Below are positions 1 through 63,385 of a stretch of 63,385 bases of DNA, one piece after another; within the stretch, counting starts at the first letter, position 1; each line of letters opens with the position of its first letter. Under the pieces are notes generated by a model that was not told the DNA's origin, made no database searches, and saw nothing but the letters and a program-made list of their open reading frames with translations. Made by a program: the position numbers and the translations under genes. Source of the stretch: an uncultured Granulosicoccaceae bacterium (GTDB taxonomy: Bacteria; Pseudomonadota; Gammaproteobacteria; Granulosicoccales; Granulosicoccaceae); contig CALIMV010000084.1 of assembly GCA_938045275.1 (NCBI GenBank), forward strand, positions 1 to 63,385. Reading direction: 5' to 3'.

Positions 1-1380
1 CCAAATAAGTTGACGCGAAAAATACGCATGATGAATCGATACGGCGTGATGGCAGCATATATTCCAGCCTTCGATGCCATCGTTGGTCGAATGCAATACG
101 ATTTGTTCCATATTTTTACCGTCGACGAACACACAATATCAGTGATCAGAAACTTGCGTCGCTTCGCCCTTCCAGAGTATGCCCACGAATTGCCTTTCTG
201 TGGTTTTGTCGCACAACAGCTACCGCGCCCTGAACTACTTTACATTGCAGGTCTCTTTCACGACATTGCCAAAGGACGCGGCGGCGACCACAGCATTTTA
301 GGCGCGCAAGATGCTGATACTTTTTGTAAGCAACATCAATTAGCTGCAGAGGCAACAGAGCTGGTTCGGTGGTTGGTCCGACACCACTTGTTGATGTCTA
401 CAACGGCCCAGAGAAAGGACATTTCAGACCCGGCAGTACAAATAGAATTTGCCAGTCAAATGGGCACATTGAATAAGTTAAACCATTTGTACTTACTCAC
501 CGTCGCCGACATTCGAGCAACCAACCCGGAACTTTGGAATTCATTTAAAGAAAGTCTGTTGCAACAGCTGTATCAGTCTACTGCCCTGTTACTGCAACGC
601 GGCCTGGACAATCCTATAGACAGCGTCGATATGATCTGGCAACGACAAATGCACACACTAAACCTACTCAGTGAATCAGGTTTTAAAAAAGCGCAAATGA
701 AAGCGCTCTGGGAACGACTTGGCGAAGACTATTTCAAACAATACCCCGCTACTGAAATTGCGCGACACACCGAAACTTTATTGGCACACAACGTCTCCGC
801 TGGCCCTTTGGTATCGCTGCGACAGTCAGAATCGAGAGGCTCGACCGAAATTCTAATTTACGCACCCGATTCGCAATCGTTGTTTGCTCTTATAACAACC
901 GTGCTCGATAAGCTGCAGCTGGACGTGCAATCGGCCACCATAAATAGCACAGCTGAAAATCGGGCTTTAAATACCTTTTATGTACTTGAGTCAGATGGTG
1001 CACTGATTACCGAAACAACGCGCATAGAACAAATAAAATTAGCGTTGCTATCTGAACTAAGCACACCACAGAACATTCCTGCACTGGGAGAGATCAGACC
1101 GTCCCGACAACTACGCCATTTCACCATCCCGACAACAGTTGAGTTTGACGACAGTACAGATTACACAGAAGTCTATATTGTGGCCGCTGACCGACCCGGC
1201 ATTCTTTCCAGCATCAGTCGCATATTTTTACGCGCAGGTGTGGTTGTACAAGCAGCCCGCATCGGCACGCTCGGAGAACGCATCGAAGACGTCTTCTTTA
1301 TAACCGACCAACACAACCGGCCCCTGTCAAACGATAATGAACGCAAATCACTTGCTCACATGTTAATAGAACGGTTGTAA
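1..1380 (+). CDS. glnD: GlnD, C-terminal part (PII uridylyltransferase/uridylyl-removing enzyme)
   Basis: The frame is open at the left edge, so the start and the nucleotidyltransferase domain lie outside the window; about 460 of the usual roughly 890 residues are present. The HD phosphohydrolase domain is visible (HDIAKGRGGDH at about bases 259-291), which in this family removes UMP from PII. Two C-terminal ACT domains follow (IYAPDSQSLFAL at about 860-900; AADRPGILSSISRIF at about 1180-1230), the glutamine-sensing part. In the family, GlnD reads intracellular glutamine and sets the uridylylation state of PII, and so controls glutamine synthetase and NtrC. It ends with TAA seven bases before dapE, so the two are probably co-transcribed. 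Confidence 0.95.
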   Translation, partial: PNKLTRKIRMMNRYGVMAAYIPAFDAIVGRMQYDLFHIFTVDEHTISVIRNLRRFALPEYAHELPFCGFVAQQLPRPELLYIAGLFHDIAKGRGGDHSILGAQDADTFCKQHQLAAEATELVRWLVRHHLLMSTTAQRKDISDPAVQIEFASQMGTLNKLNHLYLLTVADIRATNPELWNSFKESLLQQLYQSTALLLQRGLDNPIDSVDMIWQRQMHTLNLLSESGFKKAQMKALWERLGEDYFKQYPATEIARHTETLLAHNVSAGPLVSLRQSESRGSTEILIYAPDSQSLFALITTVLDKLQLDVQSATINSTAENRALNTFYVLESDGALITETTRIEQIKLALLSELSTPQNIPALGEIRPSRQLRHFTIPTTVEFDDSTDYTEVYIVAADRPGILSSISRIFLRAGVVVQAARIGTLGERIEDVFFITDQHNRPLSNDNERKSLAHMLIERL

Positions 1381-1387
1381 AGATACC

Positions 1388-2545
1388 TTGAACGCCATTG
1401 CTACAAACAGCGAAACAATTGCGCTACTGATCAACCTGGTTCAAAGGCCTTCAGTTACACCTGACGATCATGGTTGTCAGAAGCTTATAGCCGATCGCCT
1501 TAAGGCATTGGGTTTCAATATCGAGCATATGCGCCACCATAATGTTGACAACCTATGGGCACGTCTGGGCACTGCCGAGCCCGTATTCGTATTCGCCGGC
1601 CACACCGATGTGGTACCAACAGGTGATGAAGCTCAATGGTCCATGCCACCCTTCTCAGCATCGATACAGGATGGGTATGTGTATGGTCGAGGTGCCGCCG
1701 ACATGAAAGGCAGTGTGGCTGCAATGGTAACCGCTATAGAAAGATTTGTTCAATCCGGGCAACCTATTGAGGGCTCGCTGGCAGTATTACTCACCAGCGA
1801 TGAGGAAGGGCCTGCGATAAATGGTACGAAAAAGGTTGTTGAAGCACTACACGATCGCAAAGAGGCGATTCACTACTGTGTTGTTGGCGAACCAACCAGC
1901 ATCGATGCTCTTGGCGACACCATAAAAAACGGTCGCCGTGGATCTTTAAGCGCAAAGCTCGTTGTGCGCGGCAAGCAAGGACACGTGGCATACCCACATT
2001 TGGCCGATAACCCCACGCACAAGTCGTTTAAACTACTCGACGAGCTTGTGTCAATTACCTGGGATGAGGGTGATGAGAATTTCCCCGCAACAACTTTGCA
2101 AATTTCGAATATTAATGCTGGCACAGGCGCCGGTAACGTCATACCCGAAACACTAACGGTTGATTTTAACTTACGTTACAGCCCAGCGATCAACATCGGC
2201 GACATACAGTCGCGAGTGAATGAACTGATCGAAAAACACAAGATAAGCGCAACTATTGACTGGCATGACAGCGCAGCACCTTTTCTAACGCCTACAGGAT
2301 CATTAACCAATGCGATGAGAGCGGCGGTCAAAAGTGTTGTTGGTGTGGATGCCAGTCTGGATACCGGTGGTGGGACATCCGATGGACGATTTATCGCCAA
2401 GACCTGTCCACAGGTCATTGAATTTGGGCCGCTGAACGCCACAATTCACCAAACTGACGAGCGAATTAGCTGTGATGATATAGATTCGCTTTCTTCAATC
2501 TACGAAAAGCTGCTGGAGTTAATACTCAGCGCAAAGGAGAACTAG
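1388..2545 (+). CDS. dapE: Succinyl-diaminopimelate desuccinylase
   Basis: DapE hydrolyses N-succinyl-LL-2,6-diaminopimelate to succinate and LL-diaminopimelate in the lysine and peptidoglycan branch. The 385-residue protein has the M20 di-zinc peptidase signature: His72 in GHTDVVP, Asp105 in RGAADMKG, and Glu139-Glu140 in TSDEEGP. It also has the NGRRGS and [10 protein letters not shown] motifs of the lid/dimerisation domain and the C-terminal [13 protein letters not shown] with a metal-binding His. The start is TTG at 1388, seven bases after the glnD stop; no later ATG fits the family N-terminus. A clear Shine-Dalgarno for the next gene (aaaggaga, 2533-2540) lies inside its last codons. dapE next to glnD is usual in gammaproteobacteria. 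Confidence 0.95.
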
Positions 2546-2547
2546 GC

Positions 2548-3336
2548 ATGGGCATGTTAGATGGCAAACGCATATTAATCATTGGCGTGGCGAGTAAACG
2601 CTCGATCGCCTGGGGTATAGCACAGTCAATGCATCGTGAGGGTGCAACACTTGCCTTCACCTATCAAAACGATCGGCTTAAAGATCGGGTGGTTGATTTT
2701 GCGGCCGAATGCGATTCAACCTTCACTCTACCTTGTGATGTGGCAGAAGATTCGCAAATCGATGATTTGGCCGAATCGTTAAAAAGCGAATGGGGAACAT
2801 TCGACGGGTTTGTTCACGCAGTAGCATTTGCTCCACGAGAAGCACTTGATGGTGACTACCTCGACTCAATAGATCGTGAATCGTTTCGTATTGCTCACGA
2901 TGTAAGCTCTTATAGCTTTGCTGCTCTGGCGAAAGCTACCCGCCCAATCCTAAACCCTGGTTCGTCATTAATCACACTGTCATACCTGGGCGCCATTAGA
3001 GCAATGCCGAACTACAACGTTATGGGGCTGGCTAAAGCATCACTGGAAGCCAACACACGCTTTATGGCAAACTCGTTAGGCCAAAACGGCATACGCGTGA
3101 ATGCCATTTCCGCCGGCCCTATTAAAACATTGGCAGCCGCAGGCATAGGCAATTTCAAGAAATTGTTAGGTCATGTTTCAGCCGTTGCACCATTGCGTGA
3201 AAACACCACCATCGAACAAGTTGGTGATACGGCGGCGTTTCTGGCATCTTCCATGTCATCAGGCATTACCGGGCAGATTATTTACGTGGATGGTGGATAC
3301 AATGTCGTTGCCATGCCGGATGTATCCGATAGCTAG
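2548..3336 (+). CDS. fabI: Enoyl-[acyl-carrier-protein] reductase (NADH)
   Basis: FabI catalyses the last reductive step of each fatty-acid elongation round. The protein has 262 residues, as expected, with the atypical SDR nucleotide motif [11 protein letters not shown] (13-23). Catalytic Tyr146, Tyr156 and Lys163 fall at exactly the E. coli positions ([14 protein letters not shown]), and IYVDGG is near the C-terminus. ATG at 2548 is eight bases after a strong aaaggaga ribosome site and two bases after the dapE stop, so translation is probably coupled. FabI is the triclosan target in bacteria that carry it; the usual active-site residues are all present. Confidence 0.97.
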
Positions 3337-3373
3337 GCGCAAATTCAAATGTTGTTTTTTACTGGAGAGTCGC

Positions 3374-3709
3374 ATGTCTAATCAAACAGCAGTACCTGCA
3401 CAGGATTTTCCAAATGCACCGTCAGGCTGGACCCTGGCTAAAGCCAATGACAGTGCCGATGCACTTGGCATTGTTATGGGCCCTGATCACTGGGACATCA
3501 TTATTTGTTTGCAGGAATACTTTTCCAGAAACACGACGATTAATCGCAGAGAGCTCAATGATGCACTGGATGAATTTTTCCACCAACAAGGTGGCCTAAA
3601 GGAGCTCTATCGCCTATTCCCTGGTGGCCCAATTGCACAAGGATGCGAAATTGCCGGGCTGGAATTGCCCGCAGGTACGGTAGACAAGTCTTTTGGGAGT
3701 ACCTTGTAG
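3374..3709 (+). CDS. DsrC/TusE-family protein lacking the C-terminal cysteine
   Basis: This is a 111-residue protein of the DsrC/TusE sulfur-carrier family, recognised by HWDIIICLQEYF and by YRLFPGGPIAQGCEIAGLELP near the C-terminus, where the family has YRLFP.GP...A.KIAGLP.P. In TusE and DsrC the chain ends a few residues later with the sulfur-carrying cysteine. Here that part reads AGTVDKSFGSTL and has no cysteine; the only nearby one is in AQGCEI, upstream of the functional position. It therefore probably cannot carry persulfide like TusE and may be regulatory or a partner-binding paralogue. The start is ATG 3374, after ggagag at 3364-3369; an upstream in-frame extension overlaps fabI and was discarded. 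Confidence 0.8.
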   Translation: MSNQTAVPAQDFPNAPSGWTLAKANDSADALGIVMGPDHWDIIICLQEYFSRNTTINRRELNDALDEFFHQQGGLKELYRLFPGGPIAQGCEIAGLELPAGTVDKSFGSTL

Positions 3710-3753
3710 CGGGTAGCGATCGGTGCGCATTCGCTTTGCGACAATCAGCGTAT

Positions 3754-4917
3754 CTAATTTGATGTGGTTTTACTGGCAAGGGCAGCCAAAACCGATTGAG
3801 TATGTTCACCCAATTCAGGTACAGGACCATTCGGTGCATGTACCGGAGTGCCTGACAATCGAAATGGTAGTGTTGGTGTAGCCAGACCTGCCTGTTGATG
3901 AATGAATGAGCGTGCTTGTGTTTGCTGCGATGCTAATGCGTCAGGCATCGATCTTAAACGGGCAGACGGTACACCGGCGTTTTGTAATATTGGCTCCCAA
4001 TCCTGCGCCGTTTTATCTAACAACGCAGTTTCAATGTCTAATACCAACGCATCAGCATTCGCTTTTCTTTCAGCGCGTCTGGCGAAGCGATTATCGCATA
4101 ACCAGTCTTCTCGGTTTAGCGCCTTTGCAAGCGCCACAAAATGCTGCTCTTCATTTACGCCGAGACTGATTATGCCTTCCTTACACGGAAAACTCCCCGC
4201 ACCGGGCGAGCGGCTATTTGCCAGATTACCTCGGCGCTGCGGTGTACTACCGGTTGCCAAATAATCGGTGATAGTTGAGCTCATCATTGTGAATGCTGTT
4301 TCCTGCATCGACACATCGACAAAACTGCCTTTACCTGTTTTTTCACGCTCGTACAATGCCGCAGATATGGCGAACGATGCTGCTAATGCTGTGCCATAGT
4401 CAACAATCGGCGCACCCGTTCTAATTGGGCCACTCTCCTGGGTACCAGTCATATCCATAAGTCCGCTGGACGCCTGAATATTAACGTCATAAGCCGGTGC
4501 GTTTTCCTGAGGCCCACCTCGACCATAACCTGTCATCGCACAATGTATTAACGTGGGGTATTGGTTCATTGTCATTTGCTCGTGCAACTGAAGACGCCGG
4601 AGCGTTTTGGGAAGATGGTTTTCAACAAACACATCAGCGCTTGCAAGCAAAGCCTGCATGGTACCTTGCCCCTCATCTGATTCAAGATCTATAACTACAG
4701 ACGCTTTACCGGCACCTTGAGTTTGAAATGCCGTAGACATACCACACTCAGCGAGCGCCTGATCAGTACCGCCGCGGTGCCGCATACCATCGCCTCTTGG
4801 GCTCTCTACTTTAATGACTTCAGCACCCAGCAAACCTAAATAATATGCGCATGCAGGCCCTGCAAGTACATGAGTAAAATCTATTACGCGCAAACCGGCA
4901 AACGGCATCATACCCAT
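3754..4917 (-). CDS. CaiB/BaiF (class III) CoA transferase family protein
   Basis: The 387-residue protein belongs to the formyl-CoA transferase/CaiB family, which moves CoA between carboxylic acids through an aspartyl anhydride. Visible features: the N-terminal GLRVIDFTHVLAGPACAYYLGLLGAEVIKVE block; NPLPK-like VFVENHLPKTL; and the catalytic region around ASSGLMDMTGTQESGP and IVDYGTALAASFA. An aspartate in the AYDVN or IVDYG segment is the probable nucleophile. ATG 4917 is used; a second Met two residues on is possible. The substrate cannot be told from sequence. It is convergent with the DsrC-like gene and divergent from the ThuA lipoprotein gene, so it stands alone. Confidence 0.85.
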   Translation of the reverse strand: MGMMPFAGLRVIDFTHVLAGPACAYYLGLLGAEVIKVESPRGDGMRHRGGTDQALAECGMSTAFQTQGAGKASVVIDLESDEGQGTMQALLASADVFVENHLPKTLRRLQLHEQMTMNQYPTLIHCAMTGYGRGGPQENAPAYDVNIQASSGLMDMTGTQESGPIRTGAPIVDYGTALAASFAISAALYEREKTGKGSFVDVSMQETAFTMMSSTITDYLATGSTPQRRGNLANSRSPGAGSFPCKEGIISLGVNEEQHFVALAKALNREDWLCDNRFARRAERKANADALVLDIETALLDKTAQDWEPILQNAGVPSARLRSMPDALASQQTQARSFIHQQAGLATPTLPFRLSGTPVHAPNGPVPELGEHTQSVLAALASKTTSN

Positions 4918-5015
4918 ACTACTGTTCCAGTTTATTCAATCAGCAATAATAGTAGCACCACGGAGAACCGTCACCATAATGCCATCGCAATCACATTGCG
5001 GCGACTGACTCATCT

Positions 5016-5064
5016 ACATACCGCACCGTACATACCGCACTATACATACCGCGGTATTAATACC
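5016..5064. repeat. Three 14-bp tandem repeats followed by a 12-bp palindrome
   Basis: The sequence acataccgc recurs at 5016, 5030 and 5044 with exact 14-base spacing, and the third copy runs into the perfect palindrome ggtattaatacc (5053-5064). This lies in the 273-base gap between the divergent CoA-transferase and ThuA-lipoprotein genes, about 125 bases before the latter. It looks like an operator or iteron cluster on one face of the helix offset by 14 bases; the binding protein is unknown. I see nothing else of note in 4918-5190 apart from the ribosome site aggaa at 5181. Confidence 0.5.
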
Positions 5065-5190
5065 GATACAATTGTTTCGATGCTATCTCAAAAACACTTA
5101 CCAATACGTCTTATACTTGGCTGATTAGTCGTACTAAATTGACAGTGCGGCAGGCTTGAGAAACAGGCCACAATACGCCCAGGAAACACA

Positions 5191-6477
5191 ATGAGCTCTT
5201 TATTCTCGATAACTAATCGACTTGCAACAGCGTTGTGTATTGTGCTGGTGTTTGTTTCTGCTTGTTCCAGTTCAAACAACAGTTCATCAGCCGCAGGCGT
5301 TAATTCAGACAATTCAGGTGCTTCCTCGGATGCCACTACAGACGAGACCATAAATGAAGCACCCACGAACGTTGAATCAGAAACAACCACGCCATTGCAG
5401 GACCCGCTTGATACAGACTCAATAGATTCAAACCCTGCAGTGCCCGACCCAATGGCACAAAATTCAATACGCGTAAATTTTGATATCGAAGTTCCCGCTT
5501 ATCAATCCAACAACTTGCAAGTCCGCCTGGTTTGGGGAGAGCAAACCATTAACGCAGATTGGATTGGCGATGAATTCTGGTCTGCCTCTGACGATTTTCC
5601 AACTGACACAGAACAATTATTGATCGCTACATTTTACGATGCAAATGGTGACATAACATTAGGCAGTGTTGAAACTGTTTTTAAAACAGGTACAAACGCA
5701 TCGATGTCTGTTCAAATTACCGCTGATCAGTTCAATACAAGTCGATGGGACAGTGATGGTGATGGGGTAAGTAACCTTGACGAATTAATCAATGGCTCCG
5801 AATCAACCGATGCCATACGCGTCTTACTCTTCAGCGAAACTCGCGGTTACCGTCATGATTCCATTGCTAGCGCAATTACAGCGCTTGAAGAACTGGCGGC
5901 GTCTGCCAATGTGCAAACCGATTATGCCGATGATTCTTCTGGCGTATTTACGGTTGCAAACCTTGCCAATTACGACGCAGTAGTCTGGGTTTTAACTTCA
6001 GGGGATGTGCTGAATACCAACGAACAAACCGCGTTTGAAAATTACATTCGGTCCGGAGGTGGTTATGCAGGTATCCATGCTGCAAGCGACACAGAATACG
6101 AGTGGCCATGGTATGGCGCACTGGTTGGCGCTTATTTCGACCGCCACCCGGAAATACAATCTGCTACTCAGTTTGTCGAGGACAGCGCTCATCTGTCAAC
6201 TGCCCACTTAAACCTAAGCTGGACGCGCACCGATGAATGGTATGACTACAGGACAAACCCACGCGCACAAGTGAATGTGTTGCTTAGACTCGACGAAGGC
6301 TCATACAACGGCGGTACAATGGGTGACGACCACCCCAGTGCGTGGTACCACGAGTATGACGGAGGGCGGTCCTGGTACACCGGTGGTGGCCATACAATCG
6401 AAAGTTACACCGAACCGGATTTTCGCGCACATTTGCTCGGTGGCCTGCGCTATGCAGCAGGAATTGATAGATTATAG
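5191..6477 (+). CDS. Secreted lipoprotein with ThuA-like domain
   Basis: A 428-residue lipoprotein. A hydrophobic signal peptide ends in the lipobox VSAC with Cys25, followed by Ser, which favours the outer membrane. Then come a Ser/Thr/Asn/Glu-rich linker (about 26-90), a beta-rich module (about 95-185), a calcium-binding-type loop DSDGDGVSNLDE, and a ThuA domain (about 207-425). ThuA motifs are VLLFSETRGYRHDSI, the GGGYAGIHAASDTEY block, DHPSAWYHEYDGGRSWYTGGGHT, and a conserved C-terminal LLGGLRYAAG. ThuA folds resemble class I glutamine amidotransferases without the nucleophilic Cys and are linked to sugar metabolism; the function here is unknown. ATG 5191 follows aggaaacaca. The next gene is 58 bases on and shares its N-terminal module. 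Confidence 0.8.
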   Translation: MSSLFSITNRLATALCIVLVFVSACSSSNNSSSAAGVNSDNSGASSDATTDETINEAPTNVESETTTPLQDPLDTDSIDSNPAVPDPMAQNSIRVNFDIEVPAYQSNNLQVRLVWGEQTINADWIGDEFWSASDDFPTDTEQLLIATFYDANGDITLGSVETVFKTGTNASMSVQITADQFNTSRWDSDGDGVSNLDELINGSESTDAIRVLLFSETRGYRHDSIASAITALEELAASANVQTDYADDSSGVFTVANLANYDAVVWVLTSGDVLNTNEQTAFENYIRSGGGYAGIHAASDTEYEWPWYGALVGAYFDRHPEIQSATQFVEDSAHLSTAHLNLSWTRTDEWYDYRTNPRAQVNVLLRLDEGSYNGGTMGDDHPSAWYHEYDGGRSWYTGGGHTIESYTEPDFRAHLLGGLRYAAGIDRL

Positions 6478-6535
6478 AATTTCCCTAATGACTATGATAA
6501 CTTGACCAGTTGGAGTAAGACTATAGGGACATCAT

Positions 6536-7789
6536 TTGAAACGCGTTTTACATCATATTAAATTGGTCGCCTTGTTAATTTTGTGTGGATTGCAACTATC
6601 CTGCGACAACCAAAGCTCACAATTTTCAATCAATCAAAACCAAGATGGATTGCAAGCCAACATAAGCATACCAAGTGATTTGGCAAAAGCTCGAATTTCG
6701 CCAGAACGCCTGGGAGTTGCTATTACATTGGATAATAGTGATCCGGTTATTCTTGAGAGGCAAGGTGAAAATTGGACTGGCAATTTTCCATTGAGGCCAG
6801 ACGCTACAACCAAGCTCGGTGTCACCTGGTTCTCAGGAAACGTGCATGTCGCCACAATGACTCGTCAGATCGAAATGAGTGAAAGCAACACAAACGAAAC
6901 GTTCTTGCCCACCGATTATATTTATCTTGATTCCGATAGCGATCAAATAATGAATATCGATGAGGTCGCTGCCAACTCCGACCCATTCGATGAAACAGTA
7001 TGGCCAAACACCAGCACTGTTGCCAGCATCAATTCCAACACCGGACTATTAGGTACAACGGGTTTGCGAGAATGGATTAACGTTTCTAATCCCATCGTTG
7101 AAATAGACGAGAATGCGCCATCGGTGAGTTTCACACTATACCGATCCGGCACGGCAACCTTGCCCATAAGAATTCGATATAGACCAGAATCGCGAACCGC
7201 TTCAAACGCGACGGACTACGATTCATCCACCGGGTTATTAGAGTGGCCAGTTGGTTCGTTCGATCAACAGTCCTTTGAAATCGCATTACAACAGGATGTG
7301 CACATAGAAAAAGACGAATATTTTGTTGTCAATTTAACCAACGAAGACGACCCTGATAACACTGACGTTTTTAGAAACCGAAACGTTATCATAGTCATTA
7401 TTAAAAATAACGGAGGAACGTTCGAGGTCTTAGAAAATGACACTTCAAACATCGAAGGCTGGTATGACGCAAGCACAGACAAATACGGTGTCAGCGTTGA
7501 CGCTCGAGTTGAAATTACCCCGTTCGGACAATACAACGTGTATCAAATCGTCGGCGATTGCTATGAGCTTTCCTCTCATTCAATTGAGACACTACAAGGC
7601 ACCTATTTTTTCGATCCCGCGTTATTTGTTGTAGGCGGAGGGCACTACCGAGCATTTACAAATAATGGTGAATTGAAGTTTAGCCGGATTTCCGATCATA
7701 ACTATGATGGTACATTCGATATGACATGGCCACGGATAGGTGAGCTAGGCGACCAACTTTTAGTAGATGGTGAACCTTGTGCTGGCTAG
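6536..7789 (+). CDS. Lipoprotein with Calx-beta-like domain
   Basis: A 417-residue secreted protein that starts with TTG at 6536 (MKRVLHH); no ATG is suitable. The hydrophobic stretch ends in GLQLSC with Cys23, an imperfect lipobox (Gln at -3). Asp follows the Cys, a residue that in enterobacteria keeps lipoproteins in the inner membrane. Residues about 35-125 repeat the layout of the upstream protein: a beta-rich segment, then the acidic loop DSDSDQIMNIDE. A Calx-beta-like domain follows (about 180-290: VEIDENAPSVSFTLYRSG, FEIALQQDVHIEKDEYFVVNL). The last 120 residues match nothing I know. It is probably co-transcribed with the ThuA gene. Calx-beta domains bind calcium and occur in surface adhesion proteins; the role here is unknown. 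Confidence 0.7.
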   Translation: MKRVLHHIKLVALLILCGLQLSCDNQSSQFSINQNQDGLQANISIPSDLAKARISPERLGVAITLDNSDPVILERQGENWTGNFPLRPDATTKLGVTWFSGNVHVATMTRQIEMSESNTNETFLPTDYIYLDSDSDQIMNIDEVAANSDPFDETVWPNTSTVASINSNTGLLGTTGLREWINVSNPIVEIDENAPSVSFTLYRSGTATLPIRIRYRPESRTASNATDYDSSTGLLEWPVGSFDQQSFEIALQQDVHIEKDEYFVVNLTNEDDPDNTDVFRNRNVIIVIIKNNGGTFEVLENDTSNIEGWYDASTDKYGVSVDARVEITPFGQYNVYQIVGDCYELSSHSIETLQGTYFFDPALFVVGGGHYRAFTNNGELKFSRISDHNYDGTFDMTWPRIGELGDQLLVDGEPCAG

Positions 7790-7940
7790 CTACCGTTACG
7801 GCAACGACCATCTTGTAACTTATTTGCCGTACACAAACCCACCACCTGACCTTTAACAAAGTTAACGGCAATTGACTACCTGTGGGTATGCCTTATTCTC
7901 AGAAGCCTGGAACGACAACGCAAGACTGAACATCACGCCT

Positions 7941-9290
7941 CTAAACAGCCCGCTGCGAAATAGCTTGATAAGCACTGAACTGAACCGGTTCTACAAATCC
8001 AATCTGTTCAATCTCGTCGATCAAACTAACGACTTCAGACTCGCTGCCTGTATGCGCAGTGGCATCGACCAGCATTTGAAAAAACAAGTCCTGCTGAGCA
8101 TGACTACCACCCATCATCCACAAGTCTTTGCGTGCCGGTTTTAACAGCTCAACAACACGTACGTAGTCTTTCTTGCGGTGAGCCACAGCTGCCTGGGCTG
8201 CCGGCAGGCCCGCCTTTGCGTAGTTTGCGGCAAGCGTCTTTGCACCAGTACCAGCAAACTCTTTCATAGCTTCAATCAGTAGATCACAGGATTTAAAATC
8301 GCCCACTGCTGCCAAAATAACGGCAAAGTGCGCGCTGGTGAATGGGTTTGAAAGATCATTTAATCGCGAAACGACAAGATTTGCCATTTCAGACCATCTA
8401 TCGCCTACATTAACACCTAAAAATTCCAACCGCCAAAGCAGTGATGCTCCGTTTTGCAAATCAATGTATAAATCTGGCAGGGCTTGCACCAACTCATGCT
8501 CACGATTTCGTACCCATTTGTCGTAGCCTTCCAGCACGGCATCATGTTCACGGCGTTCCAGATGAAACAGGCATTTGTGCCACCATACATGGAATTGCAT
8601 TTGACCCACACCGGTCCAGTTATTTTGTAATCCCGTTATCCAGTTAACGCCCTCAGTGTGCCTTCCTTGCATATACATTACGTGAGTCACGGCATGAGTT
8701 GCCCAGATATTTGCAGCGTTTAAATCAACCGCTGCACGACCAGCATCTTCAGCTTCACTGTAGCGCCCTGCTTCTTCAAGGTCGAATGCCTGGATCGCCA
8801 GAAATTCACTGAAGCCGGAGACACTGTCGCTCCAATGATCGGCCACCGACGTAGTTACCGCCAATGATCGCTTCATATCACCCAGCCAAAACAATTCAGC
8901 CTGACACAGGCTAAGCGCAAACCCATCTGTTGGGTTATTGCTTAATATGGCTTCAAAGCAGCTAACCGAATCTTCTAGTTTGCCCACCGCGGCAAATTCA
9001 AGTGCTTTAATGTAATTTTGCTCACGGTCAGTCACACCAGCTGCGTACAGTTTTGCACTGGCGAGCGACTCCATAATTTTAGGTTGAAAGCTTGCATGTC
9101 TGGCGCCATGCAACATTAACCCCATAGTGGCATGAGCAATCGCACACTGTGGATCGTGGGTTAATGCTTGCTGTAACTGAACGGCCACATCGCTCTTACG
9201 CTCCATGTAATGATCCATAGCAGCAGCGCACGCGTTTGCAGCTAATTCATTACTCGAAGATAATTGATGACCTCGCGTATCTGTGTACAT
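7941..9290 (-). CDS. TTC38-like tetratricopeptide-repeat protein
   Basis: A 449-residue all-alpha protein without signal peptide. The segment HAVTHVMYMQGRHTEGVNWITGLQ with a following HVWWHKCLFHLE is characteristic of the TTC38/StaR-like TPR family. Helical TPR-like pairs run through most of the chain (for example ALTHDPQCAIAHATMGLML and EDAGRAAVDLNAANIWATHAV). Family members in bacteria are uncharacterised; some are associated with secondary metabolism. The start ATG 9290 follows a good aggagcgg ribosome site, and a palindrome lies about 57 bases upstream. It is convergent with the Calx-beta gene. The product is probably a cytoplasmic protein-protein interaction scaffold; no function is claimed. 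Confidence 0.75.
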   Translation of the reverse strand: MYTDTRGHQLSSSNELAANACAAAMDHYMERKSDVAVQLQQALTHDPQCAIAHATMGLMLHGARHASFQPKIMESLASAKLYAAGVTDREQNYIKALEFAAVGKLEDSVSCFEAILSNNPTDGFALSLCQAELFWLGDMKRSLAVTTSVADHWSDSVSGFSEFLAIQAFDLEEAGRYSEAEDAGRAAVDLNAANIWATHAVTHVMYMQGRHTEGVNWITGLQNNWTGVGQMQFHVWWHKCLFHLERREHDAVLEGYDKWVRNREHELVQALPDLYIDLQNGASLLWRLEFLGVNVGDRWSEMANLVVSRLNDLSNPFTSAHFAVILAAVGDFKSCDLLIEAMKEFAGTGAKTLAANYAKAGLPAAQAAVAHRKKDYVRVVELLKPARKDLWMMGGSHAQQDLFFQMLVDATAHTGSESEVVSLIDEIEQIGFVEPVQFSAYQAISQRAV

Positions 9291-9339
9291 AGTTGCCGCT
9301 CCTATATTGGATAGCCTACGTGAAAGCCGGTTCTATGCT

Positions 9340-9360
9340 TGACACTACACTTAAGTGTCA
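9340..9360 (-). promoter_or_regulatory. Inverted repeat upstream of the TPR gene
   Basis: TGACACT (9340-9346) is repeated inverted at 9354-9360, and the inner part acacttaagtgt (9347-9358) is a perfect 12-base palindrome. It sits 57 bases upstream of the TPR start and just beyond the mscL stop. An operator for the TPR gene is the simplest reading. It has no T-run and is a poor terminator. Confidence 0.4.
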
Positions 9361-9389
9361 GGTTCAACAATAATAAAGTGTCTTGCTTT

Positions 9390-9758
9390 TTATTGCTTCT
9401 TCAGCAAATCGCGAATTTCGGTCAGCAATGCTATATCTTCAGCTGGCGTATCTTCTTCGACTTCTGCTTTTTTCATATTATTCATTGCTTTGAGTATCAT
9501 AAAAATAACAAAAGCGACAATAATAAAGTCTATGAGCGCCTGGATAAATGCCCCATACCCAATACTGGCTTCACCCACTTTCACAGCTAATGATGAAAAA
9601 TCCAATCCGCCCATCACTGTTCCAATAAGTGGCATTAGAATATTTTCAACCAACGCACCAACCACTTTTCCGATAGCCGCGCCGATGATAATGCCGACCG
9701 CCATATCCATCAGGCTGCCTTTCATTGCGAACGCTTTAAATTCTGATACTAAACTCAT
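9390..9758 (-). CDS. mscL: Large-conductance mechanosensitive channel MscL
   Basis: A 122-residue inner-membrane channel that opens under membrane tension and protects against hypo-osmotic shock. The N-terminal amphipathic helix [14 protein letters not shown] leads into TM1 ([29 protein letters not shown]), the pore-lining helix. A short periplasmic loop is followed by TM2 ([25 protein letters not shown]) and a charged cytoplasmic helix ending [12 protein letters not shown]. It is somewhat shorter than E. coli MscL (136). ATG 9758 follows ggagaaata, a clear ribosome site. The gene appears monocistronic between the TPR protein and the FMN dehydrogenase. Confidence 0.97.
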
Positions 9759-9898
9759 TTATTTCTCCAGGGCAATTGACTCGATGCGATGATCAAGTGG
9801 GATAAATTAACAACGTGATTTTTTCACTGTGTGAATTGATAAAACAACACTGGACATTGTAGACATGGGCATTTGCCGGTAACCTGCCACTTCAGTAT

Positions 9899-11014
9899 CT
9901 AGAGCAATACAGTACTGTCTAACTGGTTGATGTCATTCAACCCCATCTGCGCCAACGCAATACTGGTTTCCTGAGCAATAACATCGCCCAACTGATGCAA
10001 GCCTTTCTCTCCGCCAGCTGCCATCGCGAACAGCAAAGGCCTGCCAAGCATAACGAAATCAGCACCGAGGGCATACGCTTTGCAAATATCCTCGCCTGTA
10101 CGAATTCCACTGTCATAAATCAAAGGAACATCTTCGCCTATGGCATTGCGAATATTGGCTAAAGCAAGAATAGCGCATTGAACACTGTCTAGTTGTCGTC
10201 CGCCATGACTCGACACCTGTATGCCATCAACGCCATGTTCAACCAGGCGTTTAGCGTCACCGGCGTGTAATACACCTTTGACAACCAACTTGCCTTTCCA
10301 CCGTTTTCGAATGCGATCAAGGTAGGCCCAGCTAACGCCGGCACGAGAACGAGTTCGATCAAACGCGCTATTGGTACCATCAAAATTGGCCAGTTGGGGT
10401 GCACCAGAGCGCAAGCTGTTAATCGACCATTGGGGATGAAGTGCAAAGTCTAAAAACTGTCGAGGACCAATCTTGAACGGCATTTTAAATCCGTGACGCA
10501 GCTCACGAGGCCTTCTGCCCACTTCAGGCACATCAACGGTGAATATCAACGTATCGTAGCCAGCCTGCTCCGCTCTATTGATCAGTTCGTCGCAAACATC
10601 TTCATCACCACCGAAGTAAAGCTGGAACCAGGCGTTACCGCCAGCTGCTTTTCCAATGCTTTCCAAGGAGGTTGACGCCGCTGTGGATGCACCGATAGGG
10701 ATATTATGCTCGGCTGCAAACCGCGCCAATATCAGATCGGCACCGGGACAAGACAGATTGCACATACCCATAGGTGAAATACCAAAAGGCAGTCGGCAAT
10801 CCATTCCAAAAATGGATTTTTTAATACTACGATTTTCAACGTCGATCAGTATTCGGGTCTGCAATCGCATTTCCCGGATAGCTTGCTGATTTAATTCATC
10901 GCCAAGACCATAACCAGCAGCGCCATCGATGTAATCGAATACCATCCAAGGCAGACGCTTCCTCGCGATTCGCCGAGCATCCTCGCTAGTGTGGATGTCG
11001 GACCACTTGTACAC
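9899..11014 (-). CDS. FMN-dependent alpha-hydroxy-acid dehydrogenase
   Basis: A 371-residue member of the L-lactate dehydrogenase (LldD)/glycolate oxidase/mandelate dehydrogenase family, which oxidises L-2-hydroxy acids to 2-oxo acids with FMN. Family signatures are the N-terminal FDYIDGAAG, PFGISPMGM, WFQLYFGGD, FTVDVPEVGRRPRE, the flavin-contacting Lys in LVVKGVLHAGDA, and the catalytic His-Arg segment VSSHGGRQLDS. That last motif is usually SNHGGRQLD; Ser replaces Asn here. The substrate cannot be fixed. The start is GTG at 11014, 15 bases after the ppiD stop, so it can be read through from ppiD. No membrane segment is seen, unlike respiratory LldD anchors. Confidence 0.85.
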   Translation of the reverse strand: MYKWSDIHTSEDARRIARKRLPWMVFDYIDGAAGYGLGDELNQQAIREMRLQTRILIDVENRSIKKSIFGMDCRLPFGISPMGMCNLSCPGADLILARFAAEHNIPIGASTAASTSLESIGKAAGGNAWFQLYFGGDEDVCDELINRAEQAGYDTLIFTVDVPEVGRRPRELRHGFKMPFKIGPRQFLDFALHPQWSINSLRSGAPQLANFDGTNSAFDRTRSRAGVSWAYLDRIRKRWKGKLVVKGVLHAGDAKRLVEHGVDGIQVSSHGGRQLDSVQCAILALANIRNAIGEDVPLIYDSGIRTGEDICKAYALGADFVMLGRPLLFAMAAGGEKGLHQLGDVIAQETSIALAQMGLNDINQLDSTVLL

Positions 11015-11029
11015 TTGATTTCGTTACTT

Positions 11030-12967
11030 TTACTGTTCGAAGCTTACATCCGCTTTTTCGCGCAAGTTAGCAATAACAGCGGCCAGTTCGGCCTGTCCTA
11101 AATTCACCTGACTGTTTTGGGGACTCTGTGGACCAGCAGGCTCAGCATTATCGGCTGAGTCTTCGGTATCTTTCGGTTCAGGTGACTCAACAGCCTTCAA
11201 AGCGTAGGCGACCCTATCGCCATTTAGCAAAGCAACCGACTTTACCAATACCTTGCCTTCTGCAGGCTTTGCCAAAGCATAAATTTCTCGGATTGCGTTC
11301 GCATCAATCACCGTTGAGTCGCGAGTTAGTTTTTCATTTGTAGTAGCGGTAGCATTTGGGTCATCCTTTGCCACTTTGCTAACAGGGGTCCCTTTAAGCA
11401 TCAGTGCCACTGCATTCTTGGCCGCCTCTTCCAATTGCGCTTCAGCCCCTTCGCGCTTTAACGTATTGGTTACATCATCTTTAACGTCATCGAGTGTTTT
11501 GGGGCGTGGTCCTTCATGTTCGATGGTACGAACGGCAACCACATGACCCGGGCCTATTTCGAGTAGATCTGAATTGTTCTTATTTTCCAGTACATCTTCA
11601 CTGAATGCTGCCGATAAAATTAACGGATTAGACAAGAGCGGATCGCTTTGTGTATCAGCATCGATCCAATCAGATTTCATTATTTCTACATTGGATGCAT
11701 CAGCAGCAACTTCTAAAGACTCAGGATCGCTTGCAATGTTTTCTTCCATTGCAGTGCGCAATTCCAAAAACTCAATGTCAGCGGCATCGTTCTGCAAAAG
11801 CGACACAATGCTTTCTTTGGCGTCTTCAAAAGGCGTAATAACAGCGGGTTCATATTTATCGAGCTTAATCAGATGAACGCCAAATCGTGTTTTTACCACC
11901 CCACTGAGTTCATCAACTTCTTCCAGTTCAGTTGCAGCTTCGACGTATTGCGGTTCTAAATACTCAGCTTCCAGTAAACCGAGACTTCCACCTGCCTGCG
12001 CCGAGCCGATATCGTCAGATAACTCTTTTGCTAAATCGGCAAATGCTTCGCCTGCTGCTATACGTGCTTTTATCGCCTCAATCTCAGCGGTCTTGGCAGC
12101 AACCTCGTCTGCGTCACCGGCATCGGCTACTTCAAGCAAGATATGTGAGGTTTCTCGAACCGCTTGAGTTGTTATGAACTCTGAATTATTGTCGTTGTAG
12201 TACGCTTCAACCTCTTCATCGCTGACCTCTACTGCCGCTGCAAGATCAGATTTTTTCAGTTCGATGTATTCAATTTTTGCCCGCTCTGGAAACTGGTAGT
12301 TATCGGCATTTTCATCGAAGTAGTCACTTATCTGTTCATCGGTCACTTCAATATTTTCAATCGCTTTATCGATTGAATAGGTTACAAAGTCGATCGTTCT
12401 TGTTTGGCCTTGCAGGGTTTCGAGTCGCTCAGTTTCATTAGGTAGTTCAAAGTTAGTTGCCGCAATGCCTGCCCTGAACTGGGTAACAGCCGCACTTGCA
12501 CGCAGTGATTCTTCGTAATTGCCGACATTGTCCAGGCTTCCTTGAATCATGTTCTGGTAACGTTCTGCGTCGAATTTTCCATCGACTTGGAATCGAGGGT
12601 CGTTTCGTATGGCGCGGCCTAATGTTTCATCGCCAACAGCAAACTTGTATTCTTCAACTGTGTTGTTCACAACAATTTCCGTCACCAGACTGTCTAATGC
12701 CTGACCTCGGATAGTTTCGTCAGAAAACAGATTTTGTGGAATATTGCCTCCAAACATCTGTTGATACTGACCTTTAAGCGCATTGTATGCACGATCAACC
12801 TGTAAATCGTTGATGGGCACACCGTCGACTTCCGCAACGTCGTTATAAGCACTCCCACCAAGGTAAGAGCCGATACCCACCAACGCAAACGGAATACAAA
12901 TAATAGTTATCAAGGTGTACTTGATAGGTTTGGAGTTGCGAACGGTTTCTCTGAGGTCAAGTAACAT
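11030..12967 (-). CDS. ppiD: Periplasmic folding chaperone PpiD
   Basis: A 645-residue inner-membrane-anchored chaperone at the SecYEG exit. One N-terminal transmembrane segment (about 16-40, IKYTLITIICIPFALVGIGSYLGG) is followed by a SurA-N-like chaperone domain (about 45-200) and a parvulin-type rotamase domain (about 265-365: ETSHILLEV, ELSDDIGSAQAGGSLGLLE, VKTRFGVHLIKLD). The second half forms the rest of the chaperone cradle, with an acidic/Pro-rich insert (ESPEPKDTEDSADNAEP) near the C-terminus. Length and order agree with PpiD (about 620). The position after lon-hupB is the classical one, here with two tRNA genes and a terminator between. ATG 12967. Confidence 0.93.
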   Translation of the reverse strand: MLLDLRETVRNSKPIKYTLITIICIPFALVGIGSYLGGSAYNDVAEVDGVPINDLQVDRAYNALKGQYQQMFGGNIPQNLFSDETIRGQALDSLVTEIVVNNTVEEYKFAVGDETLGRAIRNDPRFQVDGKFDAERYQNMIQGSLDNVGNYEESLRASAAVTQFRAGIAATNFELPNETERLETLQGQTRTIDFVTYSIDKAIENIEVTDEQISDYFDENADNYQFPERAKIEYIELKKSDLAAAVEVSDEEVEAYYNDNNSEFITTQAVRETSHILLEVADAGDADEVAAKTAEIEAIKARIAAGEAFADLAKELSDDIGSAQAGGSLGLLEAEYLEPQYVEAATELEEVDELSGVVKTRFGVHLIKLDKYEPAVITPFEDAKESIVSLLQNDAADIEFLELRTAMEENIASDPESLEVAADASNVEIMKSDWIDADTQSDPLLSNPLILSAAFSEDVLENKNNSDLLEIGPGHVVAVRTIEHEGPRPKTLDDVKDDVTNTLKREGAEAQLEEAAKNAVALMLKGTPVSKVAKDDPNATATTNEKLTRDSTVIDANAIREIYALAKPAEGKVLVKSVALLNGDRVAYALKAVESPEPKDTEDSADNAEPAGPQSPQNSQVNLGQAELAAVIANLREKADVSFEQ

Positions 12968-13099
12968 GATGACGGCCTAAGCTAACGACGAAATTAGATA
13001 ATAAAATTTTGGATGCACAGCCACACGAGGACGTGTATGCAACCAGTTTCATTTGTACAAAAACTTTTACACAATGCTTTTACGTATAGGTATACGAGC

Positions 13100-13131
13100 A
13101 AAAAAAAAGGGTGCCTGAGCACCCGTTTTTT
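13100..13131 (-). terminator. Rho-independent terminator after hupB-tRNA-Val-tRNA-Asp
   Basis: The stem gggtgc (13109-13114) and gcaccc (13119-13124) with loop ctga is flanked by nine A residues on the left and a T-run on the right, so it can act in both directions. On the minus strand it lies just past the tRNA-Asp 3' end (13173) and ends the hupB-tRNA transcript before ppiD. The rest of 12968-13172 shows nothing recognisable. Confidence 0.8.
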
Positions 13132-13172
13132 ATAAGAGACTAACCTTAATCTATTAGTTCCCTCGGTACCAA

Positions 13173-13249
13173 TGGCGGAGCGGACGGGACTCGAACCCGC
13201 GACCCCCGGCGTGACAGGCCGGTATTCTAACCAACTGAACTACCGCTCC
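13173..13249 (-). tRNA. tRNA-Asp (GTC)
   Basis: A 77-base cloverleaf including the encoded CCA. Acceptor GGAGCGG pairs with CCGCTCC, the D-arm contains TAGTTCAGT, the anticodon loop is CTGTCAC with anticodon GTC, and the T-loop is TTCGAGT. The sequence is close to E. coli tRNA-Asp. It lies 140 bases after tRNA-Val and is probably processed from the same hupB transcript. Confidence 0.97.
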
Positions 13250-13389
13250 AAATGCTTAAACGCTTACGTCTTTCGACTTCACGTATTCCAAATTCAAAGC
13301 GGACTATCGAGCAAACCGCTTTGACGCAAACTTTATCAGCTAACTATAAATTGATCTAACTACAAGCTCATTTTACAGTCAGCTAATTT

Positions 13390-13465
13390 TGGTGGGTGCT
13401 GAGGGGATCGAACCCCCGACCCTCGCCTTGTAAGGGCGATGCTCTACCAGCTGAGCTAAGCACCC
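13390..13465 (-). tRNA. tRNA-Val (TAC)
   Basis: A 76-base cloverleaf with encoded CCA. Acceptor GGGTGCT pairs with AGCACCC, the D-arm is TAGCTCAGCTGG, the anticodon loop CTTACAA carries TAC, and the T-loop is TTCGATC. The 5' end is only seven bases after the hupB stop codon, so it must be excised from the hupB message. Confidence 0.97.
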
Positions 13466-13472
13466 AAGCCGG

Positions 13473-13745
13473 CTAGTTTACAGTTTCTTTTAAAGCTTTA
13501 CCAGCTTTAAAGCTAGGAACATTTGATGCTTTTATCGCTAAGGGTTCACCGGTGCGTGGATTACGACCTGTGCGAGCTTCTCTGTGTCTTACAAGAAAAG
13601 TGCCGAACCCTACTAACGTAACCTGTTCACCATCTTTAAGTGCAGCTGCAACAGAATCGAGCACAGCATCTACTGCCGTTGCCGCTTCTGTTTTAGACAT
13701 GTCAGCTTTCGCTGCTACCGCATCAACAAATTCAGCTTTGTTCAT
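13473..13745 (-). CDS. hupB: DNA-binding protein HU-beta
   Basis: A 90-residue nucleoid protein of the HU family: MNKAEFVDAVAAKADMSK at the start, VTLVGFGTF in the middle, and the DNA-inserting arm ending RTGRNPRTGEPL with the conserved RNP. The C-terminus is VPSFKAGKALKETVN. HU bends DNA without strict sequence preference and compacts the chromosome. It follows lon in the same direction, as in most gammaproteobacteria, with a 228-base gap that should hold its own promoter. ATG 13745. Confidence 0.97.
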   Translation of the reverse strand: MNKAEFVDAVAAKADMSKTEAATAVDAVLDSVAAALKDGEQVTLVGFGTFLVRHREARTGRNPRTGEPLAIKASNVPSFKAGKALKETVN

Positions 13746-13973
13746 TTAATGCTTTCCCCGTTTCTTTTTTGGTCAATTGTAAATATCCCAGTGCGCAACC
13801 CGCTCTGGCGATTTCTATCATAATACGTCATTAACGCCCATAAACCCACTGTTTTAGCGGGTTACAGCCTGTGAATTATCCGGTAATGGTGGTAAAACTA
13901 CCTGACTAATCCTTTATATCTAGACCGCAGATTCGTACTTAGCAAGTCAGACTAGTCAAATAGTTACCAGGTA

Positions 13974-16409
13974 TCAATGATGACGAATGCTGCCAACATC
14001 ACCCTTTTCGGCTTCATCAGTCGATGATTTAACCTTTTCGCCTAGGGTGGCAGACTCGTTTGTTGGGGTCGATTCCAGCGCAATCTCAAGAACCTCATCA
14101 ATCCATTGAACTGGACGAATTTCGAGTCCTTCCAGAATATCGTCTGGAATCTCGGCTAAATCTTTCTTGTTTTCCAGAGGAATGATCACTGTGTTAATAC
14201 TACCTCTCTGTGCGGCAAGCAGTTTTTCCTTGAGGCCACCAATGGGAAGCACTTCTCCACGCAGCGTTATTTCTCCTGTCATGGCGATATCCGCACGCAC
14301 AGCAACCTGCGTCAGAGACGAAACCAGAGCGGTACACATACCTATGCCGGCACTGGGTCCGTCTTTTGGAGTTGCTCCTTCAGGAACATGCACATGAAGA
14401 TCATTCTTTTCATGGAAATCTTCATCCAGTCCTAGTGATTGCGCACGGCTGCGAACAACCATCATGGCAGCTTGAATCGACTCTTGCATGACATCGCCGA
14501 GCTGTCCTGTGTAACTCAATTTGCCTTTACCCGGAACAATTGCGCTTTCTATCGTCAGCAATTCACCGCCAACTTGTGTCCAGGCCAAGCCTGTTACTTG
14601 TCCAACTTGATTCTTTTCGTCTGCACGTCCAAAACGAAAACGTTGTACACCAAGGTAGTCACCCACATTATCAGCGTCGACTATAACTTGCTCTGGTGAT
14701 TCTTCGCCCATGACTTGTCGAACAACCTTCCGACATACTTTGGAGATCTCTCTTTCGAGATTTCGCACACCAGCCTCGCGAGTATAAGACCGGATCATTG
14801 ACATGATTGCTTCGTCTTGAATTTCAATTTCCTGATCGCCTAAACCATTGTCTTTCATTTTGCGAGGAACCAGGTAACGATCGGCAATATTAAATTTCTC
14901 CTTCTCCGTATACCCAGGAATGCGAATAACTTCCATGCGGTCGAGTAGCGGCTCGGGAATGTTCATTGTATTGGCAGTCGCCACGAACATGACATCTGAC
15001 AAATCAAACTCTACTTCCAGATAGTGGTCAGTGAACGTGTGATTTTGTTCTGGGTCGAGCACCTCTAGTAAAGCAGACGATGGATCACCTCGAAAATCGG
15101 TAGACATTTTATCGATTTCATCGAGCAGTATAAGTGGGTTGCGTTTTCCTACCTTCGCCAGATTCTGCACAATTTTTCCTGGCATGGAGCCAATGTATGT
15201 GCGTCGATGGCCGCGAATTTCCGCTTCATCACGTACCCCGCCCAACGCCATTCGACTAAATTTTCTTCCAGTTGCACGGGCAATAGATTTACCCAGTGAA
15301 GTCTTACCTACTCCTGGAGGTCCTACCAGGCACAAAATAGGGCCTTTGGCTTTCTTGACTCGTCGCTGTACAGCAAGGTATTCGAGAATGCGTTCCTTTA
15401 CTTTCTCAAGACCATAGTGATCGTCCTCGAGCGTTTGTTCAGCATCTGCTAGCGATTTAATCAGTTTCGATTTTTTCTTCCACGGCAGTCCAACCAGTGT
15501 GTCAATATAGTTGCGCACCACTGTTGCTTCTGCAGACATCGGTGACATCATTTTTAGTTTGTTTAATTCGCCCGTGGCTTTTTTCCGGGCTTCTTTGGAC
15601 AAGCCCTTTTTCTCGATTTTGGCAGCCAGATCTTCAAGCTCGTTTGGCACATCGTCCATTTCACCAAGCTCTTTGTGAATGGCCTTCATTTGCTCATTCA
15701 GGTAGTACTCTCGTTGGCTCTTCTCCATTTGCTGTTTAACTCGACCGCGCACACGTTTTTCAACCTGTAGTAAGTCCAGCTCGGATTCCATTAAGTGAAG
15801 CAGATGCTCGAGTCGTTCTGACGCATCGAAAAGCTCCAGAATTTTTTGTTTCTCATCGACTTTCAAAGACATTTGAGCTGCGATCATATCGGCAAGACGA
15901 TCAGCTTCCTCAACACCTGCGATGGAACTCAGAATTTCTGGCGGTACCTTCTTGTTCATTTTTACGTATTGATCGAACATGTCAGTTACCGTTCGAATCA
16001 GTACACCCGTTTTCTTATCGTCGATATCGACATTGCCGACTTCAGGTCGGGTGTATTCGGCACTGAAGAAACCGCCTTGCTGATGTTCAGTGCGGGTCAG
16101 CTTAACTCTTTGCTGACCTTCAACCAGAACTTTTATTGTGCCGTTTGGTAGCTTCAATAACTGCAATATAGTGGCGACGGTACCGACTTCATGTATGTCA
16201 TCAGGCCCAGGCTCATCGATGGATGCCTTGGTTTGCGCCGCCAGAATAATCCGCTTGTCTTTGGACATGGCGGCATCTAAAGCCTCTATAGATTTATCCC
16301 GGCCAACGAATAACGGGATAACCATATGTGGGTATACAACAACATCGCGTAGCGGCAACACAGGCAACAACTCTGCGTGTTGTTCATTGATATTATTTGA
16401 ATCTGTCAC
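13974..16409 (-). CDS. lon: ATP-dependent protease Lon
   Basis: An 811-residue cytoplasmic AAA+ serine protease that degrades misfolded and regulatory proteins. Domains in order: the LON N-domain ([24 protein letters not shown] onward, about 15-205), a helical linker, the AAA+ module with Walker [10 protein letters not shown] and Walker [10 protein letters not shown], and the protease domain with catalytic Ser in [11 protein letters not shown] and Lys in [10 protein letters not shown]. The tail (about 30 residues after EVLEIALE) is acidic and variable. E. coli Lon is 784 residues. ATG 16409. The gene order clpP-clpX-lon-hupB is conserved; a terminator upstream separates it from clpX, so lon has its own promoter. 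Confidence 0.98.
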
Positions 16410-16767
16410 TCATCCATTCCCATGTGCGTAAATCGGTTCGCGAAGGTAAAGGTGCATACTTTCAGCATACACGACAACTTATATACGTAAACTCAGAATT
16501 CAAGGATTTAACCTTAATTACGAAGGGTAATAGGGTACGTTTAGCCATAAAATGGTAATAATTGGAATGGAAACAGATCTGAAATCAAACACCCTAAAAG
16601 ATGTAGGGCTATTCTAATTAGGTTACATGATAACGGCAAAAACCCGAACAAGTCGGGTTTTGACGATCAAGATTTGACGATTGAGGAATTCGGCTAAGTT
16701 TAAAATCAGGCCAAAAAATCAGCCCAACCAGAACTGGAACAGCTCTGCCGATCTCGCCGATATAAGC
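16410..16767. other. clpX-lon intergenic region
   Basis: 358 bases with no gene. It holds the clpX terminator (16638-16662) and, nearer lon, the lon promoter region. A sequence reading TTGAATTC then TATATAAG on the minus strand lies at about 16480-16505, but the spacing fits neither a sigma70 nor a sigma32 promoter well. I therefore do not mark a promoter. Confidence 0.5.
16638..16662 (-). terminator. Bidirectional hairpin terminator after clpX
   Basis: A perfect nine-base-pair stem, aaaacccga (16639-16647) and tcgggtttt (16653-16661), with loop acaag. The T/A runs lie within the stem itself. It lies 106 bases past the clpX stop on the minus strand and separates clpX from lon. Confidence 0.6.
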
Positions 16768-18060
16768 TTAGTCGTCTGAAGCAGCCCGACGATACTTCTC
16801 CTCTTCAATGACTTTCTCCTGCCCTTCAAGCAGCAGATACGGTTTACACTCACCACGAACAACAGCGCCATCGAGTATCACTTTCTTGACGTTCTCCAGC
16901 CTTGGTAATTCGTACATGGTTTCCAACAGTACGTTTTCCAGAATGGTCCGCAAACCACGAGCGCCTGTTTTACGCTCGAGAGAGTTCTTGGCCACTGCCT
17001 GCAATGCGTCTTTTCGAAATTCGATATCGACATCTTCCATTGATAAAAGCTTTTCATATTGCTTGGTAATAGCGTTTTTGGGTTCAATCAAAATACGCAC
17101 CAACGCTTCTTCGTCAAGCTCTTCAAGTGTTGCCACGACTGGGAGTCGACCAACAAATTCTGGAATCAATCCGAATTGAATAAGATCTTGCGCTTCAATA
17201 TCGAGCAGCATCTCGCCAATGTTCTTGCTGTCATCTTTTGACTTCACTTCAGCGGCAAAACCAATTCCGCCTTTCTCAGAGCGTTCCTGGATGATTTTTT
17301 CGAGACCTGCAAACGCACCACCGCACACAAACAAAATGTTTGATGTATCAACTTGCAAAAACTCTTGCTGTGGATGCTTGCGCCCGCCTTGTGGCGGTAC
17401 TGACGCAACAGTACCTTCGATCAGTTTGAGCAGTGCCTGTTGCACACCTTCACCCGAAACATCGCGAGTAATGGACGGGTTATCCGATTTACGGGATATT
17501 TTGTCGATCTCATCGATATAAACTATGCCCGTTTGCGCCTTTTCGACATCGTAGTCGCATTTTTGCAGTAGCTTCTGAATGATATTTTCAACGTCTTCAC
17601 CAACATAACCGGCTTCAGTAAGCGTGGTTGCGTCTGCAATAGTGAATGGCACATTTAATGTGCGGGCAAGCGTTTCGGCCAGTAGGGTTTTACCCGATCC
17701 GGTTGGGCCAATAAGCAGGATGTTGCTTTTTGCCAACTCAACGTCGCCCTTTTTATCTTTGTACTCCAGTCGTTTGTAGTGGTTGTATACAGCTACTGAG
17801 AGTATTTTCTTGGCTTTGGCTTGTCCGATGACGTAAGAATCAAGCAATTCGTTTATTTCATGCGGCTTAGGCAGCGCACTTTCACCGGTATCGCCCTGAT
17901 CCTGCATCTCCTCGGTAATGATGTCATTACATAGATCGACGCACTCGTCACAAATAAATACGGACGGTCCCGCAATTAGCTTGCGGACCTCATGCTGACT
18001 TTTACCGCAAAAAGAGCAGTAAAGCAGCTTGCCGTCTTCTTTTTTGTTGTCTTCGCTCAT
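16768..18060 (-). CDS. clpX: ATP-dependent Clp protease ATP-binding subunit ClpX
   Basis: A 430-residue AAA+ unfoldase that feeds ClpP. The N-terminal zinc-binding domain has two CxxC pairs (YCSFCGK and [10 protein letters not shown]). The ATPase has Walker [16 protein letters not shown] and Walker [11 protein letters not shown]. The ClpP-docking IGF loop is present in [11 protein letters not shown]. Sensor residues lie in the C-terminal [21 protein letters not shown]. Length is close to E. coli ClpX (424). It lies 141 bases downstream of clpP, with a long hairpin between them, and is followed by a terminator. ATG 18060. Confidence 0.98.
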
Positions 18061-18109
18061 GCTTTTCTAAACCTTTGCCTTCACCACACCTTGCCGTGTT
18101 TTACCTGAT

Positions 18110-18171
18110 ATTTCAAGGGGGTGTATGTGACCACTCTCATTGTTGTTGAGAGCGTCACACACCATTGAAAT
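18110..18171 (-). other. Long interrupted hairpin between clpP and clpX
   Basis: Four nested complementary blocks fold this 62-base stretch on itself: atttcaa/ttgaaat, ggtgt/acacc, gtgac/gtcac and ctctca/tgagag, around the seven-base loop ttgttgt (18140-18146). That gives 23 base pairs with small bulges. There is no T-run, so it is not a standard terminator. In the clpP-clpX transcript it could be a processing or attenuation site. Confidence 0.6.
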
Positions 18172-18201
18172 TCCGATGAAAATTGCGTCTCATCCTTGCC
18201 C

Positions 18202-18915
18202 TCAGGCGTCTTTTCCGTTTTGTTCGCCGCCAGGTGATACCGTACCGCTACTGGCAACATCCAACTCATCTGAACGGGAGTGGACAATTCTGTCAACTAA
18301 CCCATAGGCCAGCGCGTCCTCAGCCGTCATAAAATTGTCTCTCTCGGTATCCTGCTGCACTTTTTCAGGGGTCTGATTGCAGTGTTTGGCCATCAACACG
18401 TTCATTCGTTCCTTCATGGCCAGTATTTCCCTTGCGTGGATGTCTATGTCCGTAGCCTGTCCCTGAAAGCCGGCTGAAGGCTGATGGATCATAACCCGAG
18501 AGTTAGGCAGCAAAAACCGTTTCTCGGGGGCACCAGAGGCAAGTAGAAATGCGCCCATACTGGCAGCCTGCCCAATGCAAAGTGTGCTCACAGGTGGCTT
18601 GATAAACTGCATGGTGTCGTAAATTGCCATACCGGCAGTCACTGAACCACCAGGTGAGTTGATATACAAAGATATTTCTTTGTCCGGATTTTCAGACTCC
18701 AAAAATAACAATTGAGCAACGATAACGTTGGCCATGAAGTCTTCGACCTGCCCGACCATGAAAATAACGCGCTCTTTGAGTAATCGCGAATAGATATCGA
18801 ACGAACGCTCACCTCGCGGTGTTTGTTCGATAACCATTGGGATCATGCCTGTAGCCGAAACTTCCGGAGCTGAGCCGCCAGGTACTGATGTAGTTGATGT
18901 GAAACCAAAACTCAT
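18202..18915 (-). CDS. clpP: ATP-dependent Clp protease proteolytic subunit ClpP
   Basis: A 237-residue serine protease that forms the tetradecameric ClpP chamber. The catalytic triad is visible: Ser119 in GQAASMGA, His144 in VMIHQPSAG, and an Asp in the RDNFM segment. The core starts at about residue 25 ([22 protein letters not shown]), so residues 1-24 resemble the propeptide that ClpP removes itself. The C-terminus is about 17 residues longer than in E. coli ([16 protein letters not shown]). ATG 18915, 71 bases after the tig stop. It is co-oriented with tig and clpX. Confidence 0.97.
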
Positions 18916-18986
18916 GGTCTGTTTTCTCTCGTTTTTACTCGATCAAGTTTATTCGACTAAGACTTATGTCGGATAGTCTAATTAAA

Positions 18987-20306
18987 TTATTCGCTCGCTG
19001 TTTCCGCTTTCGGAGGATTCATCATGTCCTGAAATGAGCGTGATTCTTCAGTAATTGTCGACGCGTCCAACACCTTTGCTGTAACTGCCTCTTCCAGTAC
19101 CAAACCCTCTACATTTTTTAACATTTCAGGGTTACTATAATAGTAGTCAATTACCTGTTGAGGGTCCTGATAAGAACTTGACATTGTCTCAACCTGCGCA
19201 CGCACAGCCGCAGCATCCGCTTTGATTTCTGACTTCTGCACAATCTCACCAACGACTAACCCTAGCCGAACCCGTCTTTCAGCCTGCTCCGTGAACAGCT
19301 CATCGCCTAAAAACGAGGCATCAGCATCAGCAGGCATTTGCTGCATCATCTGTTCCTTTTGACGTTCAATTTCCTCTTTTACGAGAGAGGCTGGTATATC
19401 GATCGGATTTAGCTCAAGCAGACCGTCCATAATCTGGGTTTTCACCTCGTTATCAATCCTTTGTTTCAGCTCCCTTTCCATATTTTTAGATATATCGGCC
19501 TTTAAACTCTCAAGCGTACCGTCTTCGATGCCAAAACTCTTAATCAGCTCCTCATTAAGCTCAGGAAGGAATGATTCCTTGACCTCGTGCACGTTTATAT
19601 CGAACTCAGCCAGCTTTCCGGCGAGGTGTTCAGCTTGATAGTCTTCCGGAAATGTGACCTGGATAGTCTTTTCATCACCTGCGCTCAGACCAAGTAACTG
19701 TGTTTCAAAGCCCTCAATCATAGAACCAGAGCCTAAAACCAGCGGCGCTTTTTCGGCCTTGCCGCCTTCAAACTCTTCTCCATCCACGCGGCCAGTGAAA
19801 TCGATGACAATCTGATCATCATTCGCCGCAGCCCGTTCAACGGCTTTGTAGTCGGTCCGTTGCTTCTGCAGGGATTCAATCATTTCATCAATATCTGAAT
19901 CATTTATATCCACCAGTGGCTTGGTTACACTGATTTTTTCGTTAAAAATGGGGTCGAACTCTGGATAAACTTCGAAGGTGGCGATGTAACTAAAACCGTC
20001 AGCGCCATTGTCTTTTTCATCTTCGGGTGCAATTACAGGCTGTCCCGCAGGACGCAATTGCTCCTGCTGCACTGCGTCGTAGAAAGATTTGTTGATCAGA
20101 TTGCCAAGCACCTCCGAGCGAACTTGTGGTTCAAAGCGCTTTTTCAGTACATTAAATGGGACCTTACCTGGCCGAAAACCGTTCATTCTGGTGGTTTTAC
20201 CCAATGACTGCAGGCGTTCTGTCACCGCGCTGTCGATATCTTCAGCGGGAAGCGCAATAGTCATTTTTCGCTGGAGTCCCTGGGTGGTTTCTACGGATAC
20301 TTGCAT
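18987..20306 (-). CDS. tig: Trigger factor
   Basis: A 439-residue ribosome-associated chaperone and prolyl isomerase. The N-terminal ribosome-binding domain carries the signature GFRPGKVPFNVLKKRF. The FKBP-type domain (about 155-245) contains FTGRVDGEEFEGGKA and VLGSGSMIEGFE. The C-terminal arms are long and helical. I place the start at ATG 20306 (MQVSVETTQGL, as in E. coli), seven bases after TTGAGGC; an in-frame ATG nine codons upstream has no ribosome site and no family support. tig-clpP-clpX is the standard order. Confidence 0.97.
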   Translation of the reverse strand: MQVSVETTQGLQRKMTIALPAEDIDSAVTERLQSLGKTTRMNGFRPGKVPFNVLKKRFEPQVRSEVLGNLINKSFYDAVQQEQLRPAGQPVIAPEDEKDNGADGFSYIATFEVYPEFDPIFNEKISVTKPLVDINDSDIDEMIESLQKQRTDYKAVERAAANDDQIVIDFTGRVDGEEFEGGKAEKAPLVLGSGSMIEGFETQLLGLSAGDEKTIQVTFPEDYQAEHLAGKLAEFDINVHEVKESFLPELNEELIKSFGIEDGTLESLKADISKNMERELKQRIDNEVKTQIMDGLLELNPIDIPASLVKEEIERQKEQMMQQMPADADASFLGDELFTEQAERRVRLGLVVGEIVQKSEIKADAAAVRAQVETMSSSYQDPQQVIDYYYSNPEMLKNVEGLVLEEAVTAKVLDASTITEESRSFQDMMNPPKAETASE

Positions 20307-20658
20307 GATTGCCTCAATAAACTGCGATCTCATTGACTCAGCAATAGCGACTCGTGTGAGTCATCCGTTTTACCGAGCCGGGATGGTAAATCATTCGGAC
20401 CCTACCGAATAACACTTGAATGCGATGCGAATGGAAGGATTGACATCCTCACTGGCAAAGAAATCGGTTGATCTATGTAGTAACGTAGTAACCAACGCAA
20501 TACCCAACGTAGTAACAACACGGTACTAACGTATAACAACCAATTTTAACTATGACCAATTGTTTACTATGGTCGATTGTTCTAGTTTCAACTAAATCTG
20601 ATCAAAGTTATGATCAACATCAGTTGATCAGTAATATTGACTAACACTAAAGATAAAA
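20307..20658. other. tig-tRNA-Leu intergenic region with TGATCA triplet
   Basis: 352 bases, AT-rich and without a gene. The palindrome TGATCA occurs three times in 32 bases (20599-20604, 20611-20616, 20625-20630). Closer to tig there are four loose copies of gtagtaac or ggtactaac (about 20477-20529). On the minus strand TTGGTC followed about 17-18 bases later by TTATACG could be a weak tig promoter. No terminator with a T-run is seen after tRNA-Leu. Confidence 0.4.
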
Positions 20659-20743
<85 letters not shown>

Positions 20744-20939
20744 ATTGTTATCTCTAATTTAAACCAGCATAGGCGTTGATTCCTAGCCGTTATCTCTACC
20801 AATGCCTACATTTCAGCCAATCTGACCTAACTCATCTGTTGCATGGTCAGAATTATAGCGGAACATTAACGCCAGAGTAGCAATAGATGCCGCTGTGAAG
20901 GGAACTGCAACAAATTTATCGCAAATATTTACAGGGAAG

Positions 20940-21016
20940 TGGGGCGAGCGACGGGGATTGAACCCGCGACCACGGGAATCACAATCCCGCGCTCTACCAA
21001 CTGAGCTACGCCCGCC
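20940..21016 (-). tRNA. tRNA-His (GTG)
   Basis: 77 bases counting the encoded extra G(-1), which pairs with C73, the hallmark identity element of tRNA-His. Acceptor GCGGGCG pairs with CGCTCGC, the anticodon loop ATTGTGAT carries GTG, and CCA is encoded. It is second from the end in the Pro-Arg-His-Leu cluster. Confidence 0.97.
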
Positions 21017-21193
21017 ACTGCTTTGCTTATATTTAGCTAATAAATTCAGCAAATATATTCTGCCAAATTTCTGCTTTTCAGCCAATATTCTGCCAAATGA
21101 CTCAACTAACTTACTAAATTACCTGACTAAATTATCTGCGAATAGCTGCAAAAGCGAATTCTGTAAACACCCATAAGACCCAAAAATGAGCTA

Positions 21194-21270
21194 TGGCGCG
21201 CCCGGCAGGATTCGAACCTGCTACCCTCGGCTTAGAAGGCCGATGCTCTATCCAAATGAGCTACGGGCGC
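21194..21270 (-). tRNA. tRNA-Arg (TCT)
   Basis: 77 bases with encoded CCA. Acceptor GCGCCCG pairs with CGGGCGC, the D-arm has TAGCTCATTTGGAT, the anticodon loop CTTCTAA carries TCT, and the T-loop is TTCGAAT. It reads rare AGA codons. It lies between tRNA-Pro and tRNA-His. Confidence 0.97.
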
Positions 21271-21419
21271 TTGATAGGACCCGGCCACCTGCGGTTAAAT
21301 TAACAAAAGCTCATCAATTAGCAAAAATCATCAACAAACAAAATTTCGTTAACCAATGGAAGCTAACTGCAGGATACTAACTCGCTTGCTGCAATTGTTG
21401 TATTCGTCACGATAAAACT

Positions 21420-21496
<77 letters not shown>

Positions 21497-21519
21497 ATGA
21501 TGCCGAACACAACCTGAGA

Positions 21520-21548
21520 AGTATACTCATGCTCAGGTAATGGAGCAA
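21520..21548 (-). promoter_or_regulatory. Sigma70 promoter of the tRNA Pro-Arg-His-Leu cluster
   Basis: On the minus strand a -35-like TTGCTC (21543-21548) and a near-consensus -10 TATACT (21520-21525) are separated by 17 bases. The expected start is about 15 bases before the tRNA-Pro 5' end. Confidence 0.7.
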
Positions 21549-21708
21549 CTATTATTGTAGAACTAAATCCGTGATTTCTCAGTCAGGGTTCTCGCACACC
21601 CTCGTAATCCCCAAATATCAACTCATTCACCCATCGGAGCATGCCATTAAATGCGGCACCTCCAACTATTTAAAACCCTCAGCTATGCGGGGGTTAGCAG
21701 AACTCGAC

Positions 21709-21903
21709 TCAGTCCTTCTCCTCTATCCAATTCATCTGAATGGATTCAAGGATTTTTTCTGAAGACTTTTCCGGATCGTCGTCAAAGCCTTCCAGCGCCA
21801 TAACCCACGCGTGCAAATCAGTAAAACGAACAAGTTGCGGGTCGACGTCGGGATGAGCGTCGACGAGTTCAATGGCAATGTCGAGCGTGTCAGTCCATTT
21901 CAT
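21709..21903 (-). CDS. iscX: Iron-sulfur assembly protein IscX
   Basis: A 64-residue acidic protein of the IscX/YfhJ family, which binds IscS and iron and modulates cluster assembly. Recognisable parts are KWTDTLDIAIELVDAHPDVDP, the signature VRFTDLHAWV, and FDDDPEKSSEKILESIQMNWIEE. The start is ATG 21903, which overlaps the fdx stop codon by one base (TGATG), so translation is coupled. A TTG one codon earlier was not chosen. It is the last gene of the ISC operon. Confidence 0.95.
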   Translation of the reverse strand: MKWTDTLDIAIELVDAHPDVDPQLVRFTDLHAWVMALEGFDDDPEKSSEKILESIQMNWIEEKD

Positions 21904-22241
21904 CAATGATTCTCCGAAACCATGTTGATCGTGTATTTGGGAATTTCTATCACCAGATCATCATTCTCAACAATTGCCTGACAACTAAGGCGCGAATCCG
22001 GATCAAGCCCCCAAGCTTTATCCAGAAAATCTTCTTCGAGCTCATCTGCTTCTTCTATGGAGTCCAATCCCACCCTAATGTGCACATGGCAGGTGGTGCA
22101 TGCGCATGACTTTTCACACGCATGCTCAATATCCACGTCGTTGCGCAGCAACGCATCGCATACGGACACGCCAGAATCAACTGTAAATGTGGTGCCGTCT
22201 GGGCAAAGTTCAGGATGAGGTTTTACTGTGATCGTTGGCAT
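21903..22241 (-). CDS. fdx: ISC-type [2Fe-2S] ferredoxin
   Basis: A 112-residue adrenodoxin-type ferredoxin that delivers electrons for cluster assembly and for reductive coupling on IscU. Cluster ligands follow the pattern C-x5-C-x2-C: Cys42, Cys48 and Cys51, then Cys87. An additional Cys46 lies between the first two ligands, as in E. coli Fdx. The C-terminus is IPKYTINMVSENH. ATG 22241, 65 bases after hscA. It overlaps iscX by one base. Confidence 0.97.
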   Translation of the reverse strand: MPTITVKPHPELCPDGTTFTVDSGVSVCDALLRNDVDIEHACEKSCACTTCHVHIRVGLDSIEEADELEEDFLDKAWGLDPDSRLSCQAIVENDDLVIEIPKYTINMVSENH

Positions 22242-22306
22242 TTAATTGATCCGGTTTATAAATTAAGATTAACGCTGAGTCTAAAGTTAACATTAATATT
22301 CATTTG

Positions 22307-24217
22307 TTAAGTTTCACGGCTTGCGTCAGAGCTTACGAGTGTTCGTTCCAACTCCTCTATCTCTTGACCTGCCATTAACTGCTTCACACTTGCATTCATA
22401 CGACGCTCTACGAACAAACTACTACCTGCTTCAAGCTTTTCAATTGCCTGCTTGATTGCATCACCGTTATCTTGTTCCAGTTTTTCTAAAAGCGTTTCAA
22501 TCAATGCATCTATATCAGTTCGTTCATCAACTGATAGGTGGGTATCACCATCAGCTTCCAGCGCGCTGGATATAGCTTCAACTACCCGTCTACCTTCCAC
22601 TTTCTGTTCAGCCAATGCGCGCTTTTGCACATCTTCAGAGGCGTGTTCCATTGACGCTTTTAGCATCTGTTCAATTTCGCCATCACTGAGTCCGTAAGAG
22701 GGTTTTACATCGATACTGGCCAAAACCCCGGATTCCTTTTCAAGGGCACTGACACTAAGCAAACCATCAGCATCCACTTGAAATAGTACTTGAATTCGGC
22801 ACGCCCCTGCGACACGTGCTGGTATATCACGCAGCTCAAAATTGGCCAATGAACGGCAATCTGATACCAGTTCGCGTTCACCCTGAACTACATGTAAGGC
22901 CATTGCGGTCTGACCGTCTTTATATGTTGTGAATTCCTGCGCTCGCGCAATCGGGATAGTGGTGTTTCGCGGAATAATTTTCTCCACTAAACCACCCATG
23001 GTTTCCAGGCCCAAAGACAATGGTATGACGTCCAACAGCAGCAAATCGTCGTCAGTTTTATTACCTGCCAATACATTAGCTTGAACGGCAGCACCTATAG
23101 CAACCACTTGATCGGGGTCTATGTCTGTAAGCACCGGTTGATCAAAGAATTCACTTACCATAGTTCGGACCAACGGGACACGCGTGGACCCTCCTACCAT
23201 GACAACGGCTTTTACATCGGTCTTTGCAATGCCAGCGTCTCTCAATACCTGCCGACAAGGTGCAAGCGTGTTTTTTAGCAGTGGTTCAATAATCGCATTG
23301 ACATCTGCGACACTGATTTCACCACTAATATTTATTTCATCGCTTAGGTTTAAGGCATACGATGTTTTGTCTTGCGAGGATAGTTGCTCTTTAACCGACC
23401 TTGCCAAACGCAACAGTTGACGATGTGAGCTCTGGTCTGGCATTTGTTCAAGGCCTGCTCGCGTTCGCATCCAATCTGCTATTGCGTTATCAAAGTCATC
23501 ACCCCCAAGAGCAGTGTTACCAGCCGTGGCTAGCACTTCAAAAACACCTCGTTGCATTTTTAATAATGAGATATCAAATGTGCCACCACCTAAATCGTAT
23601 ATGGCCACTACACCGTCGGTGCCACTGTCCAGTCCGTAGGCAACAGCCGCCGCTGTAGGTTCGTTAAGCAATCGCAAAACATGAATACCGCTAAGTGCAG
23701 CAGCATCTTTGGTGGCTTGTCTCTGAGCATCGTCAAAGTAGGCTGGCACGGTGATGACTGCGCCAACCAAATCCCCACCCAGCGTTTGCTCGGCGGTGGC
23801 TCGCAACTTCGACAATATGTCAGCCGATACTTCGATAGCCGATTTATTACCAACGACGGTTTTGAACGCCGGTATAGAGCCAGTTTCAAGATCAAACTGA
23901 TAATGATCAGCTAACCAGGATTGCTGCACATCGTTTGCCCCTTTACCCATCAGTCGTTTTGCCGAACGAATAGTATTGAACGGATCGCTGGCCGCTTTTT
24001 CTTGTGCTGATTTTCCAACCAGGGGCTCGTGGTTCGTTGAATAGTGCACAACGGATGGTATTGTCCATTGCTCGTGCTCATCTTTGAGCACGCTTGCTGA
24101 ACCGCTGATAACAGATGCTACCAGCGAGTTGGTTGTGCCCAGATCGATACCCACAGCAAGTCGTCGCTGATGCGGCGCTTGAGATTGACCGGGCTCGGAT
24201 ATTTGCAGCAATGCCAT
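22307..24217 (-). CDS. hscA: Fe-S assembly Hsp70 chaperone HscA
   Basis: A 636-residue specialised DnaK homologue that, with HscB, promotes cluster transfer from IscU by binding its LPPVK motif. The ATPase part shows [47 protein letters not shown] and [11 protein letters not shown]. The substrate-binding domain begins at about residue 390 ([14 protein letters not shown]) and is followed by a helical lid. The N-terminal extension of about 20 residues before the ATPase is normal for HscA (E. coli 616). ATG 24217, 146 bases downstream of hscB. Confidence 0.97.
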
Positions 24218-24363
24218 TGTTGATAAACCTGTTCTAAATTCGCCTGAAGCTTAATCTTTTAAACACTATTTTCTCAAAAACAACTACGAACACAATTCAA
24301 TTGATCATTGCGTATTGTGCAATTGCTTTCACATCTGAAACTACATCTTATTAAGGGACATCA

Positions 24364-24903
24364 TCAAAGGGCATCATCCAGTCTCGCCTCAAGGCTTTGA
24401 ACTTCGGATACCAATTTTTCCAAAAATTGCCACTGGCGAACAACGGTTCGCGCTTGCTGCCAATCTTCATTGCTGGCAGCTTGCGAGAATTCATCAGCAC
24501 TATTGCGCCTGCCATCATTTAACTGCGCGGCAATCTTGTCAAGCGCAGCATAGGGATCGCTTGCATCAGGCGCGTCACCGATGGCCTCGCGCAGCTCCAT
24601 TTGCTCCATTAGGAACATTGGGGACATTTGTGTATCGGTCTCCTCATCGAGCGTTATACCGTTCAATGACAAGATATACGATGCACGTTTTATTGGTGCA
24701 GACAAGCATTGATAAGCCTCGTTTACAAAACTTGCCGCCTGTATCGACCAGCGTCGCTCAGCATCGGATGCGGCCGCAAACTTATCTGGATGAAGGTAGC
24801 GTTGTACCGACCGAAAGCGTGTGTCGAGATGATCTTGCGATACATCAAATTGAACGGGCAGTTCAAACAGCTCAAAATAATTGTTCGAAAAATCGACCTG
24901 CAT
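24364..24903 (-). CDS. hscB: Fe-S assembly J-domain co-chaperone HscB
   Basis: A 179-residue co-chaperone that brings IscU to HscA and stimulates its ATPase. The N-terminal J-domain contains FELFELPVQFD and the invariant HPD (residues 38-40 in YLHPDKF). The C-terminal three-helix bundle (about 85-179) includes MEQMELREAI, the IscU-contacting region. I start at ATG 24903 (MQVDFSNNYF); a TTG two codons upstream is possible and lies closer to an AAGAAA purine run. The gene is between iscA and hscA with a strong hairpin just upstream. Confidence 0.94.
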   Translation of the reverse strand: MQVDFSNNYFELFELPVQFDVSQDHLDTRFRSVQRYLHPDKFAAASDAERRWSIQAASFVNEAYQCLSAPIKRASYILSLNGITLDEETDTQMSPMFLMEQMELREAIGDAPDASDPYAALDKIAAQLNDGRRNSADEFSQAASNEDWQQARTVVRQWQFLEKLVSEVQSLEARLDDAL

Positions 24904-24948
24904 TACCAATATGTTTCTTTATGCGAAAATTGCTGCTAATGGAATGAA

Positions 24949-24973
24949 TGACGGCCCGATTAGCGGGCCGTCA
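24949..24973 (-). other. Ten-base-pair hairpin between iscA and hscB
   Basis: tgacggcccg (24949-24958) and cgggccgtca (24964-24973) form a perfect GC-rich stem with a five-base loop, 46 bases before the hscB ATG. No T-run follows on either strand, so it is probably an RNA-stability or attenuation element within the ISC message, not a terminator. Confidence 0.6.
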
Positions 24974-25002
24974 GCGGTGCTTTGATTAACCTTGCTGATA
25001 AG

Positions 25003-25326
25003 TCAAATATTGAAACTCTCACCACAACCACACTCATCTTTCACGTTAGGGTTTTTAAAGATAATCCCCTCTTTCAAACCCTCTTTCGCAAAATCGAGCT
25101 CTGTGCCGTCAAGGTAAACGAGACTCTTCTGATCAACAACCACCTTGATATCACGATGTTCAAATACAGCATCGTTGGCAGCGACCTCATCGGCAAATTC
25201 GAGTACATAAGCCATACCCGAGCAGCCGGTAGTACGCACTGCCAACCGCAACCCTATACCTTTACCACGCTTGGCTATATAACTCCTGACATGGTCAGCA
25301 GCTCTTTCTGTCATTGTAATCGCCAT
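25003..25326 (-). CDS. iscA: Iron-sulfur assembly protein IscA
   Basis: A 107-residue A-type carrier that receives clusters or iron and passes them to apo-targets. The three ligand cysteines are Cys35 (TTGCSG) and Cys99/Cys101 (the ECGCGES motif at the C-terminus). Length equals the E. coli protein. ATG 25326. It lies 135 bases after iscU in the same direction; a 12-base palindrome (cagactagtctg, 25378-25389) is in that gap. Confidence 0.97.
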
Positions 25327-25461
25327 GGCTTTTCCTTATCTACCACACACCTCAGCCAGTACCCCAAACCCGGGCCCCAGACTAGTCTGACTTTCATTGC
25401 ATTGCCCAGCTTTGTTCTGAGCATCCAATCGAGACAGCAGGTTTGGTCCGATCAGCGCTGA

Positions 25462-25869
25462 CTAAGCACTGGCTTTCTGGACGCTTTGCTCTTCACGTTT
25501 GGCTTTAATATCAGCGATTGCTGCTGCGATTGCATCTTCAGCCAAAACTGAACAATGAATCTTTACAGGCGGCAACGCAAGCTCTTCCACGATTTCAGAA
25601 TTCTTGATCGCAGCTACTTCATCCAGCGTTTTGCCTTTGACCATCTCGGTAACCAGAGATGATGAGGCGATCGCTGAACCACAACCGTAGGTTTTAAATT
25701 TTGCATCTTCAACAACACCGTCTTCAGATACTTTGATTTGCAAACGCATAACGTCGCCACATGCTGGAGCGCCGACCATGCCGGTACCGACATTGGGATC
25801 GTCTTTGTCGAGCACGCCTACGTTACGCGGGTTTTCGTAATGATCAAGTACTTTATCGCTATACGCCAT
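25462..25869 (-). CDS. iscU: Iron-sulfur cluster scaffold IscU
   Basis: A 135-residue scaffold on which IscS-derived sulfur and iron form [2Fe-2S] clusters. Cluster ligands Cys37 (PACGD), Cys63 (YGCGS) and Cys106 (IHCSV) are in place, as is the HscA-binding LPPVK motif (99-103). The C-terminus has a few extra residues (EEQSVQKASA). It follows iscS by 204 bases. ATG 25869 after a ggagaac ribosome site. Confidence 0.98.
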   Translation of the reverse strand: MAYSDKVLDHYENPRNVGVLDKDDPNVGTGMVGAPACGDVMRLQIKVSEDGVVEDAKFKTYGCGSAIASSSLVTEMVKGKTLDEVAAIKNSEIVEELALPPVKIHCSVLAEDAIAAAIADIKAKREEQSVQKASA

Positions 25870-26073
25870 TTTTGTTCTCCAAAACTGCTGTAATTTGGGT
25901 TAGCGGTGCTGTTGCATTGAAATCACCGCCAACATCGTGATTAGTTTATATTTTTGCCAACCAGAGCGCTATCCCTTCGCCAATTGGCATACGTTCCCTA
26001 TTGCTTGGTCTACCATTATCGACCAATACCAGCCAAGCTCAATCTAATTAATCAAACAACCGATGTGGTTCGA

Positions 26074-27297
26074 TTAATGATGCGCCCACTCGACTGAGTC
26101 AAGGTCTACGCCATCTTTAAACATGTCCCATAATGGGGACAATTCACGCAGTTTTTCAACCGCTTCGCGAACTTTTCCAATAGTGAAATCGACTTCTTCC
26201 TCTGTGCTGAAACGCCCCATTGTGAATCGAATCGAGCTGTGTGCCAGTTCATCATTACGACCAATTGCTCGAAGTACGTACGATGGTTCCAAACTGGAAC
26301 TTGTGCATGCCGAGCCACTGGAAACCGCGATATCTTTCAGTGACATGATCAGGCTTTCGCCTTCTACAAAGTTAAAGCTGATATTCAGATTACCAGGGAT
26401 ACGCTGTTCAAGATCACCGTTGAGGTATATCTCCTCCATGTCTTTGACGCCATTCCAGAGTCGATCACGCAACTTACTCAGATGCTCTGCTTCAGAAGCC
26501 ATTTCTTCTCGTGCAATACGGAAAGCCTCGCCCATACCCACGATTTGATGAGTCGCCAATGTGCCTGAACGCATGCCGCGTTCATGGCCACCACCATGAA
26601 TTTGTGCTTCGAGTCGAATACGAGGCTTACGACGAACGTACAGCGCGCCTATTCCCTTGGGACCATAAACCTTGTGAGCGCACAGTGACATAAGGTCGAC
26701 GTTCATCTCATCTACATCAATGGGCACCTTGCCAGGGCTTTGCGCCGCATCAACATGAAAAATAATACCTTTTTCACGTGTGATAGCGCCAATGGCGGCA
26801 ATATCTTGTATTACGCCAATCTCGTTGTTCACGTGCATAACCGACACCACTGTTGTGTCGTCACGAATCTCTTTTTTGAATGCTTCCAGATCAAGCAAAC
26901 CATTTTCCAACGGGTCCATGTACGTGACTTCAAAGCCGTCGCGCTCAAGTTGACGACAGGTATCGAGCACGGCTTTGTGCTCGGTTTTCATGGTGATAAT
27001 GTGCTTGCCCTTTTTCTGGTTGAACAAAGCCGCACCTTTAATCGCCAGGTTGTCCGACTCGGTAGCACCAGACGTCCAGATGATTTCTTTTGGCACAGCC
27101 CCGATGATCTCTGCAACGTTGCGACGGGCTTCTTCGACAGCTTCCTCAGCCTTCCAACCGAAAGGGTGTGAACGTGACGCAGGATTACCGAAATTACCTT
27201 GTAGTGTTAGGCACTCACTCATACTTTTGGCAACACGCTCATCAACTGGCGTAGTTGCGGAGTAATCCAGATAGATTGGTATATTCAACGAACTCAC
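26074..27297 (-). CDS. iscS: Cysteine desulfurase IscS
   Basis: A 407-residue PLP enzyme that takes sulfur from cysteine for Fe-S clusters, thiamine and tRNA thiolation. The PLP lysine is Lys209 ([10 protein letters not shown]) and the persulfide-carrying Cys331 is in [13 protein letters not shown], matching Lys206 and Cys328 of E. coli. The N-terminus reads [14 protein letters not shown]. The start is GTG 27297, eight bases after AAGGTGA. It is preceded by iscR and a short tandem repeat. Confidence 0.98.
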
Positions 27298-27353
27298 TAT
27301 TAGCTCACCTTCACTGTTAATTTTTCAAAGTTAAAATCTAATTTTATTTCACT

Positions 27354-27385
27354 TGCTAACTGCTAACTGCTAACTGCTAACTGCT
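27354..27385 (-). repeat. Four 7-bp tandem repeats at the iscR stop codon
   Basis: tgctaac is repeated four times without error (27354-27381) plus tgct. On the minus strand the iscR stop TAG lies in the first unit read, and the remaining units fall in the iscR-iscS leader. Copy-number change would leave the IscR sequence intact and only alter the spacer length. Confidence 0.85.
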
Positions 27386-27874
27386 TTGTTGAGCCTCAGC
27401 AAACTCGGCATGATCACGCTGCACCAGCAGTTGATCTTGCATTTGGTCTTGACGCATTGCCACTGATTTAACACTTTGCTTGTCGATCAGATCTTGTAAC
27501 GACACGCCGCTTAAAAACTCTTCAATTTGCTCGCTGAGCCCTTCCCATAAATCATGAGTCAGACAACGACCGTGGCTATGACAATTCTCTTTGCCGGCAC
27601 ACTGAGTGGCGTCGACTGATTCGTTAACCGCCATAATAATTTCCGAAATGGCCACTTTATCCAGACTTCTAGACACCCGATAACCGCCACCAGGACCACG
27701 AGTACTGGCAACCAAGTCCTGCTTCCTTAGTCTCGAGAACAACTGTTCAAGGTAAGAAAGCGAAATCTCCTGTCGCGAGGAAATTTCTGCTAACGATACC
27801 GGCCCAGACTGGGCATGCAGCGCCAGATCGAGCATTGCAGTGACGGCGTAACGTCCTTTAGTGGTCAATTTCAT
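27377..27874 (-). CDS. iscR: Fe-S-sensing transcriptional regulator IscR
   Basis: A 165-residue Rrf2-family regulator. The winged helix lies at about 1-80 ([20 protein letters not shown], recognition helix around [16 protein letters not shown]). Cluster ligands are Cys92, Cys98, Cys104 and His107 (in CLTHDLW), at the same positions as in E. coli. Holo-IscR represses its own operon through type 1 sites; a good match overlaps the -35 element just upstream (27911-27935). ATG 27874. It heads iscR-iscS-iscU-iscA-hscB-hscA-fdx-iscX. Confidence 0.98.
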
Positions 27875-27902
27875 ATGAAATCACTAACCGTTGTTTTACG
27901 AT

Positions 27903-27935
27903 ATTCTGACATTTCCTACTAAATTGGTCAAGTAT
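27903..27935 (-). promoter_or_regulatory. iscR promoter with type 1 IscR box
   Basis: On the minus strand TTGACC (27926-27931) and CAGAAT (27903-27908) are spaced by 17 bases. The 25 bases 27911-27935 (ATACTTGAC...AGTAGGAAAT) agree at about 21 of 25 positions with the published E. coli type 1 IscR consensus and overlap the -35. This supports autorepression by [2Fe-2S]-IscR. Confidence 0.75.
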
Positions 27936-27954
27936 TATCAAGCCAGTCAAAAAC

Positions 27955-28701
27955 TCAGCAAAATTTGGTGCCGGTACGTGCCTGCTTCGGCGCCTGATCA
28001 GCCGTGAAATCCTTGCGTATTTGCGCAATCTCAGCGCGTAAATCAGCTATTTCCTGCATCAATTCACTGGTGGTTAGTTCCGGTTCGTCATCCACATCGG
28101 GTGCCACTGCATAAGCATCGAACACCGGTTTTTCTGGCTCCAGATTGGTATTGTTTTTGACCATCTCCAGGCAATTCGCGTTTTCATCCTGGCATCGCAC
28201 TACTCGCCCGGGAACGCCGACAACGGTTGCGCCCGGTGGTACAGCTTCTAAAACCACTGCATTCGAACCGATACGAGCATTGTCGCCGACCAGGAATGGC
28301 CCGAGAATTTTTGCACCAGCGCCCACCACAACATTATTACCAAGCGAAGGATGGCGTTTGCCCTCGTTGAGCGTTCTGCCGCCCAGAGTCACCCCTTGGT
28401 AAAGGGTCACGTCATCGCCTATTTCAGCGGTTTCACCGATAACCACACCGGTACCATGATCGACGAAAAATCGTCGCCCAATTTGAGCACCAGGATGAAT
28501 TTCTATGCCCGTGAGCCAACGCGACGTGTTGGCGAGAAATCGTGCCAACCATCGAGCGCGGCGTTTCCAGAGCCAATGGTTTAGCCGATGAAACAACATG
28601 GCGTGCACACCTGAATAGCAAGTAAGCACATCAAACAGATTCCGGGCTGCGGGGTCGCGTTCAAAAACACAGGCTACATCTTCTTTAATCAGTTGCCACA
28701 T
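27955..28701 (-). CDS. cysE: Serine O-acetyltransferase
   Basis: A 248-residue enzyme that acetylates serine with acetyl-CoA, the first step of cysteine synthesis. The N-terminal helical domain ([19 protein letters not shown]) is followed by a left-handed beta-helix of hexapeptide repeats ([11 protein letters not shown], catalytic [47 protein letters not shown]). I start at ATG 28701; a TTG six codons earlier is possible. The C-terminus, after a coiled segment ([19 protein letters not shown]), ends in Cys and not the Ile used to dock CysK. It is directly upstream of iscR, as in Azotobacter, and may supply cysteine to IscS. Confidence 0.93.
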
Positions 28702-28757
28702 GGCACTTTCCCGAGACAAAAGTAATTCCGATCAGTTTACTAGGTTATTGTACGAAT

Positions 28758-28791
28758 GGAACCCTAATTTGGGTCAGGGTTCCTTTTTTTT
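28758..28791 (+). terminator. Canonical terminator facing against trmJ
   Basis: The stem ggaaccct (28758-28765) and agggttcc (28776-28783) with a ten-base loop is followed by eight T residues (28784-28791). The orientation is plus-strand, yet both neighbours (cysE, trmJ) are on minus. The right half lies inside the last codons of trmJ (KKKEP and the stop). It would stop transcription entering trmJ in antisense. Confidence 0.75.
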
Positions 28792-29535
28792 CGGTGGAAA
28801 CGGTTTTTCCGTTGCGGACAAAATACCGCGGAAAATGTTGATTTCTTTAGAACTTGGTCGATTTCTTTCAAAATACCGTCGAATGCGTCGCATCAATTGC
28901 TTTGGATTATCCGGATCCAAAAATCCGGTATTCACCATAATGCGATACAACTGATCGTAGAAATGTTGCATGGCTTCTCCCGTTGCGCCGATGTCGTCGT
29001 CAGACGTGTCGGATAGGCTTGAGGTGTCAACACTGAAGGAATGTAATGCCTGCGCGCATTCATAGGCCACGACCTGCACTGCTGCGCCCAGATTCAACGA
29101 GCTAAAATCAGGATTACAAGGAATGCGCAACAATCGCGTACACCTATCCATTTCCTCGTTGCTTAAGCCTGAACGCTCTCGACCGAACACCATCGCCGCA
29201 CGAATGGACTCACTTGTGCGCTGTGCCTCAAAGACGAGCTCCTCTGCGACATTACGACAAGCCATCACAGGAACTGACAAATGCCGGTCCCTGGCACTGG
29301 TACCAATAACAGCCTGACAGTCGGCGACTGCCTCGTCGAGGGTTTGGTAGCGAATAGCCTGTTGTAACAAGGCATTAGCACCGGATGCTCTGGCTATTGC
29401 ATCCTGGGTTAGATGAGCACAACAATCAACCAGTCGCAGCTCAGTAAAACCCATATTCTTAATCGCGCGGGCGGCCGCTCCGATGTTGCCGGAGTGAGTT
29501 GTGCCCACTAATACAAAAACAAGTTGCAAGTTCAT
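28774..29535 (-). CDS. trmJ: tRNA (cytidine/uridine-2'-O-)-methyltransferase TrmJ
   Basis: A 253-residue SPOUT methyltransferase that methylates the ribose of tRNA position 32 using S-adenosylmethionine. SPOUT motifs: NLQLVFVLVGTTHSGNIGAAARAIKNMGF at the start, FGRERSGLSNEEMD, and the knot segment IPCNPDFSSLNLGAAVQVVAYE. The basic C-terminal tail (MRRIRRYFERNRPSSKEINIFRGIL) is typical. ATG 29535. trmJ beside suhB and the cysE-isc block is a common gammaproteobacterial arrangement; suhB is divergent, 90 bases away. Confidence 0.95.
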   Translation of the reverse strand: MNLQLVFVLVGTTHSGNIGAAARAIKNMGFTELRLVDCCAHLTQDAIARASGANALLQQAIRYQTLDEAVADCQAVIGTSARDRHLSVPVMACRNVAEELVFEAQRTSESIRAAMVFGRERSGLSNEEMDRCTRLLRIPCNPDFSSLNLGAAVQVVAYECAQALHSFSVDTSSLSDTSDDDIGATGEAMQHFYDQLYRIMVNTGFLDPDNPKQLMRRIRRYFERNRPSSKEINIFRGILSATEKPFPPKKKEP

Positions 29536-29625
29536 GCCGTGATTCTACTTAAGTGAAAACGAACCGGGCGACAAATTCGAATTGGCTTTACAATAACAAG
29601 CTATTCCATCGACAACGACACTCTC

Positions 29626-30438
29626 ATGCATCCGATGCTGAATATCGGTATCCGCGCGGCTCGTGCGGCCGGTAATGTCATTACCCGTAATATGGACAGA
29701 GTCGACACTCTGCAAATTGACCAGAAGGCTCGCAACGACTTTGTCAGCGATGTTGATCGCGGTGCTGAAGCCGAAATCATCAATGTGCTGAAAAAGTCCT
29801 ACCCTGCACACAGTATTCTTGGAGAAGAATCTGGCTGGATTGGTGACGCCGAGGCTGAATACAAATGGATTGTCGATCCTTTGGACGGCACAACAAATTT
29901 TTTACATGGCTACCCGTACTTCAGTGTATCGATAGCGCTCATGCACAAAAATCGGCTCGATCAGGCCATTGTTTACAACCCGGTCAGCCAGGAGCTGTTT
30001 ACCGCCAGCCGTGGCGATGGTGCGTGGCTTAACAGCAAGCGTTTGCGTGTCAGTAATACCGCCCACCTTGACAAAGCGTTGCTCGGAACCGGTTTTCCCT
30101 ATCGCACTGGACAAGACCTCGACTTTTATCAACGGACCCTGCGTCACTACACAGAAAAATCCGGCGGCATTCGACGAGCCGGTTCGGCAGCATTAGATTT
30201 AGCTGCCGTAGCAGCAGGACGACTCGACGGTGTCTGGCTGGTTGGATTGAGTGCGTGGGATGTTGCAGCGGGCGCTTTGCTTGTTCGTGAGGCCGGTGGT
30301 CTGCTTAACGATTTCTCTGGTGGTGACACATGGATGGATGGCGGTGAAGTACTGGCCGGCACGCCAAAGGTACACCATGAAATGTTACAAGTAATGAAAC
30401 CATTGATTAAATCGCGCGATAAGATTGCCAGCAAGTAG
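29626..30438 (+). CDS. suhB: Inositol-1-monophosphatase SuhB
   Basis: A 270-residue magnesium-dependent phosphatase of the inositol monophosphatase family. In E. coli the protein also takes part in rRNA transcription antitermination. Metal-binding motifs are Glu67-Glu68 in LGEESG, Asp84 and Asp87 in the signature WIVDPLDGTTNF, and the C-terminal WDVAAGALLVREAGG. Start ATG 29626 (MHPMLNIGIRAARAAG) matches the family N-terminus. Divergent from trmJ. Confidence 0.95.
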   Translation: MHPMLNIGIRAARAAGNVITRNMDRVDTLQIDQKARNDFVSDVDRGAEAEIINVLKKSYPAHSILGEESGWIGDAEAEYKWIVDPLDGTTNFLHGYPYFSVSIALMHKNRLDQAIVYNPVSQELFTASRGDGAWLNSKRLRVSNTAHLDKALLGTGFPYRTGQDLDFYQRTLRHYTEKSGGIRRAGSAALDLAAVAAGRLDGVWLVGLSAWDVAAGALLVREAGGLLNDFSGGDTWMDGGEVLAGTPKVHHEMLQVMKPLIKSRDKIASK

Positions 30439-30767
30439 TCAGGCCGATTCAACAACCCAATTCCGATTCTCGCTAACTGAGTTGGGACAAGCTTTTGATA
30501 TTCGTAACCTCTCGCATTTTCGGATTTATTGATTAGTGGATTTCAGTGAAGTGCTTTTGAAATAGATCATGTTTCTGGCGATCGCCCGTGAGAGTATGCG
30601 CTCAAATCTGAGAACTTTCTCACTATCAATTCCAATTTTCTGCTTAAACCACTCCGATTTTCTGTATGCATGGCCGCTATTTCAGCTGGTAGACGATACT
30701 AATTGGAACCAGGTCATGGACAATTCCGGAGCAAGGCTTGTACCTTCTCTCCACTGATTTTCTGTGA
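30439..30767. other. suhB-EAL gene intergenic region
   Basis: 329 bases with no gene I can support. A short open frame at 30569-30757 has no recognisable features. A stop codon (TGA 30765-30767) sits directly before the GTG of the next gene, so no in-frame extension is possible. I see no clear ribosome site or terminator. Confidence 0.5.
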
Positions 30768-32357
30768 GTGGCTGCCATTGTTTGTGGCCTTGCAGCACTG
30801 CTGGTGTCTTTACAGCCGGCGGCGGCCCTGTGCGAACGAAGCTATGCTCACAACACCCAGTGGAAGGTATTGCGTGGGCTGCTGTTTGGGTTCGTTGCAG
30901 GTTACCTCACCACGCTGGTTCTGTTTTCGCTTGTACACGTCACCGATGCCATTAAAGTTTCCAGTGCAGTTATCCTCTCTGCGGGCGGATTATTTGTATG
31001 GATGGTACTTAAACTAAGCCTAAAGACTGTTTTGTTCAGTCAGGAACTGGAGGCGAAAAACGAGTTTGCTGCGTTGCACAACACGCTGACTTTACTGCCC
31101 AACGAGCGAATGCTCAGTAAAAAGTGTGCAAGCCAATGTAGCGATACCAACTCTGCCACTTTAATCTCAATAACAATACAAAAATTTCAGCAAATTTTTA
31201 ACGTACTGGGATATGAACGCGGAAATAAGCTGCTGGTAGATATAGCTGAACGAATAAAGACGACCATACCGACAACATGCTCGCTGTATGATCTCGGTGG
31301 TTGCAACTTTGTTGTACTGGTCTTGTGCAAAGAGAGCGAAAGTCAGGTTGTTGAGCAGATAACCAACGCCATGACAGACCCGTTTATCATTCAGGAATCA
31401 AGTGTGCAATTGGACTGTCACTTGGGGATAGCGCGCTGCCCGGAGCATGGTAATAGTGTTGATGCCTTACTATCTCACGCCAATATGGCGGCAAATCAGG
31501 CGCGTAAATTGTCTCTGCCATTCTGCGAATACAACGATGAACTAGGGCAGCAACAGGAAGAGCGGTTGCAGATCTCTGAACGACTCAGGCAGGCTATTAC
31601 CAATAATGAACTAGAGCTTCACTACCAACCAATATTCGCAGGGACCAGTGGCTGGATACAGTCAGTTGAAGCGCTAGTGCGCTGGCCACAGCAAGACGGA
31701 TCGTACATTTCTCCTGAAGTATTCATTCCTATTGCGGAACAGGAACGAACCATTCATCTTTTAACCCAGTGGGTAATTGAAAACAGTTTTCAGCAACTGT
31801 CTACGTGGTTAGAAGCTGGTATTGATTTACACATGAACGTAAACCTTTCGTCGCACGACCTAACTCACAATGAGTTTATTGAATTTCTAGAAAATTGCAG
31901 ACAAAAATGGCAACTGCAGTCGGATAAGTTGGTACTCGAACTGACAGAAAGTGCCGTTATGACAGACTTTAATAAGGCGCTCTGCGTGCTCAATGAGTTG
32001 GAAGCATTAGGCTATCGACTTGCAATCGATGATTTCGGCACTGGCTACTCTTCAATGAGCCGTTTAAAGAATCTACCCATTAATCACATTAAAATTGATC
32101 GCGAGTTCATTATGAACTTGCACGGCAACCAACAAAACAATTCAATCGTTAGCGCTGCCAATTCGATCGCCCGCGCTTTTGGGTGTAGTATCACAGCAGA
32201 GGGGGTCGAATCCATTGAAGTGGCAAATGAGCTAGTAGAATTAGGCTGCGACTACCTGCAGGGATATCACTTTTCTCGCCCGCTGTCGTCTCAAGCCGCT
32301 ACGGAGGCCTTGCTTGATAATCGTAGAGATCACTTACCTCTAGACAAGGCCGCCTAA
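30768..32357 (+). CDS. Membrane c-di-GMP phosphodiesterase (degenerate GGDEF + EAL)
   Basis: A 529-residue protein with two or three hydrophobic segments (about 2-22, 35-58, 62-85). A GGDEF domain follows (about 95-245) in which the active-site loop is degenerate (LYDLGGCNFVVL, GGCNF instead of GGDEF), so cyclase activity is unlikely. The EAL domain (about 270-515) keeps the catalytic set: EAL in SVEALVRW, NVNLSSHDL, LELTESAV, the DD of IDDFGTGYSS, the Lys of HIKIDREFI, TAEGVES and LQGYHFSRPL. It should therefore hydrolyse c-di-GMP. The start is GTG 30768, weakly supported; the true N-terminus could be later. Monocistronic. Confidence 0.88.
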   Translation: MAAIVCGLAALLVSLQPAAALCERSYAHNTQWKVLRGLLFGFVAGYLTTLVLFSLVHVTDAIKVSSAVILSAGGLFVWMVLKLSLKTVLFSQELEAKNEFAALHNTLTLLPNERMLSKKCASQCSDTNSATLISITIQKFQQIFNVLGYERGNKLLVDIAERIKTTIPTTCSLYDLGGCNFVVLVLCKESESQVVEQITNAMTDPFIIQESSVQLDCHLGIARCPEHGNSVDALLSHANMAANQARKLSLPFCEYNDELGQQQEERLQISERLRQAITNNELELHYQPIFAGTSGWIQSVEALVRWPQQDGSYISPEVFIPIAEQERTIHLLTQWVIENSFQQLSTWLEAGIDLHMNVNLSSHDLTHNEFIEFLENCRQKWQLQSDKLVLELTESAVMTDFNKALCVLNELEALGYRLAIDDFGTGYSSMSRLKNLPINHIKIDREFIMNLHGNQQNNSIVSAANSIARAFGCSITAEGVESIEVANELVELGCDYLQGYHFSRPLSSQAATEALLDNRRDHLPLDKAA

Positions 32358-32429
32358 GCTAATTGCAGCGTTATCTTTGATTTTAATAACGTAGGTTTGC
32401 GTATTGTATTATTTTTGTTGGTGAGATTA

Positions 32430-32924
32430 TTACTTACGCGAGAGCAACGAGTTCCAGTTACTCAACTGCTTTTGGATTTCATCAGCCGCGGTTCCAGCCA
32501 CTTTTAACATAGCTTCGCTGGATTGTTTGAATTCTTCTTTTATTGCCGGGCCTCGCTCTTCCCAAAAATCTTCAGCCTCCATTTTCGCAAGCTTTGATTT
32601 AAGTTCAATCTGACCCATTAGTGTCTTGGATTGTTCGGTCGCACTTTCAAGATAGTTATCGACCACTTCTTTTGAGGAATCTAATTTATCACGTGCCTCC
32701 ATTAACCCCAGATGGGCCTGCAACTCAGCCTCGTCCGACAGTTTTCCACCGTGTCCTACAGATTCAGTCAACTTACTGTGCATCTTTTTAATTGCATTTT
32801 TCATCGACGCGCGAAGCTCGTCAGTATCATCTGGAAGATCATCTATCCAGTTTTCCAGCTTGTCGTCCAAATCGTCTAATTCATTTAACGATCGCTTGAT
32901 AGTGTCTTTAATTTTATCGTCCAA
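32430..32924 (-). CDS. Conserved-looking helical protein, function unknown
   Basis: About 164 residues, highly charged and almost entirely alpha-helical, with no signal peptide, membrane segment or cysteine. Heptad-like patterns (DDLDDKLENWIDDLPDDTDELRA; ELKSKLAKMEAEDFW) suggest a coiled coil or an amphipathic helical bundle like apolipoprotein or phasin folds. I do not recognise a family. The start is a TTG: the one at 32924 lies eight bases after AGAGG, while the in-frame TTG at 32930 is too close to it. It lies 60 bases past secF on the same strand and is convergent with the EAL gene. Confidence 0.65.
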   Translation of the reverse strand: MDDKIKDTIKRSLNELDDLDDKLENWIDDLPDDTDELRASMKNAIKKMHSKLTESVGHGGKLSDEAELQAHLGLMEARDKLDSSKEVVDNYLESATEQSKTLMGQIELKSKLAKMEAEDFWEERGPAIKEEFKQSSEAMLKVAGTAADEIQKQLSNWNSLLSRK

Positions 32925-32983
32925 TTTCAATACCTCTCATTCAAACCATGATCGATGCAGCTAATGCAGTAAAGCGAAACACA

Positions 32984-33925
32984 CTATGGCATGTCGCCCA
33001 AATCTGCTCCTTCTTTTTCAACTGGCATCATGTCTTCCTTGGTAATACCCAATGCCAGCACGGCCGTGCTTGCCACAAATATTGAAGAATAAGTTCCGAT
33101 GATCACACCGATGATCAGCGCCAGCGCAAAGCCATTGATGATCTTGCCACCAAAGATAAACAATGCGAACAACACTAGCAGCGTGGTGAACGATGTGATG
33201 ACCGTACGTGATAGCGTCTGGTTGACTGAGACATTCATAACCTCTGTTGGCGTACCACTACGCATAGTGCGAAAATTCTCACGAATGCGGTCGAACACCA
33301 CTATGGTGTCGTTTAACGAATAACCAATAACGGCCAGTATGGCGGCGAGAATGGTCAAATCGAATTCGATCTGAAACAAAGCGAATATACCAACTGTGAT
33401 TACCACATCGTGAACCAATGCCAATACAGAACCTGCTGAAAATTTCTTTTCAAATCGAAACCAGATATAAATAACGATTGCAAACAAAGCCATGAGGACA
33501 GCAAGCCCACCGGTTTCACGAAGCTCCTCACCTACTTGCGGGCCGACGAATTCGACGCGACGCATATCAACCGGGGTGTCGCTGGTCGGTGTGAGTGCTG
33601 CGAATACTTCCTCACTAAGCGCTGCCCCACCTTTACCATCTTCCGGTGGTGCCATACGAATTAACACTTCTGTGCTGGAGCCGAAGTTCTGCACAGACGC
33701 ATCCGGTAAGTCAGCAGCAATCAGCACATCGCGTATTGCCTGAATATCGGCCGCTTTCTCGTAACCAACTTCAATGGTAAAACCGCCGGTGAAATCGACA
33801 CCGAAGTTCAAGCCGCGAATGAGAATCGCCAGCAGCGAAAGAATGATCAATGCGCCAGAGATGTACATGGCAACACGGCGGTGACCGAAAAAATCGAAGT
33901 TTGATTCACCAATAAAATTACGCAT
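32984..33925 (-). CDS. secF: Protein translocase subunit SecF
   Basis: A 313-residue six-pass membrane protein that, with SecD, uses the proton gradient to complete export through SecYEG. TM1 (ISGALIILSLLAILI) is followed by the signature GVDFTGGFTIEVGY, a periplasmic domain, and five TM segments including DLTILAAILAVIGYSLNDTIVVFDRIREN, the SecD/F signature. ATG 33925, 29 bases after secD. Length is close to E. coli (323). Confidence 0.97.
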   Translation of the reverse strand: MRNFIGESNFDFFGHRRVAMYISGALIILSLLAILIRGLNFGVDFTGGFTIEVGYEKAADIQAIRDVLIAADLPDASVQNFGSSTEVLIRMAPPEDGKGGAALSEEVFAALTPTSDTPVDMRRVEFVGPQVGEELRETGGLAVLMALFAIVIYIWFRFEKKFSAGSVLALVHDVVITVGIFALFQIEFDLTILAAILAVIGYSLNDTIVVFDRIRENFRTMRSGTPTEVMNVSVNQTLSRTVITSFTTLLVLFALFIFGGKIINGFALALIIGVIIGTYSSIFVASTAVLALGITKEDMMPVEKEGADLGDMP

Positions 33926-33954
33926 ATGCTTAATCTATGTATCCAGTTAATTGT

Positions 33955-35802
33955 TTAGATGGCCAGCGTCTTGCCGCGCTTGCCGCCATAGATCGCGTTA
34001 ATGATCACGCGTGAACCAAAAATTGCCGTGAACATTGACGTAATTATGCCGATACTTAAAGTGATAGCAAAGCCTTTGATTGCACCGGTACCCAAACTGA
34101 ACAGCACAACCGCTGCGATGAGTGTAGTGACGTTCGCATCGGCGATGGTCGTAAAGGCTTTGTCGTAGCCTGAGGAAATGGCTGCCTGAACACTTGAGCC
34201 TGACCTTATCTCTTCACGGATACGCTCAAATATAAGTACGTTCGCATCAACTGCCATACCGGTGGTGAGCACTATTCCCGCAATGCCGGGCAAAGTCAGG
34301 GTGGCTTGCAACAGTGAAAGCACCGCCACAATTAACACAACGTTTAGTATCAGGGCGGCCCCTGCGACCATACCGAATATCCGGTAGTACCAAGCCATGA
34401 AAATCACCACCAGTACCAATCCGACCAAAGCCGACAGGAATCCTTGTCGGATATTGGCAGCACCCAGGCTTGGACCAACGGTGCGTTCCTCAACAATATT
34501 GATTGGCGCTTTCAATGACCCTGCGCGAAGCAAAAGGGCTAGGTCAGTTGCCTCATCTCCACCCAAACCGGTAGTCTGAAATCGATGACTGAGTACGTCG
34601 TTAATAGTGGCGTAGTTAATAACTTCTTCGGTTTTAACCTCTTTGCTCACTTCCTTGTCATCCACAAATGAAGTTTCAATGCGGTTTTCTTTGTAAACCA
34701 CGGCCATTAGGTTTCCAACATTATCCTGTGTCACTGCTTGCATGCGCTTTGCGCCAACGCCGTCAAGATTGACAAACACGGCTGGCTGGCTGGATTGCTG
34801 GTCAAACCCCGATGAGGCGTCTTTAATTTGATCGCCAGTTACGATAATGTCGCGCTGTAACAAAATAGGTGAACCGTCTTCGCGAAGTTTGTAGCGCTTG
34901 GCGCCTGGCGGAACGGTACCGCTGCTCCAATCTGTTGGTGTGCCGTAGACCAAGCGATATTCAAGCGTGGCGGTAGCACCAAGAATTCGTTTTGCTCGCG
35001 CAGTATCCTGCACACCAGGTAATTGAACAACAATGCGCTCTAAACCTTGTTGCTGGATTACCGGTTCTGATACACCCAGTTCGTTGACTCGATTTCTTAG
35101 CGTTGTGATGTTCTGTTGCAGAACAGCCCGCTTTTCTTCGTCTACCGCAATATCGTTCAAATTGGCGGTAATATAGCCATACTTGTCGTCTTCTGATGTG
35201 GAAAAGTCCAGATCACCGCCTTCACTTCTGAAAGCTTCAAGCATTTTGTCGCGATCTGCGACTACGTTGAAACGAGCGGAAATTTTGCCGTCGGTGTGTT
35301 GTATTTTAAAACCCTTTATTTTCGCCTCACGAACTGCCCTCTTCCAGTCACTGACATAACGTTCTTCAGCTGACTTGATGGCCTCGTCCATATCCACCTC
35401 AAAGAGAAAATGCACACCACCGCGTAGATCGAGCCCCAGGTACATGGGTTCAGAAATATTTCTGAGCCAGTCCGGACTTGCAGAAACCAGATTTAACGAA
35501 ACCGTTGTGGTTGCCTGTTCGATTTTGCGCCGCACACTATCCTGAGCTTTGAGTTGATCGTCCTGATTTTTGAACAAAGCAATGAGCCGATCATCTTCTT
35601 CACGGAATTCAACGTCTTCAAACTCGCCTTCGACAATGGTCGATTTGGCGATGAATGATTGATCAGGGTCGAGCGGATTGCCACGTCCGGATATTTGAAC
35701 AGCCAGATCACTGCCGAAAATATTCGGTAACGCCAAAAGGGCGCCAACAAAGACGACTGCAGCAAGCAGCAGGATTTTCCACAACGGATTAGCGTTAGTC
35801 AT
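33955..35802 (-). CDS. secD: Protein translocase subunit SecD
   Basis: A 615-residue six-pass membrane protein. An N-terminal TM segment (ILLLAAVVFVGALLALPNIFG) is followed by a large periplasmic P1 domain containing LGLDLRGGVHFLFEVD and RVNELGVSEPVIQQQG. The membrane domain has IAGIVLTTGMAVDANVLIFERIREE, with the conserved Asp of the proton path. E. coli SecD has the same length (615). ATG 35802. secD-secF is preceded by yajC, the third auxiliary subunit. Confidence 0.97.
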   Translation of the reverse strand: MTNANPLWKILLLAAVVFVGALLALPNIFGSDLAVQISGRGNPLDPDQSFIAKSTIVEGEFEDVEFREEDDRLIALFKNQDDQLKAQDSVRRKIEQATTTVSLNLVSASPDWLRNISEPMYLGLDLRGGVHFLFEVDMDEAIKSAEERYVSDWKRAVREAKIKGFKIQHTDGKISARFNVVADRDKMLEAFRSEGGDLDFSTSEDDKYGYITANLNDIAVDEEKRAVLQQNITTLRNRVNELGVSEPVIQQQGLERIVVQLPGVQDTARAKRILGATATLEYRLVYGTPTDWSSGTVPPGAKRYKLREDGSPILLQRDIIVTGDQIKDASSGFDQQSSQPAVFVNLDGVGAKRMQAVTQDNVGNLMAVVYKENRIETSFVDDKEVSKEVKTEEVINYATINDVLSHRFQTTGLGGDEATDLALLLRAGSLKAPINIVEERTVGPSLGAANIRQGFLSALVGLVLVVIFMAWYYRIFGMVAGAALILNVVLIVAVLSLLQATLTLPGIAGIVLTTGMAVDANVLIFERIREEIRSGSSVQAAISSGYDKAFTTIADANVTTLIAAVVLFSLGTGAIKGFAITLSIGIITSMFTAIFGSRVIINAIYGGKRGKTLAI

Positions 35803-35911
35803 GATCGGGATAACGGATTGGATTTAGCCATGATTGCAAAGCTTATTTTATGCTGTACTAATTGTTCGGCCCCTCAATATTCGGGCACGCTATCAGTTAG
35901 CTTGGGGTGTA

Positions 35912-36238
35912 TTAAATATCTTTCAACGTACCACTAGGCAATAATGCGGCCACGGCCGACTTTTGCACACTGACTTCTACGTTGTCAGACACCCTGACCT
36001 TCATGTAGGCGTCGCCAACTTTGGTCACAGTGCCGCCAAGACCACCATTGGTCACTATTTCGTCACCTTTTTTTAGCGCCTGGACCATAGCAGTGTGTTC
36101 TTTCATGCGCTTCTGTTGCGGCCGAATCAGCAGGAAATAGAACACCACTAACATCAAAATCAATGGGCCGATTGTGGTTAAAGCACCGGCCGGACCAGCG
36201 CCAGCTTGTGCATATGCGTTACTGATAAAGAAATCCAT
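35912..36238 (-). CDS. yajC: Sec translocon accessory protein YajC
   Basis: A 108-residue single-pass inner-membrane protein of the SecDF-YajC complex. The TM helix is GPLILMLVVFYFLLIRPQQ, followed by the basic RMKEHTAMVQALKKGDEIVTNGG and the small beta-domain GTVTKVGDAYMKVRVSDN. ATG 36238. The 51 bases to tgt contain the near-palindrome gcgggtaacccgc (36261-36273). Confidence 0.96.
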   Translation of the reverse strand: MDFFISNAYAQAGAGPAGALTTIGPLILMLVVFYFLLIRPQQKRMKEHTAMVQALKKGDEIVTNGGLGGTVTKVGDAYMKVRVSDNVEVSVQKSAVAALLPSGTLKDI

Positions 36239-36289
36239 GTTAAAAACTCTCTATAGGATGAGCGGGTAACCCGCAATTATGCCACAGTC

Positions 36290-37441
<1,152 letters not shown>

Positions 37442-37480
37442 TCAATGTTTTTGCAAAACATTATCAACAACACACTGGAC

Positions 37481-38506
37481 TTATGATTCCGGCCAAACCA
37501 GCATGGCGTCGCCATAGCTAAAAAAACGGTATCGGGATTGAACAGCAGATTTGTAGGCGGCCATCGTATTCTCAAAGCCACCAAACGCGCTGACCAACAT
37601 TAATAAGGTAGATTCAGGCAAATGGAAATTGGTAATCATGGCATCAACCAGATTAAAACGACTGCCTGGTGTAATAAACAAACGCGTTTCTCCATCAAAT
37701 ACCTGTAACTCACCTGACACTGATGCCGCTTCAAGAGATCTTACGGTGGTGGTGCCAACGGCGATAATACGCCCACCAGAGGATTTCGCCTGTTTGATTT
37801 GATTAACTGATTGCTCTGATATCTCAACCCGTTCCGGATGCATTTGGTGTTGATTGATGTCATCAACACGCACTGGCATAAAGGTACCGGCGCCAACATG
37901 CAGGGTCACAAAACTGTGTGTAATACCGGATGCCGCTAACGATTCGAATAGATTATCGTCAAAATGCAATCCGGCCGTTGGGGCAGCCACAGCGCCTGGT
38001 TTGTCTGCGTAGACTGTCTGGTAACGCTCGAGGTCGCAGCGATCTGGCTCCCTTTCAATATAGGGTGGCAGAGGCAATTGACCATGGGTATCCAGTAGCG
38101 CATCGATTGTCAGTCCTGCTGGCAACGTGAACTGCACTCTGAACAAATCGCTCGACCGGCCCAAAACCACGGCCTGGACATCACCCACGAAAAATTTGCC
38201 ACCAGCCTTAAGGGCTTTGCTGGCGCGAATTTTCGTCAGCACCTCATTTTCACCCGTTACTCGCTCGATCAACAGTTCCAGCTTGCCGCCTGTGGACTTT
38301 GTGCCATGCAGCCGAGCCGGAATAACCTTTGTGTCATTAAAGACCAAATGATCACCAGAGCGCAATAATTGCGGCAATTCACTGACATTTCGATGTTCTA
38401 ATTGTGCACCGCGCTGAACCAGCAATCGGCTGGCGCTGCGCGTTGGCAACGGCGCTTGAGCGATTAGGTCTTCAGGTAAATCGAAACGAAAATCACTTAG
38501 TTGCAT
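37481..38506 (-). CDS. queA: S-adenosylmethionine:tRNA ribosyltransferase-isomerase
   Basis: A 341-residue enzyme that transfers the ribosyl part of S-adenosylmethionine to preQ1 in tRNA to make epoxyqueuosine. Family motifs: FDLPEDLIAQAPLPTR, FNDTKVIPARLHG, LPLPPYIER, TAGLHFD, and the C-terminal LPESTLLMLVSAFGG with YRFFSYGDAML. ATG 38506. It precedes tgt, so the two queuosine steps are co-transcribed, and then yajC-secDF, as in E. coli. Divergent from tRNA-Leu(CAA). Confidence 0.97.
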   Translation of the reverse strand: MQLSDFRFDLPEDLIAQAPLPTRSASRLLVQRGAQLEHRNVSELPQLLRSGDHLVFNDTKVIPARLHGTKSTGGKLELLIERVTGENEVLTKIRASKALKAGGKFFVGDVQAVVLGRSSDLFRVQFTLPAGLTIDALLDTHGQLPLPPYIEREPDRCDLERYQTVYADKPGAVAAPTAGLHFDDNLFESLAASGITHSFVTLHVGAGTFMPVRVDDINQHQMHPERVEISEQSVNQIKQAKSSGGRIIAVGTTTVRSLEAASVSGELQVFDGETRLFITPGSRFNLVDAMITNFHLPESTLLMLVSAFGGFENTMAAYKSAVQSRYRFFSYGDAMLVWPES

Positions 38507-38514
38507 GCTAGTTC

Positions 38515-38543
38515 TTTACGTAGCCGCAGAAGTTCCTTAAACT
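38515..38543 (+). promoter_or_regulatory. Probable promoter of tRNA-Leu(CAA)
   Basis: TTTACG (38515-38520) and TAAACT (38538-38543) are separated by 17 bases and end 11 bases before the mature tRNA. Each matches four of six consensus bases. The position is right for a monocistronic tRNA gene. Confidence 0.5.
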
Positions 38544-38554
38544 ATGCCTCTGCT

Positions 38555-38641
38555 GCCGGAGTGGTGGAATTGGTAGACACGCCGGATTCAAAATCCGGTT
38601 CTGGAAACAGAGTGCGAGTTCAAGTCTCGCCTCCGGCACCA
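38555..38641 (+). tRNA. tRNA-Leu (CAA)
   Basis: An 87-base class II tRNA with encoded CCA. Acceptor GCCGGAG pairs with CTCCGGC, the anticodon loop TTCAAAA carries CAA, the long variable arm is TTCTGGAAACAGAGT, and the T-loop is TTCAAGT. It reads UUG codons. It is the only plus-strand tRNA of the window and stands alone. Confidence 0.97.
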
Positions 38642-39186
38642 ATCATTAACAAATCCATTTTAAACGATCCAAGCCACATCAGCACTGGGAAAGCATCAAG
38701 AATCGATTGAGCCTGTCCTCACCAGCATTCTATTCCAGTGCAATTGTTCTCGATTAGCGTCGTAGAGCTCAATCGCACAGCACAGATACAACCAGATACA
38801 ATGCCGGATGCTGTGGCTTGCAAGGCATTTCTCGCCAGCCCAACAAGCAGGCACGCCACTTTCACGCTATCTGATAAAAACAATTGCCATACGATCTGCA
38901 AGGTTCCGTTCTGTCGTTCAGGCTATGTTCAGACACAACCAATACACTGCCCAAACTTGCTTTAAGGTAACTCGCCATTTGCGCAGCGCATGTTCAACCG
39001 GCTACTTCGTGAACCAAACGACACAATCGCTACGCATGTCTCATAACGCACACCAAGAACTTTGAGGGACGAGGATACGTTGCGATGGTTGTGTAAAGTT
39101 AAATTGTTGTAATGGCTATGGAACTACCGATTCGCTTACTGTCTCAACACTGGTTCTACAGGAATTGGCTCTACAGGAAATTATAA
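38642..39186. other. Intergenic region, tRNA-Leu to OmpA-like lipoprotein
   Basis: 545 bases. Short open frames here (for example 38738-38965 and 38808-39065 on plus) show no recognisable motif, and their codon use is not convincing. A nine-base direct repeat cagatacaa occurs twice at about 38783-38801. No integrase, duplicated tRNA end or terminator with a T-run is seen after the tRNA. The promoter of the next gene should be in the last 100 bases but is not clear. Confidence 0.4.
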
Positions 39187-39840
39187 ATGAAGATCAAATA
39201 CGCTCTCGCAATGACACTCGCATCGCTACTAGCAGCAAGTTGCGCTACTGACGACCCAAATCGTAGAGCAAAATCAGGCGCGCTCATCGGTGCCGTAGCG
39301 GGTGCTGTTGTAGGCAATCAGTCAAAAAACAAGAATGGCAAATTAATCGGCGCAGCCTTAGGTGGCATAGTCGGGTATAAAGTTGGCCAATATCAAGATG
39401 AACAACAAAGAGAACTTGAAGAAGCATTAGCTAATGAACTCGCTGCTAATCAGATTGATATCCAGCGCCTTGAAGGTGATGTACTTCGCGTTAACTTAAG
39501 CAGCGAGGCCTCTTTTGGTGTAAACGAGGCTACAGTGAAAGCACCGTTTTATCCATCACTAGACAAAATCACAGAAGTGGTTGGTAAATACGATCAAACG
39601 ATGATCGTCGTGATCGGCCACACTGATAGTACAGGTTCAGAAGACTACAACCAGCAGCTCTCGGAACGTCGATCAATTGCAGTAGCGGATTACCTGTCTG
39701 GTGGTGGTATACCCGGGCAGCGCTTGTCGACTGAAGGTCGTGGTGAACTGGCACCGCGTGCTGCTAACGACACACCAGCAAACAGAATGGCAAACCGCCG
39801 GGTCGAAATCGACTTGATTCCAGTGATAAAAGAAGAGTAA
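39187..39840 (+). CDS. OmpA-family lipoprotein with glycine zipper (YiaD-like)
   Basis: A 217-residue lipoprotein. The signal peptide ends in LLAASC (Cys19). A glycine-zipper segment (about 30-75: GALIGAVAGAVVG, KLIGAALGGIVGYKVG) is followed by a short acidic helix and an OmpA-like peptidoglycan-binding domain (about 105-215) with VIGHTDSTGSEDYNQQLSERRS and a later NRMANRRVEIDL. It should be anchored in the outer membrane and bind peptidoglycan, as E. coli YiaD. ATG 39187; no strong ribosome site is visible. Confidence 0.9.
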   Translation: MKIKYALAMTLASLLAASCATDDPNRRAKSGALIGAVAGAVVGNQSKNKNGKLIGAALGGIVGYKVGQYQDEQQRELEEALANELAANQIDIQRLEGDVLRVNLSSEASFGVNEATVKAPFYPSLDKITEVVGKYDQTMIVVIGHTDSTGSEDYNQQLSERRSIAVADYLSGGGIPGQRLSTEGRGELAPRAANDTPANRMANRRVEIDLIPVIKEE

Positions 39841-39859
39841 CTAAAACCACGCTTTACGG

Positions 39860-39885
39860 GATGGCTGACTGATTCGTCAGCCATC
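39860..39885. other. Hairpin between convergent genes
   Basis: gatggctgac (39860-39869) and gtcagccatc (39876-39885) form a perfect ten-base-pair stem with loop tgattc. It sits between the OmpA-like gene and the convergent phosphoribosyltransferase gene, 17 bases before the stop of the latter. A T-run is missing, so termination is likely but not certain. Confidence 0.5.
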
Positions 39886-39902
39886 TCAGATGCCAACTGA
39901 AC

Positions 39903-40502
39903 TTACTTCATTTTCACCGGTTTCATTATAGGGTCTAAAGACTCTATAACCGACATCAAGTGCGGTTTGTTGGTTTTGATTTCGTTCAAAGTTAAGCCTT
40001 CAAGTTCATGAGGAAAAACCAACCATTCATCAGTGGTGTGCGCGCAGTAGTCCGGTTTTATGTCAGTGCGGTTTCTCTGCGGTTTGAAATACGCCGTGGC
40101 AATACGAACGTTCTCTGGCATATTACGACGCGAACGTTTCCGCAAGTAGTCAATAATCGCTTTAACGCTTAAGCCTGTATCAAACACATCGTCAACGATC
40201 AGCAAGGAATCATCGTAGTTCATTTGCCTTGTTAGATAGCTTAGGCCATGAACCCGCACAGCATTTTTTTCATCACGATTACGCATGCCATGATATGACG
40301 ATGTACGAATCGATATGTGGTCTGTCTCGACACCGTAAAAATCCAATAACTCCTGAACAGCAATGCCGACAGGCGTTCCTCCTCGCCAAACACCCACTAT
40401 ATAGTTTGGTCTGAACCCACTCTCCAGAACTTGTCTGCCTACTTCAAGTGAGTCATCCATTAGCTGCTGGGCGGATATATATATTTTTGAATCTTCTGTC
40501 AT
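39903..40502 (-). CDS. Phosphoribosyltransferase (purine salvage type)
   Basis: A 199-residue type I PRTase that joins a base to phosphoribosyl pyrophosphate. The PRPP motif is LLIVDDVFDTGLSVKA (about 98-113), with the two acidic residues and the DTG loop. Upstream are VGVWRGGTPVGI (PPi loop) and the flexible-loop stretch SIRTSSYHGM. It is nearest to hypoxanthine/xanthine-guanine PRTases, but the base specificity is not evident. It overlaps the pyrF stop by four bases (ATGA), so expression is coupled to pyrF, suggesting a nucleotide-salvage pair. Confidence 0.82.
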   Translation of the reverse strand: MTEDSKIYISAQQLMDDSLEVGRQVLESGFRPNYIVGVWRGGTPVGIAVQELLDFYGVETDHISIRTSSYHGMRNRDEKNAVRVHGLSYLTRQMNYDDSLLIVDDVFDTGLSVKAIIDYLRKRSRRNMPENVRIATAYFKPQRNRTDIKPDYCAHTTDEWLVFPHELEGLTLNEIKTNKPHLMSVIESLDPIMKPVKMK

Positions 40503-41194
40503 GATGAAATTTGTGAATGAATTTGCTGCAAGGATTCCAACGGGTTGTCGGCTCGCGTTATGGGCCTGCCAATGACAAGGTAACTACTGCCCGCTCTTAT
40601 GGCTTCAGCTGGCGTCATGACCCGTCGTTGATCGTCATTGTTAACTTGCGCAGAAGCAGGCCGAACGCCAGGGGTAACCGTAAGAAACGAATCTGGTGCG
40701 ATTGTGCGTATCAGAGCGACTTCCCTTGCAGAGCAAACCACACCATCCAGACCCTGGTCAATGGCGAGTTGCGTTAAGGATGCCACCTGTTTCTCAGCGG
40801 ATAGCTGCACTCCAACCCGATTGAGCTCCGTATCGTCCATACTGGTTAGCACCGTTACGGCGATAAGTTTTGTGCCTCCACTTTTACCAGCAACGGGTAT
40901 GGCCTTTCGCGCCGCTTCAAGCATCCGCGGCCCGCCAGAAGCATGCACATTGACCATCCACACACCCATTGAGGCAGCCACCGACAAAGCGCCTGCTACG
41001 GTGTTGGGAATATCATGAAATTTCAAATCCAGAAAAACATCAAAACCAAGCGTTTGCAGCTTCTCCACTAGCTCCGGCCCAGCACGAGTAAATAACTCTT
41101 TACCCACTTTAAGCCGGGTTAATGATGGATCTATCTTTTCTACAAACGCGAGTGCATCGTCAGTGTTCTTGTAGTCCAGCGCTGTAATAATCAT
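40499..41194 (-). CDS. pyrF: Orotidine 5'-phosphate decarboxylase
   Basis: A 231-residue TIM-barrel enzyme that makes UMP from OMP. The catalytic Asp-Lys-Asp segment is FLDLKFHDIPNTVAGA. Further motifs are TVLTSMDD, VVCSAREV, LTVTPGVRP and YLVIGRPIT with the phosphate-binding Arg. ATG 41194, 20 bases after the lapB stop. lapB-pyrF is the standard gammaproteobacterial order. Confidence 0.96.
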   Translation of the reverse strand: MIITALDYKNTDDALAFVEKIDPSLTRLKVGKELFTRAGPELVEKLQTLGFDVFLDLKFHDIPNTVAGALSVAASMGVWMVNVHASGGPRMLEAARKAIPVAGKSGGTKLIAVTVLTSMDDTELNRVGVQLSAEKQVASLTQLAIDQGLDGVVCSAREVALIRTIAPDSFLTVTPGVRPASAQVNNDDQRRVMTPAEAIRAGSSYLVIGRPITRADNPLESLQQIHSQISS

Positions 41195-41214
41195 ATTCTA
41201 GTATCAGCCAAGCT

Positions 41215-42378
41215 TTATTCTCCTTCCATACCAATAATTGGTTTGATTGAATCCCAGTTGCTGCAACTCGGACAACGCCAATGCAACTCATTACCCAGGA
41301 AACCACAGCGCTCACAATGATAGGTGGCTTTGTCTTCAACAACAGTGTCGAGCATCGTGAATATAATCTGCACTTTTTCACGTTCATCTGGTTTACTTAT
41401 AGCGACCTGATCTTGAGCCCAGTCTCGCAGGCCTTTCAGCGACGGTCGTTGCAGTATCTGTTGCTTAAAAAAACGATCAGCCTTGTCCAGCCCATCCAGT
41501 TTTTCAATAACCGCTCGCGTGGTTCGCACAACGGAATAAGCATTGCGACGATCGCGTATGTGATTGATAAACTCACGTAAAGCAGGCACATTACCGGTTT
41601 TAATCAGGGCATCAAACCGAGCATCAATAATCGCCGGCATCAATTCTGGTCGCAATGACTCAACATGAACATAATGAGTATGCGCTTGCTGGTGATTACC
41701 ATTGGAGCTGGCTATTTCTGCCAGTAGTACATGCGCTCTGGCGCATTGTTCTGAGCGTTGCAGGGCCATTGTTGCGTGTTTTTTTGCACCTTCTGCATTG
41801 TTTTCCGATAGAGCGACTGATGCCAATTCACAATGGTAATGCGCAATAAAAGAGCTGCGATCTATGCCGGTAGCACGTTCCATTTCATCTGCTACTTCAA
41901 TCGCAAGCATCCAATCACTTTCGCGTTCGTGCAGTTGTTGCAAGGCTGAATAAGCATCGGGTAATCGATTATTGGTTTCGATTAATTTTCGTAAAGTCTG
42001 CTCAGAACGATCATGCAGACCAGCCGAGTCGTAGTCTTGCGCCAATTCCAGTAAAGCGGCCGAACGCACGTGTTCACCAAGTTCAGGTCTGTCGAGTAAT
42101 GATTCGTGCAGTAAGATAGCTCGCTTGGTATCTCCACGACGTCGATATAAATTACCCAATGCAATATGAGTGTCGGCTGTATCCCGATCAGTGTTACTGG
42201 GGTTGTCAAACAGACCATCGGGCAAATCACCGGTACGGTTTAATAACTCATTCAGGTTTTCATGAAAATCGCTCGAGTAGTTCCAGAATGCCTCTGGTCG
42301 CGAAGTGCCTGAGCGACGCCCGGCAAACCACCCTGCTGCTGCAGCCACCGGTAACAAAAACCATAAAAGGTTCAGCAT
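41215..42378 (-). CDS. lapB: LPS assembly regulator LapB (YciM)
   Basis: A 387-residue inner-membrane-anchored cytoplasmic TPR protein that controls LpxC turnover through FtsH. One N-terminal helix (MLNLLWFLLPVAAAAGWFAGRR) is followed by several TPRs (for example ALGNLYRRRGDTKRAILLHESLL) and a C-terminal rubredoxin-like zinc site CERCGFLG...CPSCSNW. I choose ATG 42378 because the family begins at this helix (E. coli MLELLFLLLPVAAAYG). An in-frame extension to 42486 is not supported, and its ribosome site is poor. lapA, normally just upstream, is absent. Confidence 0.92.
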   Translation of the reverse strand: MLNLLWFLLPVAAAAGWFAGRRSGTSRPEAFWNYSSDFHENLNELLNRTGDLPDGLFDNPSNTDRDTADTHIALGNLYRRRGDTKRAILLHESLLDRPELGEHVRSAALLELAQDYDSAGLHDRSEQTLRKLIETNNRLPDAYSALQQLHERESDWMLAIEVADEMERATGIDRSSFIAHYHCELASVALSENNAEGAKKHATMALQRSEQCARAHVLLAEIASSNGNHQQAHTHYVHVESLRPELMPAIIDARFDALIKTGNVPALREFINHIRDRRNAYSVVRTTRAVIEKLDGLDKADRFFKQQILQRPSLKGLRDWAQDQVAISKPDEREKVQIIFTMLDTVVEDKATYHCERCGFLGNELHWRCPSCSNWDSIKPIIGMEGE

Positions 42379-42561
42379 TGGTGCTACCACAAGGTCCATA
42401 CTGGTGTCGTTCGTGCAGCTGATGAAGGTTGCGTCGGCATACGGTGAAGTGTACTGTATGCGACCGTCCGGTTTACACTCATACAACGAAAATTTTATGC
42501 TTGATCATCTGCTCGCCCAGCCTAGGCGGCAAATCTGTAACCTGGCCAACTAACCCTCAGA

Positions 42562-43887
42562 TTAATTCGCCAGCGTTTTCTCCACAGCGCTAACCAACTG
42601 CTGCAATGCACCCTCCAACTCATCATCAGTTGCGACAAACGGCGGCGCCAGTAAAACATGATCGCCACGTTTTCCATCGCGCGTTCCCGGCATTGGGTAA
42701 CATACAAGCCCTTCTTTAAATGCCGCGTTTTTCAGCTTTGAAGCAAGTTTTAAACTTGAATCGAACGGTTCTTTAGTCTCTCTGTTTGAAACAAATTCAA
42801 GCCCCCAAAAAAAGCCACGTCCGCGTATATCACCCACGTTCGGGTGTTGACCGAAGTGAGCCTGAAGTCTTGATTGCAGAAATTCAGATCGCTGAGAAAC
42901 AAGGCCAATCAGGTCGTTTTCCAATATCTCACAGAGCACCGCGTGGGCTGCAGCTGCTGCAATCGGGTGGCCAAGATAGGTGTGCCCATGCTGAAAAAAA
43001 CCGGTACCCGATGCTATTGCATCATATATTTTCGATGTGCACAGCATAGCGCCAATGGGCTGGTAACCGGCACCAAGGCCTTTTGCAATGCACAGGATAT
43101 CAGGGCTAATACCGTCGGCTTCGCACGCGAACAGATGTCCGGTTCTACCCATGCCACACATGACTTCATCTAGAATGAGCAGCACGCCATAACGATCGCA
43201 TATTTCTCGCACTGTAGAAAAGTACCCATCTACCGCAGGCACCGCGCCAAGTGTTGCACCTACTACCGGTTCAGCCAGAAAAGCCATGACCGATTCAGGG
43301 CCTAAACGCAGAATCTCATTTTCGAGTTCCTGGGCAACACGTTGTCCATAGTCACTTATCGATTCATCACTGCTTCGCTCAGCGTATTCGTAGCATGGCG
43401 CTATATGGCTAACATCAATCAACAGTGGAGCAAACTGTTCGCGTCGCCATGCGTTACCACCTACTGCCAGTGCTCCCAATGTGTTGCCATGGTAACTTTG
43501 TCGGCGAGCTATCAGGTGTTTACGTTCTATTTCGCCTCGTTCTACAAAATATTGTCGCGCAAGCTTTAAGGCGCTCTCTACAGCCTCAGAACCACCCGAG
43601 ACAAAATACGCACGTTGCAATTCACCAGGGGCATGTTCAATGAGCAAATCGGCCAACTTTTCCGCCGGTTCAGAGCTGAAAAAACCAGTGTGTGCAAACG
43701 AGAGCTGATCAACTTGCGATTTAACTGCTTCTTTCACACGTTCATTTGAATGCCCGAGACAGGAAACAGCCGCACCGCCTGAACCATCAAAGTAGCGTTT
43801 ACCATTTTCATCAATCAGAAAACACCCATCCGCTGCAACGGCTGTTGGATATTGAATATGGCAATGTCTTGGAAATACATGTGACAT
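42562..43887 (-). CDS. Class III aminotransferase
   Basis: A 441-residue PLP enzyme of the class III (omega-amino acid/GABA-type) aminotransferases. Visible: RYFDGSGGAAVSCLGHSN, the PLP phosphate contact SGGSEAVESALKLARQY, YHGNTLGALAVGG, EPVVGATLGAVPAVDGYF, DEVMCGMGRTG with the pyridine-N Asp, and the Schiff-base Lys in CIAKGLGAGYQPIGA. The amino donor cannot be read from sequence. It starts two bases after the stop of the upstream flavoprotein gene and is surely co-transcribed with it. A DavT role was considered and not supported. ATG 43887. Confidence 0.88.
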   Translation of the reverse strand: MSHVFPRHCHIQYPTAVAADGCFLIDENGKRYFDGSGGAAVSCLGHSNERVKEAVKSQVDQLSFAHTGFFSSEPAEKLADLLIEHAPGELQRAYFVSGGSEAVESALKLARQYFVERGEIERKHLIARRQSYHGNTLGALAVGGNAWRREQFAPLLIDVSHIAPCYEYAERSSDESISDYGQRVAQELENEILRLGPESVMAFLAEPVVGATLGAVPAVDGYFSTVREICDRYGVLLILDEVMCGMGRTGHLFACEADGISPDILCIAKGLGAGYQPIGAMLCTSKIYDAIASGTGFFQHGHTYLGHPIAAAAAHAVLCEILENDLIGLVSQRSEFLQSRLQAHFGQHPNVGDIRGRGFFWGLEFVSNRETKEPFDSSLKLASKLKNAAFKEGLVCYPMPGTRDGKRGDHVLLAPPFVATDDELEGALQQLVSAVEKTLAN

Positions 43888-43889
43888 GG

Positions 43890-46307
43890 TTATTTATTTA
43901 AAGTCCTCATCCTGGTTCCTGTTGCGTCAAAAAGCGGCTCAAGTGTAATCTGTGCAATGTGCCGCTTACCGGCAATACTAACCTCAATCTGAGCGCCAGA
44001 TTCTATCGTGTTTGACACTTGCGCCAGAGCGATTGGTTTGCCAACACGGTATCCATACGAACACGATGTTGTTTTGCCAATGATTTCGTCGTGATACATG
44101 ATGGGCTCGTGTCCCAATGGCACCGCCGAGCTGTCTTCAAAAGTAATCGAGGCGATCTGATGCGATGGCGATTGATCTTTAAGAGCCTGAATCGATTCAA
44201 AGCCAGTAAATCCACCCGATTGACGGGTGAACATATCGAGGCCCACATCTATGGGAGTGACATCGGCATCAAGTTCATGCCCCATGGCACGAAAACCCTT
44301 CTCGATACGCATTGACGTTTGCGCGAATAGGCCGGTGGCCTTGACTCCTTTAGCCTTCAGGGCTTTATACAGGGTCGTCACATCTTCACTGTCACAGGTA
44401 ATTTCCCAGCCGGCTTCACCGACGTAAGATAAGCGCGCAGCTCTTACTGCCACACCGGCAATAGTAGTTTGAGAATGCTTGAAAAAACCAAGTGAATCGA
44501 TCTCTGCGCCTAATGCCGATGCAATTGCTAACGAGTTTGGCCCCATCAATCCCAAGGTGGCATAACGCTCCGTAACATCCAGAATGTCAACATTGTACTT
44601 TTTTGATAACTTAAAACCAGCTGCGGCACGAGTAAACCAGGCCATGTCTTTTTTTATCGCTGTCGTTCCAACGAACAACCTATAGTGGTTTTCAGTTAGG
44701 CGTTGAAGCGTTAGGTCACTTTCAAACGTGCCCCTATCATTTAACACAGCACTGTAAATTACCGAACCGGGCTTACGATTCACATGCCCTGCACAGGTTT
44801 GCATAAGAAACGCTTCTGCGTCCGGACCGATCACGTCAATTTTGCCAAACGATGTTAGATCGAAAACACCCGCGTTTTCATGCGCAGCTTTAACCTCTGC
44901 TGCTACGTTGTCGAACCAGTCAGGCTTTCCAAACGTTAAGCGCGGTGACGAAAGCGCATTGAAATACAGGGGCCTCTCCCAGCCATAGAATTGCCCGAAG
45001 TAGGCACTGTCTTTTTCAAATTCTTCCTGTAATGGCAACCGTCGAATGTTTCGCGCTGTAATCAGTTGTTTAGCCGGGTAAGCAATGGCGTAATGTGTGC
45101 CGAGAATCTCCGGAGCGCGTGTCATCAGATGATCAAGCGAGTTAAATTGGGGTGCAAACCGCATCGCATCAGCCTCGCTTAAATCGTAGGCAGGCGCACC
45201 ATGAACAATGCAGTGTGCCAGGTTCATACCTGCACCACCGCCTGAGGCCATACCCACTGAGTTCATACCGCAACCGAGAAACAAACCTTGCGTCTCTGCT
45301 GTTTCACCGAGCATGAACGTCCCATCGGGTGTGAAACTTTCAGGGCCATTCAACAACATTTTCACCTCGGCATCTTCAAGCACAGGCAATCGATGCAAAG
45401 CATTCTTCATCATTGGTTCGAAATGGTCCCAGTCCTCAGGGAGCAAACTGAATTCAAAGTCAGCATTTAAAACACCGGGCTTGACGGGCTTGCCCATAGG
45501 TTCAAAACAACCCACAAGCAACCCTCCGGAGTCGTCTCTGATGTAAAGATGATTGTCATGGTCCGACAAAGTAGGCATGTTACCCGCGATGCCCGCAACA
45601 GGCTTGGTAAGCAAATAGAAATGCTCACAAGCCAACGCAGGAACCATGGCTCCTGCCATTGCACCTATCTCGCGTGACCACAAACCAGCACACACTGCAA
45701 TGGCGTCGCATTTAATAGAGCCTTGTGTGGTTTCCACGCCTTTAACACGCGCGTTTTCGGTTATAACCCCAATGACACCGGTATCTTCAAATAATTTGGC
45801 ACCGGCAGTTTTGGCTGCTTTAATAAGCGCTGCGCACACGCCACTGGGAGAAACACGCCCATCATCAGGAGACCAAACTGCGCCAAGCACGTCGTTACCA
45901 TTCATTAGTGGCCAATGTTCACAGGCCTGTTCCGCAGATACAGAAACAGCGTCTATACCGTAGGCGTGTGCGAGTGCTTCCTGTCTTTTAATATGCGTCA
46001 GACGATCGGGATTGGTGGCGATTGACAGAGACCCTTTCTGTATCCAGCCAACAGATTGCCCCGTTTCCTCCTCCAGAGAGCTGTACAGGTCAACTGAGTA
46101 TTGAATCATGCGGGTAAGATTACGCGAGTGCCTTAACGCCCGTACCTGCGCAGCAGAATGCCATGTTGTGCCAGAGGTTAGCTTGTTGCGTTCTACAAGT
46201 ACTGCATCCGTTACGCCAAGCTTAGCCAAATGATATAGGGTCGAGCACCCCATTATGCCGCCACCAATGACGACGACGGATGCTTGCGAGGGTAACTGGC
46301 CGGACAT
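43890..46307 (-). CDS. Dimethylglycine/sarcosine dehydrogenase-like flavoprotein
   Basis: An 805-residue two-part enzyme. The N-terminal half is a DAO-type FAD oxidoreductase: dinucleotide motif VVVIGGGIMGCST (GGGIMG, 15-20) and TSGTTWHSAAQ, whose His50 is where the family binds FAD covalently. The C-terminal half (about 420-805) has GCV_T folate-binding domains (RPLYFNALSSPR; MRIEKGFRAMGHELDADVTPIDVGLD). Family members demethylate dimethylglycine or sarcosine and pass formaldehyde to tetrahydrofolate. Start ATG 46307 (GTG one codon earlier possible). No nearby transporter or choline genes are visible, so the substrate is an inference. Confidence 0.85.
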   Translation of the reverse strand: MSGQLPSQASVVVIGGGIMGCSTLYHLAKLGVTDAVLVERNKLTSGTTWHSAAQVRALRHSRNLTRMIQYSVDLYSSLEEETGQSVGWIQKGSLSIATNPDRLTHIKRQEALAHAYGIDAVSVSAEQACEHWPLMNGNDVLGAVWSPDDGRVSPSGVCAALIKAAKTAGAKLFEDTGVIGVITENARVKGVETTQGSIKCDAIAVCAGLWSREIGAMAGAMVPALACEHFYLLTKPVAGIAGNMPTLSDHDNHLYIRDDSGGLLVGCFEPMGKPVKPGVLNADFEFSLLPEDWDHFEPMMKNALHRLPVLEDAEVKMLLNGPESFTPDGTFMLGETAETQGLFLGCGMNSVGMASGGGAGMNLAHCIVHGAPAYDLSEADAMRFAPQFNSLDHLMTRAPEILGTHYAIAYPAKQLITARNIRRLPLQEEFEKDSAYFGQFYGWERPLYFNALSSPRLTFGKPDWFDNVAAEVKAAHENAGVFDLTSFGKIDVIGPDAEAFLMQTCAGHVNRKPGSVIYSAVLNDRGTFESDLTLQRLTENHYRLFVGTTAIKKDMAWFTRAAAGFKLSKKYNVDILDVTERYATLGLMGPNSLAIASALGAEIDSLGFFKHSQTTIAGVAVRAARLSYVGEAGWEITCDSEDVTTLYKALKAKGVKATGLFAQTSMRIEKGFRAMGHELDADVTPIDVGLDMFTRQSGGFTGFESIQALKDQSPSHQIASITFEDSSAVPLGHEPIMYHDEIIGKTTSCSYGYRVGKPIALAQVSNTIESGAQIEVSIAGKRHIAQITLEPLFDATGTRMRTLNK

Positions 46308-46382
46308 CACATAGGGTCAATCTGAAATTGCACAAGTGCAACATACGTTTCACTGAACGAGAAGTCCAGTCTATAAGTGGTA

Positions 46383-46766
46383 CTAGGTCGGGTTTATGTT
46401 GGTATCTGTCTGAGCTGCATCTGAATTACTCTGAGAACCCTTGGCAGGTGTTAAAACGTTAACACGCTCTCGCAATTCTTTACCTGGTTTGAAATGAGGT
46501 ACGTATTTGCCGCGTAACGGCACAGCGTCGCCAGATTTTGGATTGCGACCCATTCGTGCCGCACGAAAGTGCAAGCTAAAACTGCCAAAGCCGCGAATCT
46601 CAATGCGATTACCGCTCGCTAACTCCTGGCTCATTTTTTCGAGTAAGCCTTTTACAGCCAACTCGACATCTTTGCGCTCAAGATGCTTCTGATTGTGCGA
46701 CAAAGCTTCAATCAAGTCAGACTTGGTTAGGCTATTGTCTGCTCGTAATTTATCGGTCATTCCCAT
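46383..46766 (-). CDS. ihfB: Integration host factor subunit beta
   Basis: A 127-residue DNA-bending protein that pairs with IHF-alpha. The core is [17 protein letters not shown]..., [26 protein letters not shown] and [18 protein letters not shown]. It is longer than E. coli IHF-beta (94): about 13 residues at the N-terminus and about 22 at the C-terminus ([21 protein letters not shown]). The start is ATG 46766 after TTAGG; a second ATG two codons later is possible. It follows rpsA by 53 bases, the usual order. Confidence 0.95.
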
Positions 46767-46819
46767 TTACCTAACAGGTGGGCCGTCCTTAGCCACACCA
46801 TGTTGCGTCAAGAACAGCG

Positions 46820-48571
46820 TTAGTCGTCAGTACTTTTGATTTTACTTTCTTCGTTATTACTGTCTTCGTTATTACTTTCTTCAGTTTTACTTTCGGTGTC
46901 TAAACCGCTTAACTGTTCCTTCATCAGATCGCCCAACGTAGTACCAGCTGATGCTTCGTTACCAGCGCTGTAATCACTTACAGCTTCTGCTTCATCTGCG
47001 TAGTCTTTCGCCTTGATCGACAGGCTCAGCATGCGCGATTTTCTGTCAGTTCCAGTAAACTTCGCTTCAACTTCCTGCCCCTCTTTGAGGTGCATACGGA
47101 CATCTTCAACTCGTTCACGGGTAATCTCACTGGCGCGAAGCACACCCTCCACCCCGTCACCAAGATCGATAACTGCATGTTTTGTATCGACTTCTTTAAC
47201 AATACCTTTAACAATACTGCCTTTCGGGTTATCAGCCACAAACTGACCAAATGGATCGCGGTCGATCTGCTTTACACCCAGTGAAATACGCTCTCTCTCG
47301 GGGTCTACAGCCAAAACCACAGCCTCGATTTCATCGCCCTTCTTGTAATTGTGAACGGCTGTTTCACCTGGCTCGTTCCACGACAGATCTGAGAGGTGTA
47401 TCAAACCATCGATACCACCGTCAAGGCCAATGAAGATGCCGAAGTCGGTAATAGACTTGATATTGCCCTTAACCTTGTCGCCCTTGTTGAACGACTCAGA
47501 GAAGTCTTCCCATGGGTTAGGCTTACACTGCTTGACACCCAAAGAGATACGTCGACGTTCCTGATCGATATCGAGGATCATCACTTCGACCTCATCACCC
47601 AGGGCCACAACCTTGTTCGGGTTAACGTTGCGGTTAGTCCAGTCCATTTCCGATACGTGAACCAAGCCCTCAACACCTTCTTCAATTTCTACAAAGCAAC
47701 CGTAGTCAGCTATGTTGGTGACTTTGCCAAACAGGCGTGAACCTTCTGGATATCGACGCGTTAGATCGACCCATGGGTCTTCGCCGAGTTGTTTCAGTCC
47801 GAGGGATACGCGATTACGGTCACGATCGAACTTCAACACTTTAACTTTCATTTCACTGCCGACTTCAACCACTTCGGAAGGATGCTTGACTCGCTTCCAG
47901 GCCATATCGGTAATATGCAGCAGTCCATCGATTCCGCCAAGATCAAGGAACGCACCATAGTCGGTAAGGTTCTTGACGATACCCATGACTTCCTGACCTT
48001 CTTGCAAATTCTCAAGCAGTGCATCTCGCTCGGCACTGTATTCGCTTTCAACTACAGCTCGACGGGAAACAACCACGTTATTTCGACGTTGATCGAGTTT
48101 GATAACTTTGAATTCGAGTTCTTTACCTTCGAGATAGCTGGTGTCACGCACTGGGCGTACATCAACCAAAGAACCGGGTAAAAATGCACGTATGTCGCAG
48201 ACTTCAACGGTAAAGCCACCTTTGACTTTGCCAGTGATGTTGCCTTTGATTATTTCATCATTTTCCTGCGCTTTTTCAAGCACCGTCCAGGAACGAGCCC
48301 GACGGGCTTTCTCGCGAGACAGTTTTGTTTCACCGAAACCGTCTTCGACGGAGTCGAGTGCGACTTCTACTGAGTCGCCAATTCTTACATTGTGATCGCC
48401 ACTTTCATCAAAAAATTCTTCGATAGGCACTGCGCCTTCCGATTTCAAACCTGCATTGACAATAACGTAGTCGCCAGTGATATCGACGACGGTGCCGACA
48501 AGGATCGACCCGGTTTTGAGTTGGGCGTTCGAGATGCTCTCTTCAAAGAGCTCCGCAAAAGATTCAGACAT
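46820..48571 (-). CDS. rpsA: 30S ribosomal protein S1
   Basis: A 583-residue RNA-binding ribosomal protein with six S1 domains (about 18-85, 103-170, 190-260, 277-347, 364-434, 451-520), each with a motif such as [18 protein letters not shown] or [19 protein letters not shown]. The first two bind the ribosome and the rest unwind and hold mRNA. After domain six comes an acidic tail with the repeated ESNNED/ESNNEE encoded by 15-base repeats. E. coli S1 is 557 residues. ATG 48571, 183 bases after cmk. Confidence 0.98.
46845..46889 (-). repeat. Three 15-bp repeats in the rpsA tail
   Basis: Units of 15 bases start at 46845, 46860 and 46875 (pattern ctttcttcgttatta and variants). They encode consecutive Glu/Ser/Asn-rich pentapeptides at the end of S1. 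Whole-unit slippage keeps the frame. Confidence 0.8.
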
Positions 48572-48754
48572 TAATTAATAGACCTGTGAAGGATGACGCT
48601 ATGCCATCAGTGGCAAGGCGATGGGTTATTTAAAAAAAGTCAGCCAGTCATTGACCAACACGTTGTTTGTACAAACTTATTCCATTTCTATAATGCAAGT
48701 GCAGTTCCGAGACCCTATGCCATATACAAATATGCATTATGTAGCTACAGCTAA

Positions 48755-49444
48755 CTAAGCTTGTTCAAAAGCACTCACTATGCGTTCGACAACGCTGTCG
48801 ATATCAAGTGAACTCGAATCGACATACAACGCATCGTCCGATGCAACCAATGGTGCATGCTGGCGTGATGAGTCGCGTTTGTCGCGGGCATCGATCTCTG
48901 CAGTTAAGGACGACATTGTAGTCTCTATTCCCTTTTCTTTCAACTGCTTAGCGCGACGCAATGCGCGCGTTTCAACTGAGGCCGTCAAAAACACTTTAAG
49001 TTGTGCGTCTGGGAACACGACAGAGCCCATATCACGCCCATCGGCTATCAAGCCTGGAAGCTGTCGAAAACTCCGCTGTTCGTCAAGCAGCGCAGTTCTC
49101 ACGGACTGCATGACCGCTACTTGTGACGCTATTTCCGCAATTTCTTCAGTTCTAAGCTCATTAGTAACATTTTCGTCACCAATCATGACGAGGACACCGT
49201 CTGTTCCGCGGGCATGAAATGTTGCCTGGAAAGTTGCCAACGCGCTCAAGACCGAGGATTCAGAGCTGATGTCGGCATTGGCTTTCTTACAAATAATTGC
49301 CGCTGCTCGATAAACCGCGCCACTATCGAGCAAATGAAAGCCCAATTGGGTTGCCAGGCGCTGGGCAACGGTTCCCTTTCCAGCTCCTGACGGACCATCA
49401 ATGGCGATAACCGGAGGTAAATTCCCTGTTGTTTCGGTGCCCAT
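48755..49444 (-). CDS. cmk: Cytidylate kinase
   Basis: A 229-residue P-loop kinase that phosphorylates CMP and dCMP. Walker A is IDGPSGAGKGT (about 16-25); LLDSGAVYRAAA, IADGRDMGSVVFPDAQLKVFLTA and ARDKRDSSR are the CMP-binding and lid segments. ATG 49444, 11 bases downstream of aroA. The order aroA-cmk-rpsA-ihfB is the conserved proteobacterial one. Confidence 0.97.
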   Translation of the reverse strand: MGTETTGNLPPVIAIDGPSGAGKGTVAQRLATQLGFHLLDSGAVYRAAAIICKKANADISSESSVLSALATFQATFHARGTDGVLVMIGDENVTNELRTEEIAEIASQVAVMQSVRTALLDEQRSFRQLPGLIADGRDMGSVVFPDAQLKVFLTASVETRALRRAKQLKEKGIETTMSSLTAEIDARDKRDSSRQHAPLVASDDALYVDSSSLDIDSVVERIVSAFEQA

Positions 49445-49455
49445 GCTGAATATGA

Positions 49456-50787
49456 TTATCCCGACCGGGACTCACTTACGCGCAAACCCGAACCCGCGGC
49501 TAGAGCGACAAAATCAGGAAAGGAGGTCGCTACATTGTCGCAATCGAGCACCGTAATCGGTCCGCTGGATATTAATGCAGCCATAGCAAAAGACATAGCT
49601 GTTCGGTGATCGCCAGAGCTATCCACTGTGCCTCCTTGTATTGAACCGCCAACAATGCGTGCCCCATCAGGGGTGTCGGTAATATCAACCCCCAGGCTGC
49701 GCAAGCCGTCAGTCATGACTTGAATTCTATCAGTCTCTTTTACTCGCAGCTCCTCAGCACCGGAAACCACCGTCGTGCCAACAGCACTGGCCGCAGCCAC
49801 AAACAGGGCCGGAAATTCATCAATGGCCAAAGACACCAGCTCATGTGGTACGTCGATACCTTTTAATTGTGCACCAGTTACATGCAGATCAGCAACCAGC
49901 TCACCCCCTGTTTCACGTTTATTGCTTTCCTCTATTTCGGCACCCATTAAACGCAATATATCGACAACGCCGCGTCTGGTCGGATTCAATCCAACATTGT
50001 TAATTGTCAAAGTGGAACCGGGGATCATTGCAGCACCAACAAGAAAAAATGCTGCCGATGAGATATCACCCGGTACATGCAAAGACGTGGCTGTCAGCTG
50101 TTGCTCGCCATCAAGCTCAACTCGAAGACCTTTGCTTTGCACTTCAACACCAAAACCGCGCAGCATACGCTCAGTATGGTCTCGCGTGACACCCGGCTCA
50201 TGAACAATCGTTTTACCTTTCGCGTGAAGTCCTGCTAGCAATATGCATGACTTTACTTGCGCACTGGCCATCGGCGTACTGTACTCAATGCCTTTAAGTT
50301 GATCACCGCCATGCAATGTGAGTGGCGGCATACCGTGTTCGGCCGTGCTGACCTGCGCACCCATTGCTTTGATCGGATCGACTATGCGGGACATTGGTCG
50401 CCGACTTAAACTCTCGTCACCCGTTAACGTAGCTGGAATGCGCAAGCCAGCCAGTAATCCAAAAAGCAAACGCATACCAGTACCAGCGTTTCCGTGATAT
50501 ATAGGCTGAGCAGGAGAACGCAACGCTTCGACACCTTTGCCATGAATTGTCAATTTGCCCGCACCTGGGCGCTCGATAATCACACCCATTTGTTCGAAGG
50601 CTTGCAAAGTATGCAACGCATCTTCACCTTCCAGAAAGCCGCTGACTTCAGTGATGCCATGCGCCATGGCACCAAACATAACCGATCGGTGAGACATTGA
50701 TTTGTCGCCCGGCACTTCTATCTTGCCAGAGAGTTTGCCACCGGCCTCTACCTGAAATTGCAACTTATTTTGTTTGTCTGTGTTCAC
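49456..50787 (-). CDS. aroA: 3-phosphoshikimate 1-carboxyvinyltransferase (EPSP synthase)
   Basis: A 443-residue enzyme of the shikimate pathway that adds enolpyruvyl from PEP to shikimate 3-phosphate. Motifs: GDKSMSHRSVMFGA; GNAGTGMRLLFGLLAG, the PEP/glyphosate loop; LSRRPMSRI; and the C-terminal IDEFPALFVAAASA and HRTAMSFAMAAL. The GNAGTG/LSRRPM combination resembles class II (CP4-like) enzymes more than E. coli AroA, which has GNAGTAMRPL. The start is GTG 50787. It follows tyrA by 130 bases. Confidence 0.96.
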   Translation of the reverse strand: MNTDKQNKLQFQVEAGGKLSGKIEVPGDKSMSHRSVMFGAMAHGITEVSGFLEGEDALHTLQAFEQMGVIIERPGAGKLTIHGKGVEALRSPAQPIYHGNAGTGMRLLFGLLAGLRIPATLTGDESLSRRPMSRIVDPIKAMGAQVSTAEHGMPPLTLHGGDQLKGIEYSTPMASAQVKSCILLAGLHAKGKTIVHEPGVTRDHTERMLRGFGVEVQSKGLRVELDGEQQLTATSLHVPGDISSAAFFLVGAAMIPGSTLTINNVGLNPTRRGVVDILRLMGAEIEESNKRETGGELVADLHVTGAQLKGIDVPHELVSLAIDEFPALFVAAASAVGTTVVSGAEELRVKETDRIQVMTDGLRSLGVDITDTPDGARIVGGSIQGGTVDSSGDHRTAMSFAMAALISSGPITVLDCDNVATSFPDFVALAAGSGLRVSESRSG

Positions 50788-50917
50788 TGTTTGAGTTTTT
50801 CAGAGTGGCGATAAATAACAATAACGGCAATTTATATCTATTATTTGTTCTTTTTTAGAACTGTACTTGTTTTGGAGCTGTTTGGAACGCCCACCGTACT
50901 GTTAAATAAACGCATAT

Positions 50918-51790
50918 TTATGGCCTGGAAATGGGACCGATATGTTGATCGCGTGCTTCTCTTGCTCTGCGAAACACAGTTTCAAGCATCGGACCATCAC
51001 CCTCAGCGATAGCTGTTTTAATAACTGTCAAATGAGCTTCAAATTCACTTATAGCCTGATAAACAGAATCTTTGTTCGATAAACAGATATCTCTCCACAT
51101 GATGGTTTCACCGGAAGCTATTCGAGAAAAATCGCGAAAACCACCGGCGGCATAGCGAAAGATCTCGTTAATCTCCTGACGCGAAGTCAATGTATCCACC
51201 ATAGCAAATGCGAGCACATGTGGCAGGTGACTGGTGGCGGCTAGTGCAGCATCGTGATGATCAGGCGTTATTATTTCGACAATGCCACCAGTTTTTTCCC
51301 ACAAAGCCCGAACAAGCTGAACCGCGTCTGCATCGGTTTCTGGCAAGGGTGTCAGTAATATACGATGATCTTGATACAGCTCTGCATCTACTGCCTCCAG
51401 CCCACTTTTCTCTTTACCGGCAATTGGATGCCCTGGCACGACTCGATTCAAATGAGGCAAGCAATCTTTAGCATCAGCTATAAACGGATTTTTCACACTA
51501 CCCGCGTCAGTCACGATGGCCTGTGGTCGAACAACCGGGGCAATTTTCTCAAGCTGTTCGCGCATGCTCAACATGGGCACAGCTAACATAATGACATCGG
51601 CGATGCCAGCAGCTGCAGCAATATCACAGGTTGCCTCGTCAATCACACCGAGACGAACGGCTTCACGGCCTTTTTCCAAGTCGCGTACAACGCCGGTTAT
51701 AGTGCCGCTGAAACCTGATTTCTTCAAAGCATGTGCGAACGAGCCACCAATAAGACCAACGCCCACGACACAGATATTGCTTATATTCAT
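50918..51790 (-). CDS. tyrA: Prephenate dehydrogenase
   Basis: A 290-residue NAD(P)-dependent enzyme that converts prephenate to 4-hydroxyphenylpyruvate in tyrosine synthesis. The Rossmann motif is VVGVGLIGGSFAHAL (about 8-22), and GHPIAGKEKSGLEAVDAELY contains the catalytic His. Dimer-forming helices follow. There is no fused chorismate mutase or ACT domain, so it is the monofunctional type. ATG 51790, 27 bases after pheA, which provides the mutase step. Confidence 0.95.
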   Translation of the reverse strand: MNISNICVVGVGLIGGSFAHALKKSGFSGTITGVVRDLEKGREAVRLGVIDEATCDIAAAAGIADVIMLAVPMLSMREQLEKIAPVVRPQAIVTDAGSVKNPFIADAKDCLPHLNRVVPGHPIAGKEKSGLEAVDAELYQDHRILLTPLPETDADAVQLVRALWEKTGGIVEIITPDHHDAALAATSHLPHVLAFAMVDTLTSRQEINEIFRYAAGGFRDFSRIASGETIMWRDICLSNKDSVYQAISEFEAHLTVIKTAIAEGDGPMLETVFRRAREARDQHIGPISRP

Positions 51791-51817
51791 TGAATAGCCA
51801 ACGATTAAATTACCTGG

Positions 51818-52996
51818 CTATACAGCTCTGGGGTATGAACCCAGAACGCGTAAACCAACAGCCTCATCTCTTAACTGAGCTAACACCGGGGCCAAAGTTT
51901 CATCGGACTGATGACCACATACGTCAATAAAAAAAACGTATTCCCACATTGCTGTTCGACCTGGCCGGGATTCTATTCGCGTCATACTAATGCCGGCTTC
52001 TTCCATAGGCTTTAGCATTCGGCGCAATCCGCCGGGTTTGTGCGGCGCACTAATCAGTAGAGAGGTGGCATCGTCACCACTGGGTGGCACTTCCTGTTTC
52101 CCAATGACCAGAAACCGGGTGGTATTGGTTTTGATGTCTTCTATGTTTTTAGCTAAAGCTGGTAGTTTATAGCGAAGGCCAGCTGACTCGCCTGCTATTG
52201 CGGCAATAGTCTCATTATCGACAGCAATTGCTGCTGCTGCCGCATTGCTACTTTCGCTAACACGCTCAGCATGAGGTAAATGCTCATCCAGCCAGCCTCT
52301 GCACTGAGCAAGTGATTGCGGGTGCGCATGAACCGCTTTAATGCTGTTTAGATCTGTACTTTGACTCAGCAGTTGATGCTGGATGCGCAGTAATACTTCT
52401 CCACAAACGCGTAGTGGTGTTTGCATGAGCAAATCAAGTGTGTGGTTTATTGTTCCTTCAGTTGAATTCTCAACTGGCACCACGCCAAAACGAACGCTGT
52501 CAGCTTCAACCGCGGTGAAAATATCGGCAATACTGGCATGTGGAACACCGATAACAGAGCGACCAAAATGTTTCATAGTCGCCTCCTCGCTATAGGTTCC
52601 TTGTGGGCCGAGATACCCTATATTCAACTGTTCTTCAAGTGAAAGGCTAGCGGAAATAATCTCGCGGAAGATACGCTGAATGTGCACATCTCGCATTGGC
52701 CCCTGGTTACGCGATGCGATTTTTTTCAGGATTTGAGCTTCACGTTCAGGCCGGTAAAAAGACACAATGGGCACGGCCCCAATTAAAGAAGGCGCCCCAC
52801 CGCGTTCAGCTCGTTCAGCTCGTACACCTGCGGTGTCTTTGACAGCTTTTGCCGCAGCACTGGCTTTTTTCACTTTCGCCACTTGCAAGGCGTTGCCAGC
52901 ACGCTCATTTAAAAGTGTCTGAATTTCCAAATCGATCGCATCGATGCGTTCGCGCAGACTTTCAAGCGTTGGCGATTTTGGTTCCTTGTCAGTCAT
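51818..52996 (-). CDS. pheA: Bifunctional chorismate mutase/prephenate dehydratase
   Basis: A 392-residue P-protein. The AroQ chorismate mutase domain (about 10-125; LRERIDAIDLEIQTLLNERA; FYRPEREAQIL) is followed by the dehydratase domain (about 130-305: IGYLGPQGTYSEEA, VVPVENSTEGTINHTLDLLM, TRFLVIG) and a C-terminal ACT domain (LISAPHKPGGLRRMLKP, MTRIESRPGRTAMWEYVFFIDV). Between the first and second mutase helices about 36 residues (44-79) replace a linker of about 11; see findings. ATG 52996. It heads pheA-tyrA-aroA-cmk-rpsA-ihfB. Confidence 0.96.
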   Translation of the reverse strand: MTDKEPKSPTLESLRERIDAIDLEIQTLLNERAGNALQVAKVKKASAAAKAVKDTAGVRAERAERGGAPSLIGAVPIVSFYRPEREAQILKKIASRNQGPMRDVHIQRIFREIISASLSLEEQLNIGYLGPQGTYSEEATMKHFGRSVIGVPHASIADIFTAVEADSVRFGVVPVENSTEGTINHTLDLLMQTPLRVCGEVLLRIQHQLLSQSTDLNSIKAVHAHPQSLAQCRGWLDEHLPHAERVSESSNAAAAAIAVDNETIAAIAGESAGLRYKLPALAKNIEDIKTNTTRFLVIGKQEVPPSGDDATSLLISAPHKPGGLRRMLKPMEEAGISMTRIESRPGRTAMWEYVFFIDVCGHQSDETLAPVLAQLRDEAVGLRVLGSYPRAV

Positions 52997-53035
52997 TTAC
53001 CAGGGTTACTATTGGCATTACCTTCGCTGCCGAGC

Positions 53036-55819
53036 TTATTCTTTATTTTCGCTGTCACCGTCAGCGTTGTCGCTATCGGTGTCTTCGGCATTGTCAGAAA
53101 CATCTTTTGGTTCGCCATCATCTGACTCAGACTCGGGTAATTCAGATTCATCTAATTCAGATTCATCTAATTCAGACTCAGCCGATTCAGGTTCAGCCGA
53201 TTCAGATTCAGCGCCTGCGTTTTTGTCTGCAGCTGCAGCTTCTTCCTGTGCTGCCTGCTCTTCGGCTGCCTGTAGCTCTTCAGATTGATTTGCATCTGTT
53301 TCGTCGATAGCCGCAAGTTCGACAAGCTCTTCACCTTCAGAGAGCCTGATGAGTCGCACGCCTTGTGTGTTTCTGCCGAGAACAGAGATTTCGCCAACAT
53401 TGGTTCGAACCAAGGTGCCAGCATTGGTAATTAGCATAATCTGATCTTCGTCACTTACCTGTACGGCACCGATGACGCGGCCATTTCTTTCACTGGTTTT
53501 AATATCGATTACGCCCAATCCACCACGACCTTTAGTTGGGTAATCTGCGGCTGCGGTTCGTTTACCATAGCCATTGACCGTCGCCGTTAAAATATCGCCC
53601 TCGCCAACAACTATAAGGCCGATAACCGTATCTTCCTCAGGCATTCGTATACCACGGACACCCGCCGCGGTACGACCCATAGTGCGAACGTTGGACTCTT
53701 TAAACCTCATGGAGCGACCACCGCTGGAGAACAACATAATATCGCTGTCACCTTCAGTTAACGCAACATCAATAAGGTAGTCGTCTACGCGTAAATCGAT
53801 AGCGATTATTCCGTTGGTACGAGGACGTGAAAAATCGGCCAACGCGGTTTTCTTAACAACACCTTTACTGGTGGCGAATAAAACAAATTTGTCTGGCGAG
53901 TAGTCACGCACAGTCAGTACCGCGTTTACACGTTCATTCTCTTCAAGCGGCAATAAATTTACTATAGGTCGGCCACGCGAACCGCGACTGGCCACCGGCA
54001 ATTCGTACACACGCTTCCAGTAAACCTTACCCACGCTTGTGAAAAACAGCACTGTGTCGTGCATGCTGGCAATAAAAAGCTTGTCGACAAAGTCTTCGTC
54101 TTTCATGGCCGTGGCTGACTTTCCACGACCACCGCGACGCTGAGCGCGATAATCTGAAAGTGGCTGCGCTTTAGCGTATCCGCCATGGGACAGCGTGACC
54201 ACCACGGACTCATCGGCAATCAGATCTTCCACCGTCATCTCTGAATGATCGACTTGTATAACGGTGCGGCGCTGATCGCCGTATTGGTCGATGATGTCAA
54301 CCAGCTCTTGGCGGACAACCGAACGCAAGCGCTCCGGGTCGGTCAAAATATCGAGATAATCCTCAATTTTGGTGAGTATTTCTTTGTACTCAGCAATAAT
54401 TTTATCCTGCTCCAGCCCGGTCAAACGATGCAGGCGCAAATCCAGAATGGCTTGGGCTTGCACTTCTGTTAGCTGGTACTGACCATCGTTCAAGCCAAAT
54501 TCAGACCCGAGGTTTTCCGGCTTGGATGCAGCGGCGCCGGCTCGTTCAAGCATACCGCTGACGATGCCCGGCTCCCATGTTCTAGCAACCAATTTTTCTT
54601 TCGCCGTGGCCGAATTCTCTGACTCTTTGATCAATTGAATAATGGGGTCGATATTGGCTAGTGCTACTGCCAGACCTTCAAGAATATGCGCGCGATCTCG
54701 CGCTTTTTTAAGCAAGTAGATAGTACGCCGCGTAACGACTTCACGGCGATGTCTGATAAAACAATTGAGTATTTCCGGTAGCGAAAGTAGCTTAGGCTGT
54801 TTGTCTACCAAGGCCACCATATTGATACCAAAAACCACCTGTAACTGGGTTTGCTTGTACAGCTGATTCAACATGATGTCGCCCGATTCGCCACGACGCA
54901 GTTCAATTATCATGCGCATTCCGTCCTTGTCGGACTCGTCGCGCAACTCAGTAATGCCCTCTATTTTTTTGTCCTTGACCAGCTCTGCAACTTTTTCCAA
55001 CAACCTTGCTTTATTTACCTGGTAAGGCAATTCTGTGACAACTATGGTGTCTTTGCCAGTTTTCTCATCGTGTTCGACTTCGGCTTTTGCGCGAATATGC
55101 AATTTGCCTTTACCCGTCCGGTAGGCTTCTTTGATACCACGAGCACCGTTGATTATTCCGTAAGTCGGGAAGTCTGGTCCTGGTAGATGCTGCATTAACC
55201 CTTCGACAGTAATCTCGGGGTCGTCAATCATGGCAATGGTGGCGTTGATCACCTCACTGATATTGTGCGGCGGGATGTTGGTTGCCATACCAACCGCGAT
55301 ACCGGACGAGCCGTTTACCAGCAAATGCGGTATTCGCGATGGTAAAACTTCAGGCTCTGATTCCGAACCGTCATAGTTGGGTATAAAATCGACGGTTTCC
55401 TGATCAATATCGGCAAGCAATTCTCGCGCTATTTTGGCCATGCGAACTTCGGTGTATCTCATGGCAGCCGGCGGATCGCCATCGACTGAACCAAAGTTAC
55501 CCTGACCATCTATCAGCATGTACCGCATGCTAAATGGCTGCGCCATACGAACCATGGAATCGTAGATAGCAGAGTCGCCATGCGGATGGTACTTACCCAT
55601 CACATCACCGACTACGCGAGCAGATTTTCGATGTGCCTTATTCCAGTCATAGCCTTGCTCGTGCATGGCATAAAGTACGCGCCGGTGAACGGGTTTCAGA
55701 CCGTCTCTGGCATCAGGCAAGGCTCGTCCCACAATAACGCTCATCGCGTAATCGAGGTACGACTGCCTCATCTCATCTTCAAGATTGATGGGCAGTATTT
55801 CTTTAGCAAATTCGGACAT
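53036..55819 (-). CDS. gyrA: DNA gyrase subunit A
   Basis: A 927-residue type II topoisomerase subunit. The catalytic tyrosine is Tyr122 (MRYTEVRM). The quinolone region [15 protein letters not shown] has the sensitive-type Ser83 and Asp87. The C-terminal beta-pinwheel contains the GyrA box as RRGGRGKS. The tail (about 870-927) is strongly acidic and partly repetitive ([18 protein letters not shown]), longer than in E. coli (875 total). ATG 55819. Divergent from ubiG. serC, often found next, is not here; pheA is. Confidence 0.98.
53139..53213 (-). repeat. Five 15-bp repeats in the gyrA tail
   Basis: Units of 15 bases begin at 53139, 53154, 53169, 53184 and 53199; the first two are identical (aattcagattcatct) and the others differ by a few bases. 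They encode five pentapeptides of the type [10 protein letters not shown] in the acidic tail. Copy number could vary without breaking the frame. Confidence 0.85.
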
Positions 55820-56193
55820 GTTTGGAGAGGTAGGCTGGTAAGCAGAATAGACCTATATCAGCCCACAATCTTATCATAATGCTACTCATATTGCAGCGTA
55901 CTGCAGCTTCAAAAATCGCTGAATTTACTCAAATACTTGAACAAAAATCGAGTTTGGGAAGGCCTTTCAGGTGATTCAGTGAATTCCTGGTAACAGGTTA
56001 GAAATTTCAGCCTGCCCACATTGGTACAGGTATCGACAATATTGGCAATCAGTGCCCGATTATCAACCATTTTTTTCGAATGATTTTCTCGTCAAAACAC
56101 ACGTTCCCACTCGCATATACCGATCAGAAAGGGCAGAACTTACGTATAGTACGCAAAACACATCACGATCAGCTGACAGAGCACTGACGCAAC
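55820..56193. other. gyrA-ubiG divergent intergenic region
   Basis: 374 bases between divergent genes; both promoters should be here. On the plus strand TATAGT (56145-56150) is a good -10 for ubiG, but no clear -35 lies 16-18 bases upstream. On the minus strand TAAGAT, with CTGCAA 17 bases upstream, could serve gyrA. No gene or hairpin of note. Confidence 0.4.
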
Positions 56194-56916
56194 ATGAACA
56201 ACAATCAGAATGTCGATTTGAAAGAGTTGGAAAAATTCTCAGAGCTGGCCAGCCGCTGGTGGGATCCAAACAGCGAATTCAAGCCGTTACATCAAATTAA
56301 CCCGCTTCGGCTAAATTGGATTGATGAGCGTTCCAATTTGGCTGACAAACGCGTTCTGGACGTGGGCTGCGGAGGCGGTATTTTGGCAGAGTCCATGGCT
56401 GAACGCGGCGCATCCGTTGTTGGCATCGATCTGGCTGATGCTGCCCTTTCAGTCGCGCGGCTTCACGCACTGGATACGGGAGCCGAACTTGAGTATTTAT
56501 CTGTGTCTGCAGAAGATTACGCTCAAACCCACCCTGAGTCGTTCGATGTCGTCACCTGCCTGGAAGTACTCGAACACGTCCCGAACCCGGAGTCGACAGT
56601 AACTGCTTGTGCGAAATTGGTAAAACCTGGCGGGGCTTTGTATTTTTCAACAATCAATCGCAATCCCAAATCGTGGTTATTCGCCATTGTCGGCGCTGAG
56701 TATGTTTTAAAACTGCTACCAAAAGGCACCCACGAGTTCAAAAAATTCATCCAGCCTGCTGAACTCGAATCGTATTGTGTATCAGCCAAAATCAATGTCG
56801 CAGATATAACCGGTCTTACCTACAATCCGTTGTCAAAAGTATACAAACTGGAAAAAGACGTAGCGGTTAACTATATGATGCAGGCGCAAAAGCCACTGGT
56901 TGCACACGACGCGTGA
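56194..56916 (+). CDS. ubiG: Ubiquinone biosynthesis O-methyltransferase
   Basis: A 240-residue class I SAM methyltransferase that performs both O-methylations of ubiquinone synthesis. Motif I is VLDVGCGGGILAESMA (about 52-67). The family N-terminus is FSELASRWWDPNSEFKPLHQINPLRLNWI, and later motifs are FDVVTCLEVLEHVPNP and FSTINRNPKSWLFAI. ATG 56194. The stop overlaps the GTG start of the next gene (GTGA), so the two are translationally coupled. Confidence 0.96.
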   Translation: MNNNQNVDLKELEKFSELASRWWDPNSEFKPLHQINPLRLNWIDERSNLADKRVLDVGCGGGILAESMAERGASVVGIDLADAALSVARLHALDTGAELEYLSVSAEDYAQTHPESFDVVTCLEVLEHVPNPESTVTACAKLVKPGGALYFSTINRNPKSWLFAIVGAEYVLKLLPKGTHEFKKFIQPAELESYCVSAKINVADITGLTYNPLSKVYKLEKDVAVNYMMQAQKPLVAHDA

Positions 56917-57869
56917 GCACAACGGCAGACACATCGAAAAGTGACGAACAATCAGGTACCACCGAAGGCTCAGCTTTGTACTATGCATTGCTGTACGTGG
57001 AAACACTATCATCGAGCCAAGCTCTGGAAACACTGAAGTTCATTCAAACCCTTAGCAGCACTTTGAACGATGTTACTGAAGGCGATGTGGCCGAAAAGAA
57101 AATTCATTGGTGGCACGAAGAACTGACTCGGTTATCAAAGCAACAAGCTCGACATCCGGCAAGTATTGAGGTGCAAAAATTTCTCAACAGCCATGTATCG
57201 ATAGAAGCCTGTCTTGCCATTCTGTCAGCCGCCGCCTCTGAGCGCTACAATTCATTTGCCACCGAAAAAGAGCTAAACGAAACAATACGTGCAGACTACG
57301 GCGCTCGACTCAATTTACTTGAAATTGCGATAAATACAAAGCCGATTGCGCCCGCTAAAACAAAGGAGCATCTAAGCGAGAAACCAGTACGATTCCAGAA
57401 ACTTCCCGAGCTACTGAACAGCAGCGATGACGCTCTAACATCAAGTAGCACCGACATCATGGCTTTGGGTTTTGGGCAGTTCGATCGATTAAATTCACTG
57501 GCAAAACGTTTGCGATGTGGCTACTCGGTTTTTAGCGACGAACGTTATCAGGAATACGGACTGACACCTGAAGAACTGGTGAACCACGCCATGCAACCAT
57601 CGCAGGTTCAACACAAAATCCAAGCCTTAATACACAGCGCCGTAATCGACACACTCACCTCTTTTGAAAGTGCCGAAAATTGTATTGCACAAACACGAAC
57701 AACGACGTCAACGCCCTTGCCTGTACAAATCCTTTGTCAGATTCGTCATGCACAATTAAAATTGTGGAAAAAGCGCAAACCCAATTTACTAAACGAATCC
57801 GTTACGCTGACTCCATTAAGAAAATTTATTATCGCTTATCGCTGTAAGCGACGCTTCGAGCACCGTTGA
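56913..57869 (+). CDS. Squalene/phytoene synthase-like protein without the Asp-rich motifs
   Basis: A 318-residue helical protein related to the squalene/phytoene synthase superfamily; the segment KKIHWWHEELTRL...ARHPAS corresponds to the D..RREL...HP region of that family. The two DxxxD magnesium/diphosphate motifs are not present, so prenyl condensation is unlikely. It is closer to the NDUFAF6-type non-enzymatic branch. The start is GTG 56913, overlapping the ubiG stop by four bases. The coupling with ubiG suggests a role in quinone synthesis or respiratory assembly; that is an inference. Confidence 0.65.
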   Translation: MSTTADTSKSDEQSGTTEGSALYYALLYVETLSSSQALETLKFIQTLSSTLNDVTEGDVAEKKIHWWHEELTRLSKQQARHPASIEVQKFLNSHVSIEACLAILSAAASERYNSFATEKELNETIRADYGARLNLLEIAINTKPIAPAKTKEHLSEKPVRFQKLPELLNSSDDALTSSSTDIMALGFGQFDRLNSLAKRLRCGYSVFSDERYQEYGLTPEELVNHAMQPSQVQHKIQALIHSAVIDTLTSFESAENCIAQTRTTTSTPLPVQILCQIRHAQLKLWKKRKPNLLNESVTLTPLRKFIIAYRCKRRFEHR

Positions 57870-57871
57870 AT

Positions 57872-58666
57872 ATGATTTCTGAAAGCTATTACACGCCCAT
57901 TTCTGAAGCACAGCAGAGGTTCAAACTAAAACCCAATTCGCTGAAAGATCGAGTGGTGCTGATATCGGGGGCAAGCGGAGGTCTTGGTACCGTACTGAGT
58001 CACGCCTGTGCAAAAGCAGGCGCTACCGTTGTACTGGTGGCTCGAAAATTGAAGAAACTCGAAGCACTGTACGATTCTATTGAACAAATTGAAGGTGCAC
58101 CACAACCCGCTATCATAACGCTCGACCAGGCTAACGCACCTGAATCTGACTATCAGCAGTTGACCCAAATAATTGCCAGTGAGTTTGGCCGTCTTGATGC
58201 GCTGGTGCATACTGCCGCCGACCTTGGCGTGCTTAGCCCTCTGCGCATTATTCCACAAGCTGATTGGACACGCGTGATGTCTGTGAACCTAACCAGCGTA
58301 CGTTTGCTCAACAATGCCTGCTGGCCTATTTTGTCCTCGTCAGACAATGCCAGTATAACCTTTACAATCGATGATAAAACCAGTGCGTACTGGGGTGCCT
58401 ATGGCGTATCCAAGATAGCGCTTATGCATCTGGCTAACATGACATTCGATGAATCTGAAAAGCAACGTGGTGACGATGGGGCAGCAATTATTGCCGTCAA
58501 TGCCATAGACCCCGGTGCAATGCGAACGCCACTTCGACGCAAAGCATTCCCCGGTGAACTTGAGACAGAAAGCCCCACTCCGGAGTCTCGGCTCGGCCCA
58601 TTTCTTTCGTTGATCTCACGACAGGACCGACTACTAAACGGCGCTACACTTAAATGGATGGATTGA
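57872..58666 (+). CDS. YciK-like short-chain dehydrogenase
   Basis: A 264-residue SDR oxidoreductase. The nucleotide motif is VLISGASGGLGTVLS (TGxxxGxG with Ser in place of Thr). The NAG position reads HTAADLG. The catalytic Ser is less clear (SITFTIDDKTSAYW), while Tyr and Lys are in AYGVSKIAL. The ribosome site is weak; I use ATG 57872, with the in-frame TTG two codons earlier overlapping the previous stop. E. coli YciK is the best known relative and its substrate is not established. It ends the ubiG gene group. Confidence 0.82.
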   Translation: MISESYYTPISEAQQRFKLKPNSLKDRVVLISGASGGLGTVLSHACAKAGATVVLVARKLKKLEALYDSIEQIEGAPQPAIITLDQANAPESDYQQLTQIIASEFGRLDALVHTAADLGVLSPLRIIPQADWTRVMSVNLTSVRLLNNACWPILSSSDNASITFTIDDKTSAYWGAYGVSKIALMHLANMTFDESEKQRGDDGAAIIAVNAIDPGAMRTPLRRKAFPGELETESPTPESRLGPFLSLISRQDRLLNGATLKWMD

Positions 58667-58676
58667 AACGGATGGA

Positions 58677-58705
58677 TTGATTGGAATATATATTGAATAT
58701 ATTTT
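58677..58705 (+). promoter_or_regulatory. Probable davAB promoter
   Basis: TTGATT (58677-58682) and TATTTT (58700-58705) are separated by 17 bases in an AT-rich stretch just after the SDR stop codon. A direct repeat of ggatggattga overlaps the -35 (about 58656-58680). The ribosome site gagaga (58709-58714) precedes ATG 58722. Confidence 0.5.
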
Positions 58706-58721
58706 TTAGAGAGACACAATC

Positions 58722-59534
58722 ATGAGTGATGAAATTTCCATAGCTTTGTTACAGCATATATCCACGCCGAACAATATCGAAGCGTCGATAGATCGTATAG
58801 CGAGCTATGCGAAAAAAGCCAGCCGCGCCGGTGTTCAGTTACTGCTTTTTCCAGAAGCCAGCCTAACCGGGTATAACAACACTATCGATGTTAACCAACT
58901 CATCGCTCAGAACGCTGATGGTGATGCGGCAAAGGCTATCATCGACATTTGCAAGACCAACGATATCGCTATAGCGTACGGTTTTGCTGAAAAAAGTGGC
59001 GATAAGATGCACAACAGCGTGCAGTTAATAGACTCTGACGGACAACCCCAATCCCTGTACAGAAAAACGCACTTATGGGGTGAGCAAGATCGTACCTTGT
59101 TTACTCAAGGCACTGACTTGGTTCCGGTGATTGATTGGAATGGCTGGAAGATCGGGATGCTTATCTGTTACGACATTGAGTTTCCTGAAAACGTTCGACG
59201 CTTGGCGCTGGAAGGTGCTGAACTTATTTTGACCCCTACGGCGCTAATGTCACCCTGGACAACAGTAGCCGACTTAGTTGTTCCGACCCGAGCATACGAA
59301 AACCAGCTTTTCATTGCCTATGCCAATTTTTGCGGTAGCGAATATGAACAACACTATGTTGGTCACAGCTGTATTGTCGGACCGGACGGCAACAATCTCG
59401 CCAAGGCAGGCGACCAGGAAGTCATGCTGGTTGCCCAACTAAAGAAAAGCAGTATTGCAAGCACAAGAGCAGCGCTACCCTACCATCGCGACCGCCGCCC
59501 CGAACTCTACAGATCACTGTGTAACGATGAGTGA
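58722..59534 (+). CDS. davA: 5-aminopentanamidase (5-aminovaleramidase) DavA
   Basis: A 270-residue nitrilase-superfamily amidase. The catalytic triad is Glu45 (LLFPEASLTGY), Lys115 (YRKTHLWGEQD) and Cys149 (LICYDIEFPEN). The text around the triad closely follows Pseudomonas DavA as I remember it, including NSVQLID, DIEFPENVRRLALEGAELIL and RAYENQ. DavA hydrolyses 5-aminopentanamide to 5-aminovalerate and ammonia. The stop overlaps the davB start by eight bases. The pairing with a lysine monooxygenase makes this the most likely specificity. Confidence 0.88.
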   Translation: MSDEISIALLQHISTPNNIEASIDRIASYAKKASRAGVQLLLFPEASLTGYNNTIDVNQLIAQNADGDAAKAIIDICKTNDIAIAYGFAEKSGDKMHNSVQLIDSDGQPQSLYRKTHLWGEQDRTLFTQGTDLVPVIDWNGWKIGMLICYDIEFPENVRRLALEGAELILTPTALMSPWTTVADLVVPTRAYENQLFIAYANFCGSEYEQHYVGHSCIVGPDGNNLAKAGDQEVMLVAQLKKSSIASTRAALPYHRDRRPELYRSLCNDE

Positions 59535-61188
59535 GAACGACATGGCGGTAACGATATTCGGTCCAGACTTTCCGTTTGCGTATGACGAATGGTTGACCCA
59601 CAAAGACGGTATCGGCGCTGTGCCTCCATCTCAATACGGAAAAAGAGTGGCCATTGTTGGCGCTGGTGTGTCAGGGATGGTGGCAGCTCAGGAACTTATG
59701 CGTATGGGATTGGAGCCTGTCGTATTCGAATCTGGAAGAATTGGTGGACGCTTGCGTTCTGAACCCTTTCCAAATTCACCCAATACCATTGCCGAGCTCG
59801 GTGGCATGCGATTTCCAGATGCTGCGACCACGTTTAACCACTACGTTAATGCACTTGGGCTCAAAACCCGGCCATTTCCAAATCCTTTAACCGATGCGGC
59901 TGGCAGCACTGTTATTGATCTGGCTGGAGAGCAGGTCTATGCACGCACAACAGACGATCTACCGCCACTGTATCGAGAAGTTGCCAGCGCTTGGCAGCAA
60001 GCGCTGAACACTGAGGCGCATTTTACGGCGTTACAACAGGCCATTATCAGACGCGATGCCAAAGCCATTAAAGCCCTATGGAACCCCCTCGTTTCTGAAT
60101 GGGATGACCGTACATTTTATGATTTCATAGCCACCGCACCATCGTTTAGAAAACTCAGCTTTCGTCACAAGGAAATCTTTGGACAGGTTGGCTTTGGTAC
60201 TGGCGGTTGGGATTCGGATTTTCGCAATAGCATGCTAGAGATACTGCGTGTTGTACTGACCGATTGCGACGCGTCCCAGCGGTTGATCGTCGGCGGTGCA
60301 GAACAGCTACCTCGAGGACTGTGGCAGCAGTCCCCCGAGAATATGAAGCATTGGCCTGTAGGCACCAGCTTGTCATCGTTACACGCCGGAGCAACACGTC
60401 CGGGAGTGCGAAAAATACACCGTGACGGCAACAATCAATTTTTACTTGTAGACAGTTACGGTAATCAATACTCTTTTGAAGCCGTATTGGTTACTTGCCA
60501 GAGCTGGTTGCTCACTACCAGTATAGACACAGACGAATCGCTGTTTTCACAAAAAAACTGGATGGCACTGGACCGCACCAGCTACATGCAATCCTCAAAA
60601 ACTTTTGTCATGGTTGATCGCCCGTTCTGGAAAGATATTGATCCTGCTACTGGCAGGCACATCATGAGCATGACTTTAACAGACAGGATTACCCGCGGTA
60701 CTTACTTGTTTGACAACGGCGACGAACACCCCGGTGTGATCTGTTTGACCTACTCATGGATGGCCGATGCCCTGAAAATGCTGCCTTTACCCGTAGAACG
60801 CCGTGTTGAACTGTGTCTGGACGCGCTGGAGAAAATATATCCAGGTGTTGACATACGCTCTCACATAATCGGTCGTCCACAAACCATTTCATGGGAAGCC
60901 GATCCGGATTTTCTCGGCGCATTTAAAGGGGCATTGCCTGGCCACTATCGTTACAACCGGCGCATGTACACCCAGTTCATGCAGCAGGACATACCCACCT
61001 CTCAACAGGGCATATTTATCGCCGGCGACGATGTGTCCTGGACGCCAGGCTGGGCTGAAGGCGCAGTACAAACCGCGTTAAATGCGGTTTGGGGAATTAT
61101 GCATCACCTTGGTGGTGCGAGCCCGGCAAGTAACCCGGGGCCCGGAGATCGATTTGATGCATTACAGCCAGTCGATTTAGGCGATTAA
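59527..61188 (+). CDS. davB: L-lysine 2-monooxygenase DavB
   Basis: A 553-residue flavin amine oxidase that converts L-lysine and O2 to 5-aminopentanamide, CO2 and water. The FAD motif is VAIVGAGVSG (41-50) with the later GGRLRSE and ELGGMRFP. The stretches VTIFGPDFPFAYDEW, FGTGGWDSDFRNSMLEI, ALDRTSYMQSSKTF and LFDNGDEHPGVICL resemble Pseudomonas DavB far more than tryptophan 2-monooxygenase (IaaM). The start is ATG 59527, overlapping davA; a longer open frame from 59455 runs through davA and is not the gene. Later pathway genes (davT, davD) are not in the window. Confidence 0.9.
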   Translation: MSENDMAVTIFGPDFPFAYDEWLTHKDGIGAVPPSQYGKRVAIVGAGVSGMVAAQELMRMGLEPVVFESGRIGGRLRSEPFPNSPNTIAELGGMRFPDAATTFNHYVNALGLKTRPFPNPLTDAAGSTVIDLAGEQVYARTTDDLPPLYREVASAWQQALNTEAHFTALQQAIIRRDAKAIKALWNPLVSEWDDRTFYDFIATAPSFRKLSFRHKEIFGQVGFGTGGWDSDFRNSMLEILRVVLTDCDASQRLIVGGAEQLPRGLWQQSPENMKHWPVGTSLSSLHAGATRPGVRKIHRDGNNQFLLVDSYGNQYSFEAVLVTCQSWLLTTSIDTDESLFSQKNWMALDRTSYMQSSKTFVMVDRPFWKDIDPATGRHIMSMTLTDRITRGTYLFDNGDEHPGVICLTYSWMADALKMLPLPVERRVELCLDALEKIYPGVDIRSHIIGRPQTISWEADPDFLGAFKGALPGHYRYNRRMYTQFMQQDIPTSQQGIFIAGDDVSWTPGWAEGAVQTALNAVWGIMHHLGGASPASNPGPGDRFDALQPVDLGD

Positions 61189-61353
61189 GGCGATTAAGGC
61201 TACCGCGCCAAAAATGCTTCCAACGGCACCGAGCAATGCAGTACGTGTATCGATAAATGTGGCACAAAGGTCACTATTTAAACATTGACACTACTTATTG
61301 AAACACACTCGCAGTACTATAAGTACTAACACTCAATCAAAGAGCACCACGAC

Positions 61354-61887
61354 ATGGGTAACTCGCTGCAAGATCAATTATTCAAAGCTGGTCTGGCGTC
61401 AAAAAAACAATCAGTGCGCGCCAAGAAAGCCAAGAACACAAAAGAGAAACAACAACGAAAAGGTGTGGATGTTGTTGATGAAACAGCCGAACTGGTAGCC
61501 AAGGCCGAGGCCGAAAAAGTCGCTAAAGACAAAATGCTGAATCAGCAGCGAGACGCGGCTGCTCACGCCAAAGCAATACAAGCCCAAATAATTGAACTGG
61601 TTTCACTGAATAAAATAAGCGAACGCGGTGACATCGAATTTCGATACAACCACGATGGAAAAATTAAAACTATCGCTCTACAGGCCGACACTCGTGATTT
61701 ATTGGTAAAAGGTATTTTGAATATCGTTAGCGTAAACCAGCAGCACGAAATTGTACCAAAAGCAGTTGCAGCGAAAATTGCTGAAAGAGACGCCAACGCA
61801 ATTGTACTCGCTAACCAGAACGCGCAAGCCGATGAAGACGATGACGAATACGCAGACTACAAAGTACCGGATGACCTTATGTGGTAA
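61354..61887 (+). CDS. yaiL: DUF2058 protein (YaiL-like)
   Basis: A 177-residue, highly charged protein of the DUF2058 family (E. coli YaiL, a suspected nucleoprotein). The start MGNSLQDQLFKAGLASKKQ is characteristic. A lysine-rich helix (about 25-75) leads to a small folded domain (IEFRYNHDGKIKTIAL) and an acidic tail EDDDEYADYKVPDDLMW. ATG 61354. Upstream, agtact occurs twice with a three-base gap (61313-61327). The gene is convergent with the barrel protein, nine bases apart. Confidence 0.85.
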   Translation: MGNSLQDQLFKAGLASKKQSVRAKKAKNTKEKQQRKGVDVVDETAELVAKAEAEKVAKDKMLNQQRDAAAHAKAIQAQIIELVSLNKISERGDIEFRYNHDGKIKTIALQADTRDLLVKGILNIVSVNQQHEIVPKAVAAKIAERDANAIVLANQNAQADEDDDEYADYKVPDDLMW

Positions 61888-61896
61888 CCCGCACCC

Positions 61897-62622
61897 TTAG
61901 CGAATTGAATAGCTGGCGCCAACCCCAACCAGCGGGTTATCCACCAACCATTCGAAACCAGCAAAAAGGCGACCATTTCGTATAGGCTTAAATATACCCA
62001 AGCCAAACGCTACACCATTTTTTTGCTGATAATCTACAGATGAGGCTGATGAAGATGCTTCAGCTTTGGTGCGAGCTGAAGTCGATACAAACCCTAGCGA
62101 CGAATACCATGACGTTCCACTTTCAAATAAAGGGTCCAGCGGGCTGAGCAGAAACGCGGCAGACCATTGCGACTGTTGCAAGGATTGTCTTACAGCACTC
62201 GTACCGGCCGTGCCTGAACTGGTTGGATCAAACTCAAATTCGTCTATTACAGATGAGTGGTATGTTGCATAGAACGCAACATCATACGCAACAAAAAAAT
62301 CGGGCACAGCGAACATGATACCGCCACCGTAACCAGCGCCAAGAAAATCTGCCAGCCGAGAATTATCCGTCTCTAGACCTGTGGCTCCCAGTACAGACAC
62401 ATCCAGGTAGGTAACAACCCTTGGACTGGGTTTAAAGTTAATGCGAGAACCGACCCACTGCAGTTGATTCGTGTACCAATTGGCACCCACATCTACCGAC
62501 AGATTCGGCTCGGTAGCTAGATAGGCACTTCTACCCGGGACCATTCCCATTAGCTCTGCTGATACTGGCAAACACACCGGTAGCGTGAAAAGAAAAGTAA
62601 ATACGGACAGAATTGACTTCAT
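61897..62622 (-). CDS. Outer-membrane beta-barrel protein
   Basis: A 241-residue exported protein. The signal peptide MKSILSVFTFLFTLPVCLPVSAE probably ends at VSA. The rest is alternating strands rich in Tyr, Phe and Gly (GGGIMFAVPDFFVAYDVAFYATYH; YSSLGFVSTSARTKAEA), ending in NPLVGVGASYSIR. That suggests an 8- to 10-strand barrel of the OmpW/YfaZ size class. The last residue is Arg, so the usual terminal Phe is missing. I start at ATG 62622, seven bases after ggaaag; an ATG five codons upstream has a worse ribosome site. Function unknown. Confidence 0.72.
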   Translation of the reverse strand: MKSILSVFTFLFTLPVCLPVSAELMGMVPGRSAYLATEPNLSVDVGANWYTNQLQWVGSRINFKPSPRVVTYLDVSVLGATGLETDNSRLADFLGAGYGGGIMFAVPDFFVAYDVAFYATYHSSVIDEFEFDPTSSGTAGTSAVRQSLQQSQWSAAFLLSPLDPLFESGTSWYSSLGFVSTSARTKAEASSSASSVDYQQKNGVAFGLGIFKPIRNGRLFAGFEWLVDNPLVGVGASYSIR

Positions 62623-62785
62623 AGCTTGACTTTCCATTTCCGATTTAGTGTCGGAACAGCCGTAAATAATTGTCGATCAATGCTTGGATACTGCATGGTG
62701 CGACGTAAAACGTTTCAGCGTTTGAATAAGATTATCCCACTAAGGTATCAAGATTCGTGTACCTATGGCAACCTACAACCGTCAC

Positions 62786-63091
62786 TCAAACCATCTCACG
62801 ACTTAACAAGGCATCACCCTGCTCGTCTATAATTTGCTTGGCTTTGTAATGGCAATGATCGACTGCGGACTGAAAATCACCATTGTTGTCAGCACGAATA
62901 AACCGAGTTTCGTGTGTTTCACCGTCAACTGCTTTTACAATTTTTCCGGCTGTTCTAAACTGTCCACCTTCACTGATCGGCTCTGCGACGATAGTGAATC
63001 CCTTATATTCGATGGGATCGGCGGCTTTAACACCAGAAGTACCGTTGGCGCTTGAACCCAACAGCGATTTAAATAAATTTCCGAGCCCCAT
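62786..63091 (-). CDS. hlyU: HlyU family protein
   Basis: A 101-residue protein of the HlyU family as found in alpha- and gammaproteobacteria (not the ArsR-type Vibrio HlyU): MGLGNLFKSLLG, IEYKGFTIVAEPISEGGQFRTAGKIVKA and ETRFIRADNNGDFQSAVDHCHYKAKQIIDEQG. The function is not established; annotation as a transcriptional activator is by family name only. ATG 63091 follows ggtggag. Divergent from ogt. Confidence 0.8.
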   Translation of the reverse strand: MGLGNLFKSLLGSSANGTSGVKAADPIEYKGFTIVAEPISEGGQFRTAGKIVKAVDGETHETRFIRADNNGDFQSAVDHCHYKAKQIIDEQGDALLSREMV

Positions 63092-63142
63092 ACGCTACGC
63101 TCCACCTTTATCAATTTAATGTAATAGCTTACCAGATCAACA

Positions 63143-63385
63143 ATGTACTACTCGCACTATAAAAGCCCCGTAGGTCGACTCTTACTAGTTGGAGACGACG
63201 AAAAAATCCATAGAATCGAGTTCCCAACCACCTGTCGACCTATAACTCTGGATGCCTCATGGGAATACAATGAGGTGATTTTCGGCCCTCTCACCGAGGA
63301 GCTTGACGCCTATTTTAATGGAAGCTTGCAAGTATTCAGCGTAAAGGTTGCTCCTGAAGGCTCCGCGTTTCAGCACAAAGTATGG
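63143..63385 (+). CDS. ogt: Methylated-DNA-protein cysteine methyltransferase, N-terminal part
   Basis: 81 codons run to the right edge without a stop. The protein opens MYYSHYKSPVGRLLLVGDDEKI, has the conserved LTEELDAYFNGSLQVFSV, and the last residues visible (GSAFQHKVW) are the beginning of the catalytic domain (GT.FQ..VW). The active-site PCHR lies outside the window. In the family it repairs O6-methylguanine by irreversible alkyl transfer. The start is ATG 63143. Confidence 0.88.
   Translation, partial: MYYSHYKSPVGRLLLVGDDEKIHRIEFPTTCRPITLDASWEYNEVIFGPLTEELDAYFNGSLQVFSVKVAPEGSAFQHKVW

Follow-up and report, generated by a model that had tools for sequence, protein, structure and literature searches.

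Neighbouring ThuA and Calx-beta lipoproteins of a Granulosicoccaceae bacterium belong to a family-wide set with a homologous beta module and an EF-hand/TSP3-type loop

The two neighbouring genes described here, A and B, belong, with a probability of roughly two in three, to a set of modular lipoproteins of the cell envelope that spans the Granulosicoccaceae and whose members would consist of a lipid anchor, a tether, an Ig-like stalk, a Ca2+-stabilised hinge, and an interchangeable effector domain. Both genes are located on the forward strand of the window, which is the whole analysed stretch of 63,385 nucleotides from an uncultured Granulosicoccaceae bacterium. At the sequence level, the proteins show a common order of a lipid-anchor signal, a variable tether, a homologous beta module, an EF-hand/TSP3-type loop, and a varied C-terminal domain. 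Based on structure models, the beta module is predicted to be an Ig-like sandwich.

Gene A (5191..6477, + strand) is an open reading frame of 428 residues. Its signal ends in the lipobox VSAC (5254..5265) with the putative lipid-anchor Cys25 and a serine at position +2. From the lipid cysteine a low-complexity tether rich in S, T, D, N, and E (5266..5457) leads to the Ig-like beta module of residues 90-186 (5458..5748), the start of which was set by profile and which is backed by the loop-free profile, by leave-one-out searches, and by the model. The EF-hand/TSP3-type loop DSDGDGVSNLDE, identified by sequence pattern, comprises residues 187-198 (5749..5784), and residues 210-422 (5818..6456) form a ThuA domain (Pfam PF06283, E 1.4e-72, 244.8 bits against a cut-off of 33.4). 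This ThuA domain is full-length and well conserved with respect to its family (Pfam PF06283; PDB 4jqs); in an alignment of 12 the conserved residues are kept, and identities to the 11 other ThuA domains are 54-79%. The difference to the family is that in A the ThuA domain sits behind a lipoprotein front end. The full-length relatives of A are Granulosicoccus/Granulosicoccaceae records with identities of 57-70% (best segment), and the remaining organisms among the listed matches align with the ThuA part. By these relatives, the source of the DNA belongs to Granulosicoccus or is closely related to it. Between the ThuA part (5818-6456) and actinobacterial ThuA proteins (Streptomyces abyssalis), identity reaches up to 64%, which hints at a lateral transfer of the effector.

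Gene B (6536..7789, + strand) encodes 417 residues from a TTG start. The lipobox QLSC (6593..6604) with the putative lipid-anchor Cys23 and an aspartate at position +2 is followed by the Ig-like beta module of residues 34-128 (6635..6919), which was recognised by the loop-free leave-one-out search and is all-beta in the model, and by the EF-hand/TSP3-type loop DSDSDQIMNIDE of residues 132-143 (6929..6964), again identified by sequence pattern. Residues 181-276 (7076..7363) are a Calx-beta domain (Pfam PF03160, E 2.1e-7, 31.4 bits against a cut-off of 27), and this region also matches NCX CBD chains in the PDB (e.g. 3rb7, E 6.9e-9). The likeness to the Calx-beta domains of Na+/Ca2+ exchangers lies in these residues, but B is not an exchanger and carries a single such domain in a lipoprotein. 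The C-terminal region (7418..7786), which contains two cysteines, has no family match in Pfam or NCBIfam. A kinship of this C-terminus to the C-terminal domain of C165 and C118, two other lipoproteins of this genome, was rejected, since the score of -0.8 bits is exceeded by many shuffles. A sequence-only reading of this DNA had noted the lipoprotein signals at the start of both proteins, the two loops, and a single N-terminal module joined to different C-terminal domains, and all three observations hold. It had also let both proteins begin with signal and module. Both do carry these two parts, but the module of A starts about 65 residues past the lipid cysteine, behind the tether.

It is confirmed by sequence comparison that A and B are homologous over an all-beta module some 95 residues long and that both carry the D-x-D-x-D-x3-N-x2-E loop. 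The direct BLASTP match of A to B is weak (E 0.026) and covers only the surroundings of the loop, and therefore the pair alone is insufficient to prove the similarity of the beta part. In the same genome, however, the N-terminal part of A finds C165 (E 9.9e-43) and C118 (E 7.6e-41), and the module of B finds C165 in a profile search (E 3.4e-4). A profile was built from 45 modules of 18 genomes that had been truncated ahead of the loop, with each target removed in turn (44 left). Against this profile the B module obtains 21.2 bits, corresponding to E 1.4e-5 for 1000 sequences, while the best of 1000 of its own shuffles reaches 9.9 bits; with A likewise left out, the values are 21.3 and 9.0 bits. 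These scores bear out the common N-terminal beta module that had been claimed earlier. A scores 127.3 bits, exceeding all 1000 shuffles (E 2.6e-37 against the loop-free profile that includes A itself), and ten of the 11 further members tested from this genome also exceed all of their shuffles. The exception is C329 (10.0 against 11.5 for the best shuffle), whose membership is the weakest. It could be argued that A and B converged, in that generic beta regions each came to be followed by a common TSP3-type loop. This would agree with a BLASTP match centred on the loop and with the strong divergence of the B module, which is at most 26% identical to any other module of the tree. Given that the beta parts without the loop beat 1000 shuffles in A, B, and ten of the 11 others, and that module and loop co-occur far more often than by chance, convergence is very improbable.

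The co-occurrence was determined for 112 proteins, which comprise those of this genome and the listed matches of 14 further genomes after removal of two duplicates. Two proteins below the threshold, L224 and L297, are outside the 112 and still have lipobox and loop. In 115 of 115 testable modules the loop follows according to a relaxed pattern and in 108 of 115 according to a strict pattern, a testable module being one with at least 30 residues after it (eight truncated modules were set aside). For the nine genomes outside the profile the numbers are 54/54 and 50/54, while random windows of the same proteins match the strict pattern in only 11 of 458 cases. Loop positions 1, 3, 5, 9, and 12 are D, D, D, N, and E in 114, 115, 114, 116, and 115 of 117 loops, respectively, and position 6 is glycine in 95 of 117. 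The loops of A and B have all EF-hand-type ligand positions, with B lacking the glycine at position 6. Against the TSP3_bac model of Pfam (PF18884) the loop of A stays sub-threshold (11.8, cut-off 25) and that of B has no match. In the 5.75 Mb of the own genome the loop pattern is present 19 times, 15 times directly behind a module, and the reversed pattern is not found at all. The loops without module belong to a response regulator (C158), a TSP3 array (C340), a protein on C298, and C187. The array (L329, G000 C340, around 19238) is a frame of 769 residues that consists almost entirely of TSP3-type D-x-D-x-D-G repeats and is open at both ends. By eye, the C298 protein (L027, G000 C298 276-353) resembles a beta propeller of the sugar-dehydrogenase type, with a TSP3-type loop behind it.

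Concerning the anchor, a lipobox was found in 103 of 110 members by pattern only. A strict lipobox is present in 63/110 members compared to 6/159 control ORFs, and a loose one in 106/110 compared to 47/159, where the controls are module-less ORFs from the same loci and include spurious ORFs. The distance from the lipid cysteine to the module has a median of 26 residues and ranges from 3 to 242. Some members contain two modules with a loop after each. In L271, L275, and L306, one or two modules with loops are present and the proteins end 11-14 residues later. Hardly anything is left beyond module and loop, and the module may be functional by itself.

The earlier reading had regarded the module as common to A and B, which is correct, but it is not confined to these two and is instead distributed over the genome and the family. 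Based on a profile containing the loop (A1), the own genome has 16 matches at E <=0.01, one of which (C298) is to the loop only. Because A1 picked up this protein by its loop (positions 119-144), the loop-free profile A2 was used for the distribution. The search for more genes with the module yielded 15 lipoproteins in this genome, namely A, B, C165, C118, C372, C482, C324, C251, C480, C342, C71, C65, C92, C194, and C329. The genome is 82% complete and the number of 15 is therefore a lower bound. According to Pfam, ThuA, Calx-beta, and Laminin_G_3 are each found at one C-terminus, CBM9_1 at four (C324, C342, C92, and C194), and FGE-sulfatase at three (C480, C71, and C65), and C251 contains BACON-type repeats. 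The C-termini of C165 and C118 resemble each other and have no family, as is the case for C482 and C329; a single borderline Pfam match of C482 was discounted. The FGE-sulfatase (formylglycine-generating-like) domains of L020, L022, and L023 (G000 C480, C71, and C65) are unusual behind a lipoprotein anchor. With A2, 47 of 48 Granulosicoccaceae genomes from all six of six genera were matched, with 1-17 matches per genome, including 28 of the 28 good-quality genomes of the family. Of 369 gammaproteobacterial genomes that were drawn, only four have matches, all of them Granulosicoccaceae, so that none of the 365 gammaproteobacterial genomes outside the family is matched. In a draw of 398 Pseudomonadota genomes, which overlaps the former, the own genome and one other (G635, E 2.0e-6) were found. 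The G635 protein was rejected as a member, since it is a long BIg-type repeat protein, which was taken to be a remote Ig-like relative. None of 36 genomes of other phyla is matched, which shows little as this search had no positive control. In the present sampling, the module is a signature of the Granulosicoccaceae.

Pfam families were surveyed for the 101 C-termini with a length of 80 residues or more, each of which can match several families. CBM9_1 was found in 31, TSP_3 in 15, FG-GAP_2 in 13, ThuA in nine, FGE-sulfatase in five, BACON_2 in three, and Integrin_beta VWA in two, with single matches to Laminin_G_3, Calx-beta, Big_9, Cadherin_4, and PD40. The C-terminus cluster c1 was obtained by single linkage, and L237 alone links its short domains without family to long C-termini. 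On the module tree the kinds of effectors change 24 times, compared to a minimum of 15 and a mean of 60.3 for shuffled labels. This strong clustering indicates that most of the set arose by duplication with the effector kept. The nine modules in front of ThuA domains are, however, scattered among the others, and constraining them to a single clade is rejected with an AU p of 0.023, which is moderate support given a poorly resolved module tree. In addition, the module of A is 63% identical to one that precedes a C-terminus of another cluster. Together, these two observations suggest module exchange or gene conversion among the ThuA-bearing members, again with moderate support. The set of genes expanded by duplication, with modules and effectors probably recombining at times.

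In the model of A (residues 85-213, pLDDT 76.4), seven strands precede the loop, which leads into a short helix. The model of the B module is all-beta with low confidence (pLDDT 65.8). Both modules are thus predicted to be beta sandwiches in the size range of Ig-like domains; unrelated folds of the two N-terminal parts, which would have spoken against the claim made from the letters, were not seen, although the model of B is too weak for proof. The best Foldseek match of the A model is a CBM20 starch-binding domain (8x8k_C, E 5.0e-6, TM 0.54/0.69), and comparisons to CBM20 by VIA gave a Z score of 9.9 (rmsd 3.9 over 92 residues) and one of 9.8 (rmsd 2.6 over 88 residues). The strongest rival reading is that the module is a carbohydrate-binding, CBM20-like sandwich and not a stalk, so that each protein would combine a binder with an enzyme or a second binder. 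Members that are almost module and loop alone and the frequent presence of CBM9-like and lectin-like domains alongside the module would fit to this reading. At the sequence level, however, no CBM20 match exists for the module. Pfam CBM_20 does not match any of 45 modules at E <=0.1, a search of the own genome found no CBM_20 domain, and the module profile aligns to one CBM20 sequence with a probability of just 3%. The only near-general aromatic site, W130 in A, is aromatic in 106 of 112 modules and has a core-like position, while the other tryptophan positions of A are aromatic in only 43/112 and 53/112. With one such site a conserved sugar-binding platform is improbable, as judged from conservation at the tryptophan positions of A. 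Also, the B model does not favour CBM20. It has no Foldseek match below E 1e-3, and the structures closest to it are sandwiches of C2, cytokine-receptor, and CBM31 domains (Z <=9.6, rmsd 2.7 over 99 residues). A C2 kinship of B, although at the top of this list with a Z of 9.6, was not adopted because the model is weak and C2 sandwiches are of similar size. Taken together, a carbohydrate-binding module is rather unlikely. The 45 modules have no significant match in Pfam, Big-type models included, and only chance-level matches in NCBIfam. The module profile reaches a weak E of 0.26 against the BIg50-52 domains of SiiE (PDB 2yn3), and hhalign aligned it to the BIg-type repeats of G635 with a probability of 28% compared to 0.3% for the best of 30 column shuffles. 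The sequence profiles thus lean towards bacterial Ig-like domains.

A and B are separated by only 58 bp on the same strand, and a scan for promoter and terminator consensus sites revealed no terminator-like site in this gap. Co-transcription is therefore possible in this genome, but this would be a local arrangement. The earlier reading placed both in one transcription unit as a surface pair. The proximity would fit a dedicated operonic pair working jointly at the surface, but neither such a functional pair nor a conserved transcription unit is supported by the comparison with other genomes. Among eight loci with a full-length A, seven have readable downstream sequence, and B adjoins A in none of these seven Granulosicoccus loci. 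A full-length relative of B is missing from 19 congeneric genomes, in which only pieces of the module or of Calx-beta were detected. In addition, the residues at position +2 differ, being serine in A (C-S-S) and aspartate in B (C-D-N). According to the E. coli +2 rule, aspartate favours the inner membrane. By analogy, A would be sorted to the outer membrane and B might be retained in the inner membrane, and a common surface location of the two is thus not given. A dedicated pair is very unlikely. Tandem pairs of module lipoproteins are also present in other genomes (L240 in G015 C12, and L225 in G029 C10), showing that adjacent paralogues recur with differing partners.

In the proposed working of these proteins, the lipid would hold the protein in the outer membrane, and the tether together with the predicted Ig-like module would act as a stalk. 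Ca2+ putatively bound in the D-x-D-x-D-x3-N-x2-E loop would stiffen and orient the joint between stalk and effector. Sea water is rich in Ca2+. There, the loop would be occupied and would thereby fix the angle between effector and stalk. External glycans would be bound or acted upon by the effector, which is ThuA in A, Calx-beta and a further domain in B, and a CBM9-like or lectin-like domain in other members. Some observations do not fit easily. A mere stalk would not explain L271, L275, and L306, and the aspartate at position +2 in 13 of 105 lipoproteins, B included, speaks against outer-membrane anchoring if the E. coli rule applies. It is conceivable, but unlikely, that the module goes beyond a stalk and serves specifically in this family for display or docking, being recognised by an envelope partner or a matrix glycan. 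In that case the Granulosicoccaceae would employ the module together with its calcium loop as a general plug-in platform by which unrelated effectors are brought to the cell surface, and modules would be exchanged between genes.

For the preferred reading of a stalk with a calcium-stiffened joint, one of the closest known designs is SiiE of Salmonella (PDB 2yn3), to whose BIg-BIg joints the role of Ca2+ is likened. According to PMC6272769, the BIg domains of SiiE are stabilised by Asp-bound Ca2+. They share with the module a size of about 100 residues and a conserved tryptophan, as well as an Ig-like beta sandwich and an Asp-type Ca2+ site, both of which are putative in the module. However, SiiE is one secreted adhesin of 53 repeats, while the proteins here usually have one lipid-anchored module whose sandwich is followed by an EF-hand-type loop, and their effectors are interchangeable. 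In marine carbohydrases of Saccharophagus degradans such as laminarinases (PMC2386152), TSP3-type Ca2+ loops are also present and serve as linkers, and these enzymes resemble the present set in combining TSP3 motifs and lipoboxes in modular envelope or secreted glycan enzymes. They differ in that their TSP3 repeats stand in tandem between CBM and GH modules, whereas here a single loop is tied to one domain family. Glycan-related effectors would be consistent with a kelp-associated life (PMC9238374). The module is a new domain family, although the building plan of lipoprotein, Ig-like domain, Ca2+ loop, and variable domain is composed of known kinds of parts. Among the matches listed by full-text searches of PMC, which mostly lacks subscription papers and preprints, no description of the lipoprotein set, its lineage restriction, or the coupling to the loop was found, and the set with its common front end is apparently undescribed.

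The presence of the module in nearly all genomes of the family, followed by CBM9-like, lectin-like, FG-GAP, and enzyme domains, provides a direct lead to the surface toolkit of the Granulosicoccaceae, and the module family would give a name to lipoproteins that are otherwise annotated as hypothetical. The proposed calcium-stiffened display design is testable. A 7.8 Mb genome of the genus that is assembled into one contig (G405) has eight A2 matches, which may allow these proteins to be studied in a cultured strain.
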